Shown here: positions 1-64,000 of the stretch, in pieces
Layout of the letters: each line of letters opens with the position of its first letter
How positions within the stretch are numbered: the first letter of the stretch is position 1
From: Heliocybe sulcata
Taxonomy: Eukaryota > Basidiomycota > Agaricomycetes > Gloeophyllales > Gloeophyllaceae
Direction: 5' to 3'
DNA: 64,000 bases
Assembly (NCBI GenBank): GCA_004369045.1
Contig: ML213504.1
Span: forward strand, 839,508 to 903,507
The notes under the pieces: generated by a model
Databases searched by the model: none
Seen by the model: the letters and a program-made list of their open reading frames with translations, nothing else
What the model was told of the DNA's origin: nothing
Position numbers and translations under genes: made by a program

Positions 1-99
1 TCGGCACTTACTCAGCGGTCGATCTCCAACCGATTCCTCTCACTCTCCGTGTCATTACTTCTGTAATTCATATTCTTTAAGTCTCTTTCTTCCTCTGCG

Positions 100-2029
100 A
101 TGTCACGTCAACGCTCAATGTCGGGCACGATCCCCTCCATGGAGACCAGCGGTCAGCAGCTCAAGGACAATACCATTATCATCGGTCAGTCGAATTGATT
201 GCGGTGTGCCTGCTTGCTGCTGATATTCATGCACAGTCCTTGGCGCCTCTGGTGATCTCGCAAAGAAGAAGGTGCGATCTGCGTCTTCACTGATCTATCA
301 TCATATGTAATGAATTCTTGCAGACATATCCTGCCCTTTTCGGTTTGTACAAGAATGGGTTTTTACCGCGCGACGTCCACATCGTCGGCTATGCTCGTAC
401 AAAAATGGACGACGTCGAGTACCACAAGCGGACCACTGGCTACATCAAGGTCAACGAGGGTGATGAGGAGACTAAGGCCAAGGTAGAGGAATTCAAGAAG
501 AACTCCACCTACGTATCCGGCGGCTATGAGGACGGCCCGTCCTTTGACAACCTCAATAAGCACCTTGAGCAGATCGAGTCAAAATACCAGTCCAAGGAAC
601 GCAACCGTGTCTTTTACCTTGCTCTCCCTCCGAGCGTTTTCATCCCCGTCGCCAAAAACCTCCGAGAGCACTGTTACGCTGGGAAGGGCGGTGCCAACCG
701 TATCATTGTTGAGAAGCCCTTTGGAAAGGACACAGATTCTTGCCGAGAGCTGCTCAAGTCGCTCAAGGAGCACTGGACGGAGGACGAGACTTATCGGATT
801 GATCACTATCTCGGCAAGGAGATGGTCAAGAACCTGCTCGTTCTGCGGTTTGCCAACATCGCATTCTCCTCTGGCTGGGACAAGAACTCCATCAGCAATG
901 TCCAGATCACCTTCAAGGAGCCGTTCGGGACGGAGGGTCGTGGTGGTTACTTCGACGAATTTGGTATTATCAGGGATATCTTGCAGAACCGTGAGTATGG
1001 TGCCGATAGCCGGTGCGAGCGCTTCTGATGTTTTGGTAGACTTGTTGCAGGTGCTGAGTGTTTTGACCATGGAGCGGCCCGTATCATTCTCCGCCGAGGA
1101 TGTCCGTGATGAGAAGGTAAATAGTATTTGCGCCTCTCACGTCTTCGTGGCGCTCACCAGTAACAGGTCAAAGTGCTCCGCGCGATCCCTCCCATCGAGC
1201 GCAGCGACACCCTGCTTGGTCAGTACGTTGCTGCCAACGGCAAGCCGGGTTACCTGGATGATGATACGGTCCCCCACAACTCCGTCTGCCCAACGTACGC
1301 TGCTACTACGCTCTGGATCCACAACCCTCGGTGGGAGGGCGTGCCGTTCATTTTGAAGGCTGGAAAAGGTTCGTCTCTGTGTTTCAAAATGGTCCCATTC
1401 GAGACTGACGGATGGTCTTCCTCCAGCGGTGAACGAGGCTAAGGTCGAAATCCGTATCCAGTACAAGGATGTCACCCAGGGTATCTTCAAGGATATCTCT
1501 CGCAATGAGTTGGTCATCCGGATCCAACCCTCCGAGGCGGTGTACCTGAAGTTCAACGCGAAGACTCCTGGTCTGTACACGCGTGCCATCCCTTCCGAGA
1601 TGGACCTCACATACAAGCGGCGGTTTGCGGACATCCACATCCCGGAGGCATATGAGTCGCTCATCCTTGACGCTCTCAAGGGTGACCACTCCAACTTTGT
1701 CCGTGATGACGAGTTGGATGTTGCGTGGAAGGTAAGGGAACATATTTAGCCCTGGATCCCGTGACGTGACATTAACACTGTTCCCAGATCTTCACCCCCA
1801 TCCTGCACTGGATAGACGGTCTGAGTGGACCTCGTCCGAAGCCCGTCGGCTACCCTTACGGCTCGCGTGGACCTAAGGAGCTCGACGCCTTCATCCAGAA
1901 ATACGGCTACAAGCGCACGACGGAGGGATAGTGCGTATTATCCATATTTTCATCATGATGCAAAGTAATCTTGACGCATGGTATACTTATCACAGCGCCT
2001 GGCCCGTCACCAACGTCTCGAACTTGTGA
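100..2029 (+). CDS. ZWF1: Glucose-6-phosphate 1-dehydrogenase
   Basis: Cytosolic enzyme that oxidises glucose 6-phosphate with NADP+, the first step of the oxidative pentose phosphate pathway. Eight exons can be read: 100-184, 237-271, 324-990, 1040-1116, 1167-1368, 1427-1731, 1788-1930 and 1996-2029, giving 515 residues, the normal fungal length. The nucleotide-binding motif GASGDLAKKK is made by joining exons 1 to 3, and the catalytic signature RIDHYLGKE lies near residue 180. The C-terminal domain motifs (PRWEGVPFILKAGK, GLYTRAIPSEMDLTY) are intact. An in-frame TAG at 1929-1931 looks like the end, but a GT donor at 1931 and an acceptor at 1995 add the tail YAWPVTNVSNL, which resembles other fungal G6PDs. 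The gene converges on the JmjC gene to its right. Confidence 0.96.
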
Positions 2030-2290
2030 GAATGCTCTCTGCACTAAATATGGAAAGTTATGTTACTGTTCTCGCAAGTGCTATAGATGATGGGGGCAGG
2101 CCTGAGAAGGATCCGGAGAAGGGTAGGGATAATGAAGACAAGAATACGCATAGCAAAGGATGCTGTAACGTCATGTAACCAATAGCTAGCACTACAACTA
2201 TGTGTACGATCCATGATCCAGTTAGAGCTTACATCAGGACTGAGATACAACGAAATAAAGGTACAGATGGTAACACGTCTTACTCCTCTG

Positions 2291-3660
2291 CTACTCATCT
2301 TCTGTTTTATCAGTGTCGTTGGTCTCAGCATGGTTTCCTTGCATAGCTTCCTTCGCCATCCCTCTGAGGAGACTCAACCACACCCATTGAGCTCCTCGCA
2401 TCTGCAAGTCATACCACCAGTTCAAGGCGATGGTGATATCGCCTGACTGGCGAACGTAATGCCACCACCCAACAGGGAGATACAGCGTATCGCCAGCGTG
2501 AAGGGTAATATGGATGGGATGCGCTCCGGGCGGCAAGGCAGATCCGTCGTCTGGATTGAGGATGGACGACCAACGAACGGGTGGGTTCCCTGTTGCCTCG
2601 AGCTTTAGGGGAGACGTTGTTAAGCGCCGAGTGTACGTCGCATGAGGATAAGAACGCTCTGTAGAGAAATTCTCAGCATCGCCTCGACGAGGTTCGGGAC
2701 AAATCTGACCTCGGAGACACCATGCCTCAGTCGGAGGGAGAAGCGTGAAGTGTTTGGTCCCCCGAACCACCGTGTATATGTTTTCGAATGGATCTATAGA
2801 TACATAGTTGAGTGGCGAGCAGATACTCGAAACCGGAACTGACCGCTGTGGATGCTTGTAGTGCTTCTGTCGTCTCCTATCCATACGTTCACGGCCTCTG
2901 GTGGTCTACCGAGAGCCTCGCTGCACCAGGATACCTCGCTTGGGGCATCCGGCCGCAGCTTCTCGCATTCCGAGGCGCTGCTGTCGGAGTTGGGATCGGA
3001 GTATTCCGCGGGATACAAGTTGCCGTTCTGCGTCTGCATGTAGAGGACATCCCCTTTCTTATCTATATAGACGATGATGAGAGAGATGAGCATAGAGCAT
3101 TGTCTTAAACGCTGACCGGAGCTGAGTTTGAGCAGAAATTCGGCCATGGTCATTTGCTGAACATGAGGTTCAGTAAAGTACTCTCTGCCGTCTGGTCCAG
3201 CCGTGATTGCATCGGCACGACTTGGCGTGAATGGTGTACACCAATCGCACACATAGCTGATGAATTGTCAACGAGGCCACTCACCCGTCGGGCGTGACTG
3301 CGACAGTAATCTTCTGATCCCCCATGCACCTGATAAGGTACTCATTGGACCACATATTCTGCGCAGGTACTTCGTGGCCTGATGGTGTCTATGGTTAACT
3401 CTTGAGGTCAGAATTAGAGCAATAAATCCTTGCCTTTAATTAGCACGGGCCTCGAGATCTGTACCAGCCGAGCGAACTCAAGCGGCGAAGGTGGAGTCTC
3501 CAGGATATCATACTGCGAGCCATTTAGACCTGTGAAATCCGGATCGCTTCGTGAATTGAATGAAAGGCGCGCATTACGAATACTGACCGTGATATTCGTC
3601 CGACATCCATCGCATCATATTGTTATAGTATCTATCAAGCTCGCTCGGGGAGCACGGCAT
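2291..3660 (-). CDS. JMJD7: JmjC-domain hydroxylase, JMJD7 type
   Basis: An Fe(II)/2-oxoglutarate oxygenase. Animal JMJD7 hydroxylates lysine on the DRG GTPases; the substrate in fungi is an inference. The start at 3660 gives a short first exon (3588-3660), followed after an intron by LNGSQYDILETPPSPLEFAR and RPVLIKG, a typical JMJD7 N-terminus. Later exons encode VNVWIGDDRSTTSIHS and, across an intron, DPFENIYTVVRGTKHFTLLPP, so the iron ligands H and D of the HxD motif are brought together by splicing. The distal His lies in GDTLYLPVGWWHYV. The ligand set is therefore complete. Its start is 179 bases from the start of the divergent ELG1 gene. Other members of the TYW5/HSPBAP1 group are possible, but the N-terminal segment favours JMJD7. 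Confidence 0.88.
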
Positions 3661-3839
3661 TCTTGCTTAGGGTGTTATGAGGAAGACTGCGCAGGCTGCC
3701 AAGGCATTGTGGCCGTTAGTGCGGGAGTGGTCACGCGCGGGCCGCAGACGCGTCAATCGCGTCGCGTTCACATTGTGCGCCACCCTCTTGCTACCGTTCT
3801 TTCATTCCTCGCTCTGGGCTGCACCTGCGTCGGGGATCC
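3661..3839. promoter_or_regulatory. Shared promoter between JMJD7-like gene and ELG1
   Basis: A 179-base gap separates the two divergent start codons, so both promoters and both 5' leaders must fit here. No clear TATA box is seen. On the JMJD7 side a short upstream ATG frame ends before the main start. Confidence 0.6.
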
Positions 3840-6800
3840 ATGACTGAGGCAAAGAGAAAGGCGGGCGGCAAAGGTTCAAAGGCAAAAGCGGTGCGTCGTA
3901 GTCGAGGTAGGCTCGCGTTCAGAGGGCTCAGGTTCGCGTTGCGGCACGCCGCTTCCAGGTCGGGAGTGCGAGTCAGAAGACTCTCTTGCACCATTTTCAG
4001 AAGAAGGCTTCTATCGTATCTGTCGAAGTCGATAATGGCAGCGCTTCGCAGGTAGAGGCTGGCTCGGACGGAGGCGCTCAGGTATCCCAGGAAAGCACCC
4101 TCTCCAGTCCCTCCGACGCCGAACAGCGCACTCTACAGACTAATGTGGACATAGAGAGAGGACAGTATGGATATGAGATTAACGGTACGATATTCGTCGT
4201 CCTATCTTAGCTGTCTCCCAACACTTTCAGGACAGAGCCATCATCTACAGTACCTGAACCACGTCAACTATTCTCGATTTTCCAGAAGCCCGCCGCCCTG
4301 CAGGAAGATATGATCTCAAAGTCAGGCTCTTTGCAATCCCTCCCGACACCTCCGATTGTAAATATTCCCGAAGAGCACCTCCAGACTGTCGCCCACGACG
4401 TGAATGGCTCGACGTCAAGCACCCGTCTAGCTACTCCGATATCTATAATTGATAGCCCACCTCCTACCACCTTACGTATGGACTCCCCAGAGATCATTGT
4501 CCTCAATGAGGGAGGTAGTCGCGAGGATCCAATTGTTATTGAGCAGTCGCCTGTTCAATCCCGGGAACGCCCTCCATCGTCCAAGGCTATCTTTCCTATG
4601 TTTGTCCCGCGCAGTCGTGACTCGAGGTTCTCCACCCCGATACCTACAGTCTCTGCACCCAAGGCAGTCTTCCCTATGTTTGCGGCGCAGATGACTGGCG
4701 GATCCCCGGTACCACGGAGTCCTTCGAGACGGACAAAGGAGCCAGAAGCTCCACTGCCTGACGCAGATCAGCAGCATGTACGCGGCGAACAAACCTCTTT
4801 CCATACGCCGGGACTACTTCTCAGTAGACGAGACAAAGGGAAGGCACGGGCCGTCCCAGAAGACCCCCCAGCGTCTTTGCCTGCGCTCAGTATACCTGCC
4901 TCCAAAGCTGGACCTCGTTCACAATTATCTTCCTGCGACACTGGATGCGAGCCAATGTTCCGTATCGAAGATGTCAAATCGTTCTCGGGCACCATCCCAA
5001 AGTCGCACCGCAATGCTTATTCTGCCATTTCTCGGATCATAGACTATTTGGAAGCAGACAACCGGGACGATCCACATACCCGGTCGCAGCTATGGACGGA
5101 TCGGTGGCGTCCCAGGCATGCGGACGAGGTTCTCGGCAACGAGGCTAATGCACTGTATCTCCGGAATTGGCTAGAAGCTCTGGCTTTGCAAGGGGATCTC
5201 AGCGTCGCCGCGGAGCCGATCAACAGTCCAATAGGCAAGAAGCGGAAAGTCCGAAAAAAGACCAAGAAGAGTAGGGACGAGCCCAAAGCAAAGAAGCCCA
5301 AGATCCAGCGAGCTGTAGAGAGACCGAAAGGTCGTGGCCGAAGGAGGGTTGACTCGGATGCCGAAGACGATTGGATAGTCTCCACGGAAGACGAGACGGC
5401 GTCGGAGTCGGAGCCAGACATACTACCTTCCAGTGACGGCGATCTCGAGTTCTGCCGCCAGACGCTGTCTTGCTTGCGTCATAAGTCTGACGCATCACAG
5501 GAGGCATCATCAGACCCTATGAATTTACATTCTGAAGCACGCTCTGATGGCTCAGAGTTCGAGGATGATGTTCCGCCAATACCACATGGTGCCGCGGACT
5601 TCACCAGCAGACTGACGAACACTATTCTTCTGACCGGACCGTCGGGATGTGGTAAGACTGCCGCCGTCTACGCCTGCGCGGAAGAGCTGGGCTGGGAGGT
5701 ATTTGAAGTATACCCAGGGATAGGCAAGCGGAGTAATACCAACTTGGAGAGCCTCGTGGGTGACGTTGGCAAGAACCACACATTACGCAGAGGGGTGTTC
5801 CGCAAGTCTGCTGGTGGGACTAATCAGAGGTTCTGCGCGTGTGATGCTGAACTGTTGATTTAGCAGGGATCTTCGCGAAGAACGAGGAGAGGCGCCCACA
5901 AGGGGGACCCATCACTGTTGATGCAGATGAAGGAGGGTCACAAGACCAAGTGAACCTTCCGCCCAGGGAAGACAACGGGACCTCATCGCAAGGACGGAAT
6001 GAAGTCAAAGCTATGTCTATTCATCCAGCTGCACATGAGGACAACAAGATCCGCCAGTCTCTCGTGCTTCTAGAGGAGGTGGACGTGCTCTACAAGGACG
6101 ACCAGAACTTTTGGCCCGCTGTGATCAATTTCATAAAGGACTGTCGAAGGCCAGTGGTGATGACTTGCAATGGTCGGTGCCAACGAGCCCAGATTCTGAT
6201 CGCTACTAACTTGGGATACATGATCACCACAGATGTGTCATTGGTTCCACTACAGGACCTCCCTTTGCAAGAAGTCTTGGTATTTGCACCGGCTCCACCC
6301 AAGATCGCAGCGTCCTATCTCCAGAGCCTTTGCCTCGCCGAAGAGTTCCGGATCGATCGTCGATTTCTCACTCAATTGTATGAGGCGCCCGAAGGCCGAG
6401 AAATGGGTCTGTCAGACCCCGCTGACTGGTCCCAGGAGGAAGACCTCCAGGACCTTAGGTTCGCCATCAACCAGCTGCAACTTCTATGCGCTGCCGCCAA
6501 GAGATCGACATCCCAAGAGTCTTACTCGGATAGAAATGAAGCGTCAGAGGCAGATCCGGCTGACCACGTTCCCATCAGCCGGGGCAGTTCTCAGTCCGAC
6601 GCAGTGGAAGATGGCTCCGCTGATTCTTCGGATGCGAAAGCTGAGTTAGAGCTGCTGAGAGGGTTGGCGCGCCACGCGGAGACGGCTTCATTTATGGATG
6701 GCGGTCTCAGTCGGAAGGCATGGCAGACGCCACAGGTATCTTCGTTCACTAAACCTTGTCGATGCTGTGGGATTGCTAATGTGGTTCTTCGCAGGCACTG

Positions 6801-7289
6801 CTGGAACGGGAGCGTCGATCCTCGGTTAACGATGAAACAGGACATCAGATCTTATTCCCGGGGTCGACGGTGTCTGAACTGGAGGTGACTGCGCTGTATC
6901 GTCGCGATGAGGAGATCCGGCAATGGATTGAGAGCCGCGTGCATGACCCTCCCACGCCCAAGACGTGGCTTGACAGGTCCAAGACTCGTGGCGGGCAGAG
7001 CTTCGACACGCGCAGCCTGTTCCGCGCTCGCGTTGCACATGTGTCTCACGTGGTGGCGGTACTTCGATCAATTCTGCCCTTCTCCTTCCTATCGACGGCA
7101 CCGGCGCTCCAGGTGTTCCTAGATTACTTGCCATGGGTGAGACACATGGTGGCCACGGACGACGAGGAGGAGGCGCGCGAGAGTCAAATCGCGAAACCTG
7201 GGAGGAGAACGCGGAACAGCCAACGATACGTGCGGTGGATTTCGCTGAGCGAGGAGGAGCGAAACACGCTAGGGTGCATAGGATTGTAA
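3840..7289 (+). CDS. ELG1: ELG1/ATAD5-like RFC-type AAA+ ATPase (PCNA unloader)
   Basis: Large subunit of an alternative clamp loader that works with Rfc2-5 to remove PCNA from replicated DNA in the nucleus. Exon 1 (3840-3890) encodes a Lys-rich start. Exon 2 from 3959 carries a PIP-box match, QKTLLHHF (3974-3997), expected for PCNA binding. After a long disordered region come WTDRWRPRHADEVLGNE (RFC box), Walker A GPSGCGKTAAVYA (about 5638-5676), the ELG1-type acidic insert between these motifs, and a Walker B-like LLEEVDVLYKDD (about 6067-6102). A clamp-loader lid/collar region follows (DLRFAINQLQLLC). The C-terminus is read after an intron at about 6735-6794 and ends LGCIGL. Length is roughly 1,050 residues. 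The exact donor near 5800-5860 is uncertain. Confidence 0.9.
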
Positions 7290-7522
7290 ATAGGATTGAA
7301 TAAAACACGGAAATCCGCATCCAGACTAAACCGGCAACGATCGGTAGCCCGCAATATAACCATTTATGGAAGAGGAGGGGGATATACCCTCGCGGGACTC
7401 ACGTGGGAGCGTCCAAGACACGTTGACCACGGACGGCTGCTCTCCCTGTCTTTACTTCAATATACCCTCTCCTCGTCGTTGCCTACGTCCTCGCCGTTGC
7501 CGCCTGCAGAGTCGCCAACGCT

Positions 7523-9471
7523 ATGCCAGACGACAGGGGACCATCTTCTGTCGCCGGAGTCCGTACGGGCGATAAGCCGCCGGCTCATCCGGACCCCGTC
7601 GCCGCCGATAATTCCCACAAAAAACCCTTGTCTCCTGCACGACATCCTACTACTGAAACACTTGCTCCCCTTGAGTATCTGCAAAACCAGCGTAGAGGAT
7701 CTATCACAGATCCTTCATTGCACGCTGCAAGCCCCCATTCGCAGCCCACGGTGCCGCAGACGGGTCAGAACGCGAACCCGGACCCTCCTTCTCCTGAAAT
7801 AAAGTCGCGGAACGGTTCAAAAGAGCCGCGACCTGCCTCACCTTACACTTTCGGCGACGCGAGCGCCAACCGGCGTCCTGAAGGATCGCAACCAGTCCAT
7901 GAAAATTCTTGGCGGCAACCCATGTCTGCGCAGTCCGACAGCTCGGCACCTGAAGGTAGGACGTCCTCCGTCAACATCACTTTGTTCGTTTATCACATCT
8001 CGGTCTAGGGTCCAGTAAACCGCAGTCTACCGATATGGACGTAGATCAGGGGGAAAGACAGCCATCGCCGACGGGGAATGGTCATGGTCAGGGCAGTTTG
8101 GTGAGTATGCGCTCACAATGTATCAGATCGCGTGTACTTTCTCTTCAATTGCTGCGCCATTCACGCGTTTCTTGCCATACTCCATGCTTACACGTGTATC
8201 TTGATCGAATTCAGGGGACGAAGCGCAAAATGTCCTCCGATAGAGAAGCTGCCTCTGAGGGTGCCGATATTGACCCCCAACTTGTCGGACCCGGCGTGAG
8301 CGTGGATGCAGAAGGGCCGGCTGCGAAACGCAGAGGATCTGCATTCGATACGCAGAGAATAGCCCAGTTGAGCTTGAACGACCGGCGATACTCTGTAGAT
8401 TCGCGGGTGCCAGGAGAACAGCCGCAGTGGTGGGTTGGGGAAAGACGGGACTCTGCGCCGGGGGCGTTTTCGAATAATGTGCCCTATGCGCCTCCTTCGG
8501 GGTTCGCCGCGGATCCGCATGGCCGTCCGCCAGGAGGCATGGCTACTTTCGCATGGCCAGCCCACGCGCCCGAAGCGTCAGCCACAGCACCTAACCCCAA
8601 TCCAAATAATATCCCTCCAAGGCCCTTCGACCCACAAGCCCCCCCTCAGCCGCCTCCTCCTCTCAACATGAACTACACCGTCACCTTCGCCTCAGACCGC
8701 AGGATGTCCGTCCCAGATATGACCCCGCCGGGCCCAACGACGCAGCGCGTCTTGCGCTCGCGATCACGGCCGCCCTCGCGTAACCGCACAACCGACCAGG
8801 GTGCCGGCGGCCAGGAACAGTCGCCGACGTCCTCGACGGAGCAGCAGCCAGACTCCGAAGCTACCACCCCTACCGGTAGCGCCAAGAAGGACACTACGCC
8901 CTACTCTCGGTCACCGGAACTCCGCGTGTCGCACAAGCTCGCAGAGCGGAAGCGCCGGAAAGAAATGAAGGATCTGTTTGATGAATTGCGAGACCAGCTT
9001 CCGGCGGACCGCGGCATGAAAGCGAGCAAATGGGAGATCCTCAGCAAAGGTAATCGCTTCTTCAGCTGGATCCTTTCAATGTTTGACGTTCTCTTTCCTT
9101 TAGCTATCGACTTCATTGTGCAGTTGAAGCACGGCCATCAAGAAATGGCGCGAGAGATAGAGATGCTGCGACATGAAGTAGATGGTATGCGCGGAGGCAT
9201 GCCACCCTACGCGGGAGGCCCGCCTCCCATGGCCTATGCTCAGGGCCCTCCACCTCCCACTATGGCGCATAACCACTACGCTGCGCCTCCAGTATCTCAC
9301 CCGCCCCACCCTACCCATCCTCCTCAACAACCTTCGCAGCCTGCTTCCCGACCCGGCTCGTCACAGAACGCCTATCCGCCTGGTGGAGCCCCACCAGGTC
9401 CGCCCGGTCCGCCTCAGCAGAACGGTCATGTTAATGGACCAGGCGCGAAGACTGCGGAGGCTACGGCTTGA
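7523..9471 (+). CDS. Basic helix-loop-helix transcription factor
   Basis: Nuclear DNA-binding regulator of about 570 residues, mostly disordered and rich in Pro, Ser and Gln. The bHLH region reads SHKLAERKRRKEMKDLFDEL (basic region and helix 1), a loop with LPADRGMKASK, and helix 2 EILSKAIDFIVQLK, which is joined across an intron at about 9048-9102. His, Glu and Arg at positions 5, 9 and 13 of the basic region predict E-box (CACGTG-class) binding, as in Max or Ino4. Helix 2 runs into a short coiled coil (EMAREIEMLRHEVDGM), so it is bHLH-zipper-like. The C-terminus is a Pro-rich tail. Introns at about 7954-8009 and 8101-8214 join the N-terminal exons. Target genes cannot be inferred. Confidence 0.85.
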
Positions 9472-9897
9472 TGTGTGTTGGCTCTTCTAATGCTGTATCC
9501 ATAAGGTTGCTTCTTAACGTCCGTATATCCTTTCTTTGTCCTGGCTGGCTGTAGGGGCTTAGGGCACAATGACATTACTTATGGTCCGCGCACGGGCGGG
9601 TCCGTTCACGACTGATTATCCTACTCAGGCTGGAGATGCCCCTTGATTCGCTTGTATCAAAAGTTATACTTTATCGACTTCAGCTTTCTTGTTACAGAGT
9701 ACTGAGATCTGCTATACCCGATGACGTTCGCACATCTGTATCTTCTGTCCAATGTATTCCTTGAACGAAACACGAGGTTCGAGGGATGCCATTCAGGTGT
9801 TCAAAACCTCGATAATGTACATCCGAACAACTCAAGTAACAGAGAACATCGCTCTGTCACGGAAATCATACTGCCTCTCATCCACAGGTCACAGAAA
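9472..9897. other. Intergenic, convergent gene ends
   Basis: Both flanking genes end here. It should hold two 3' UTRs and polyadenylation signals. I see no further gene. Confidence 0.6.
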
Positions 9898-12099
9898 TCA
9901 AGAAGCTTGTACGGGAGGCTTGGGACCCACGCCTGGTTCAGGATCCCGCTGCTTGTACATCTCCTTGATATAGAGACTTCCCTGTTCCATGCTCCCGACT
10001 TCCCTAACGAGGGCCGTGAAATACTTCCTCGCCTCGGTGTCCTTGATGTACTGGCGGAACTGCGCAATGCAGTCCACGGTCTTCGCACCCGGGTGGGTGC
10101 GCAGCCACCGCGCTATCATGGCTGCTGTCAGGTCTGCGATGGGGAGGTACACCTTGGGCTTCTTCGGCTTGGGCTGATCTCCATTGGCCGCTGCTTTGGG
10201 CGAAGTGGGAGAGGTAGGGGAGGCGTCCTCGGCTTTACGCTTGTTCGGTCGGTTAGGCACGGCTGGAGAGCCGGGCATGGATGGGCTGGAAGCTCGTCCG
10301 TTGGGACTTGCTGGGCCCTGCGCCAGCGGGCTGCTTGCCCGGCTCACGTTCGGGCTTGTCTTGATCTTGGGCACTTTCGGGCTCGTCGCGCGCTTGGCGA
10401 CCACAGAGTGCCCGGATTGCGTAGGTGAGGTGGGGCGCGATAGGTTTGGTAGAGAGGATTCGGTCTTGATGGGGGTAGGCGAGGCGACGGGTGTAGCTGG
10501 AGGTTGTTGCGAGCCGGACCGTGACTGGTCCTGGACCGCAGGACCAGCAGGAACCTCTGGGGTTTCCTCCTCTGAGTCTTCTTCCTATGGGGTTGTCAGT
10601 GGACCGAGCGCAACAAGCATGAGTAGACTGTGGGCTACCTCGCTAAGGTATGGGTTGTCATCATCATCACTCTCGTACGCCTGGTTCTTCTCGATACTGC
10701 GCATAAGCTTCCTCAGCTGTCGCCCAGCTCTGGTGAGCTTTGACTCGTCGTCTTCATCCTCGTCCTCCTCTTCGCCATCGTTCATCACTTTGGCTTTGCT
10801 ATATTCCTTCTTGATACGTTCCTATGGAGCCACCGGTTTGAACAAGCCAACATCAGAGCAAACAGCTGGCAGCGTACCTCGACCTCCTTGGCCTCCTCAT
10901 CCTCCGCCTCGTTCACGTCAGGCTTCTCCTCGTCATCCTGGAATATCTCCTCGTAGTCCATCTCATCCTGATCACCCTCCCCACCATATTCCCGCGCTCT
11001 CCTCTTCCTGTTATCCCCATCGTCATCATCGTCACCGAACAATCCTCTCTCCATTCCACTGTCGACGGTACGAAGCCGGCGGCCACCCGGCCCAAGTGAT
11101 GTCCCGGCATCGTAGACGAGCGACGGCCCACTTTGGATATAGGGCATCGACACGGATGTCGTGGCGCCACTCCCACTGGCACCGTTCGACGATGAAGCGA
11201 AGTTCTGGGCAAGCCATCGGGACGGATCCTTATTCTTCTGCATCTTAGCCATCTGATCACCACATTGTATTAATGCGTTTGAGTGACATTAGGATAGATG
11301 CACAAACCATAGATTCAGCCTCCTCTAAATTAGGTATCTTGTAGTTCGGTTTCTTCTGAAATTTATACCAGCGATGGGCTGGTACGAACTTGAACGTGTC
11401 CGCTGAAGCAGGCATGAAGAAGGCGTGCGTCTCCGCTTTGGAGACTTCCTCCAGCTTAGCCACCCAGAGCTCGTTCTGCGAGGGTACCTCCATCACCCAG
11501 GGGTACCGCTCCTCCTTCCGCAACTGTCTCGTCTCCTCGGGAATGAGATACACCTGCCTGGTCTTCTTCTGGAACTTCTTCCGCCCCGGCTTCCCTTTGT
11601 CGCCTACGCCATTCGCCGCCGCCCCATTGGTATTGTGGATCGGACGCCCCTCAGCGTCGACCATCACCATCCTTCCATCGGCGCCTATGACAGGTTTGTT
11701 GTCGGGTCCCAGCATAGGCCCAACGGGCTGTGGCGCGGTGACAGGCGCAACGTCGCTCCTGGGCGGGTCCTTGCGGTTGAGTTTGTGGGGCCCCTTGTTC
11801 TGGAAAAAATCCGGTATATCGATAGTCTTGCGCGTGTCGAACTTCATTACATCGTATTTCCACCCATTGAGCTTGGACGACACGATCTTGTACTCTTTGA
11901 ACTTGCCACCAGAGGACGCTGGCGGATTGATCGCGTCAACCGGTTCGTCCGGGGCCTTGGATGGCGATCTGCGTTGTGCCTCGGGGGTAGGGTGCGGACT
12001 AGGGCGCGCGCGAGGCGGTGGAGGAGGGGGCGCTTGTCCAGGCTTTTTCTTCTTGGGATGAAAGAGAATGGAGGGGTCGAGGGGTTTCGTCGGAGCCAT
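9898..12099 (-). CDS. TFG1: Transcription initiation factor IIF, alpha subunit (RAP74/Tfg1)
   Basis: Large subunit of TFIIF, which binds RNA polymerase II and helps it enter and leave the promoter. The start at 12099 gives MAPTKPLDPSILF; an in-frame ATG at 12123 is also possible. The N-terminal dimerisation domain includes YKIVSSKLNGWKYDVMKFD, YPWVMEVPSQNELWVAKLEE and HAFFMPASADTFKFVPAHRWY. The next exons carry the acidic stretch RGLFGDDDDDGDNRKRRARE, DEMDYEEIFQDDEE and a highly charged linker. The C-terminal winged helix is clear (ADLTAAMIARWLRTHPGAKTVDCIAQFRQYI, then YFTALVREVGSMEQG) and ends QAS at 9898. Length is roughly 650 residues, with at least three short introns. It converges with the bHLH gene. 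Confidence 0.93.
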
Positions 12100-13092
12100 G
12101 ATGAGGCGCTTGTCGTGCAGCACGCTCTGGGAAGAAGGTATCTGGTCGGATCAGAATAAAGACGACCTGCGAGGCAGCCAGAAAGATTAGTACCAGCTGT
12201 ACGAGTCGTTCAAGCTGCCGTCGAAGTGATTATTGCATGGGGATGAGGTCGATGATGGTGGACAGTAAGCAAGCTGTGAGCCCGCGCCACACGGTCTTGC
12301 TCGTACAAGTCCCACGTTGTCCCGACGACTGCCCTTGTCTTGATCTTGTCTTCTATTGTTTTGTTCTATGAACTGGCTGCCAGACAACAGTCCCATCCAT
12401 TCATGGCCGAGTCTTATGTCAGGCCATACCACTGCACTTCGACTAAAGATATCCGGCCGGGGCCTAGGTATTTCTGCGAAGCCTTGTGAACGGCTCTCTG
12501 AGAACTTGAACTAGTCCTTGCTGAACTGCAACTATGACTTGGCTTCACTCATCATTCGTCGACATATATGTATGAGATCTCTGCTGATGATGCACAGTTG
12601 TATATGCCACATTCATTGTATCTACGAGCTACCCGCCGGACCAGACCTACTGTGGTGCACATAGTCCCCATCAAACGACACCCAGACATTCGGCTCTTCA
12701 TGAAGAGATCTTCACTTCTCATACAGTGCGTTGAACCGGTACCCTCTGATACGGAGAAAATACTAAGGCATAGATATGCTCGCAAAATTCAGAAGCTGCA
12801 TCCAAATACTGGTCGTGGTTGACCGACTCGGTGGCTCTGTGACGAAGTACAAGTTTTATCACGCCTAAAACCGTCGAATATAGTTTATCAGATACTCGTG
12901 AAGAGTGCATATCTGGAAAGCCTGTGGCAACAAGAGCTGGGCTGAATAGCTCGCCTGCTTGCCGCAATACTATAGTAAGCTCACTCACCGTTATACTCCT
13001 TCTATGACATTAATCCGGGCCTAGTAGGTGCAGTATGCCACTCAGAGCACTTCCTAAGCACTCCTCAAGTCATCTGTCGCCTTTCTTGTGCC

Positions 13093-13165
13093 ATTCGCAG
13101 GTCGTTCGCAGGTGTCGCAGGTCGTTCGCAGGTGTTTCGCAGGTGTTTCGCAGGTGTTTCGCAAG
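13093..13165. repeat. Short tandem repeat, TTCGCAGGT-type units
   Basis: The unit TTTCGCAGGTG (11 bases) repeats about three times in a row at the right end, preceded by variant units (TTCGCAGGTCG, GTGTCGCAGG). A looser set of the same motif (GTCGCAGGTGTTTCGCAG, TTTCGCAGCGCTTCGCAG) lies 500 bases further right. There are no spacers of constant length, so it is a minisatellite and not an array with unique inserts. Confidence 0.7.
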
Positions 13166-14710
13166 GCAAGTGATCGAGTCTGATCGACTCATCGGAACGT
13201 AGCGATCGCATCGGCAGGGCGTAATCTCGTGACTCATATACATCGTCCAGTTTGCATCGCTTTCACGACAACTCAAAGGACAACGTTGCACAGCGCAATG
13301 TCGCGCCCTCTTCCTTGTTGCAGATAGGTCACTGCATGTATACGAGCGCATGGTGGGCGAGCCGTAACCTATCCTTCATTTATTCGTTATATCTATACAT
13401 GCCGTAGAGCAGTGCTAGACTACTGTACTCACTGGTGTCACTGACGTTAAGGCGCTGGGATATCGTAAGTGCGACTCGCCTACGCGCGTACTCAGTACTC
13501 AGTGCTTTTCATCATGCTTTGGCGATCCGAGCTTTAAGCTTTGCTTGCTCAATGCTGAGAACAACTGACTGCATATCCTGAACCCCTGGTCAACATACAA
13601 ACTAGTGACAGACCACCCCCAGAAGCTTCTATAACATTGTGCTCGCAAGAAACACTGTGTCGCAGGTGTTTCGCAGATTGCACAGCCACGTTTCGCAGCG
13701 CTTCGCAGAAATCTTGTGACCCATCCGGGAGTCGCCCGCTTGAAATGCGTGAATCCACCCGTCTACTATTATGCCCCTCTACTTGTTGTCTACTTGCCGC
13801 TGTGGAAAGCGAGGGACTCCGACAAATTATCTGAGAGGCGAGTTCTTGCGCTCATCCTCTAGGATCAAATGGTCGCGAACTGCTGGCATGCCTTCTAATG
13901 AAGACGCAGGAGCTACAGAGCTGGAGGCTAGAAATTCCATCTATATGGCGATCTGTACCTAGTCTATCCTTCATTATGGAACTGCCACCGCTCTGAGCAG
14001 GTGGCTTGGAATGCCGACCCAAATGGGAATCAACAACTCGGACGAATAGCTGCGTGAACACACACTGCTCTCGAGACCGTCTGCCCAGCTGGAACATGTC
14101 CTCTCTCCGATGACGTTAACCCCACCCTTGCCGTAAATACACACACTCTGTGGCCCTGGTTGGTTGACCAGTATCCTCCTCAAATCGAGCAGGTCCGACC
14201 TATGGACCTCATTTTCCTTCTTCCGTTGCGTTGTTACACCGTTCGGCGAGATATCAGGAGAGCATTATGGCCAGTCTTTGTCATTGCTGCAATTTCATTG
14301 GAAGCCCTCCAAGTACAGAGGTGTGTTGTTCGCAAGAAACTCGCGGTGTGAACCGCCCGTATGTGCACATCGTCAGTGGGCACAGATGGAGCTGCGATGT
14401 TCCCGTGAACAGGGTGTAGCCCATCCACGATGTTCACGTACTTGGATCGCGGTGTTTCCTAATCGCCGTCTGAAGCGTGACATAACATCGGAACGGTGAA
14501 AATCCCTTACGCGCTTCCCTGTGGTTCGTCGCGGTCTGTCTAGCCGACGAGAGAACGCTTGTATCATAAACAGAAGCTGTATGACCTCTGAGTCGAACAC
14601 CTGCGACCCTTGCAGATTCTCTCCGACGTACGTGATACTTGAAGCTAAGTTTTAGCGAAGAATCCTTGCCAGGCCAAGGAAGCGACAACAGTGAACGTTT
14701 GAACCCTGAT

Positions 14711-15118
14711 CTAGCGGATGATTCCAGTCCCAGGTGTCGAGTTCGCCGTCCCGAGCGCCTCGCCGAATGCGAGGTCTTGGACGACGTCCTGGCGCTCATC
14801 GGCGAAGGTCCTTGCAGCAAAGCCATAGCCATATGGCAGATAGTCGAGCATAGCAGCTAGACTGGACCAAGACGGATTCGTAGCAGTTTCATAGAGCAAG
14901 AGACGATCCTCGGGAGCGTGCATAGTCACGCAGGTTACATGGCCTCTGACGATCAATGGCGTCCCCTGACCAGAGCTCGCCGCGGCAATCGCAAGTCCAC
15001 GAGGCCCGAGGGGTCTCTTCATGCTGTCTGAGTGTATGCCAAAGGATTGCGCTAGCAGACAGCGGTGGACAAGGTGGACAAAATGTGATCCTCTGGATAG
15101 ACATGACTTGGGATACAT
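14711..15118 (-). CDS. Weak candidate ORF, unknown
   Basis: An open frame of 135 codons. Its C-terminal three quarters (after HSDSMKRPLGPRGLAIAAAS) use codons like nearby genes and contain no low-complexity sequence. I do not recognise a family. A possible upstream exon on the same strand (about 15170-15390) would encode a hydrophobic stretch FLSVLAFILLPLF but meets a stop without an ATG. It could be the remnant of a lost gene, a fast-evolving secreted protein, or chance. Nothing downstream supports continuation. Confidence 0.2.
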   Translation of the reverse strand: MYPKSCLSRGSHFVHLVHRCLLAQSFGIHSDSMKRPLGPRGLAIAAASSGQGTPLIVRGHVTCVTMHAPEDRLLLYETATNPSWSSLAAMLDYLPYGYGFAARTFADERQDVVQDLAFGEALGTANSTPGTGIIR

Positions 15119-16603
15119 GGCGGCACGTCATCGTATCGTACGACCATGTACTCCGTCGCAAACATACTACCCGTTCTCCATGGCTATCCGCCAAACGTGA
15201 CCGTTTAAACCAGACCGGCGGACATAGCGGCAAGGCAGCAGGTACAGGCCATGCGCACAAGTCCGGAAAGTAGCCTGATGAGTCCAGGGAGAGCCGCTAT
15301 GGCACGGATGGAAAACGGTGCATCGGTCGAAGAGCGGTAGCAGTATGAATGCTAGGACCGACAGGAATGTTTCCTTCGAGCTCAGCGCTCAGCTACAAGA
15401 TGACGCAATCAGTAAGAGCTGTGACTGATCTTATGGCAGAGGGTAAGCTGTAAATTCCGTGCGAACAGTCGGCCGTTCTGCAATTCTTCAGTATCGCCTA
15501 CACTTCACACCGAAAAATCAGGAGGACCTGAACGTGAAGTTAATAACTTCAGTAGAGCCTGCGTTAATACGTCACCGATACCCCATCCCGGGATGCTATA
15601 TGGCCGCTGACAGCTGCATGCAGTGAGTATGATCCACAGCTATACTCCGCGATAAAGGGAATATTGCTGCATCCCGAGCATGGACCTAAGGACTCACAGC
15701 ATGACTTATATGTTCAGTAGTGCGCTGAACGAGCTTCAGCGACAACGGGTACCGTTCCCAGACATCTGTACCCACTCGTGCTCGAGATCGTACGACAGTG
15801 CGCCACTGCTATAATGACGAACAGAGTCTGCTTGAATATTCTGAAACTACAAAGCTTACTGAGCAACGAAGCTTGTACGTCCTCGCCGCTTGCAGCCACA
15901 GCGCGCCGGCTTGGATGCAACATCGCCACCCGGCCTTCCACTTCCCTCCGGACAAGTTCCTGCCCGTAAATTACGGAAGCGACGGACTCTCTGACTCCGA
16001 TCAATCAAAACACTCCGCTGGCTCGGCGCTTCGAAAAATTCGAAGCATCTCTCACCCACAACCTGCCCGACATCACTGCTTCCATATGCTTTGTAAGTTT
16101 ATCAGTCGATTGTATCAACCATAGCTCCAAATTGGCACCTGCTGGGGACGAAGATGCACAAGGATGAGCGAGAGCAAGGAGGATTATCAGTACTAGTCTG
16201 GGTTCAACGAACGGATTTGATATTACGAGTAACGACAGGATGCGGTGTCTGTTAAGACAAAGCCGCGAAACTCCAGGATCCCTCACATGCTCGAGCTCAC
16301 CAGTACATGCAACAGCCAACACGCCAGCAGAAGCACAAGATATCCATGTCTAGTACCAGTTACACGTGAAGCGCTCATGTCTCGGGTCGTAAGGCAAGGC
16401 AGCACCGAAGTAAAAATCTCCACTAGTGCGGAAAGAAAGAAAGTAGCAAGATCGTAAACTACAACGGATAGACGGACGCGATTATAAACGAAGGGACGTA
16501 GTTTGCGATAAATAAGTTCAAGGTCCAATAGAGAGATTGCACAACGAAAGTCCCAGGAAAATGCGAGCCCATATGCAGAGGTTGATGGGTATGCTATTAG
16601 CGT

Positions 16604-18133
16604 TCAAGCGAGGGTGAAGAACATGCCTGCCACGCATGCGACAAGGGCACTGTTAATTGACCACCGGGCGCTGGCAGAGCTCGCTTGTGTCGTGCTGACG
16701 GAGCCAGTAGAACTGCCACTTGCTCGGGAGCTCGAGCTGCCTGTGGTAGAGGCGGAGTGGGCGGTAGAGGGGGAGCCAGAAACCGTGGATGGTGCCGATG
16801 TCGAGGCGCCCGAAGACGTCGCACTCACAGCTAACATTTTACGTCAATAGAGGTCAAGCAGTCCAACAAAGGCTACGCACTGTTATCAACATCTAGAATG
16901 CTGCCATCCTCCCGATAGATGTCTCCGTCTTGGATGCCGGCAACGCTCTGCAGCTTCCAGCCGTTTTGGATCATGACAGGGTACGCGTCCATGTACGCCT
17001 GGACAGACTGGGCTGAGAGCTCATGCTCGAGGATGATCAGGCCGGGGGTCTTGGGCCCGGTGAGCCACTGAGTCATGGACGAGTTAATGGCTTGCATAGT
17101 GGTGCCGCCAGAGGTGAGCGACCAGTCCTCGGTGCTACAGGGGAAGATCAGACACGTGAAATACGAGGTAGACCGAGCCTACTTACTCCTGATTCCAGAT
17201 AATCGTGGTGAGCCCAAAGACCTCCAACGCGATGGCGCGCACGCGCTCATCACTGTCCCCATAAGGCGGCCTCCAGTATCTCGGCACCTTGCCACCGGTA
17301 CTGTCGTACATAATCTGCATCGTCCACCCGAGCTGGGCAAGGACGTCGAGATTCGAGAGCGTGGTCATGTACGGATGGGTGTACGTATGTACGGCAAGGT
17401 CGCCTTGAATGTCCACGTAGGCCTGCGTGAAGGCGGCGGGGTCCGTGAGGATATTGACGCCGATCATAAAGTGTGTCGCCTTGATCGAGTTGTTCTTGAG
17501 GAAGGAGTAGAGTTCCGGGGAGAACTAGAACGTGGGGGCAATTAGCACAGGAACTAGAGCGGTCTGCATGTCACTTGCCTCTGTGGGACCGTCGTCGAAG
17601 CCGGAGCCGATGACGCCCTCGGGGGCATCCCATATGTCGTCTGGGTTTCGGCATTTGTAGGTCGCAGAGCAGACCTGCGAGCTCATCGGGTCATAGCCGG
17701 AAGGGTATGTCGGGTTCCCGCCTGTCGTCGTACTCGGAGGGATATTCGGTATTTTCCCCGCCTGGACGGCCTGGTTGAGCGCGTCCACCCACGCTTGTGG
17801 CAGCTTGGAGGAGTCGGGAGTGCTCTGCGGATACGCCGCACTCCATGCTGTTTATTGCCAAGGTAAGCTATCAGGACGTCACGATGAAACAATTATCTCA
17901 CCTGGTGAACCTACCGCTGGGAAGGAACCCGTAGAGTTGTCAGCCGCGTCGCGAGCAAAGAGACTGTGAGCGCGGTGGTCCCGGCGGTGGTACCACTTGG
18001 CGTCGGGAGAGAGTTTTGAAATGGTAGTGGTGGGGGCATGGTCATGGTCGTGAACGGGGAGGAAACCTGCAGAAACGAGTGCGGGCAGGGTGAGGGCGGC
18101 GGCGAGGAGGCGAAGGGAGGATGGACCGAACAT
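16604..18133 (-). CDS. Chitin deacetylase, secreted and GPI-anchored (CE4 family)
   Basis: Removes acetyl groups from cell-wall chitin to give chitosan. A signal peptide starts at 18133 (MFGPSSLRLLAAALTLPALVSAG). The polysaccharide deacetylase domain shows motif 1 as GSGFDDGP (about 17590-17613; the usual first residue is Thr or Ser), motif 2 HTYTHPYM with both metal-binding His (about 17365-17390) and motif 3 RPPYGD (about 17255-17275). A later exon carries GLIILEHELS, the LxxH region that closes the active site. The C-terminus is a Ser/Thr-rich stalk followed by a hydrophobic tail (SALVACVAGMFFTLA), as expected for a GPI anchor. Five exons or more are separated by short introns; about 410-430 residues. 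It stands alone between two gene-poor stretches. Confidence 0.92.
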
Positions 18134-20497
18134 AGCTGGGAACGAAGAGGAAGGGGGACCTCTGAAAGGCGGTGAGGGGATGCATGGGTATGATAAAGGT
18201 GCAATAAATGTTAGGAGTCGGACGGGGATGGTAGCCGCACGCTGGAAAGGATCTGGTGCTAACTGCTTCGAGCGCCCCAGAGAAGCCCTTACCCGTTTGG
18301 GATGCCGAGGGCTCGCCGATCCGTCCTGTCCATCCCCTCGCGTCTCATCCGACAGGTGCCTGTGCCTCCCTTAATGGCGCCTCTCTAGCGTATTGCTGGT
18401 CTACTGCACGCCACAGACAACTTACTATTCCCCACTTCGCTGTGGCGACTGGTATGGAGTGCGGGGCAAAGTCGCCGACGTTTTCACCGTCTACGCGACA
18501 TCAGCAAATCCCGCGTCGGTAATCATTAATCAGATGCGGCTGTTCGATGCAAGCAAAAGACATCCGACACGCAGAATACGATCAGCCGTCTCACTCCGGC
18601 GCGTTAAGCCGTGTCTTACATACGGTAGTTTTCAGACTCTTCAGACTGGAACAGCAGCTTGGAATGTCACCAGCGAGGTCTACACTTGCTAGAAACATGC
18701 CATGATAGCTTGGACAGGAACCCAGTTCGGCCATGGGCTGGCTAGTCTATGCCTTTCGGAGGTAAGCTTGGTGGGCGCCCCGCTAAAGACGTACCGCTGA
18801 TGACCATACCTATTAATAAAGTACACACAGCTTTATCAGACTCTATCAACATCCGAGTCATGCCATCGGATCAAGCAATGCGTTTCCTCAAGCGTAAGCC
18901 CCAACCCTAGCAACCAATCACTGTACTAGGTTATCAATCTTCATCTCGCACTTCACATGCCTCTTTGTCTCTGCGTTGTTTTGGGCGCTCGAGTCCTGTC
19001 GGATTGTGTTTCAGAAGAGGCTCTCAATTGCCGCTAGCGCTGTGCCAAGTTGTCGGTCTTTACCTGCCAGCATGTCTTCTATTAGGCGCTCTTCTCAGAC
19101 CTGCCAAAGTACGCTGTCATTTCATCATTAGTCGTTTCTCTGTGGGGTCGAACACGGCCGTCTATAACGCTGAACAACGGTTTGATAGACAATACTATCG
19201 TATTGCATGCATCATGTCAATGACATAGTTATATATTCTGACTATTCTGTGCGACTGCGGACAGCCATTCTCCATGTCCTGTATCTGGCTTCCCTCCACT
19301 CCGTCAATCTTCAGTTTCTTCTTCTATGGACAGGCTCGTCCCCACCTTCGCAAGTCCCGCAGCTTGCGTAGCCCTGCTGTCGCCGGCGCAACTGACGAAG
19401 ATGATTATCGGGTCACGTATAAGGACATATTGCGCGCTAATCATGGTCCCTACAAAGTTCAAAGCTAGGTCGCCACCGGCGCTGCCCAGAGACTAGGCTA
19501 CTACCTCGCACCTTCTCGTTTGCTCTCGCCGTCGGAACCACTTGTAGCCGACAAATTGCAGCCCATAAACGCCCACACGACTTATGTAGCTCAGTTCCTG
19601 ATACTGCGGTCTGCTACGTAGACGCCGACCCATGCACCTAGCTGGCTTTAACTTGATCTGCACGGAGATGATATTCTCTTATGCTCATGTTTCCGTCTCC
19701 GCTCTCGTCTCCCTCTATCAGTGCTCAGGTGTCGAATTGGATATGTCTAACGAGACAGAACCCGCCTCACCTCGATTGACTTTACTGTGGCCATCTCCAC
19801 TTGCCCTTCCTTTGCGTCTCCGCTGCATTGACGGCCGCATCAGCGAACGTGCACGTCAGTTCTGAGGCAATTGATCATGATTCAGAAGAACCATTCGAAA
19901 ACTGTCACGGGAAGCCTGTTCGCGATTCGGATCCCATGTCATGGTATGCTGGGATTATGTCGTGACCAAAGTACCCGCGGATGGTCTATAATATCGACTA
20001 CATTCAGCATGCTTATGTCTACGGTACAATCTTTCCAAGCAGCAACTACTGCAGGTTCAGGTAAAAATATGCTTCCTCACCGCATAGACAGGTCTCAAAC
20101 ACCAGCCCTATGCACATCGGTCAGTACTTGCAGTTGGCGAGCTGCCTGTCCCTGCAGGAAGTCTCGTGTCAGTTTATTAAGCTTTATCAAATTTAGTAGT
20201 ATACATTTATAACGGACAATACGCTTGGTCCTCTGCACTCTCGCATAGAGCAGTATCATCCGCAGCACGTTACAGACTAGCCACCATTTTCCTCTTTCGG
20301 CCAAAACTGTCTGCAAACGGTAGCGGATGTCGCCGGGTCCATCTCGGATGTCTCCGTTGCCGGAGAATGATCGATTCAGGGGTTCCGGTTAGCCCTGACG
20401 TAATCGGCATCGCACTGCAGGCTTGCTGAGCGGCAGCCTGTGCCAGAATTATCTGCTTCAGCATCGTCAGCTTCTGCTCGCACCGTCCTCGCTCACC
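18134..20497. other. Gene-poor region of 2.4 kb
   Basis: The left part should hold the promoter of the chitin deacetylase and the right end that of the PX protein. Between them I find only short frames with no recognisable domain or splice pattern. No terminal repeats or RNA genes are seen. Confidence 0.5.
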
Positions 20498-23400
20498 ATG
20501 ACCGACACTCCCGAGCCTCGTCCAGATCGTCCTAGACGACCCACACGCGAAGCCCCGAAACCACCTGCGTCGGTGGATGTCGACGGGGCGCCTGAGGAAC
20601 CTGAAGCTAACGCGCCTTTGGTGTCTTCGCCGACGTTGGAATCTGATAATTCGCTTGGGGAACTGGTTCCATTAACACCGCTGCGGGCTCACTATCTCAA
20701 GAAATCGCTGATACAGTTGCAATTCCGACAAGAGCTGGATGCGCTCACTACTTCTGCGCCCAATAATATCTCCACCTTCTCGTACCTGGGTCCTCCTTTC
20801 AAGCCCCCGCCGAAAGATGCGCCGTATCTTGACCTCCCTTTCATGCGCTACATATTCCGACAATATGTCTTGACATTCCCGTTCCTAAAGGAGGCACCGA
20901 AAGACTTCTTTCCGGAGAAGCTCCAACCTTTCATGGCGTCTGTCTTGTCCAGGAATCTATCCCCAAACTCCATCTTTGACGAACGAGGCTCTGAGGAGGC
21001 TACGCGAATGAAGCTGCTGAACAAGGCCGAGCGCAATTTCGCCATGTTCTTGGGCGCCGCTACGAAGCTCGCTGAACGGGAAGAGGTCGTCCGCCTGTCT
21101 CAGAGTGACCTTGATCGTCTCGAGCTCTTGGCAAAGAAGAGATATGCCAGGGAACAGCGGATGAAAGACTCGTTCGACGTCAATATCGTCTGTGTACGGA
21201 CTGTGGTTGATAAAGGCCGAGTGAGGAGCAAGGCTCACGAAGTATGTGACGCGCTTCGATAGTCAACTCCGTATTAAACGCTTACTAGAATTGCTTGCCT
21301 TCACTTTAGGAATTTATCATTCGTACACGACGGAGGGGACAACCGGATATTTACGTCTCTAGAAGGTATGGCGATTTCCGGACGCTAGCTGATGAGGCGA
21401 GTCGGCCCTTATCCTGGACTTACCCAAGACTCATAATTCTGATTGTGTAGCTGCGCAAAGCCCACCCAGAGGATAATATCCCTCCGCCACCTGCCAAAGA
21501 TCGTACAGTGGTCAGCGCCCCCATGTCAGCTCCCATAAACCCTAGTCCTTCTACTGCTGGCTTATTCCGCACCTCAACACCATCCACCACGGGTTCCTCA
21601 GACTCGCTAAACATACCTCCTTCTCCACGCTCTGCAGGGTCCCATAATGGATTTTTGTCCCAGCAAACGCAACCTAGCCCGTCTCATTCATTACATCTTG
21701 CCCGAGAGAAAAACCGGCTGACCCTGCGCTCGTATCTGCATAGCTTGCTCGCGAGCTCCACGCTTGGCAGCAGCCCTGTGCTAAAGAGTTTCCTATTATC
21801 CATGCCTACAGCACTCAGCGAAGAGGAGAAGTTCGACGCGCGGAGGAGAGAAGATGCGGATCGGATGCGCGACGATGGTAGGAAACGGTTCGCGCAGGAG
21901 ATTAAAGATCGAGTGGAAGGCCTGAGGGATGCTGTGAGAGGTGTGAAGGGGGATATCATGGGTAGAGGTGAGTGGTTCTACGCATATGCGTCTCTACTTT
22001 GTGGGATGCAATGAGACGAACGCGGGAATAGGCGGTCTGACACGCATCTTTGCGACGATAAAGACGACTCAGGACGTAAGAGACCTGCCGCGGGATTACC
22101 AAGCTGTAATTGAATGGGCGAGAATATCGTGAGTCCATTATCTATCGTTGGATTTTATCATAATTGTTTGTAACATCTCCTGGTTTAGCTTAGCGTCGAC
22201 CGTCTTCCAGCATCTGGTAGCGGCTGATAGCGCATCGGAGACGTTTGCAGGCTTGAAACGAATACACGGGTTGATGCCGTATTTCATGCTTAAGACCACC
22301 CTGAAGATCAGTAATCCGATGGGGATGATTCGAAGTTCGTATGGCATAATCCTGGTGCCCGTGTCCGTGGTGTGCTGATGCCCTCGTAGGTGTCCTGGAT
22401 CTGTTCTTGGCCCAGCCTTTTGGGCAGAGAAGCCTGTTGCAACGGTCTGTCGTAGTTGCTCGGCGGAATCTCCGTTACTCATTCGCCATCTTAAATACAG
22501 TATGTTCACGAGTTCGCTGACGGAAGAAGTACATGCCCTTGAGGAGGATATCGAAGCCGTCAAGGACAAAGTGGACGATCCTGTGCTTTGTGAGAAGATC
22601 AAAGTCTTTGTCTACGCCGCCAAGGAGATTCAGGATATTTACAAGGCGGATGCTGGTATGCGACCTCTGCTAACTTGTTTGTGCAGAGGACTCACGCAAG
22701 TGGCATATACTAGCTGCGGATGGTGTCAGTATCTTGACTGCCATTCTGCGCTCCGGAGAAGATCCGCCTCTGTCACGCCCGCAAATGCACCGCGTCATGC
22801 GAGCCCATCGCTCGCATGCCGCATATATGAAGTATCGCGAGGATCTCGCGGACTCCGACGACGATGACGGACCGCAGGACGATGATGCTTGGCTATACGA
22901 GGATCTCACGGTTTTGGCCAAGTTATATGAGAGGCTCAGGGACCGAGAGGAGCTAATTGGGCTTATATTTGAGGTAGGTTGAAGCTCGATGGTCGTTCAC
23001 TTGACTGACGTTGCATCCACTCAGGGAGTGACCTCTGATCTTCTGAAGGACATCATTACTATATTCTATGCACCTTTGGCACAGGTATACAGGGCAGCCA
23101 GTATCGCGGATTCAATTGGTGACCTTCAGAACTTCATCAACGATCTCATAAAAACGGTAGAAGCGACCGAGGAACGTGAGTAGCATTCCTTTCGGAGTTT
23201 GTAATTACAATTGACCGATCGTTTTCCTTAGTGAGTCAAGAGGATCCTCAGCGGACGGTGCAAGCCTTCATTGACCTCATCCAGCGGCATGAACAATCAT
23301 TTTACAATTTCGTGCACAAAGTTCACTCCAAGGGCGAGGGCCTGTTTGACAACCTTATGCGATGGATTGAGCTCTTCCTCACTGTCATCCGGGAAGGCAT

Positions 23401-24322
23401 ATCGGATGAGCAAGGACAGAACAAGATTAGCTTGGAGTTTCTGCTTCCCCATATGGGTTCTGAAAGGGAAGCCATCATGAAGGAGGTCGACGATGTGGCC
23501 AAGTACCACTACAGTTTGAAGCTGGCGCATGAAGACAAGCTGCGGAGGCGATTTGGTCGGACTCAGCAAGGCGTCACTCAAGGCGAGGCCGATGCTGAGG
23601 ATGAGGCTGCCCAGGCGTTGGTAAATGGCGTAGTCCAGGAGCTGAGCTTCGGTGAGCTGATCACAGGCGACGTCAACGAACTCGCTGCGGCGGACTCGGA
23701 GGAAGACAGCGAGGAATCTGATGAAGAAAGCGGCAGCGACAGCGAGGACGAGTCTGATAGTTCCGAGTACGAGACTGGTAGCGAGGGGAGCAGTACAGAA
23801 GAGGAGAAGAAGCAGGCAGCTACAATCGGCAGAGCTCGCACCGTCGGCCATCCTCCAACGCGGCAGCGATACGATTCGTTGAGACCTGCCAAGCAATCTA
23901 TGGATTCTACGCGCCCGGCCAAGTCTTCGCCGCTTCGGACGTCGAGGTCGATGACGTTCTCCCATAGTCAGCGTCCTTCACGACATCACGACTCTGATGC
24001 ACCTCCCCTGCCGCCATTACCACCGAAGGACCACCTGACCTCGCCGAGACACAAACCGCTTCCACCTAGTCCAAAAGTGCCTCGCCAGAGGACGTCTGTG
24101 GATGAGTTACGACGGAGACCGCAGCCAGACACTCGAGCACAGGGGAAGACGTTACAAAGGCACAAGAAGCGGCCTGAACCTGTCAAACCCCCTGAGCTCC
24201 AGCATATACCTCAACTGTTACCATTGTTCGTAGAGATGGTGAGTTAGAACTCAACCTGCCCAAGTTTTCGCACTGATTGATGTGCGAAGATGAGACCTTT
24301 ACTTCGCCCCCGACAAAGTTGA
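20498..24322 (+). CDS. PX-domain protein of the YPR097W type (PXB/DUF3818 family)
   Basis: Peripheral membrane protein expected to bind phosphoinositides on endosomal or other membranes through its PX domain. From the start at 20498: a disordered N-terminus, the PXB region (LTPLRAHYLKKSLIQLQFR, PPKDAPYLDLPFMRYIFRQY, then FFPEKLQPFMASVLSRNLSP), and the PX core split by introns (EFIIRTRRRGQPDIYVSRRY, then GDFRTLADE / LRKAHPEDNIPPPP). A long helical DUF3818 region follows (KRIHGLMPYFMLKTTLKISN, LDLFLAQPFGQRSLLQRMF), then an acidic Ser/Glu tract (about 23690-23810) and a Pro-rich tail. The frame stops at 24247, but a donor in GAGATGGTGAGT and an acceptor at 24289 extend the protein to LLPLFVEM-MRPLLRPRQS, ending at 24322, which fits the family. 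One intron (21397-21450) appears to use a GC donor. Length is roughly 1,080 residues. Confidence 0.87.
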
Positions 24323-24649
24323 TACGGTGACCCGTGTTCATTGCTACCGTGTTCATTGCTACGCGCACAGACACATGTGACGCATCTTGATATAATTTTC
24401 CTGTCGTATTGTATGCCATGGGTACTCGTGGACTTTGCTTGATATATGTGTACTTGTATGTTAACATGCATAGAGTATTGCAGTGAGAAGATAACCAATT
24501 GATGTGCTGATGTATTTGTACTATAACAAGCCCCGATGAATTCCAAAGATCATGCAATGTCATAAGCAAGAGAGAGAAACAATGTATAAGGCAGTAAGTG
24601 GAATGAACCCACTCCGATATGATACAGGCAAGTTTATCGATCCAACGAT
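24323..24649. other. Intergenic, convergent gene ends
   Basis: AT-rich 3' flanks of two convergent genes. A 15-base direct duplication (CCGTGTTCATTGCTA, twice, about 24332-24361) is present. No gene is seen. Confidence 0.5.
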
Positions 24650-26525
<1,876 letters not shown>

Positions 26526-27375
26526 GGTGAAGGAGGAAATGAGTTGCTACTGTAACTTCGCGACGTTGTCAAATGTAATTTACCGACCATCTGCTTCCGT
26601 ATCAGGAAGCCAGAGAGAAGCGCTGCCCCGCAGATTCCCGCATCAGATCCCAGTGCCACTCCGATCACTTGTGGCACGTACCTTTCCAGTGCGGTGGATG
26701 CATCTTCGACGAGCAGAAGAAAGGGTTCACAAGAGCTCTCACCATCTCAGTCGTATACTGACATGCGGGTCTTTTGTATTCATCTTGATAGCGGTTGCTC
26801 TGCCAGTTATCCTATGAATAGAGAGGCGAAGGACCCGAGGATCACCCCCATTCTCACTGACACATCCAGTTCTTCTCCTGGCCGAGTTTACGTCTTGCCG
26901 GTATCGGGCCAGTATTTCATACCATCTGTAGTTGTCTCCATATCCATGTTATAGCTCAGCCGGAGTCTGCGCAGAGGTGCAAGAATGACACGAGTAAGAC
27001 GGTGCAAGCACGGACGCTGATGCGTTAGCAGATGCTGCGAAGCACTGTCTCGCAAACCAAACCCTGCTCGCTTGTTACGCTGTACGCAGAGAGTATAACC
27101 CTATCATGGCGGCCCTGAATGCGCTTAACTGTTCCTTCCCATGGTCTGGAAGCCCATTCGAGGATCGTATGCCACACAGGTTAACAGAAGACTCTCATTC
27201 ATCCGGTGCATAGCGTACATTGGCAATAAAATGAAAGCAGGGTGAGTTACATGTCTGTTCTCGAGTTAGCTACGCTACAACCGGGTATCGTAGCAATAGA
27301 TGTTATCCAAATACTTTGTGCAATATCGAATGAAAGACGACATGAACCCAAGAAGGGGGATCCCCCGATTCATGA
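26526..27375. other. Intergenic 850 bases
   Basis: Lies upstream of the NDR kinase and downstream of the PPxY protein, both on the minus strand. It should hold a long promoter or leader for the kinase. No coding signal is seen. Confidence 0.5.
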
Positions 27376-28738
27376 TCAACGATAGATATCTCGTCCGATA
27401 TCATTCTCGCTCACTGCCCAACGGCTAGGACCAGCAACCGTCACGGGCATCGGGTGGTGGAAGGTTTGTGAAGAATGCTGCATAACGGGCTGCGCGTACA
27501 GGCTCTGTGTATCCGGAGCGCTAAACGTAGGACGGTTGAGAGGAGGAGGTGGGGGCACATAGCCCTGATACGCTGGGTATTCGCCCGGCGTCGGCATCAT
27601 CGACTGTGGCCTCAGGTTATCTGGCCGATTGGGAGCCAAGGGTGCATTCCTGCCGTCAAAATATGATGATGGTTCGCCATATATCGAAGCAGCGGCCGAA
27701 TGGCGATTACTGCATCCAGAGAGTCAGATGAGCAAAGTAACGAGCTAACGCTGGACTTACGCTTGGCCCATAGACGTTCTCCGTGGTGTAGGTACAGACG
27801 GTGTCATATGAGCAGCAACGGCATGTCTGGGTAACCCATCATCAAACACATTCGAATCGTAACACGGATGACACTGACTTGTATAATGAGGCCGCATTGA
27901 CGCTGCCACTTCCTGGTTCCTCGTCCATAGGCAGTTTACCAAACGTGCTGGACTTCTTATAAGCCACCTTGGGGTCGAAATTGACCCTCACAGCACCAGA
28001 TGTGGAATTCTTCGACGACGGGGTATAACTCGTGCTTGGTCTGGGGCTCGTCCGATTGACTGGCCTCCGTGGAGCGGCAAGCGGCTGGAAAGTCGGGGAG
28101 TTCTGCGGCGGAGGCGAGGAAGTCATACTCGACGCTGTCGACGCACTCATCGGCCTCTCCTGCGAATATTGTAGCTGATTCGAAGGTGCTAGCGTCGGGG
28201 ACGACAGCGGGGATGAAATCCTCGAGTCGTTGTCATTCCACCCAACGTCGTGGCTCCGGACGCGGACGGGCGGCGGGGGCACAGGTTGGCTGTCCTCATC
28301 TTCTTCAGGTATATGGTGTCCCGGAAGGGGCCTCGGTGATCTCTCCTGATAGCTGGGTACTGAAATTTCTTGCTCATGCTCCTGGTTCCGCACACTCAAC
28401 GCCAAGCGACGCTTCTCTTCCGCCGCGGAACTTTCAGACGCCGGTTTCCTTTTCTTTACGATCCGCAACGGCGAGACACCTGATGATTCGCTCGAATTCG
28501 CGACACTACTCTCGGTCGGTGAAGACGATGATCCCGCCGCCGCTGCATTACGCGCCGCCGCCTCGAATGCCGCCTCGTCCCACTCTTCCCAGACTTCCTC
28601 ACCGTCATCTGCACCGCGCGGGGATTGGGAGATCGTCAGCGACTGCTGGACGGCCATAGAAATCTTGCGGTCCAGTTCCCGCTCTGAGGCCTCATATGCA
28701 GGCGGCGGGGCATCGTCGAGCAGCTGGTCGTCGAACAT
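27376..28738 (-). CDS. Disordered protein with a PPxY motif, unknown function
   Basis: Three exons (about 28738-27893, 27834-27770, and about 27714-27376) give roughly 400 residues. Almost all is low complexity: Ser, Pro, Gln and charged residues, with the basic patch RIVKKRKP and repeated Pro-Ser stretches. Near the N-terminus, DDAPPPAYEASERELDRK contains PPAY, a PPxY motif that could bind WW domains such as those of Rsp5/NEDD4 ubiquitin ligases. A short acidic segment, GEEVWEEWDEAAFEAAARNA, is predicted helical. There is no signal peptide, membrane segment or catalytic domain. The intact frame across two introns argues that it is a real gene. I do not recognise the family; an adaptor for ubiquitination or trafficking is only a guess. 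Confidence 0.75.
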
Positions 28739-29024
28739 GGCGGCGGTGAGGGGCTAGTACATGGGACTCCGATCCTGTCATACTTGGCTGATATGGCCCC
28801 CGCCGGGCGCTAAGCAACTGAGCACTGGAACACGCACAGCCTCCTGGACTCCTCGGTTTCACACACAGGTGCTACGTTCATAGACCGCCGAGGCACCCAC
28901 GTAATTAGTTATACAGGAAGGTACAGGTATCTCAGTGGACATATGACTAGCATGAGGACTCCTGCAGATAGTGTGCGGGTTTGTCGACTGTGGGCGCTCC
29001 TCATCTCCGACTGCATCCCGCAGA

Positions 29025-29655
29025 CTACGGGGTGTATATTCTCGCCCCTCGGTACGTCTTGCCGTTCTCATCCAACAAGCTCTTCAGCTTCGCAGCTACT
29101 CCCCTCACACCTTCCCGGCAGCCTTCCATGCCTCTCCAGGCCCCGGAAACGCTCCAGCATTCAGAGCAGGCCTTGGAGGCTTCATTGACTGTCTCAAGCT
29201 CCAGCTCGCCCCTGTGATGCAAGGCGACGAGAACGTCGACGATCCTGTGAAAACCGGTAGCCCATGTATTGACGCCTGTCTCCGGATTCATGCTTGTGTC
29301 GGTGAGGAGGTAGGAGGATGAGAGGCCGAGACAATGGCGGAGGAGTCTTTGGTCGATAGCGCCCTTGTCCCGAGTCATGCGCCCCAAGACGCCGACTACG
29401 ACAGATGCATAGTCTGTAGCTGGACTACGACCTGTCTAATGTCACGAGTTAGATAACGCTATGGGCGCTATACTTGATATATGTCTGCTGAGCTCACCTG
29501 CATCTACGTGCGGGAACAATAGACCTGTGCGAGTGCAGCGCCCCAAGAAAGGAGCATCAAATGCCTACAGGCCAAGGTCGGTATAGAGACAAACAGAACA
29601 ACTGCAGAGCAGGGACCTGCGTTGTGGGCGGGAGAAAGAAACGGGAAGCAGACAT
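29025..29655 (-). CDS. Small conserved-looking protein, unknown function
   Basis: Three exons. The start at 29655 gives MSASRFFLPPTTQ. A first intron (donor probably GTCCCT, acceptor just before GCATTTGATG) joins it to AFDAPFLGRCTRTGLLFPHV, and a second intron (about 29437-29502) joins to RSPATDYASVVVGVLGRMTRDKG. The rest is open to 29025 and ends YRGARIYTP, about 170 residues. The long last exon has helical segments (LLRHCLGLSSSYLL, FHRIVDVLVALHHRGELELE) and three Cys. Two spliced junctions that keep frame support a real gene, but I do not recognise any domain. It starts 163 bases from the divergent CCDC47-like gene. Confidence 0.6.
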
Positions 29656-29818
29656 AGTGACGTTGTGTATGAGAATGAAAGGAACAAATTGTATTACATA
29701 GAAGCGGCGCGGCTGCTGCGGGTCCGAGCTCCGTGTAATTGAAGCCACCGGCAATTCCCGGCATCTTGATCCAAGGGCTTCGCCACGACTTCGGGTGTGG
29801 CTTTGAGTTCGACTGGCC

Positions 29819-31308
29819 ATGTCCCTAGCCACACTCCTCGCAGGCATTACCCCGCCCCCGCCCATCGTCTCCGCCGACTACGATGGCCTCGAATATAGGT
29901 GGAAGAACTTTGTCTTCAGACCTGCTGGTGCGTACGCCATCGCATAGCTTGTCGCCGACAGCAAGCCTGACATTGCTTCGTCCGAGCAGAGTTCAAAATC
30001 GAGGCCGTAGCTGCAGTCGCCGTCATCGCTTTCGTCGTCCTCTTCTGGACAGGCAAAGACAGCAATACTAAGCGGGCGAACAAGTGGTACGCGACATATT
30101 GTTCAAACCGTCTATGGTGCCTGAGACTAAACGCTGGACCTGAACCAGGCTCGATGCCCATCTGCCGTTCCTGTCAACCCAGTTCTCGAAACCTACCAAT
30201 GAGGGACTAACGTCGGATGGATACTCTGACTTCTTCAATTACTCCACTGGTCGAAAGCGCGTCGAGCGTCTGCACACAGTCTTCAAATTTCGTCCCCGGC
30301 ATGATCCTGCTCAATACCTCGGCCAAATCTTATGGGGCCTTGCTGATCTCAAGTATTCCCCGAAGGACGAGATTCTGCTTGACTTTGAGCTCAGTCATGG
30401 CCCGGACTTGGTGTGGGCAATTGTCGCAAAGAACGAGCTCGAGGAGATTAGGAAAGAGCGATGGGATCTTGTACGTCGCAGTTTCGTATCGCCGGTTCGC
30501 CCACTTGACTCATATTCAGACATTCACCCGCACTGCTGATAACGCAGCACTGCCTGGATCACTGACCGTCATGTCAGGTAAGTTGCTGAGACCCAATTCC
30601 ACCATCCCTGCTCAGCGCTTACCGGTACTTGCATTTAGAGTTCGCCGATGTCACAGACAATCTCCTGAAGCCAAGTAGCAACTACTCCCTTGTCAAAGCC
30701 CTCAGTGATCCGGAGGTCTTGCCCTACTTCCGCTCACTCTCCGTACGGCTAGTCTCCAACTCACACCTGTTCCAAGTATTCACATTCCGATGTTACAGAT
30801 CACGGACCAGCCCCAGACGAATCCCGGGACAGCAGGCTACGCTCGCACCAAGCGCGTATTACTCTCGTTAGTGGCTCCACCCTTGTCACAGGCCCAAGCC
30901 ACCCTCCCCCTCGTCTCCGCGACCTTCAAGCTCATTGACAACCTCGACAAGGTCGTCGCGAACCTGAGGCCTGAAACGAGGACGAAGCTCCGCAAGGTCA
31001 GAGAAGACATTGAGAAGCAGCTAAGGGTAGCTGAGGAGAAAGAAAAACAGGAAGAGGTAGGAGTTCCGATACCTTAGTCATCGTGTTGTGTGGTATCTGA
31101 CCCGCTTTACCAGGCTCTCGAGAGTAAGCAGGCAGCGAAAAGGAAGGCAGAGGAGGAGAGAATGTCGAAACTCAGCGCAGCTGAGCAGAAAAAGGTATCT
31201 ATTGGCCATGTTGCGCAATTTGCCTTTGCTGATGGCCACTGTTAGGCACTGGAACGCGAGCGAAAACGCAACATTCGAAAACAGCAGGGTAAGATGGTCC
31301 GCAAATAG
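29819..31308 (+). CDS. CCDC47-like ER membrane protein (DUF1682)
   Basis: Animal CCDC47 is part of the PAT chaperone complex, which helps multi-pass membrane proteins fold at the ER translocon. The N-terminus (MSLATLLAGITPPPPIVSAD) leads to YDGLEYRWKNFVFRPAG, then across an intron to a membrane helix, VAAVAVIAFVVLFWTG. The cytosolic DUF1682 domain follows: YFSTGRKRVE-type core (NYSTGRKRVERLHTVFKFRP), LLDFELSHGPDLVWAIVAKN and FADVTDNLLKP. The C-terminus is a Lys/Glu-rich coiled coil ending KNIR-like RKRNIRKQQGKMVRK at 31308, split by two small introns. Length is about 430 residues with at least seven introns. The highly basic end is typical of the family and may contact the ribosome. Confidence 0.9.
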
Positions 31309-31466
31309 GCTCAGCCGGCGAGCAAGGTTGGCGGACATTTATTTGTGGCTTGGATGAATAAATTATACCTCTGCATTATACATATGCATACATCTGGATA
31401 TGCTACAAGAGAGTCCGCAAGGACAAATAAGAGACGGAAAGGTAAATCTCAAAACGTCCAATAAAT

Positions 31467-34400
31467 TCAAGAAGAATCCAGCGATACGGATACCGGAGAG
31501 GTAGGGTCGGAATCAGACTTAGGGTTACCAGCATCCGACTCGTCCACTGATGCAGCTTGCTCCTTCACCTCCTTGGTCTTGCCACTATCCTTCGGCTTAG
31601 CTGTGAACAAACCCCACTGACTCCCCCAGCTGTTGAACAACTTCAGCAACCAAGTAGGCTTCATCCCCTGGTGCGCGACGACGTCCTCTTCCTCGTATGG
31701 CGGGTCGAGGTTGTACTCATCCGGCAATGCGTCTTCCTCCTCTGCTTCGCTCTCTGTCCGGCCATACAGGTCGACCAGCCTCTTGCGACCATCCAAGGTC
31801 CATTGCAGTCGGTTGAAGCGGCCGTGGGCGCCGTGTTCGCCAGGAGGCAGTCTCCGCCCGCCTGTTCCAAAGGTCTTCTCTCGCAACTGTAGCACCTTCC
31901 GTCGGGGAGGGAAGGCCATGTACCACAGTTCCGGCACGCGGAACTGGTTAGACTCGTAGTGCAGTGCATGCGTCTCTTGTTCCATCGCTTCCACCTTACT
32001 ACGGTCGGCCTCAATGTCAGCGATAACTTGAGCACGACCCTCTAACTCTGTCAGGGCTGGGAGATGGGTCTCATAATCTTCCCGCAAATGTGCATTCGTG
32101 TCGCACAATGATTGTGTTATCACCTGGAAGAGTAGCATGAGAGCGTGCTACGCAAGGCGATATTGTGCCACAAACCTGCAGGCAATCGAGGACATTGCGG
32201 AGATGCCGTTCGCGACGGCGCATGATGAGCATCTGTCCGCACAAGTCGACGTCTATCTTCATCCTGTCAAGGTGCTGCACTCGGATCCCTGCGATTGGCG
32301 TCGCTTCGTCGAAACTGCGTGATCTATAGCAGCGACGTCTTAGACCAAGCTTCGATAAGCACGTTGTTCAACTCACCTGCGCAATACCGGGACCACCTTC
32401 TGTTGCGTGACGTCAAGGTCGTCCTTGGCCGTCTCAACCAAAAACTCCCCGTGCTCGCTGACTCTAGCCAGGCGCATCCCAAGGCTTGGTCCTGTCCCCT
32501 CCCGTTTACGCCGCCTCTCTCTTAGCTTCTCGTCCCTATCCTTACCACTCTCGTTACCGCTTTCCTTCCCGCTCTCTTTCCCACTTGGAAGCTCATCCTC
32601 GTCCATGATTCCCCTTGCACTCAGGGGATCCGACCAACTCACTATCCTGCTCTGGTAGTAAGGCTTCGTGGATGGTCGCTTCTGATCGAATTCGGTAATC
32701 CGTCGCTCGTAATCAGAGGAGGAAATGTTCGACATAGAGGAAGTTGCGGTTCGAGGCAGTTGTCCAATTCCCAGATATGACCGGGTACTGTGCACATCAG
32801 CTGTATTACGCCGGTAAGCGCCTCGCATCTTCTGCGACACTTGTACTCACGAGTGGGCGAGGCCTGGCCGCTGCTCATAATATCTTCTTCGTCGCCGACA
32901 TCCCTGCGTCTTCGTCTTCAGCTACCACGCTGTTAGTCGCACAGAATGGGCACATACCCCGTGATTACCAGGTCCGGTATTTGCAAACCACGACCCGTCG
33001 GGACTGACGGAGAAGACGGCGGTTCCGGCTTGGACTTCGAAAGATCGACACTCTGTCTCTTCCGACTGAGGCTGTGGTAATTGGAGAAGAAAGCGTATGT
33101 GAGTGAATCATAATGATTAACAGAATTGGTACTAACGCAGCCCATGACTCGATCTTCTTCTGGACTCGGCCACCCCACGGAGCAGTGGACCGCTCTCCAT
33201 CGCTGTCGCTGCTCCTCCCGTCCGTCTTCTCACCTCGATCCTTATCCTCCGGTTCACTGCCTAATGAGTCCTTCTTCTGTCTCTCATTCGCTCCTACGGA
33301 CTCGGGAGGTCTCCGGCGGTCAAGCAAGATAGCAACACGACCTGTCCAGAGCAGTCTTAAGCTACTAATCCCGTCCTTCTTGTCTCCGCCCACAATGCCC
33401 TTAACGAAGAACGCCATGTCCGGAGTCGGGCTGAATGCCCAGCCACCCTGGCTTTCAGAAGACAAGTGGCCATCTCCGGAAGCAGCGCTCCGCAAGTCCG
33501 TGGTCAAGTCGTCTAATTTATTCAGAAGAGCTCTGTGGACCTTGTACGACTCGGACTGTCGTAGCTTCTCGTACGATCGGTTGAGAGCATCTATGACAGG
33601 GCGACTCAGATAGGAAGCCGAGGTCGTATTGGATCCATTCCCATTGGGACTTGTCGAGACTGTCAAGTTCGGTGTGGAAGTGAGCGATGCAGATGAAGAG
33701 TGGTGACCGCGACCGCTGAACTGGAATTGCGCCAAAGCCGCAATGAAGCCATATGGGTCTAAGAACGGGTCCTTCGGTAATATCTGGGCATTTACATTGA
33801 TATGAGTGCGCACATATGCACTCAAAAGCAGATGAACGTACGTGGTTAGATCCTATAGCCCTCAGTTTATTGCGCACGGTGAGGATGAGACTGAGAAGCG
33901 CTGAGACCACGGTAGGGTCCGCGAGCCGTTCCATGGGCTATGAACATCGGTCAGTTCGGGCAATTGCCAAGTGAGGAATCAGATCACAGGGGTGATCCGA
34001 TCCTTCAATTCGGGTGAGGTATCCATCACCCACCTCGACCCCAACAACACTTTCCCCAATCTCCAGCACCCATCTTGCAATCCCGTCTGCCGTTTCCTCA
34101 CAGAGCAATCCATCGATCTCCCTGCATCTGTGCCCTACGGTCTGAATTGTGGCGAACATATTGCAGATAGCAAGCCCTGCCTGGATTAATTTGACTAGTT
34201 CCAGGACAGTAGGGTTGAATAAGGGCGCTGATCTGATCTTGGTCGGAAAATGATACATGGATACGAAACGATCTTTGGTCGTGTCACTAGGGTATTATCA
34301 GAACACAGGGATTGGAACAAGGGGAACTCGGACGAGTCTGTACCTGGGGTCTTCCAATGTCAAGGCACTGCGACCACTGCAACCCATGCGCAGCAAGTTG

Positions 34401-35349
34401 ATGTTTGTGTACAATTGTTCTTGTATGTCCAGGAAATTACCTTCGGGGATGTGGACGATTGTGTAGTCCGAGCGGAAGTTGGCGAGGGATGTAACCATCA
34501 ACGTGCCATGCTCTGTCTTTGCGCAGGTGCAACAGCAATCGGTCAGCTTGAAGTTGAGTCGTTGAGGTGTCGAGATACTACGACTGACCTCTTTGGGTCG
34601 GGCACCATCTCTCCGAAGATCATGTAGGACCTTGTCCCAATCCGACTGGCCCGCTCCTGGCGAGAGGAAGTTACCTGGACTCAAGGCTGTGACAGTAATC
34701 TGGGAGTCGAATACACTTGTGAGGGCTAGCCTCAGACGTTCGGACAGACAGAAATCACACTTTATGTTCAGGATTTCCCGTGAATACGGTCAGCACAGTG
34801 ATGGGCCTTCTTTCCACGATCCTAGTTATGTGCATCGCTTGGGCACGAACCTGACTGCACCCAGTTAATTCTGACGCACCATTTCTCTACGGCATACAAT
34901 TGATAACCCTCTATTTCCAACTGCTCCTGCAGGATGTGGAACTTGCTCTTTGAACCCAGCCAAATCTCTCCGACAGAGTCGGCCACCGATGAAGGCTCGG
35001 AAGGTGCCAGTGACGTTGAACCCGACCGAGATCGTATAAGTTTCGACCCGGAGTGTCTATGTCTGGACCTCGGAGATGCATTGCTAGAATGGCTGTCTCC
35101 CGAATGGCTAGCAGGAGTGGGGAGCGCTTTCGGCGTCCGTACAGTAGGTAAAAGCAATCTCTTTGGCTTCTGGTCCAGTATGCCGGTCATACTGGCCGAC
35201 GAAGCCAGCGGGGTCATCTGGGGCGAGGACGGCACGGACAGGGAGCGCGGCGAACCATAGCCACGAAATGGAGCGATCGGCGATGACAAAGGAGATAGTG
35301 AAGACGGTGACTTATAGGAGTTGGCCCTTGATGGCCGAGCCGTTGACAT
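31467..35349 (-). CDS. STB6-like protein (STB6 N-terminal domain)
   Basis: The N-terminus is a Ser/Pro-rich leader (MSTARPSRANSYKSPSSLSP), followed by the family signature: FHILQEQLEIEGYQLYAVEK, then after an intron W-IVERRPITVLTVFTGNPEH and ITVTALSPG. Next come FLDIQEQLYTNINLLRMGCS and GRSALTLEDP, then a long helical region spread over many exons (LNRSYEKLRQSESYKVHRAL, RREGTGPSLGMRLARVSEHG), a coiled coil (LTELEGRAQVIADIEADRSK) and an acidic C-terminus ending at 31467. Yeast Stb6 was found through the Sin3 co-repressor, but the role of fungal homologues is not settled. The start is uncertain: an extra upstream exon near 35500 is possible. I treat the whole stretch as one gene; a split near 32400 cannot be excluded. 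Confidence 0.7.
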
Positions 35350-35953
35350 CGCCCTGGGCGTCGCGGACGAGCACGTCCACACCGCCTCTGCCAGCTGCAG
35401 GCTGCAGCGGAATACGCCTCTGGCAGTGCAGTATGCCGCCCAATGCCGCTCCTAATTGAGATTCTTCCCTTTCCTGGAGCACTCACGCGCAGGGGCCCCC
35501 GCGAAGCCTTCGGGTGGGTGAAATGCATCCGGATCAACACTTGAGCGAAAGGGTCGCGAGAGGGTCATGCGAACACTGGAACAAGGGGAGAGATGGCAAC
35601 ATGTCGTAACATGAGGCCAACAATGCAAACGGTTCGTTGCCATTTTTTGCGATGTGTTGGGCCGGCCCTTTGTTGTCGCATATACATAGATGGAATCTCA
35701 TCGCCACGATGCATTGTTGGCCAGATCGACATAATCGATAAAGAATTTTACCCTGTGGGTTACCGAGCATATGGTCCCTTGGCAGTGGCACAATGGAGCT
35801 CCTCTTCCCTATATAAGCGGGGTGCGCCATGCCTGACCGGATCCACCCAAGGTTGAACCTGTTCATCTCCCTACTTTCCCTTTGAGCCCGGTGCTCCCGT
35901 CCTGCGCTATCCGCGACTGAACGATCTATTCACGTCTACTAATTGAAACCAAC
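35350..35953. other. Divergent intergenic region, STB6-like and CBM19-like genes
   Basis: About 600 bases between divergent starts. The right half holds the promoter of the secreted protein gene, including a TATA box. The left part might contain an unannotated first exon of the STB6-like gene. Nothing else is seen. Confidence 0.5.
35810..35817 (+). promoter_or_regulatory. TATA box of the secreted CBM19-like gene
   Basis: TATATAAG lies 137 bases before the start codon, leaving a 5' leader of about 110 bases. This is a strong TATA element, which most genes in this window lack, and suggests a highly expressed or regulated gene. Confidence 0.6.
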
Positions 35954-37547
35954 ATGGTCCAACTCACTTCGGTCTTTTCAGCACTGTGTGCTATTTACGC
36001 CGTCTCCGCGGCACCCACGCCTCTCCAGAAGCGTATCGCTCAGACGATCGCTGACTCGACTACTCAGTGGGTGCAGGCTTGTGTATGTGTTGCATTATCT
36101 TATCAAATCGGTCGAGCTGATGTCTGAATATCATCTTTGATATAGACGAAGGCAGGAGGTGCCTCGCAATGCCAACCCATCTCGCAGACAGCCTTCATGT
36201 CTCTGCTGGCTGCAGGCAAGAACTGCGACCAGCAGGACGCTGCCGATGCGATGATCGACCTCGCCAAGCAGTTGAATAACGATGCCGATATGATCAGGCT
36301 TGCTCAGATCTTTGTTCAGCAGCCGCGTAATGCCCCGGATAGTCTCCAAGTTCCCTATTGCCAGTCCGCTCCCAAGAATGAGGAGCTGAACGGACTCTTC
36401 CACTGCCAATTCGCTGGCTCCGATTTCACGAAGTTCAGCGGCGATCAGACCGGCAACGTTCCCCTGGGTTTGACCGCTGTCAACCCTGCTGGCTCTTGCC
36501 CCGCTAAGACTGATGGCCCTGTGCCTGATGGTGTACAGCTGAACACCTTGGTTACCAGCCCCGGAGCCGCCGAGGGAGGTTCAGGCAGTGGTAGCAGCAG
36601 TGGTAGCAGCAGCAGCAGTTCCTCTACGTCGTCTGCCTCTGCGGAGTCCTGCACATCTGCCGCTGCCACGACCTCTTCAGCAGCCGCGGCTGCGACTTCC
36701 TCCGCCTCCAACAACTCCGGCTCCTCAGGCACCGCTGCTGGTAACAGCAAGTCGTTTACCCTCAGTAACGGCCAGGATGCGCAAAAGTTAAACGCGCAAT
36801 TCGCTACACTCTCCGCGGACTCTTCCTGCACGGACGGCGATAACGCGTGTGTTGGTGGTGCCTTCGCTCAGTGTGTCAGTGGCAAGTTCGTCACGACACA
36901 ATGCGCTGGTGGAACCCAGTGCTTCGCTCTTCCCCTTGTTAACAGCGCTGGCACCGTAAGTAATGTCTTCCACGCATTTGACAAAGGTCTTTCTGACTGT
37001 TGCCTCGTAGTCCATCACCTGCTCCACTGAGGATGACGCTGCTACCCGCATTGCTGCAACTGGCGCGACTGGGGGTGTCACCGGCGATGGTTCCACTGAC
37101 TCCAGCAGCAGCAGCACTGGCGCTACGGCAACCTCGGCCTCGGCTGCTGCTCCTGCTGCGTCGTCTCCTGCCGCTAACAATGCTGCCGCCGCCTCCGGCT
37201 CGAAGTCCTTCCTTATCAGCAACGGCCAGGACGCACAGAAGCTGAATGCGCAGTTTGCGTCCCTCTCTGCGGATTCTTCGTGCACGGACGGCGATAACGC
37301 GTGCGTCGGCGGTGCTTTCGCGCAGTGCGTTAGCGGCAAATTTGTCACTACGCAATGCGCTGGTGGTCTGCAGTGCTTCGCTCTCCCCCTGGTGAACAGT
37401 GCCGGTACCGTAAGTCAAATGCTCCACATGTCGTTTCACCGTCGTGCTGACGACTTCTTCCAGTCAACCACATGCACGACTGAGGCTGATGCGGCTTCTC
37501 GCATCTCTGCGACCGGTGCTACTGGTGGTGTGACGGGTAGCAACTAA
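35954..37547 (+). CDS. Secreted protein with two CBM19-like modules
   Basis: A signal peptide is clear (VQLTSVFSALCAIYAVSAAP), then a dibasic QKR site and an N-terminal domain with spaced Cys. After a Ser/Gly linker come two near-identical modules, each SCTDGDNACVGGAFAQCVSG followed by KFVTTQCAGGTQCFALPLVN and, after a phase-0 intron, a tail C-T-TEADAASRI. A Ser/Ala-rich linker separates them. The Cys and Gly spacing fits carbohydrate-binding module family 19, which binds chitin in yeast chitinase. No catalytic domain is present, so it is probably a cell-wall or chitin-binding structural protein. About 440 residues. Each module has its own intron in the same place (after the GT of SAGT), so the exon pair was duplicated together. 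Confidence 0.8.
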
Positions 37548-37893
37548 GCTGCCATCCGCGTCATGATTGTTACATTGATGCAGTCGATGTTGTCTCTTGA
37601 TGAGATTTCTAGAAGGCCTTTGGTTGGATACCAGGATTCAATAAGTTATTTATTTATGATCGTTTGTTGTACCATAGGATAGGCAGCTCTGCTTGCTTGC
37701 AGAGTGGAGGGAATGAATCAGAATTCAACAATCTTGCGAGCGCAGGACCAGTCGGCTGTCGACCGTACGCATGGTACTGGCGCGTAAATTGACGCGATCG
37801 TCACTGCCGGTGACAGGCGCGTCGTTGGGCGTTAAACGTTAAGTGCTTGCCACCTGACTGCTGCCATCGACTGCTACCATCGCAATCACTACG
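37548..37893. other. Intergenic 346 bases
   Basis: The left part is the AT-rich 3' flank of the secreted protein gene and the right part the promoter of the F-box gene. No other feature is seen. Confidence 0.5.
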
Positions 37894-39664
37894 ATGTCCT
37901 GGAAAGAACACTTTGACCGCGGCGTGAAAGCATTCCGGTCGTCGAATTTGGAAGAAGCCCTCACCCACTTCACCAGGGTGAGCATACTGCCATATGGCGC
38001 ACCAGCACTCACTGATTTACGGTCGTTAGGCTGTGGAAAGCGGTGGAAACCACGTTAACCTCTACGATTCACGCGCAGCCGTATTGGAAAGGCTCGGTCG
38101 GTCCAAAGACGCACTGAAGGATGCCAAGGCTACCATCGATGCGGACCCAGCTCGATGGCAGGGTTACGCTCGCGCCTCCAGGCTCTTCCTCGAGCTGCAC
38201 AAGTACGCTCCCGCAATTACAATGGCTGACATGGCTCTGGAGAGACTGAAGAACGGGGACGCCAGGAGGGCTGAGGGAATCGTCGCGATCAAGAGAAAAG
38301 CCGAAACTGCACATGCTGCTCTTGCCCAACGGGAGCAAGCGCGACGAGCGGCTACATTTTACCACTTCGGCAAGCTGCCTGTCGAGATCATCACGTCTAT
38401 ATTCTTGTTGCATGCCGACGCTCATCCATCTGGATCTATCATGCTGTCACATGTCTGCCAGCACTGGAGGGGCATAGCTCTGAACACCCCGGCTCTGTGG
38501 AGTACTTTGATCCTTTCACGGCATCCGCGCAAGAAAGCATTGCTGTGGCATAGTCGTACTGGAGGCATGATCAGGGAGTTGATAGTCCGCCACGGAGTAA
38601 GTGGAACCGGGATGCCACCATTCAAGTGCCTACGGGTATTCAAGACCTCATCGTCGGAGATGACTGTCGAGCATTTGCTGGAACCTCTTGACGTCCATGA
38701 GCAAGAGCAATTGATTATCGGTCTGGAAGAGGTAATGCTCCAGGACTGCCCTACAAGGGCTTTGGTCTCTCAAACCATGCCCGCTCTGCGTCATCTGGAA
38801 ATCCGCTCAGTTACGACGTTCGACTGGAATGCTGCTGCCACCCATATCACGTCTCTCCGAACTCTCATCGTGCACGAATCCAATTATCCCTTGGGCGGCG
38901 TCCTCACGCTTCTTCGAGCCAACTCTATGCTCGAGGTTGTGTCGTTCATGGCCGAGCCTGGCAAGGCTCACTTGTTTGCCTCTGGTGCTGATGTGGATCT
39001 CACAGGATTTCCTTTGCCATGTCTTCGATCACTCGAAATTGGTAACTTCGATGTATGGTCGGATCTGTTCTTCGTTGTGATCTCTGCACCGTCACTTGAG
39101 TCTCTCAAGTTGACAGCTCTACGATCCCGACAGGACGCAGTACTCCACAAACTGAAGATGGACGGCATCCCGCATCTCAGAGAGCTGCGGATACAGAAGT
39201 GCAGTGTTTCACCAACGACGATACTTCGCACACTACAGCATGCAGATGCACTAGAGACGCTTGAGTTGTCACATATGGGAGATGTCAGCGTCGGGGCTCG
39301 CATGGGTGGAGACATCAACGTGATAATCGAAGCTCTCGCAGACGGTCCTCAAGGAGGCGACGCTTCTCTGCTGTGCCCTTCCTTGCAGCATCTTAACGTC
39401 TCCAATTCTCCGGATGTCAAGACGGGACCACTAATCCGACTCGTCAAAGCACACCTAGCTGGAGATAACAAATCTGCAGAAAGCCAAGCTCCCCAGTCGC
39501 AGACATCCGGGGAGGATGGGAAGCCAAAGATAAAGCCGTTGCAGTCTCTGATCATGGACGGCTGTCCTCTGATCGATTCGGAGACTCTACCATGGTTCAG
39601 AAGCAAGGTTCCTCTTCTGAGCTGCGCATATATGAGCAAGAAAGCAGCGGGCTATAAGCGATGA
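37894..39664 (+). CDS. TPR, F-box and LRR protein, Dia2/Pof3 type
   Basis: Substrate receptor of an SCF ubiquitin ligase. Two exons (37894-37977 and 38030-39664) give 572 residues. Residues about 1-110 form TPR repeats (FDRGVKAFRSSNLEEALTHF, NLYDSRAAVLERLGRSKDAL, WQGYARASRLFLELHKYAPA). The F-box follows at about 150-195 (FGKLPVEIITSIFLLHADAH, then LSHVCQHWRGIALNTPALWS). The rest is leucine-rich repeats (HLEIRSVTTF, LRSLEIGNFDVWSDLFFVV, LRELRIQKCSVSP, LQSLIMDGCPLID). This order of domains is that of budding-yeast Dia2 and fission-yeast Pof3, which act on the replisome; orthology is inferred from architecture. It ends 22 bases before the end of the convergent kinase gene. Confidence 0.82.
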
Positions 39665-39686
39665 CAGCGAAGGATGTGGCTGTATC

Positions 39687-41631
39687 TTATAGCTCGATGC
39701 CCTCTAGATTCGTCCCCTGCATTCGATTGAGCCTGTAACTTATTGCGAGCAGGACAGTGGCCTGTTGACTTACCAGCTTCGGAAGACGGACATAGACATC
39801 TGTTCCTGGATGGAGGTCAAAACGCAAGAATATCACTGACAATCGGTCTGCATACCCCAACCATCCAACGAGACAAGCTCCAAGGAACCTCCAAAATATC
39901 TGGGTGACGGATCAGCGCTCAAGTAGGCATGTCGGGAGTAGCAAGAACCGTCTCACGTTGCAAAGATATTACTCATCGGTAACCCGATCCCTATCCTCGG
40001 ATGCGGTGCGACGCCTGCCTCCGTCTCGATATCTTCTGCCACTGCTGGCGTATCCACACGTAGGTTCGGTGCTGAATCCCGCTGCCTCCGTTTCCACCAC
40101 TGCATCTGTTCGGTCACGGTTGCCTTCATCCCTTGTTTACTCGAGCTGACGGTACGCAGTGCGCCAATGCGGGAAGTGTCCATGCGTGCGGCGTTGCGGA
40201 TGTGGGAGAAGGAAAAGAGGTCGGAGGGGGATTTGATGTATGGTATGACCAGACCGCCTCCTGTAAGCTGAGGTCAGTATAGGAGCACCGAGGAGAGGCG
40301 TGCAATGAACCTTGATCTGATATTCGGATCCCTATTTCGTCGGTGCTGGCTGCTATTGTCGCGAGTATCGGTGGTAAGACAGGCTTGCCGAGGTGCTGGA
40401 GCCCAGTAGCTCGCATTGACTGGTGAGAGAGATAAAGCAGATGAGCAAGAGCGCTCTTCCAATGCTCTAGCATGTGCCTCTACCCACGTTCTTAAGCAGC
40501 TCAAAGACGATATACCTATCAAGGAATTGAGGTTGCGGAATGAACCGTCCAGGATTGACTTACTCCAAATGTTCCCGTATATACGAGAACCTCGTATTCA
40601 GATGACCCTCCACAACCACCTCGGGCCACGCCTTATCCGGATCCTGTGCCTCCACCTGCTCATCTTCGAGGTCGAATGGCCGCTCCCTCAAGAACTTTAC
40701 GCTCTTCTGGATACTCTCGCTCACATTCAGGCCGGTGTCGATGATCCCGACATTGCCTTCCCTTGGTAATGCTCGACGCCCGGCAACGTGGTTGGTCAAG
40801 GCGATCTGGTGCTCTGCGAGGACGCGCCGGGAGATGCGGGAGACGAGCATGCGGCGCATGAAGGAGTCAAGCTCGTCCGGAGGGAGATAGGGTGAGGAGA
40901 GGGAGAGGCCGAGGGAGAGGCTGGGAATGACGGCTGCACTGCATCATAGTCTCTGCGGTCAGTAAGGTGTCGAGATGCAGCCATGGGAGGAATTCACTGT
41001 TCTTCGAGGATACTCGATAGGAAAGTGCAAAATGCCTGGTTGTCCTCCATGGTCTTGATTTCCGGATAGCGACGGAATCTGGAAGTCCGTGACGGCGTAA
41101 GAACAGGTGCTCTGGAGGGGTTCGGAAGGTTTCCCTACTTCTCGAAAGCGGACCAATACAGCTGTAAATTCATAACCGGAGTCATCTGAATAAAATAATA
41201 CAATCTTGGCTGAAGTATCGCACCTCATAGACCTTTGCAACTCCCTCTTGAGTGACCACGACATACGGTAATGTCTGCAAGTCACGTATGCGGTGCGCTA
41301 TTCGAACTGGGAGCTCGGTCCGGACATAGTTCGCGCTCTGTATCAGACGCTCCTCATTCATAGACCGACCAAAGAAGACCTAGAGCCAGGTCGGACATGA
41401 AGCATTGAAATCAATATCTTCTTTCAGAAAAATAACAGGCCATAGACGCACCAGCTGCCTGAGAGTTAACCGTTTAGCCTCTTTGGATGCATACAGCTCG
41501 AGCTGTCTGTTCTGATAGAAGTGTAGCGCGTTTGTTGACTGCAGTCGTTTACTACTGCTGTTTGGTGATCTTGCAGCCTTCGTAGCACAAGAACGGCATA
41601 TCCAGGGAGTCGATCGGGCAACGCAGAGCAT
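39687..41631 (-). CDS. Mitochondrial pyruvate/branched-chain dehydrogenase kinase
   Basis: Phosphorylates the E1 subunit of a mitochondrial 2-oxo acid dehydrogenase complex and switches it off. The N-terminus is Arg/Ser-rich (MLCVARSTPWICRSCATKAA), fitting import, then FYQNRQLELYASKEAKRLTL and, later, RMLVSRISRRVLAEHQIALT. The GHKL ATPase motifs are made by splicing: N-box IVFELLKN-SMRAT, G1 box RISDQG-GGLV, and G2 region RIGIGLPMSNIFAT-YFGGSLEL. The C-terminus, after three short introns, is GTDVYVRLPKL-GTNLEGIEL ending at 39687, nearly identical to the family ending. The NLEG tail and GLQHLGKPVLPP segment fit the BCKDK/PDK group; I cannot tell which substrate from sequence alone. About 430-450 residues. 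Confidence 0.9.
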
Positions 41632-41872
41632 GATCCAAGTGAGCGCTGAAGGCGCGTTGCACGGTATCCGGTAGATAGAGCCGAGTCATTGATAGAAGTA
41701 AACAGAGTTGTAATGATCGGCACTAGTAACTTAAGTCAATTGACCGGGGTGTCATTCACTGAATTATAACGTTGTATTGCAGTGTATTCCCTGTGACGCC
41801 ATTACCACTGCGAGGCGTACAAATACTTCTACACTGACTGTCTGCAGAGGCTCTGTAACGTAGACGAGACAG

Positions 41873-42917
41873 TCAGAAAATGCCTTCCGACCTGAGAGCA
41901 CCAATGATTAGGAAGGCCGACCGACGGTCTCTCTCTAAACCTATCCAGTCGCCCTTCCTCGTGACAGGCAAGTCTTGGTCGCCAGATACAAAAATTTCAT
42001 CGACTATCTCCTCCTTCTTCTCCTCAGCCTGGCCTTCCTCTTCCTGTTCACGGTCCCACAGGACCTCTTCCCACTGTGTATCGCTGATAGTCACAGCCAC
42101 AATCTTCGCGTCTCGGACGTTTGGCAGAATTGCTGTAAGAAGGTTCGAGAGTAACTCGGAAGCACTGTCTGCTGTTTGGGAGTGCAGTACGGGGAGAGGC
42201 TTGTATTCGGCCTGAGTGGAAGGTAAACATTGCGATTCCTGCTACTAGCGCAGATGACGCACCTCGAGAAGCATTCCCTTGGTGGAATGTGCTCCGCCTC
42301 CCATATACACGGTCCCTGCACGGACGATCCAATCACTGCCAATCTGCCATATTGCACCCTCTACTCGGATCTGCGAGCCAGACAACCCTCGCTGTTCGGT
42401 CCCTGTCTGGCGAGACGGTACCCACTTTCCTTTCAATTGGGTGAGAAGCTGTTCCAAAGCGCCAGGCGGCCTTAGAGTCAGAAACGTTGAACGGTAGTGG
42501 GGAGGATCAGGAATTGGCTGTGACGGGTCCAGAGTCGCGATGTGCGCAAGAAGCTCTGCTCTTGTTGGTGCCAATGGGTCTTCGAGTACAACGAAAACGT
42601 TCTCCCCCATTGTCAGTGCGGCCATGGTACGCTCAGCTGGTGCACTATATCCGGGAATGGTCCCAAGGGTGGATCGATACGAGCGGATAGACAGTCTCCA
42701 TGGTCCTATGGGTTTCTCCTGTCAGCGCATGCTAAATTCAGCATAGTATCATAGAGTTCGACTAGGTGGCACAGACATCGTAATTGTGCTTTATGTGCTC
42801 AGAGACGAGATCGAGCCCAGTGCTAGGAGCATTGATCCATCGAGCCAATCTGTTGCCGCAGTCAGTGCATTTAGGAGGTATACAGGGACATTGATTATCC
42901 AACCCACTGAAGCCCAT
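41873..42917 (-). CDS. MED20: Mediator complex subunit 20
   Basis: Head-module subunit of Mediator, which links transcription factors to RNA polymerase II. The N-terminus is assembled from small exons: MGFSG from 42917, then LARWINAPSTGLDLVSEHIK ending HNYD, then EKPIGPWRLSIRSYRSTLGT and IPGYSAPAERTMAALTMGEN. The core has the TRF/Med20 pattern (FVVLEDPLAPTRAELLAHIA, IRVEGAIWQIGSDWIVRAGT). A further intron (about 42198-42249) joins to AEYKPLPVLHSQTADSASEL and ends at 41873 with a Glu-rich loop and FLIIGALRSEGIF. The internal ATG at 42625 is not the true start because upstream exons keep frame and match family sequence. Four exons, about 235 residues. It diverges from ORC4 over 226 bases. Confidence 0.85.
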
Positions 42918-43143
42918 CTCTGAGATCCCTTCTGGATTACTATAGAGCCACAAATGAAGGCGCGGCAGGCGAGGGTACTTAGTAGGCTCGAAGAATGTGG
43001 CGCGAACTGGTGTGACCAGTCACAGTCAGTCGTGACTGGTCGCGTTCTCTGCGCGCGTGTCGCCGATCGCTTGCCACATTCACAGCGCTTCGTCCAGCGG
43101 ACATTCATCGATATTCACCCCCCTTGTCCGTCGCCAAATAGTT

Positions 43144-45717
43144 ATGGCTCCTCGGCGCGGACCAGCGGCTAGCACATCCGCTCCTGACGACGCAGCAACC
43201 AAACCCCGGCCAAGAACACGATCTCAGAAGCCCGCTCTCGAGACACCAGCCTCCCCATCTCCTGCTCCATCAAAGCAACGCAGACGTCCCCCAGGAATCC
43301 GAGAAAAAGATGGCGAGCCTGATCCAGTCGCTAGGAGGACACGCAATAAGGTCTCCGTAGAGCCACCACGTGAAGAAGCGTCGGAGGATGAGCTTAACAT
43401 TTCTCCGTCGAAACGGACCAGGCCCGCAAGGAATGGTGCAAGAGTGGTCCCTGATATAAACGAAGAAGCAGAGGGAGCGAAACCGAAACCTCGTATGTTC
43501 ATGGATTCTGTCGAGATTGCGACGCCGCCGAAACTGTACTCGCAAGGTACCACGCGTGGACGCAAGAAGATCGAAGCGCGAAACTCTACAGTCGACGAGC
43601 TTGAAACACCAGCTCTACCTGTAACTAGACGGAGCCGAAAGAATGTCCAGCATGAACAGCTTCAAGAACCCACGCCAGAGATATCCGAGGACATAGCTCT
43701 GCCCGCGCCAGTTAAGCGCGGACGGAAAATCAAGCAGGTGGAAGAACCCTTGCCGGATGAACCGGAAGTGGCTGCAGTGTCTGAGCCAGCTTCACTAACT
43801 AAGCCTGGGCGCAAAAAGGTCCATGTAGTACCTTCGCCGGATAAACCTGAGGAGGTCGTACCACCCAACCGTGGACGAAAGGAAGTTCGGCCTGAAGAAA
43901 ATCCACCAGATCTTTCGGGGGACGTGATGTTCCCAGCACCAGTTACACCAGCCAAGAAGACGAGAACCAGGACTGTGCAGGATAATGCCCCTCCTATAAC
44001 CCCCATTAAGAGACGCAGTCCATCACCCATCAGGACTTCCCCTTCGAAAAGGGCCAAGCTCTCCCATCTGACCGATTCTCCGTCGAAACTTTCCCGTGGC
44101 GTTCTACCTGAAGAATTCCATGCATGCCTGAATGCGCAGAAGAGGGCTATTCTGGTAGCTCTCCAGCGCCCTCCGTTACAGCTCTCTCAAACAGAAGAGA
44201 CGGATAACGAAGAGGAGCCTGCCGCTAATGAATTAGCTTTACAACAACTGGATGACCTTCTCAGAGGAACCGTACAGCGCGGTGAGGGCAACTCCTGTCT
44301 ATTGATTGGTCCTCGTAGTAGCGGGAAGACACGAGTGAGCTATTCCATTATTCAGCTGCGTGTAATCCTCATAACCGTGCATTTAGATAGTGGCAATGGC
44401 CCTTTCATCGCAAAGCCAGCAACCTATTATCATCCGCCTCTCCGGGCATGTCCAAACAAGCGACCGCCTCGCCATGCGCGAAATTGCCCGCCAAGCAGCC
44501 GCCCAAACTGGCTCCTCTTTCCTGGCTGACTCCGACGTCAACGAGCCTACCGAGGACGACACTGACGTCAACCTTGCTCTTCCACCATCTTCCCACTTGC
44601 CTGCATTGATCTCAGTCCTCCCGACGTTGAAGCGACCCGTGGTTGTTATCCTCGATGCTTTCGACCTCTTCGCTCTACACCCTCGGCAGGCGCTTCTGTA
44701 CTGCTTGCTGGACACCGCACAAAGCTGCCGTGTCGCAGATGATATGAACGGTATAGCCGTCATCGGCGTCACCACACGGGTCGATACCATTAACTTACTA
44801 GAGAAGAGAGTCAAGAGCCGCTTCTCGGGGCGTATGCTGCGCACTGCGAGCCCAAGGAAACTCTCAGATTGGATGGCAATGACGCGAGCTGTCCTCACTA
44901 CTCCTGTAGCCGACGAGAATGCGAGTGAGGAATGGTCAGAGATGTGGGAACAAGCTGTAGATCAGTTCTTGGCTGATCGGGCTACGGCAAGTTTGCTGAA
45001 TGATACGTTTGCGCTGACGAGGGATGTGGCGACGTTGGGTCGGATTCTGGTACGTTGTGTGCATGCTGGGACGTATGACAGAGATCTGACTGATTTGCTC
45101 TCCAGATATCGGTCGTTCTGGCCCTCTCGCCTTCGAAACCCTTCCCGACCCACATCCTGCTGAAGTCAGCGACATTAGAACAGAGATGCCCGCCCAGACT
45201 GCCGTTCCTGCAATGTGCGTTTACCATCTTTCATTGCGTGTTCCTCTCTGACTTCGCCATTCCTCAATTCTTATCAATGTTAGCCCTCTCCTACCCTTGC
45301 ATGTGCCTCCTGGTTGCCGCGATGCACGCTAGGACGAGTGGGCACGACTCCTTTACCTTCGAGATGCTACACGAGATGTTTAGGGACCAGGTGCGCACCT
45401 CATCCGCCGCGCCGGTCCAACTCGCTGGCGGGAGTGTTGGGATGATGAAGTGTAGTCGGGAGGTCTTGATGGCGGTAAGCAGACCATCCTCAGATTCTAC
45501 CATCCCATGGCTGTGCATATCTGACTTGGTGGCCTCCCATTAGGCATTCGAATATATGATCAAAGTCCGCGGTTTCGTCATCTCTGGTTCTAATCCAGCG
45601 AACGTGGCAAAGGAGTTCGGGAAGTACAGGTGTATGGCGGAGAGGGAGGAGGTGAAGAAGGCGATCGAGAAGCAAGGCGGGACGAATGTGAAGAAGTGGT
45701 TTAGCAAGGCAAAGTGA
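43144..45717 (+). CDS. ORC4: Origin recognition complex subunit 4
   Basis: AAA+ subunit of ORC, which marks replication origins in the nucleus. The first ~300 residues are disordered, Lys/Arg/Pro-rich and repetitive (repeats of the type KPGRKKVHVV, VKRGRKIKQV), an extension beyond the compact animal protein. The AAA+ part begins LPEEFHACLNAQKRAILVAL with Walker A LLIGPRSSGKTR (about 44298-44333). The Walker B region reads VVVILDAFDLFALHPRQALL, with Ala where human ORC4 has Glu (LDEFDLFA). Further exons carry TTRVDTINLLEKRVKSRFSG and the winged-helix C-terminus (CMCLLVAAMHARTSGHDSFT, AFEYMIKVRGFVISGSNPAN), ending KKWFSKAK at 45717. Length is about 780 residues with at least four short introns. 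Confidence 0.92.
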
Positions 45718-45874
45718 AGGACGGATGTACCAATTAGATGTATCAGTATTGTCACTTCTTTGTGTTGTATCAAGAGCGAGGATGACAGGGGAGACGGCTT
45801 GAAGGGCGAACGGCATATTATTACAATAAGATACACGTTACCAACTGCGAGATGGGATTGGAGGTTCCGCAGAT

Positions 45875-47192
45875 TTATTCCGTCTGGCGAGGCCACCAGT
45901 CAGGCCACCAAGGCGAAATCGACCAACCCGACTTCTGGTCTCCTTCCTCAAATGAAAGATTAACATCGCCCTTCTCCCATCCCTCAACATGCTCTAGCCG
46001 TAGTAGAGCGAGACCAACATTCTGCGTAGAGCTTAGAAGCTTGCCGGTCCCTCGAGGTCGCGGTGTGGGCCGATCGTCGTTCGCGGACCGGATAATGGAG
46101 GCGCGGATGTCGAGACCTGGTTGGAAGGAGAGACCGTGATCAGAGAATTCGTTGGATTTGAGAGGACTGGACGGTATGAACCATATCAGACGCGAACAGT
46201 TATCAGAGAGGATGTGCTCACGCTTCGTCGGCAGAGTGGATCACTACTGGGAGTATGCGCTTTCGGACTACGCCGGTGTGATATGTGCGGACTGTCAGTT
46301 CTTGGCCGACGTAACAACCCTTTCTGAAGTCCACTGGAAGGGACGCAGTATGTCAGGGCTAAAACGCAAGAGGAACTCTTCTCGGCGCTCACATGCACCC
46401 ATGATATCCAAGTTGGAGTCCATTGGAAAGGCCTGAGTAGGCACGATATCCGTACTTGACTCCGGGACACCGTTCAGAATACGGTGCAGGAGGTAGGCAT
46501 CGGGGCTGGCTTCATCGTGGCTTGACGCCTCCGGTGCTGAATTGAGGCAACATCAGCCAAGCATTCCGCTCTGGCGCATCATCCTCACCTTTGTCACCCT
46601 TCTGCACAAGCCTTCTGTTTCCCATACCAACCGCACGTCTGTCTCGAATGAGACAGTCTTCCGTGCCCCAAGGCCAGCCTTCAGCTGGTTCCCAGACGGG
46701 CTCGACGACACCACTCCTCGCCCAATTCCACTTCCTCTGAGTTTCCCATGCGCTCTCCTTTTCAGATCCCCAAGATGCCCAGACGTCGTACTGATCTGAG
46801 ACGTCGCGTAGCTTGACCTTCGATCGCAGGACATACCGTTTCAGCAGAGGGAGGAGTTCAGGTGCTTCGGATGGCCGTGCATCGTATTCTATCAGATAGC
46901 CTTTGTCTCCCTTGCCTGGGTCTGTCTGTGTATACACAAAGACATCGTATAATACTCTGCCCTGAAGTCAACATGAATATATTCGTTTTTCAACGACACC
47001 AGAACTACGTGCCTGAGCGTGCAAGAAGGAGGAAAAGAAGGGATTCTTTTGCTGCAGGGGTACAGTGGAAGAGAGAATCCCGTTCAGAAACTCTGCTGCC
47101 TGCGAACCTGTCACAGACAGAATAGACCTATGCAGTACGGGCACGACGGTAGGTGTGCGTCGGATAAGAGCTCGCAAAGCTGGTGGCGGCAT
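45875..47192 (-). CDS. IBA57: Iron-sulfur cluster assembly factor IBA57 (CAF17-like)
   Basis: Mitochondrial folate-binding protein that acts with ISCA proteins in late [4Fe-4S] cluster assembly. The start at 47192 gives a short Arg-rich presequence ([13 protein letters not shown]), then [30 protein letters not shown] across an intron, and [20 protein letters not shown]. The signature is intact after splicing: [20 protein letters not shown], containing KGCYVGQE. A last intron (about 46131-46222) joins to [20 protein letters not shown] and the tail [13 protein letters not shown] ending at 45875. About 360-380 residues. It diverges from PET191 over only 108 bases, and both proteins help build mitochondrial metal centres. 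Confidence 0.9.
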
Positions 47193-47300
47193 GATGGAAA
47201 GCAAGCCCGGCTCGGCCCGATAGGTCCGGGCTCTCTTTCCTTTCGACAAGTTCAAGTTTTGAAATCTCTGACTTAAGCAGCGTCTCTGCTTTTGGCCGCC
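47193..47300. promoter_or_regulatory. 108-base divergent promoter, IBA57 and PET191
   Basis: Both start codons lie within 108 bases, so the two transcripts must start from the same nucleosome-free patch and leaders are very short. No TATA box is visible. Confidence 0.65.
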
Positions 47301-47636
47301 ATGTCTTGCGAACCTCTCATGAACGCTCTCAAAGAGTGTCTGTTGCGCTCGGATTGTGTAGTCAAGCAAGGTCACTTACCATCTGAATGCTTGAAGCATC
47401 ACCTTGACGAACTGCCGGAAGAGTGCCAGTCATTACGGCAGGCGACGTATGAATGTAAGAGGGGACTGGTGAGCGAAAATTAGAGCTTGATATCGTGAAG
47501 TGTCTAATTGACTGCCCAGTTAGACATGCGGAAACGCTTTCGAGGAAGAGGTGCCGGTGCAATTGCGACCAATTTAAAGAAGGAGAGCGGGTCGCCTCCA
47601 GCAGACGCTTCCCCGCCAGCAAGCAGCACATCATAG
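47301..47636 (+). CDS. PET191: Cytochrome c oxidase assembly factor PET191 (COA5)
   Basis: Small mitochondrial intermembrane-space protein needed to assemble complex IV. Two exons (47301-47468 and 47520-47636) give 94 residues. Cys positions C3, C13, C19, C30, C42 and C52 include two CX9C pairs (C3-C13 and C42-C52), the twin-CX9C fold imported by Mia40. The motifs SECLKHHLDELPEECQSLRQ and YECKRGL-LDMRKRFRG match the family closely, the second being completed by splicing. The C-terminal tail (NLKKESGSPPADASPPASST) is longer and more polar than in yeast. An unspliced reading would stop four codons after the exon end. Confidence 0.95.
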
Positions 47637-47885
47637 GGTCTAATGCCGCAATGTCGTAACTTTGCTCGCGCAAGTAAGCTCGAGGAGACGAACTGCCTTC
47701 GTGTCCCGACTAAGCCGGTCTTCCCTCGGCCACTCCCTTCCTCTGGTCCAGGCTTTGCAGCGCCTACAAAAATGACGCCGGACAGACAGTCGGGTTGCTC
47801 AATGTGATATTAGCAGTGCTGCCTATATTCTCATTACATGAAGTACTGGTACACCTCTATCAGCAAACTCCCGTCGGCCAAGACA

Positions 47886-49100
47886 TCACTCCATGTCTGC
47901 AAAGTCCCCTTCGTCAAGATCGTGGGGCTAGCACGAGGACTTATCAGCAATCCTGGCACTACGCAAGTTCACAACCCAAGGGCATACCTCTTTTGGCTCT
48001 TCGTCTTCTCCATACTGCATCGTGTAGTCAATATGACTCAAGACTGTCTCTATTGAATCCGAGTTGGTGAGGTCAAGGGGCAGGAACGACACCAGCGGGT
48101 GATCCTCGATCTTCGAAAACACAAACGCCATACCCCACCTTCGTCAGCCATCGTTCGATGCAAAACTCTATACAAGCGTGAAATGCGCACCAGTTGGACA
48201 ATAGCCTGATTTAGCGCATGGAACTTCGGATTGGAGGTCGTAGCGAGATCACTGGGGGTGCTTCCCAGCGGCGCAGCGATGAGTAAAGGGTCAGGGTCCA
48301 GATATCTCGCTACATCTTTACGTTTGCGGATGCCGTTCCTGCCAGAGGCGGGATCGTCGCTATTTGATGTGACCAAGTCCATCTTGGACATGATGTTGAT
48401 CCATGGGACTTCCAGGTTGACCATCGCGGACATGGCAGAAAGGACACCGCTATACAGTTCCAAGATCAGTATTGCAACTGAGGGATACAAAAGTCGGACG
48501 TACGCGAAGAATTTGTATTTGTCTTCCATGAATTGTGATTCCAGCAGATATGTTGCGCATACGCGGATGCTCATTCGTTGCAAGTCGCGTACGAGGGTAG
48601 GGAGAAAGGGGTGGTGGGTGTATAGCTCAATCTGGCCTCCAATGAGGGAGCAGTTCATTTGCTGTCCTGTATTACGGTACATGCAGAGACATACCTGGAC
48701 AGTCAAAAATGAGATAGTCATCCTCATATCCACCGAGCTCCTCCTCCAACCAGTCCATATTCTCCAGCAGATATCTACGCCATCCCGTCTGATTATCAGT
48801 CTCTGGTCTCCTCCCCTTCGCTCCAACCCACCAAGCTAATTGAAGCGCACTCACTCACTCGAAACAATACACCAGTCCCCCGTTCGGCCCATAGTCGAGC
48901 TCACCCATAACATCCTCCAGGCTAATCAAGTCACGAATGTCGATGACTGGCTCATACTCATGCAAATCCGGGTTGGCTGCGGGGTCGAGGTTGACGAGGT
49001 GCGCCGTGCGCTTCGAGGCGGAGAGGTGATTTAGCAGGCCGTTGCAGAAGGTGGATTTTCCGGCACCGGCAGGGCCGCAGACGAGAACGGCGTAGCGCAT
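47886..49100 (-). CDS. GPN3: GPN-loop GTPase 3
   Basis: Small GTPase that, with GPN1, helps assemble RNA polymerase II and bring it into the nucleus. The start at 49100 leads straight to the P-loop, [20 protein letters not shown]. Then come the switch region [24 protein letters not shown] with the Gly-Pro-Asn signature, [10 protein letters not shown] and, across introns, [20 protein letters not shown], and SKMDLVTSN (guanine specificity). The final intron must be removed: YGEDEEPKE is joined to [13 protein letters not shown], ending at 47886, which fits other fungal GPN3 tails; without it the frame runs to 47928. About 290 residues in several exons. The divergent neighbour PYM is now 983 bases away because of a transposon. 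Confidence 0.95.
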
Positions 49101-49237
49101 TCTGGCTATTCAAGCTGTCAGACGACCTCTGAGAGTAGAGAAATGGATGCGATTCCAAGGCCTAAGTGTCCGAGATAAAGAGATCGAGAGGAGAATTTGT
49201 AACTCCGTCTGAGGCGATCACAGTCTTTATCCCGTTA

Positions 49238-49287
49238 CACAGCGGGAGTTGCACCATTTCGGACGTTACGATATGTTAGTCAAAATG
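49238..49287 (+). repeat. Left terminal inverted repeat of the element
   Basis: Begins CACAGCGGGAGTT and matches the reverse complement of the right end for about 50 bases with a few substitutions. Homology fades after about 49287. Confidence 0.85.
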
Positions 49288-49968
49288 GAAATCAAATCTA
49301 TTTAATTTTGTAATTGATTCCGTAACCTGCAAAACATATTATTCTCGAAATCCTTCATAGCTCCCTACATATATTATCTATTGTAATTCCTTTGGCAAGA
49401 TTGTATAGAAGAGATAAAAATGCCATGCATAATGCCAATAATATATCTTCCTCTGCAATCAATTTAGGACATGACAAAATTTGGGATCTTGGGAGTTCCC
49501 TAAATGTTACTCGATAGATCTTTTTACTTGAACAATAATTCAATAAATACTACAAGATACATAATATCAGCTGCAAACACTGCCCGAAATGGTTATGAAA
49601 ATTATATATTCCGCAACCTTGCGAAAGGTATTGGCCCAGCCGTGAAATACCTTTAGACGTTCGGCTATAGCTTTACTTCCGGTATTAGCTTTCAGATCAG
49701 TGCAAATATATTTCTATATTTTAGTTTTATCTTTCTTTTTTGCAGTTGTGAAATATAATATTGTTTACCACATACTCTCGTTCCCTCAATGTTAAATTTG
49801 GCGATCTGCCACCAGCATGAGCCCGATGTGATATTTTGCAACACATATTGATATCATCAAAATATCGCATATTAAATGTCATTACAATGTTGTATTTAAT
49901 AAAATAAATTGCTATACATCTGCATCACCTTCTCAGTAATTATATCGGCTGCCGTCAAAAGCTAATCC

Positions 49969-49976
49969 TATATATT
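49969..49976 (+). promoter_or_regulatory. Possible TATA box inside the transposon, facing PYM
   Basis: TATATATT lies 115 bases before the PYM ATG, within the element. If used, PYM transcription would start near the right inverted repeat. This rests on position and match only. Confidence 0.3.
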
Positions 49977-49990
49977 TACTATGTCTAATC

Positions 49991-50040
49991 TATTTCGACC
50001 AACATATTGCAACGTTCGAAATGGTGGAACTCCCGCTGTG
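49991..50040 (-). repeat. Right terminal inverted repeat of the element
   Basis: Reads outward to GGAACTCCCGCTGTG at 50040, followed at once by the TTA duplication. It ends 43 bases before the PYM start codon. Confidence 0.85.
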
Positions 50041-50083
50041 TTATATTCCACCATCGCTCGAAGCCTCCGAAACATTTACGGCC

Positions 50084-50714
50084 ATGTCGCGCACTACTCT
50101 ACCTCCCGTCAATCCAGACAAATCCCTAGCAGGAATAGCGGTGGACCCAAAGACACTCGAGCGTGTCATCCCCGAATCACGTAGGCCAGATGGCTCGTAC
50201 GTCCTCTCCTAGTGGCCAACGTAGCTTGCTATATTCACATCTACCCTCCCGATCGCTCCTTTCATCTTGCAACACACAAAGCGTCCGCAAAGAACTCAAG
50301 GTCCGACCGGGCTTCACGCCGCAGGAAGACGTGAAGCGCTTCCGGGGCACCCGCCAGGCGCAGATGGACGCCCACCAGCTCCCGAAAGGCCAGATCCTTG
50401 GCTGGGTCGCGCCCTCCTCCGCTTCCACCTCTAAACCCAAAGCCGCAGCGGCGACAGAGGGCCAGTCGGCGCTGAGCAAGAGCGCGGCGAAGAATGCGAA
50501 GCGGAGCGCAAAGAAGAAGGCGCAGAAGGAGCAGGAGCACCTGGAGAAGATCAGGGATAACTGGGAGAGCAGCGAGGAGGAGAAGCCTGCTACGCCCAAG
50601 GCTGCTGCGAAGGGCAAGGAGTCGGAGGGTGGCAGTAATACCGGGGACAAACCAGACGCCACATCTGAGGCGGAGGCGTTAGCGGAGGAGCTCGACAAGC
50701 TCGAGGTTAAGTGA
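50084..50714 (+). CDS. PYM1: PYM (partner of Y14-Mago) / WIBG homologue
   Basis: Cytoplasmic factor that binds the Mago-Y14 pair and removes exon junction complexes from mRNA at the ribosome. Two exons (50084-50196 and 50282-50714) give 181 residues. The Mago-binding domain is at the N-terminus: SLAGIAVDPKTLERVIPESR, RPDGS joined across the intron to VRKELKVRPGFTPQEDVKRF, then PKGQILGWV. The C-terminal half is a Lys/Ala/Glu-rich helix (KSAAKNAKRSAKKKAQKEQE) and an acidic tail, as in other PYMs. Its start fits the family well; the frame upstream is the transposon. Only about 40 bases of original host DNA remain between the element and the ATG. Confidence 0.93.
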
Positions 50715-50954
50715 ACGGTGCGGACATGGTAGAGAATGTAGGTCTTCATTTGCGTGGGTTCATTAGATACGGTCTAGGGCTATGCGCTACATCTCTAGCA
50801 ATGGCGGATATCGAAACCAAATATTAGGGAACAATAATTAGGAGTAGTGCCGATGTCCGTGTCCATCGCCCGAGCATATTATTCCCTTGTACACCAATAC
50901 TGTAATACATATGTCAATACTTCTTGCTTGTGTGAAGCCAGCGCTGCAGTGCGA

Positions 50955-52174
50955 TTATGTGATGTAGTCCGTGTGTTCGAGGCCTTCGGCTTCAGGGGTG
51001 CGCGACTCGACGGGGGCTGGAGGTAGTGGCGGTGGAGCTTTCGGACGTAGCTCCATAGACAGTACTAGGAGCGCCACGACAGATGCAAGAGATGCTGCGC
51101 AGGAAGGATTAGAAAGTTGGTCGTGCACAGCCTGTAAACCTGGTTACTGACCAACTGTTCTCCACATGATAACCCATTTGACTTCCTCCATAGTGGTTCG
51201 GAGATCGCCCAGAGTCACAATTGATTTGTTCAGGACATCCTAGATCCGCGTTCAGTTATGCTACGCAGCGGCTTGCCATGATACTTACTTCGATCATGAT
51301 ATCCTGTCTCTTCAGCTCCGTCTTGTACTCTGTCTTTCGATTGTCCAGTTCCATTTGCAACCTTTGCTGAGGGCATCAACCACTGTAATAGCGTGCGAGC
51401 AATGATACCTTACTCGTGCTTCAGAGTCCCGATGTCCTCTTTCATTTTCTGATTGAGGTTGTCTATCTCGCGTCGCAAGCCGGTCACGTTGGTCTTGATG
51501 GCCCCGGTCTCATTGCCGTGGCGCACATTGATCTCTGCTCTGAGTTCTGATAGAGCAGCTTTAAAGAGGTAGGCTTGCTAACACAGCACAATAATGCACT
51601 TCAGGGATCAGAGTTCCTTAACGGGTCCATAGTGGCAGACACTCACATTCTCCATATCCTTGGTCGTCAAACCATCTCTTCTCACTCTGCCTATTCGGTC
51701 CACGAGCAGCGCTCTTGTCGCGCGCATCAAGCCACGTGCAATAGGCGTTGGGAACGTCTTCTCCAGCACTTGGAAGAAACGATGTGTATGAAATGGAGGG
51801 TTCGAGTATTGTGGAACAGAGTGGTGGAACACAGGCGGAGGACCTTGGGTTGATGGTAGGTTGACGGAGGCGGGAACGTCGCTTGGCCCCGAGGGTATCG
51901 AAGGACCAGCGCCGTCGCCGCCGCCACCGCCCAGTGGTATACTAGAGGGATCCTTCGGGTGCGGATTGAGAGAAACAGTAGTAGGTGGTACTTCTAATGG
52001 GATTTGATTAGGTCGAGGAGGATCGGATATAGTTTGGGAGGTAGTGTGAGCATCCCGATGCGACGTGAGAGGGACTATGGATGTTGAAGTGGACGGTAGA
52101 CATATTTCAGCTTGGGTGTACAAGGAGCGGCATCTTCGTGGTATTTGACGAGCAATGTTCGAATATATAGACAT
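50955..52174 (-). CDS. Mitochondrial coiled-coil protein, DUF1640 (FMP32/MCUR1-like)
   Basis: Inner-membrane coiled-coil protein of the group that includes yeast Fmp32 and animal MCUR1/CCDC90. The start at 52174 gives a likely presequence ([20 protein letters not shown]); an in-frame ATG at 52270 is less likely. A Pro-rich linker leads to the domain: [40 protein letters not shown], then by splicing [60 protein letters not shown] and [20 protein letters not shown]. The last exon holds a membrane helix ([17 protein letters not shown]) and a short Pro/acidic tail ending at 50955. About 320-330 residues, at least six exons. Confidence 0.88.
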
Positions 52175-52499
52175 AACTGAAGGATAAGCTGGATGCGATG
52201 AGGTGGGATGCAGTTGAGTCGAACATGCAACGCGGCGATCTGTACGCAATGCTTCCACGTGGCTGTACATGATCTAGCACCTTCTGCCACACCCTGATCC
52301 GGCGGCAGGCGCGGTTTGAGCGTGGCATTGCATGTCTTTCTTCCACACTCTGGGTGCCATAGTGAACTGTACGATAATACTTAGTGTAAGGCTGGATGAC
52401 CAGCTGCGGCTCTCTGGTCCGGATGAACCTGCTTCCACCCGCTGAGGCGTGTATAAAGCTTGGGGTCAATTGAGACCGGTATCTCAATCACCTTCAACC
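52175..52499. other. Divergent intergenic region, 325 bases
   Basis: Promoters of the DUF1640 gene and the multi-pass membrane protein gene. No TATA box or other site is clear. Confidence 0.5.
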
Positions 52500-53763
52500 A
52501 TGTCCTGGAGCCGTATTCTTGCTCATATCGCACTTGGTGCAACACTCATCGCATATCTGGGCGCATCCTCGCAGAATCTCACGGAGGAGGAAGCGCGCAA
52601 TCCTGTGGCGCTCGTCTGCCAGAATGCGGTCTACGAGTCCAATCTTGCGAATCGTCCGCATCCATTTCTGACGGTATCCGAGGCCTATCCATCGCTGTCG
52701 CACTATATCCCCGCCTGGCTGTCCAAGCCGCTGGACTTGTTTCATTGCTTCGTTACTCCGGCTTTTGTCGCGATCTACCGTGACCCGTTGGGCAACGCCG
52801 TTATAGATCTGTTCAACCCCGTCTTGACCACTCTCATCGCCTGGGCTGCAGTCGAAGCTTCGACGAGCCGCTCTCGCGGAGGTGGTTTAGCGAAGCTGAT
52901 AACAAACCTCCCGATATTGACATTCGCAATCGGACAAATCGGTCGGGCAATAAATTTGTTATGACAGGGACTGCAATGTGACCTCTTTCTAGCTACTATA
53001 GGGGCTGTCTCGCATCTCCTGCTTTTACCGGTAATTATGTACCTGCGCAGGAATACGCGTGTTACGGGACTGCCGAACGCGACACGGCTTTCTGCCATAC
53101 TCGTACAAGTTTTCCTTATGCTTGTAACTGTAGGGATCACTGTCGGCTCTCCTGAGGTGGGTACCACGCGTTCAGTGAAACGGACAGGGTAAGCCTGACT
53201 CCACCTTGTTGCAGCTGGTCACTCTATGGGCCATCACCTTCCTACAAGTTTCGCCCGTGCTGAGCCACTTGATGTATTCCACGCCAATCTATCACGTTGT
53301 CGGCATACCGTTGCGTGGCCTCCTTCCCAAGAAATCCGCTACTCATGCGTTGCAAACGTTCTGGCAATTGGTGGCGGCTACCACTATCCTCGCGCATCTG
53401 CAGGCAGTCTCTCGCGTGATAGCTCTGGCACTTACATACGACTCAACCAACCCGGCAATCTACGGCATGACCCCAGTAGAAGGGTGGTGGTCGTCAAAAC
53501 CTCCGCTTGAAGTCGCCGCTATCTTCCGCTACCTGCTCTCATGGACAACTCAGATGGAACTAGGGCGAGCCTTGATCGTCTACGACTTCCTGGCTTCCAG
53601 CTTGGCACTCACCGCATTGCAGTGGGAGAGGTTTACCAGTATCGGGGCTTTCCTATACCATCCTATCGAAGTTCTGCTGCTGGGGCCGGGAGGGAGCTTC
53701 GCGATGTGGCAGAGTAAAGCATGCGAGAGGGATATCACAGTTGCGCAGAGGAAGAACCGCTAA
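52500..53763 (+). CDS. Multi-pass membrane protein, unknown function
   Basis: Three exons: from 52500 to about 52943, about 52991 to 53155, and about 53217 to 53763. The start gives MSWSRILAHIALGATLIAYL, a hydrophobic segment followed by the sequon QNLT. Several further membrane segments can be seen (FNPVLTTLIAWAAVEAS, VSHLLLLPVIMYL, AILVQVFLMLVTVGITVG, LVTLWAITFLQVSPVLSHLM, LQTFWQLVAATTILAHL, IVYDFLASSLALTAL, FLYHPIEVLLLGPGGSF), about seven to nine in all. Total about 385 residues, with a short basic C-terminus (ACERDITVAQRKNR). I do not recognise a family. Conserved-looking acidic or Asn/His residues sit at helix ends, so an enzyme or transporter is possible, but no function should be assigned. 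Confidence 0.75.
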
Positions 53764-54496
53764 TAGGGGGAAGGAAGCCAGTAGAAGCGCGGCGCGATGC
53801 TTCCTTGGCAGTCACGGCATTTAATAAAACCAGGCACTTGACGACAGAGATACTGTGGATCTGTATTCAGGACTCCAAAAAGCGTGTATGCGGAGCGATA
53901 CTTCGTCGAAGTCAAATTCACTTTGTCTCCAAAGCTCTGATGCAAGCCATCAAGCTTCTCGACGCATGCCCGCGATTACAGTAAACTTTACCGTGTCTGT
54001 CTGATAGTCTACTGTAAGGACTTTTCGGGGTAGGACAAGCACATTCTACTCAGACTCGTGGTCTATCAATTTCCTTGCAGATCACGGGGTACGCTGCGCT
54101 TTGCCTTAAGCGTTTGACCCGGTGATAGCTCTCTGAATCAATTCGAGTCACTGATTCCAGTTCTACCCCCATTTACGTACCCTAATCGCGTCTGAAGTAT
54201 CCTGCGGCGAAGCGTGTATGCTGCCCCCATGCCTACGGCCTCGCAAGCACCCCTGATGCATCGATGCAGTCCTCGAGGCTTATCCAACCTTCTCGCCCAT
54301 GGCGTCAACATAACCCAAGGTCCCGGGCACAGCCATCGTGCGTCTCGGTCTCCGGAAAAGTCCTTCTGGTCTCTCCGAGATCTCGCGATCGAGCGCTACA
54401 CCCGATCTCCGATCATTCGATGCAGAGTGGCAGTCAAAAGCGACCGTGCCACGTCTTTTGGCCTCTTTGCTTGCAGTCGACAGAGCAAATTCAAAC
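53764..54496. other. Intergenic 730 bases
   Basis: Contains the 3' flank of the membrane protein and the promoter of the cupin gene. An open frame from 54338 runs without a stop into the cupin gene and could be an alternative N-terminus. No RNA gene is seen. Confidence 0.5.
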
Positions 54497-55243
54497 ATGG
54501 CTGGGTATAGCTACTATCCGACTGGAAATGCAGAGGTTATCAAGCAACTGAATATGCAGAGGCATCCTGAAGGAGGTGACCGCTGCGGGACATCTAATCT
54601 TAACTCGTCCTGATAATCGTTCGGACAGGTTACTTTGCTGAAACTGATCGCCAGACCGAAACTGTTCCGTCCCCTTTCGCTGGTAGGTTTCGTTAGTAAT
54701 AGGAGAGCAAGTAACTGAATCAACAGTCTCATTTTCGTGACAGATGGCGCGAGCAGGTCCCTTGCTACGTCGATTTTCTACTTGCTGACCAACGAGGAAC
54801 CAAATGGTTATATCCACATGAACAAGTCCGTTGTACGTTCCAGGGCAGACGATTGATACACAACCCCGACTGATATACGGTAACAGACATACCACGTCCT
54901 CCACCACGGTCGCGCCGAATACACCCTCATCCACCCGACGAACCCACCGCGTATCGAGAAGAAAATTGTGGGGACAAACGCCGCCGCGGGCGAGCTGCGC
55001 CAGCTCCTCGTAGGTACCGGTGTTTGGAAGATGTCGCGTCTCCTTCCAGAGGACCGCGCATCCGCCAAGACGGAGGAGCAGAAGGACCACCTCGGGTGCC
55101 TCATTACGGAGGTGGTGGTGCCTGGCTTCGCCTGGGAGGACCACCAGTATCTGACTCTGGATGGGCTGCGGAAGCTGTTTGATGGTGCCGAGGGCGGTGA
55201 GGAGAAGGTTAAGGAGCTGAGCGTATTCATTAGTAAGAATTAG
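54497..55243 (+). CDS. DUF985 (Cupin_5) family protein
   Basis: Small beta-barrel protein of the RmlC-like cupin superfamily; its biochemical role is not known. From 54497: MAGYSYYPTGNAEVIKQLNM, then across an intron EGGYFAETDRQTETVPSPFA, then by splicing DGASRSLATSIFYLLTNEEP and NGYIHMNKS, then YHVLHHGRAEYTLIHPTNPP. The last exon has GELRQLLVGTGVWKMSRLLP and LITEVVVPGFAWEDHQYLTL, the usual end of the barrel. About 190 residues, four exons. The family's EGGYF and SAIYYLL-type motifs are recognisable. The frame is open upstream to an ATG at 54338, which would add about 53 residues with an Arg/Ser-rich, possibly mitochondrial, character; the shorter start fits the family. Confidence 0.88.
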
Positions 55244-57311
55244 GACTTGGGACGTATAGAGATAGTGTAGACAACGCAGCCGAAGGAACCGATGACGGCG
55301 GCGATTATTCAGTCCCTCTCAACTGGGTCGCTTTGAACTGCCTTTGCGGAAAAGACAAGGGACCTATACAGTAATTGAGACAGCTGTACAGCATGTTCGA
55401 CCGCTCATGCAATTCCTACTGCGCAGCGAGGCTAGGCGGAACGTGTCATCAGAGACCGAGAGCGCTCGCGCCAGCGTGGCAGCCGCCAAAGCGATACTTG
55501 GACAATCTGAATGCACATCAAGTGGACGTATGTTGAGATGTCGAATTTCAAACACGTACCTCGGAACGCTGGTTGGTCTCCGGTACTCTACAGCAGTAGG
55601 CGCTGGCCCACTGTCCTGGACAATTCTAGCCGGATAGATTTGACATAGCGCTGCAGTGCAGGCGGCGTCCCGCTCCCGCCACAACACGCACACGCCGCGA
55701 CGCGAACAAACCATGTATCGTGAGGCAGCTGAGTTCTGCGCCATAGGGGTAGGAAGAATAGGAAGTCAAGGAGTGGAAGTCGAACGGAACGTACAGCAGC
55801 GGGATGCACTGCAATTGCGGATCAGTACTTAACGGTGGCGGGAGGCCACTAAGGAAGGGTGGATAAGGATAATTGGGCTATGTAGGTCATACCGGTCACG
55901 AACGTACGAGGCGGATGGAAAGTGGAGGATTCGGACTGAGAATACGTATGTGTCGGCGTGCCCAAGGCTGCCCGAAGGCGGTTGGAGTACATTGCCATCA
56001 CTGGATGATTGAACTCGTTGGAGTGCCTTGAGGTCATCTGACTGAGAGAGAAATGTTAATGTTCACATGCACCTTGATACTCGGTCGGAAGCTGTACAGG
56101 CACGGGTCGCAGGCACTTCCGAGTCATTCTTTCGGCGCTCCGCTCCAATCAGGCGGGTCATCGGGGCACTTACGTGACACGACAAAATGGCCGAGGAGTT
56201 CGAAGGACACGTAGCGGAGCCACTGACGCGGCCACCAAGAACCTAGTGGTACGTCAGACTAGATTCGGGCGGTGAGATTAGCTCGGAAAGCTGAATCCTC
56301 GTAAAGCTTGTTTAAGTCCGAGGCTGTGTGAAGGCCACTGGACTGGCTCGGCAGACAAAATGGCGAACCTAACCAACCCTGTTACTAGCCAATCAGTCCA
56401 GGGATAGACCAAAATACCGATCAGATTCCGAGCAGAGCACCTTGAGGGATACGCGGGCGTGTGGTGGCAATGGCGCACTAAAGAGCAGTGCACTGTCGTA
56501 TACAGCCCAACAGCACGTATACATTAGCTTTCCAAGCCATCTCGATTTGTCTGCCGGATGTATTCGAGCGCGTTGATCGCAGAAGCTGTGTCGGGGACTT
56601 CCCATAACGTTGTACAAAGTCCATACCCAAAGAAGTACGGGACTGCGGAGGGCGGGATACACGCTCGCATAGCATCGGAGTGTTCAGTTCGGCGTATACG
56701 CGTCTTCGCACGTATTCCGCGTCCGTGCCAGGGCTAGTGGAGCCAGGGGCGATTCGTTACAATGACTCCTGGAATGCTGACAGGAGAACCACAGCGCCTC
56801 TGGCATGCGCAGCCAGCTATTTTCGGTCTCGGGGTCGGAGAGCGTGCAATGTGTTTCGTCTCGGACACGACCTTTGAACGTAGGCTTCGGATTCGCTGAG
56901 AATGCAAAGGAAGCAGTTCTTCTTCGCAGTGCCTTCCCGATATTCAAAATTTGGTGAGATAGAGAACGCGGAACGGACATGTCCCGCATAGCCTCTAGAG
57001 TCGAAACACAGCCAGAAGTACAAAACCATGAGACTTTCGTTAAGTTTTCCTGATGCGAGCAGAGGCCGGATCATAGATGGAGCATGGCAAGGGCACGCAA
57101 CAGAAACCTTGAGCCGCGAGGTGCTCTGGTATTGGACGGACGACGGAGGTCTCGAATGTCAGGATTTGCGTCTTCCCGGGCGCTTACCGAGAATTTCCCG
57201 ATATAGCAGATCAGCCCGAAGGAGTGGCAGGGAAGAAGGGCGTCGGACGGCAGGCTCCGGACTCCATTCTGGCTTGGTCTCATTCCACTGTGTGACGTCT
57301 CCTCTGGGGCC
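55244..57311. other. Gene-poor region of 2.1 kb
   Basis: Short frames occur on both strands (the best on the minus strand at 55849-56037 and 56684-56989), but none shows a known domain or a convincing splice pattern. No inverted or direct terminal repeats were noticed. The right end is promoter of the next gene. Confidence 0.45.
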
Positions 57312-57318
57312 TATAAAA
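57312..57318 (+). promoter_or_regulatory. TATA box of the His/Ser/Tyr-rich gene
   Basis: TATAAAA lies 79 bases before the start codon, so the leader is about 45-50 bases and CT-rich. TGACGTCT about 20 bases upstream resembles a CRE half-site. A strong TATA implies high or inducible expression. Confidence 0.7.
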
Positions 57319-57390
57319 CAATGCTGCCCATCGTCCTATCCCCGTATCTTTCTCCTTCCAGTCAGCTATCAATCCTCCTCCGCTATCATC

Positions 57391-58040
57391 ATGTCTTACT
57401 ACCGTTCACCGTCCCACCACCGCTCCCAGTCTCAGCAGGCCCACGCCCCATCCTACTACTACCCGTCTCAGCAGAGCGCGTACCACTCCCCCCAGCCGGT
57501 CGTTTATACGACCAGCGATAGTGGTCATCGCCACCGTCAGTACAGCTCAGCTGGCGCGGGTGGTCAATACTACGCGCCCCAGAGTCCGCACCAGCGCGGT
57601 CGGACGTACAGCACGAGCTACCAAGGCCAAGCGAGCCCCGCACAATACGCGACTGTCCACGGTTCCCATCGAAGACACCACAGCACCTCATCTCCGGTCG
57701 TCGTCGACCTGAGAAAACACCATCGGCACAGTAACGCGCATGCCCAGGTAAGCATCTCGTCTTCCACTTCTTCTGCCACATGAGCTGATCTCACCCTCGG
57801 CAGCCCGCACGCTCAGCTTCCCGTCCCCGCGCGTCCTCCCATGCTCGCCAGTACTCGGATCGCCAGCGTCGCTACTCCGAGGGCCACCTCTCCTTCGCCG
57901 ACCGCCTGCGTCGCATGCTCGGCGTCGGTCCCTGGGCACACCACGATGCCCGCAGTCATCACCACAGCCGCGAGCGGTTCATCGACGCCAAATCTGGCCG
58001 CGAAGTCGACCGCTCGGGCAGGCCGATATACAGAGTTTGA
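57391..58040 (+). CDS. Small His/Ser/Tyr-rich protein, unknown
   Basis: Two exons (57391-57747 and 57804-58040) give 197 residues. The N-terminal part is repetitive and low in complexity (SYYRSPSHHRSQSQQAHAPS, QQSAYHSPQPVV, RRHHSTSSPVVVDLRKHHRH), very rich in His, Ser, Tyr, Gln and Arg. The second exon has a more ordered block: EGHLSFADRLRRMLGVGPWA, then ERFIDAKSGREVDRSGRPIY and RV at the end, which looks like the conserved part. There is no signal peptide. The tail GRPIYRV and the RLRRMLG helix suggest a small fungal family, but I know no function. The gene has a proper TATA promoter, a phase-0 intron, and keeps frame, so it is real. Confidence 0.75.
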
Positions 58041-59281
58041 TCGGTGGCAGATGAAGATACCATCGCGACAGGCGTCTTGAAATAGGTCTATGTCCATCAC
58101 CTCAAAACTCAACTGCCTGATCTTGAATTCCCATGTTGGGATGGTTATCTCGCGCGAAGGACGGTTGGAACCGGTTTCCTCTCATCATGCTTCCTTGACG
58201 GCATCCCGTCGCAATAAGCTCGTCTTCGAGTCTACTATAGTCTTCTCCTACCGGGCTAGGACGCCCGGAGGAACACGTATTTATCTCTCGCATATGCTTT
58301 CCTGTCCACGCTGTACGAATCCCGCACGAAGTATAATGCTCTTACGAACTTATTACTCACGCACATCATTATCACTAGCTGTATGATCGTAGTTTGGTTA
58401 CTGCTTTGTTTTCTGTAATGATAAGGACAGGTGCTCTATGACAACCTTGTTTCCCGAACTTGTCTCTGCCATGAAGTTGATCTTCATCACTCGGTGTTAG
58501 TCCTCCGTGTTATGCTCTAAGTAGGAAGCTTGATAGTCGTCGTCGTGTCTTCACGCCGGCATGACAGCCACGATAGCGGGAGCGTACTTCATATCTCCGA
58601 ATACACGTTAGCCATACTATGAGCAGCTCCAAGTTGGAGTGTACACTGATTCTAAGTGAACTCTATATCAGATGGCCACATCATGTTGTGGCGGATCTCG
58701 ATCTATTCTTCCTGTCCTTCCTGTTGTTCGGTGCCACACTCCTGTACGCGTCCAGCCACGTTGTCCTCATAGCCCTCGTACCTTCGCTCACAGAGAACCC
58801 GGCGCCTTCGTACGCTTCTCTGTGGATAAGGTTGTAAACTAAGTCTAGGGTAGCTGTCGATGTGGATACATGATGATATTTCCGTAGCCTCCGCTCGCGG
58901 TGGACGTCAGAACGGGCTTGTGATCATCGGTGAGCTGGCTAGATTACTCGCAATCGTTTCATTTTCCCTTCATACTACGACCATCGAGACTTCGAATGAG
59001 ACCACTCCTCAAATCGGAAAGCCAATGCAGAAACTCTATAACAGCGTATAACGTACAGCAGCAATTAGGCAACTCGAGTCCTAACGACGAATATAACGCT
59101 CAGTAAGTAGTAATACAGGATATAACGAGAAAGGCGAATAAGCTGATAACATTCCAAGGTCGTGAAAGCAAGGCGAAGACCAGAAATAGGATAACGGAAA
59201 GACGCCAGGGTCTCTCCACCATGGACGCATGGCATGGGAAACAGGGATATCCAAGCCGCAAAGAAGGGAAGAAGAATTGTT
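58041..59281. other. Intergenic 1.2 kb
   Basis: Between the 3' end of the His-rich gene and the 3' end of the GTPase gene. One hydrophobic frame (58619-58837, plus, 72 codons) is present but has no support. Nothing else was recognised. Confidence 0.45.
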
Positions 59282-62200
59282 TCACGCGGGGGATGACGAA
59301 CGGTGAGCGCCCTCAGCTGCAAGCCACAGCTGCACTTGTCTAGTAATCTCCATCATCTGCTTCACCATCTCGAGACGTTTGCGGACCGCCGCGGGGTCAT
59401 CGCGCTGGCCCTCCCACAGGACGGCCAAGCTGACTTCGACCTGCGTGCAAATGTCAGAGATATACTCTTCATAACCTCGTACTACTTTACCTTTTCAGCC
59501 AAGGCTGCGAGCGCCTCTTCCAGGGCTTCTCCGACAGCATTGGATGCCTGCGTCAGACGAGTCATAACGACGTCCGCGCCGCCCGTGAAAACTTCGTCTT
59601 TCACGTCGTCAATGAAGTCGTGGAAGACCGCCTAACGGAACAATCACAGCATGAGAAACATGTCGATGCCTGATGGAAGGACGGACAGACCTTCTGTCGG
59701 GCGACACTTCCTCGCCCTCGCTCCTCCATGGCACGATCGTACCCATCCACCAGCTGATCCTGAACATGTGGCGCCAAGCAGCGAGAGATCTCTTTTTGTT
59801 GAGCGTTCATGGTCTCGCGGACGGTCTCCAGTGTCTTCGTCAGAGAGACATTGGCTTCTTCCAAGCTGAGTTCAGCCTGGTTCCTTACGCGGTCCTTGAG
59901 CGCAACAGCTGCAGATTCCTCTACCTCTTGGACCAGCTTCTTGATGGCTGCCTTGGTAGATGCATCGAAAGTGGCAAACAGGTCACCCTCGAACACCCTA
60001 CTCCAGGAGCTAGCGATGTTGCGCGTCATTGGGTTGATGAGTTCCACATTCAGATCCTGGCGGAACGATCCATGACGGCGGAGAGCTGCGGGAAGGTCAA
60101 CAATATCGACATCATGAAGGAATATCGGTTACTTACTAGCCCGGTACGTGGCCCAGTGCATGGTGCTCGCGAAAGTGTCTGAGGTATCCAGAGCCGATGC
60201 AGCTGCCTATGCGTCTAGTTAGGCCGGATGCTCTCGAGACGATTCTCAGCAGACTTACCTGCTCAGCACCAGCTTGCATCTTCTCCTCGAGGCCGTCCTT
60301 AAACCGTTCCTGCAGTTCCTCCACCGTCTTGTCGATGATCTTGGCGAAGTCCTGGAACAGCTATGAGTAGCGAGAGCGAGGCACAGACACGGTCTACGTA
60401 CTTTGACAAGGCGAGGGGTGACACCAGTTGGTTCACCATATGCATCCACCTTCTGGGCAGGCTTGTTGTTCATCGCATAGAGACCACCCAAATTGCCTAA
60501 GTCGCCGAAATCATACTCGGCGTCGGCAAAGTTAAAATTTATAACATCGTCGGGGGGTGTCGATTCCCACTTTTCCCGCAGCGTTGCCCTGTCGATCTCC
60601 GTAACCTCCCCAATACCCTCGACATACGAGCGTACGGCATTTGCGAAGGTTTTAAGATGGGTCAAGAAGTTCCGAGCGGCGCGCTCTCGGGAACTGATAG
60701 TCAAGGTGTGGCACCACTGTTGCACCGCAGGGACCCCAGTGTCTTCCACGTTGGAGAAGCAGGCGGGATCACCGTCTCCCTTCACTTGGTCTGCACAGCT
60801 GTCAGGTCATATAGTCTTTGTTAGGTAAAGGAAGCTTACTAGTCAATCTGACGTAGTCTCGCGACGATACCGTGAAGACAGGCAGGTCAATCTCTTCATA
60901 GTCTGGGCGCATGCCATGTTCGGTGAGGCGTGTATAGAGCATGGATGGTATAACACTTACTGCGGATGTTGACAGTAGGGTCAAACGAGTCTGGATCCCG
61001 TTGCTCCGCTTCAGCATCTAGATCATGGGGGTAGGTCATTACTAACAACCCGGCGCATTCGGAGGCTCCATGGACGTACCATCCAGATCTTTCAGACCAG
61101 TCCTAAAGTCTTCCTTCAAGACATCGCGAGAGAACTGCCACAACTAGTTAAGCATCAAAGAAACTCGACTGGCACCAGATACGAACCTCGGATCTCTTCC
61201 GCGCGCAGAAGGCATTCTTCTCCTTCTGCGCCTCAGCCTGCTTCTTCTTCAACGTAGCAAGCATATCGGTGGCCTCCTTTCTCGTCTTGCGAGCCTCGGT
61301 TAATTGCTGTCGTCCCACCTTAATGGCCTCACTGGCTTCCTTGATGTTCACCTTCAACGATTCGACCGTGACTTCTTCCTCCTCTTCGCTGTCGCTGCTG
61401 GATTCCGAGCCTGACCCGGACTCAGAGCCGCTCTCTTCGTCGGAGTCGTTGCCGGAGGCGTTGCTGATATCGTCGTCCATATCGGCGTCGGAATCGTCCT
61501 CATCGTCGGATGCACTGGTCCTGCGGCGCTTGGGAGAGCCCTTCTTCCCGCCGCTGCTACTCTTCCTCTTCTTGCCCGCTGCCTTCTTAGAGGTCTTTTT
61601 GCCGGTCAGACGAGGAGTAAAAGGCTGGTTGTTCTCCAGTGCTTCTACATGGTCCTCATGTTCCTGTCGGATTTCACGGATCTTGTTCAACTGCTTCTCA
61701 ATACCTGGAACATGCAAATGAGCACTCTTCGTCAGGTCACTGGAAAGATAATCACTAACCTTTGACGACTTTGTCGGCCTCCGATTTCTTCTTGTTCCAC
61801 TCCCCAATATCGTCGTTGCATAGATCGATTCTCTCCTCGATTTCGACCAGATCAGGCTCGTCCTCCAAATTGAGAGCCCGTATGACTTCGGAGCAAGAGA
61901 TGTCGTCGCATTTGGTGGCTATAGAGGATCTCAGTACGTCGTTTGCTTTCGTTCATTGTCGCAAGAGACTCACCCACAAAAGTGATGGCATGTGCGTCGT
62001 AGCTGGAAACCAAAAGGTCAGTTGAATGAAGTACGATGAAGCGAGGTCTACGCACTTCCCGTCTAAATTCATGCACAGTCCATATTACGTTAGTCAATTA
62101 TTACTTCCCAACTTGAAGCAACAATACCCACCCACTAAAACGTAATGAAACCATCAGTAACCGCGGAGTAATGAAAATAACTAGGACTTACTCATCAGCT

Positions 62201-64000
62201 GCATCTTAAATGCGTCGCCGAGCAAGTCTATTGGATCATTGTTCAGTTGGCACGCATGTCGGACGGCCGGGTGGAACTCACCTCGCGCAGTCTTGTCGTC
62301 CACCGCTCGCGTAATTGGCGCCAGAATCCAGATGCAGTCACATTTCTTCATGTACTCCTTCGCGATATTGTTGCGAGCGGCATTGGCATCAGCGACCCCG
62401 GGCAAGTCGACCAGAATAGCGCCAGTCGAGAGCGCAGCCGAATTGCAGCGGACACGGACTTGGCGGATGAGAGGCCAGAAGGCGGCTTCGTCGCCGCCAT
62501 CCTTTTCCTTTTCCCTCTTCTTGCTCGCGTCGCCCCTGAGCATGTCAAAAAAGCTTTGACCCTTGGACTTATCCTTCTTCTCCTCTTTATCCTTGGCCTT
62601 GTCCTTCTTCTTCTTGTCACCCCGCTTCTGGTCCTTGGAGTCGATGTACTTGGAAATTTCTTTCCCGAAAGCTGTCGAATCTTTTGCGACGATATTCTTG
62701 GTCGTACCCAAGATCCGAGCAATTTCTGCCGCGGACGGTGGTAAGTGAAAAATACATGAGTGAAGCCAGCAAAGGTACTCACTCGGATCGCGAGCAATGA
62801 TCTGATCTACGGTCATGCGGATAAGGTCTTCTGCCTCGATCGATGGATAGACCGCGTGGACCTGGAATCAGTGAGCCATAATTCCGGGCTAGTTGTTTGT
62901 ATATCTATATACCTTCTGCCATGCTACACCAGAATCACTTTTCAGGTCCTTCGTCCTCTTGAGATTGCCATCCTCGTCGACAAGGTCATCCAGCAAGACC
63001 GCCAGCTCTTGCTTCCACTCGGCTTCCGACAAGAAAGAGACGTCCGCGTTGACCGTCTTCTTGGGATGGTAGGCGATCTCGGTAACGACCGCGGTACATG
63101 CTGCGGGCATATTCAGTGCGATGTCCGACGATGGCTCAAAACTGGGCAAACCACTTACCTCTCATTCCGCTAGTCGGAACAATGTTGTCTGTAAGGGAGG
63201 GGTTCGGATCAGGGAGAATAACATCACGGGTCACTAGCGCATACCGTCAAGGATAGCATTCAAGATAGACGACTTCCCAGCACCAGTCGCTGCGGATGCC
63301 GTCAGAGCTGTTATATTTGGAGGTAGCAAGACATACCTCCACAAATGGCGATCATGGTAGTCGGAGAGCCTTGGCTCTCAAGACTAGCATCATACATGTA
63401 AGTCTCATGCGCATACAACGAGGCAATAATACGTACCTTTCTATCTCACGAAGCCATACCTCTTTCCGCAACTTGCTGCCCAACTCAATCTTGTCGATAC
63501 TGGCTTTCATAGCCTTGACCATTTTAGTACCTTCACTGAGCGCGGTCTCGGGCGAGTAGGGGATATCGTCGGAGGCTTCATAGACCTTGTAGCCGGTACG
63601 AGGGGCAGATTGCGCTTGTGGAACATCATCGCCCTCATGGAGTGGAACAGGCACGTCTTCGCCTTCATCCTTCTTCGGTGCCGAGGCGCTACTAGACGCG
63701 TCGTTGGATGGTCCTGCTTCTGCTGCGAGGTAGCCGGGTAGAGGAAGTCCTCTATCCAAGAACTGAGTGGCAATCAGTCTCACCCGATAAATAGTATGAA
63801 GCCAAACGGAGTTAACTCACGACGCGTGCAGCATCTATGGGCTCGGGCTTGATGTTATCCTTCGTGTCTTTCTGCAAGGCGTCAATAGAGTTTGTCGGAG
63901 ATAAAGGCTTGATCTTGAGTTCTGTAGGCTCGCGTTTAATGGAAGGCGCCGTAGACGACTGCCAGACGCGTCAAGAAGCGCGCTATTAAAGGAGTTGCCC
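59282..64000 (-). CDS. Large dynamin-family GTPase, SLIP-GC-like (5' end beyond window)
   Basis: The visible N-terminal part has IKREPTELKIKPLSPTNSID and IKPEPIDAARV, then FLDRGLPLPGYLAAEAGPSN. The GTPase domain is assembled across introns: PTTMIAICG-GATGAGKSSILNAILDG (P-loop, about 63240-63350), DNIVPTSGMR and ACTAVVTEIAYHP (switch I Thr), and ILVDLPGVADANAARNNIAK (G3, about 62380-62440), followed by IWILAPITRAVDD. A Lys-rich insert (KKKKDKAKDKEEKKDKSKGQ) splits the GTPase domain. Beyond lie a second acidic, Lys-rich and coiled-coil region (61150-61800) and a helical stalk (KDRVRNQAELSLEEANVSLT), ending QVQLWLAAEGAHRSSSPA at 59282. More than 1,250 residues in many exons. Vertebrate SLIP-GC is a nuclear GTPase; nuclear location here is inferred. 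Confidence 0.82.

Follow-up and report, generated by a model that had tools for sequence, protein, structure and literature searches.

An AT-rich element between GPN3 and PYM of Heliocybe sulcata is very probably a gene-less derivative of a fungal EnSpm/CACTA transposon

The locus

The window (the whole stretch of Heliocybe sulcata DNA that was analysed, 64,000 nucleotides) contains an AT-rich block between the start codons of two divergent genes, GPN3 and PYM. The locus raises the question of what kind of sequence this block is, how it came to lie there and from which start codon PYM is made with the block in place. The features that define the site are the following.

48855..49100, minus strand: N-terminal coding stretch of GPN3 (Pfam and PDB matches), ATG at 49100
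49235..49237, no strand: left copy of the target duplication, TTA, read from the sequence
49238..50040, plus strand (orientation taken from the left end): 803-bp element, very probably non-autonomous and EnSpm/CACTA-like
49238..49289, plus strand: left terminal inverted repeat (TIR), CACAGCGGGAGTTGCACC..., carrying an ATG that points outward, 20 bp in from its tip
49989..50040, minus strand: right TIR, ...GGTGGAACTCCCGCTGTG, from the inverted-arm comparison
50041..50043, no strand: right copy of the target duplication, TTA, read from the sequence
50084..50196, plus strand: first exon of PYM (PF09282 positions 2-14), ATG at 50084

GPN3 was recognised by PF03029 (E 8.5e-27) and by its top PDB match, GPN-loop GTPase 3 (E 5.7e-20). 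PYM was recognised by the Mago-bind domain PF09282, which is divided between two exons (profile positions 2-14 and 14-27); a donor GTACGT at 50197 and a second exon from 50282 were placed by eye. A crude ORF scan, which is not a gene annotation, gave one divergent pair only, namely GPN3 and an inner PYM ORF.

The GC content is 0.341 in the element versus 0.534 across the window. The inverted arms measure 53 nt, are 87% complementary and lie 699 nt apart; the outermost pair is part of the TTA copies and the other 52 nt are inside the element. An 803-bp AT-rich element with inverted ends of about 50 bases and a TTA duplication, as described in an earlier note on this DNA, was thus confirmed at 49238-50040. 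Start codon to start codon, GPN3 and PYM are 983 bp apart with the element and 177 bp without it and one TTA; the coordinate arithmetic reproduces the 177 bases given in that note. The host bases that remain number 134 on the GPN3 side and, counted from the second TTA, 40 on the PYM side, where about 40 had been claimed.

A dispersed family with 3-bp target duplications

We searched the genome (31.6 Mb, 51 contigs) for relatives of the element. The TIR sequence of the family is CACAGCGGGAGTT, with CAC..GTG as termini. A 22-base TIR pattern had 58 matches (55 exact, three with one mismatch) versus none for the backwards control, indicating that the repetition of the ends is not due to chance. 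BLAST of the element returned 13 near-full-length copies of about 800 bp, i.e. the window copy and 12 others at 91-95% identity. There are also relatives of about 1.17 kb, larger members and many longer or broken ones, and the window element is one among about thirty relatives in the genome.

An exact 3-bp target duplication was present in 21 of the 23 two-ended copies counted; the two misses were L008, which has one end truncated, and L023 (TAC/GTA). Outside these 23, the duplications of the C6 and C16 members match, and mismatches were found for L014 (TAT/TCA, with the ends 9.4 kb apart) and for an end pair on C27 (TAC/TCA). The matching duplications have T as the first base in 16 of 21 and A as the last in 18, and any base can stand in the middle; the rule is thus close to TNA and not TTA. 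They include TTA (4 of 21), GAA, AAA, CGA, TCT, TTG, TGG, TGA and TCA. The TTA duplication reported earlier is therefore present at the window copy, but TTA is not the target rule of the family, which duplicates 3 bp, mostly TNA. The same note had proposed that the block is a transposon and had named ends not repeated elsewhere in the genome as evidence to the contrary. As the ends are repeated many times genome-wide and the copies have target duplications of their own, that objection falls and the proposal is supported.

The window does not hold the sole divergent pair that was hit, since L007 is flanked by ANTH (minus strand) and SURF1 (plus strand) and L003 by AATase (minus strand) and PB1 (plus strand). 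L004 has RPL24e as a neighbour on one side. Copies that interrupt a host coding segment were not seen, with a gene prediction that is crude: the codon-usage gene finder is weak and served only as a pointer. Around positions 1490-2320 of L007, the host sequence TAATTGCTTTCT is present on both flanks, beyond the 3-bp duplication.

Class of the transposon

Very probably, the element arose from a fungal EnSpm/CACTA transposon by internal deletion; it is non-autonomous (MITE-like) and was inserted in the shared GPN3-PYM promoter. The assignment is carried by the CAC..GTG termini, the 3-bp target duplications and a related member with a Tnp2-type transposase. PMC12730594 regards CAC..GTG ends with 3-bp duplications as consistent with EnSpm. 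With the CMCT clade of fungal EnSpm (CACTA), as described there (PMC12730594), the family shares these ends, these duplications and a Tnp2 gene (PF02992), the latter in the member on contig C6. The window copy differs in being without a gene, and its class is read from termini, duplication and the linked Tnp2.

Other readings of the block fit less well. A position between two housekeeping starts would also suit an old, selected regulatory spacer that is not mobile, a reading to which we attach next to no probability, contradicted as it is by dispersed copies at 91-95% with different 3-bp duplications. The TTA at the window copy, found in four of the 21 matching duplications, would be expected of a PIF/Harbinger type with TTA/TWA target preference. 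However, duplications such as GAA, AAA, CGA, TCT, TTG, TGG, TGA and TCA do not fit a restriction to TTA/TWA, the ends are CAC..GTG and the linked transposase is PF02992, which makes this type highly improbable. Plavaka transposons are represented in the genome by 39 matched stretches of the transposase PF18759, an abundance that would point to Agaricomycotina, going by the distribution given in PMC12730594; the ends given for them in the same paper, TGT..ACA or CATCA..TGATG, differ from the CAC..GTG of the family.

The element has the properties of a MITE in being short, gene-less and multi-copy, with TIRs and target duplications. MITEs are short, gene-less deletion derivatives, and the family shares with them a short AT-rich body, TIRs, target duplications and a multi-copy spread at low divergence, whereas 803 bp is at the long end and the copies in this size class number 13 here and not hundreds. 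An open stretch in the PYM frame at 49940-50083 is read as chance and not as a transposon gene. No paper on this transposon family was recognised in a literature search. As a transposon the element, gene-less, EnSpm-type and intergenic, is ordinary.

The C6 member and the proposed origin of the short forms

The C6 member has its ends at 556341 and 588066, both of the variant GTTACACC and with TAT on each side, and a Tnp2-family gene (PF02992, E 6.4e-9, a Pfam match) close to the right end. The stretch of this gene used as query has one full-identity match in the genome, its own, and the next match is at 43%. The right 498 bp of the member are 85.5% identical to a 1.17-kb copy, with an additional 38-bp match nearer the gene, and the left ends of the C6 member, C51 and C9 are 81-82% identical to the 1.17-kb member over 319-488 bp. 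We regard the C6 member as the best candidate for a master, its interior being largely unread. A single giant element of 31.7 kb at C6:556341-588066 was rejected: the ends are alike and TAT is found on both sides, but 561668-576500 reads N and the sequence examined excludes 576501-587599.

Two positions in the window element relate it to the longer forms.

49639..49646, no strand: junction at which about 375 bp of the 1.17-kb form are absent (element 402|409), from alignment to L018, L019 and L022
49663..49671, no strand: GGCTATAGC, the uninterrupted form of the site at which L016 carries an 8.3-kb nested insertion (TA duplication)

By alignment the 803-bp form is the 1.17-kb form minus about 375 bp. 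We read the 1.17-kb form as a C6-type element without the gene and the 803-bp form as the product of this further loss; the forms grade from a relative with Tnp2, by way of the 1.17-kb form, down to the 803-bp form. A Tnp2-type transposase that acted on the ends in trans would have mobilised the window element, which would then have been inserted into the 177-bp promoter shared by GPN3 and PYM.

Long members

A different parent was considered in L016, the 9465-bp copy on C9, whose internal transposase would then move the family. In favour of this, L016 has both family ends, a target duplication (TTG) and, in our own reading, an intron-rich transposase-like gene, the exons of which had no Pfam match when searched exon by exon. 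However, a core of 8291 bp (L016:859-9149, CACC..GGTG) lies between duplicated TA, and its site is uninterrupted in 22 other loci (803-bp, 1.17-kb and C6 members), mostly as GGCTATAGC, with base changes in L013 and L028 and a 5-base gap in L022. A TA-flanked core at a site that is intact in 22 loci indicates that another transposon has inserted into a 1.17-kb member, and a 1.17-kb member matches the first 800 and the last 374 bases of L016 with a 2-base overlap. L016 as the autonomous parent, a very unlikely role in our estimate, was ruled out by this nested 8.3-kb insertion, and the C6 member stays the better candidate. According to PMC12730594, TA duplications are a feature of a group called ESTA. 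The nested core is at C9:4858-13148, carries the intron-rich transposase-like exons (DDVSGNSTKQWN...) and has one relative, at 74%, on C37.

Two further long candidates were rejected. C16:716471-728429 was taken at first sight for a 12-kb autonomous member and is instead an old member (target duplication TGA) with a putative Ty3-like LTR element; the Ty3-like reading of the insert was made by eye, the identical repeats measure 176 bp and the locus examined, L040, covers C16:716900-726800. C27:220162-250679 is not one element, as the flanks TAC and TCA differ. The interior of a C51 member (L026) and a C27 region (L013) adjoining other family ends have 4.1 kb in common at 97.6%, with weak WD40-like coding.

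Outward start codons in the inverted ends

An ATG that points outward, 20 bases from the tip, was present in 57 of the 60 ends examined (the exceptions being L008 left, L012 right and L027), mostly in the context GAAATGG or AAAATGG and followed by an open MV[Q/E]LPLC. When 58 ends of 32 elements were scanned, five first host ATGs of recognisable genes were found within 65 bp.

+32: YggS-like gene at the C13 copy (PDB search E 4.1e-10; Pfam without a credible family)
+41: oligoribonuclease-like gene at the C10 copy at 956643 (RNase_T E 7.9e-6; best PDB match E 7.8e-5)
+44: PYM, TIR ATG in frame
+61: F-box-like ORF (matches below the Pfam cut-offs), out of frame, with a 32-codon TIR ORF running across its start
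+63: SURF1 at the C1 copy (E 1.2e-42), out of frame, the TIR ORF ending before the SURF1 ATG

At three copies, those at PYM, the YggS-like and the oligoribonuclease-like gene, the TIR frame is open into conserved coding sequence.

L009 2787-3299: TIR frame continuing into the YggS-like gene
L012 1539-2030, minus strand: TIR frame continuing into the oligoribonuclease-like gene

At the oligoribonuclease copy the usual TIR ATG reads ATT, and another in-frame ATG is found nine bases further in. The starts of the YggS-like and oligoribonuclease-like genes are putative, as later in-frame ATGs are present and the matched domain begins well downstream. Two further ends, L041 and L042, lack an ATG-led ORF of 100 codons in the adjoining 65 bp.

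In a more far-reaching model the TIRs would act as portable outward start codons: copies 30-60 bp upstream would capture the 5' ends of genes, and those that persist would be biased towards the in-frame arrangement, as an out-of-frame AUG would silence the gene. If this were true, PYM, the YggS-like PLP-homeostasis protein and the oligoribonuclease would carry N-terminal extensions of transposon origin, which in the YggS-like protein and the oligoribonuclease would precede an apparent mitochondrial presequence, judged by eye, and could switch localisation. We consider the model unlikely. Enrichment of copies near starts was rejected by a like-for-like control, in which one rule was applied to ends that have 400 bp or more of flank and to control positions from the window: ORFs of 100 or more codons, led by an ATG, were found within 65 bp of 4 of 54 ends versus 1059 of 17058 control positions (6.2%; P 0.43). 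In the absence of such enrichment the in-frame cases may be chance; three in frame out of five is a post-hoc count, for which a hand estimate of chance is about 0.06. The F-box-like start, out of frame and overlapped, argues against selection for frame, provided that transcription begins inside the element. Insertion in 5'-proximal positions is known from mPing-like MITEs. Some copies of the present family are likewise just upstream of genes, whereas enrichment near starts is lacking here, and the outward TIR ATG is the distinctive point.

Possible consequences for PYM and GPN3

For PYM two start codons within the element have to be considered.

49981..49983, plus strand: element-internal ATG, out of the PYM frame, with a 67-codon ORF that overlaps the PYM start
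50021..50023, plus strand: TIR-borne ATG in the context GAAATGG, in frame with PYM, which would add MVELPLCYIPPSLEASETFTA

A start of PYM inside the element could thus take a concrete form, the in-frame TIR ATG at 50021. The frame is open from a stop at 49937 past the PYM ATG and reads MVELPLCYIPPSLEASETFTA-MSRTTLPPVNPDK; with use of the TIR start the N-terminal peptide of the extended PYM would be MVELPLCYIPPSL....

The start region of GPN3 is probably retained. For PYM, initiation has to take place either in the last 40 host bases or inside the element, and the product would depend on where the RNA starts. With an RNA start at about 49984-50020 the first AUG would be the TIR AUG at 50021, giving PYM with an N-terminal extension of 21 residues; an RNA starting further up would meet the out-of-frame AUG at 49981, and others before it; an RNA starting in the 40 host bases would give the normal PYM protein.

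We lean towards the last case, with the element as a neutral bystander: PYM would be initiated in the 40 bp of host sequence that remain, its mRNA would never contain the TIR ATG, and a start at the TIR is the less likely alternative. The 40 host bases and the junction TTATATT remain, and an in-frame ATG is likely to arise by chance, with one frame in three suitable and an open run through 14 or more flank codons at 21 of 46 ends; the lack of enrichment just upstream of ORF starts (4/54 versus 1059/17058, P 0.43) points the same way. On the other hand, promoter core and leader would have only 40 nt, and what else belonged to the old promoter has been moved more than 800 bp away. Neutrality relates to what the insertion does to PYM, and it agrees with the identity of the element as an EnSpm/CACTA derivative. 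In one genome the same end lies a few dozen bases ahead of the first ATGs of several different genes, in and out of frame. This natural insertion set bears on whether a TIR can donate promoter and start codon, and it turns an ordinary element into a useful case.

Divergence and base composition

The 13 copies show pairwise differences of 2.6-9.8%, in keeping with expansion in the fairly recent past, and distances from the majority sequence of 1.4-7.7%. Relative to that sequence the window copy carries 34 differences (4.2%), which are unevenly distributed, many of them at 498-606 and 744-791. In trees built from uninterrupted, readable element halves (23 left, 24 right) its left half is placed in a young burst, and its right half is basal on a long branch. 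The odd right half is perhaps the result of conversion from another member.

RIP (CpG observed/expected 0.985 in the majority sequence of the copies versus 0.969 in the window) was rejected as the source of the AT-richness, as no CpG depletion is seen. The TpA/ApT ratio is 0.757 in the majority sequence versus 0.710 in the window. Among the C>T/G>A differences 46 of 135 are at CpG, a mild excess given that CpG bases account for 48 of about 282 G+C; methylation could be its source.
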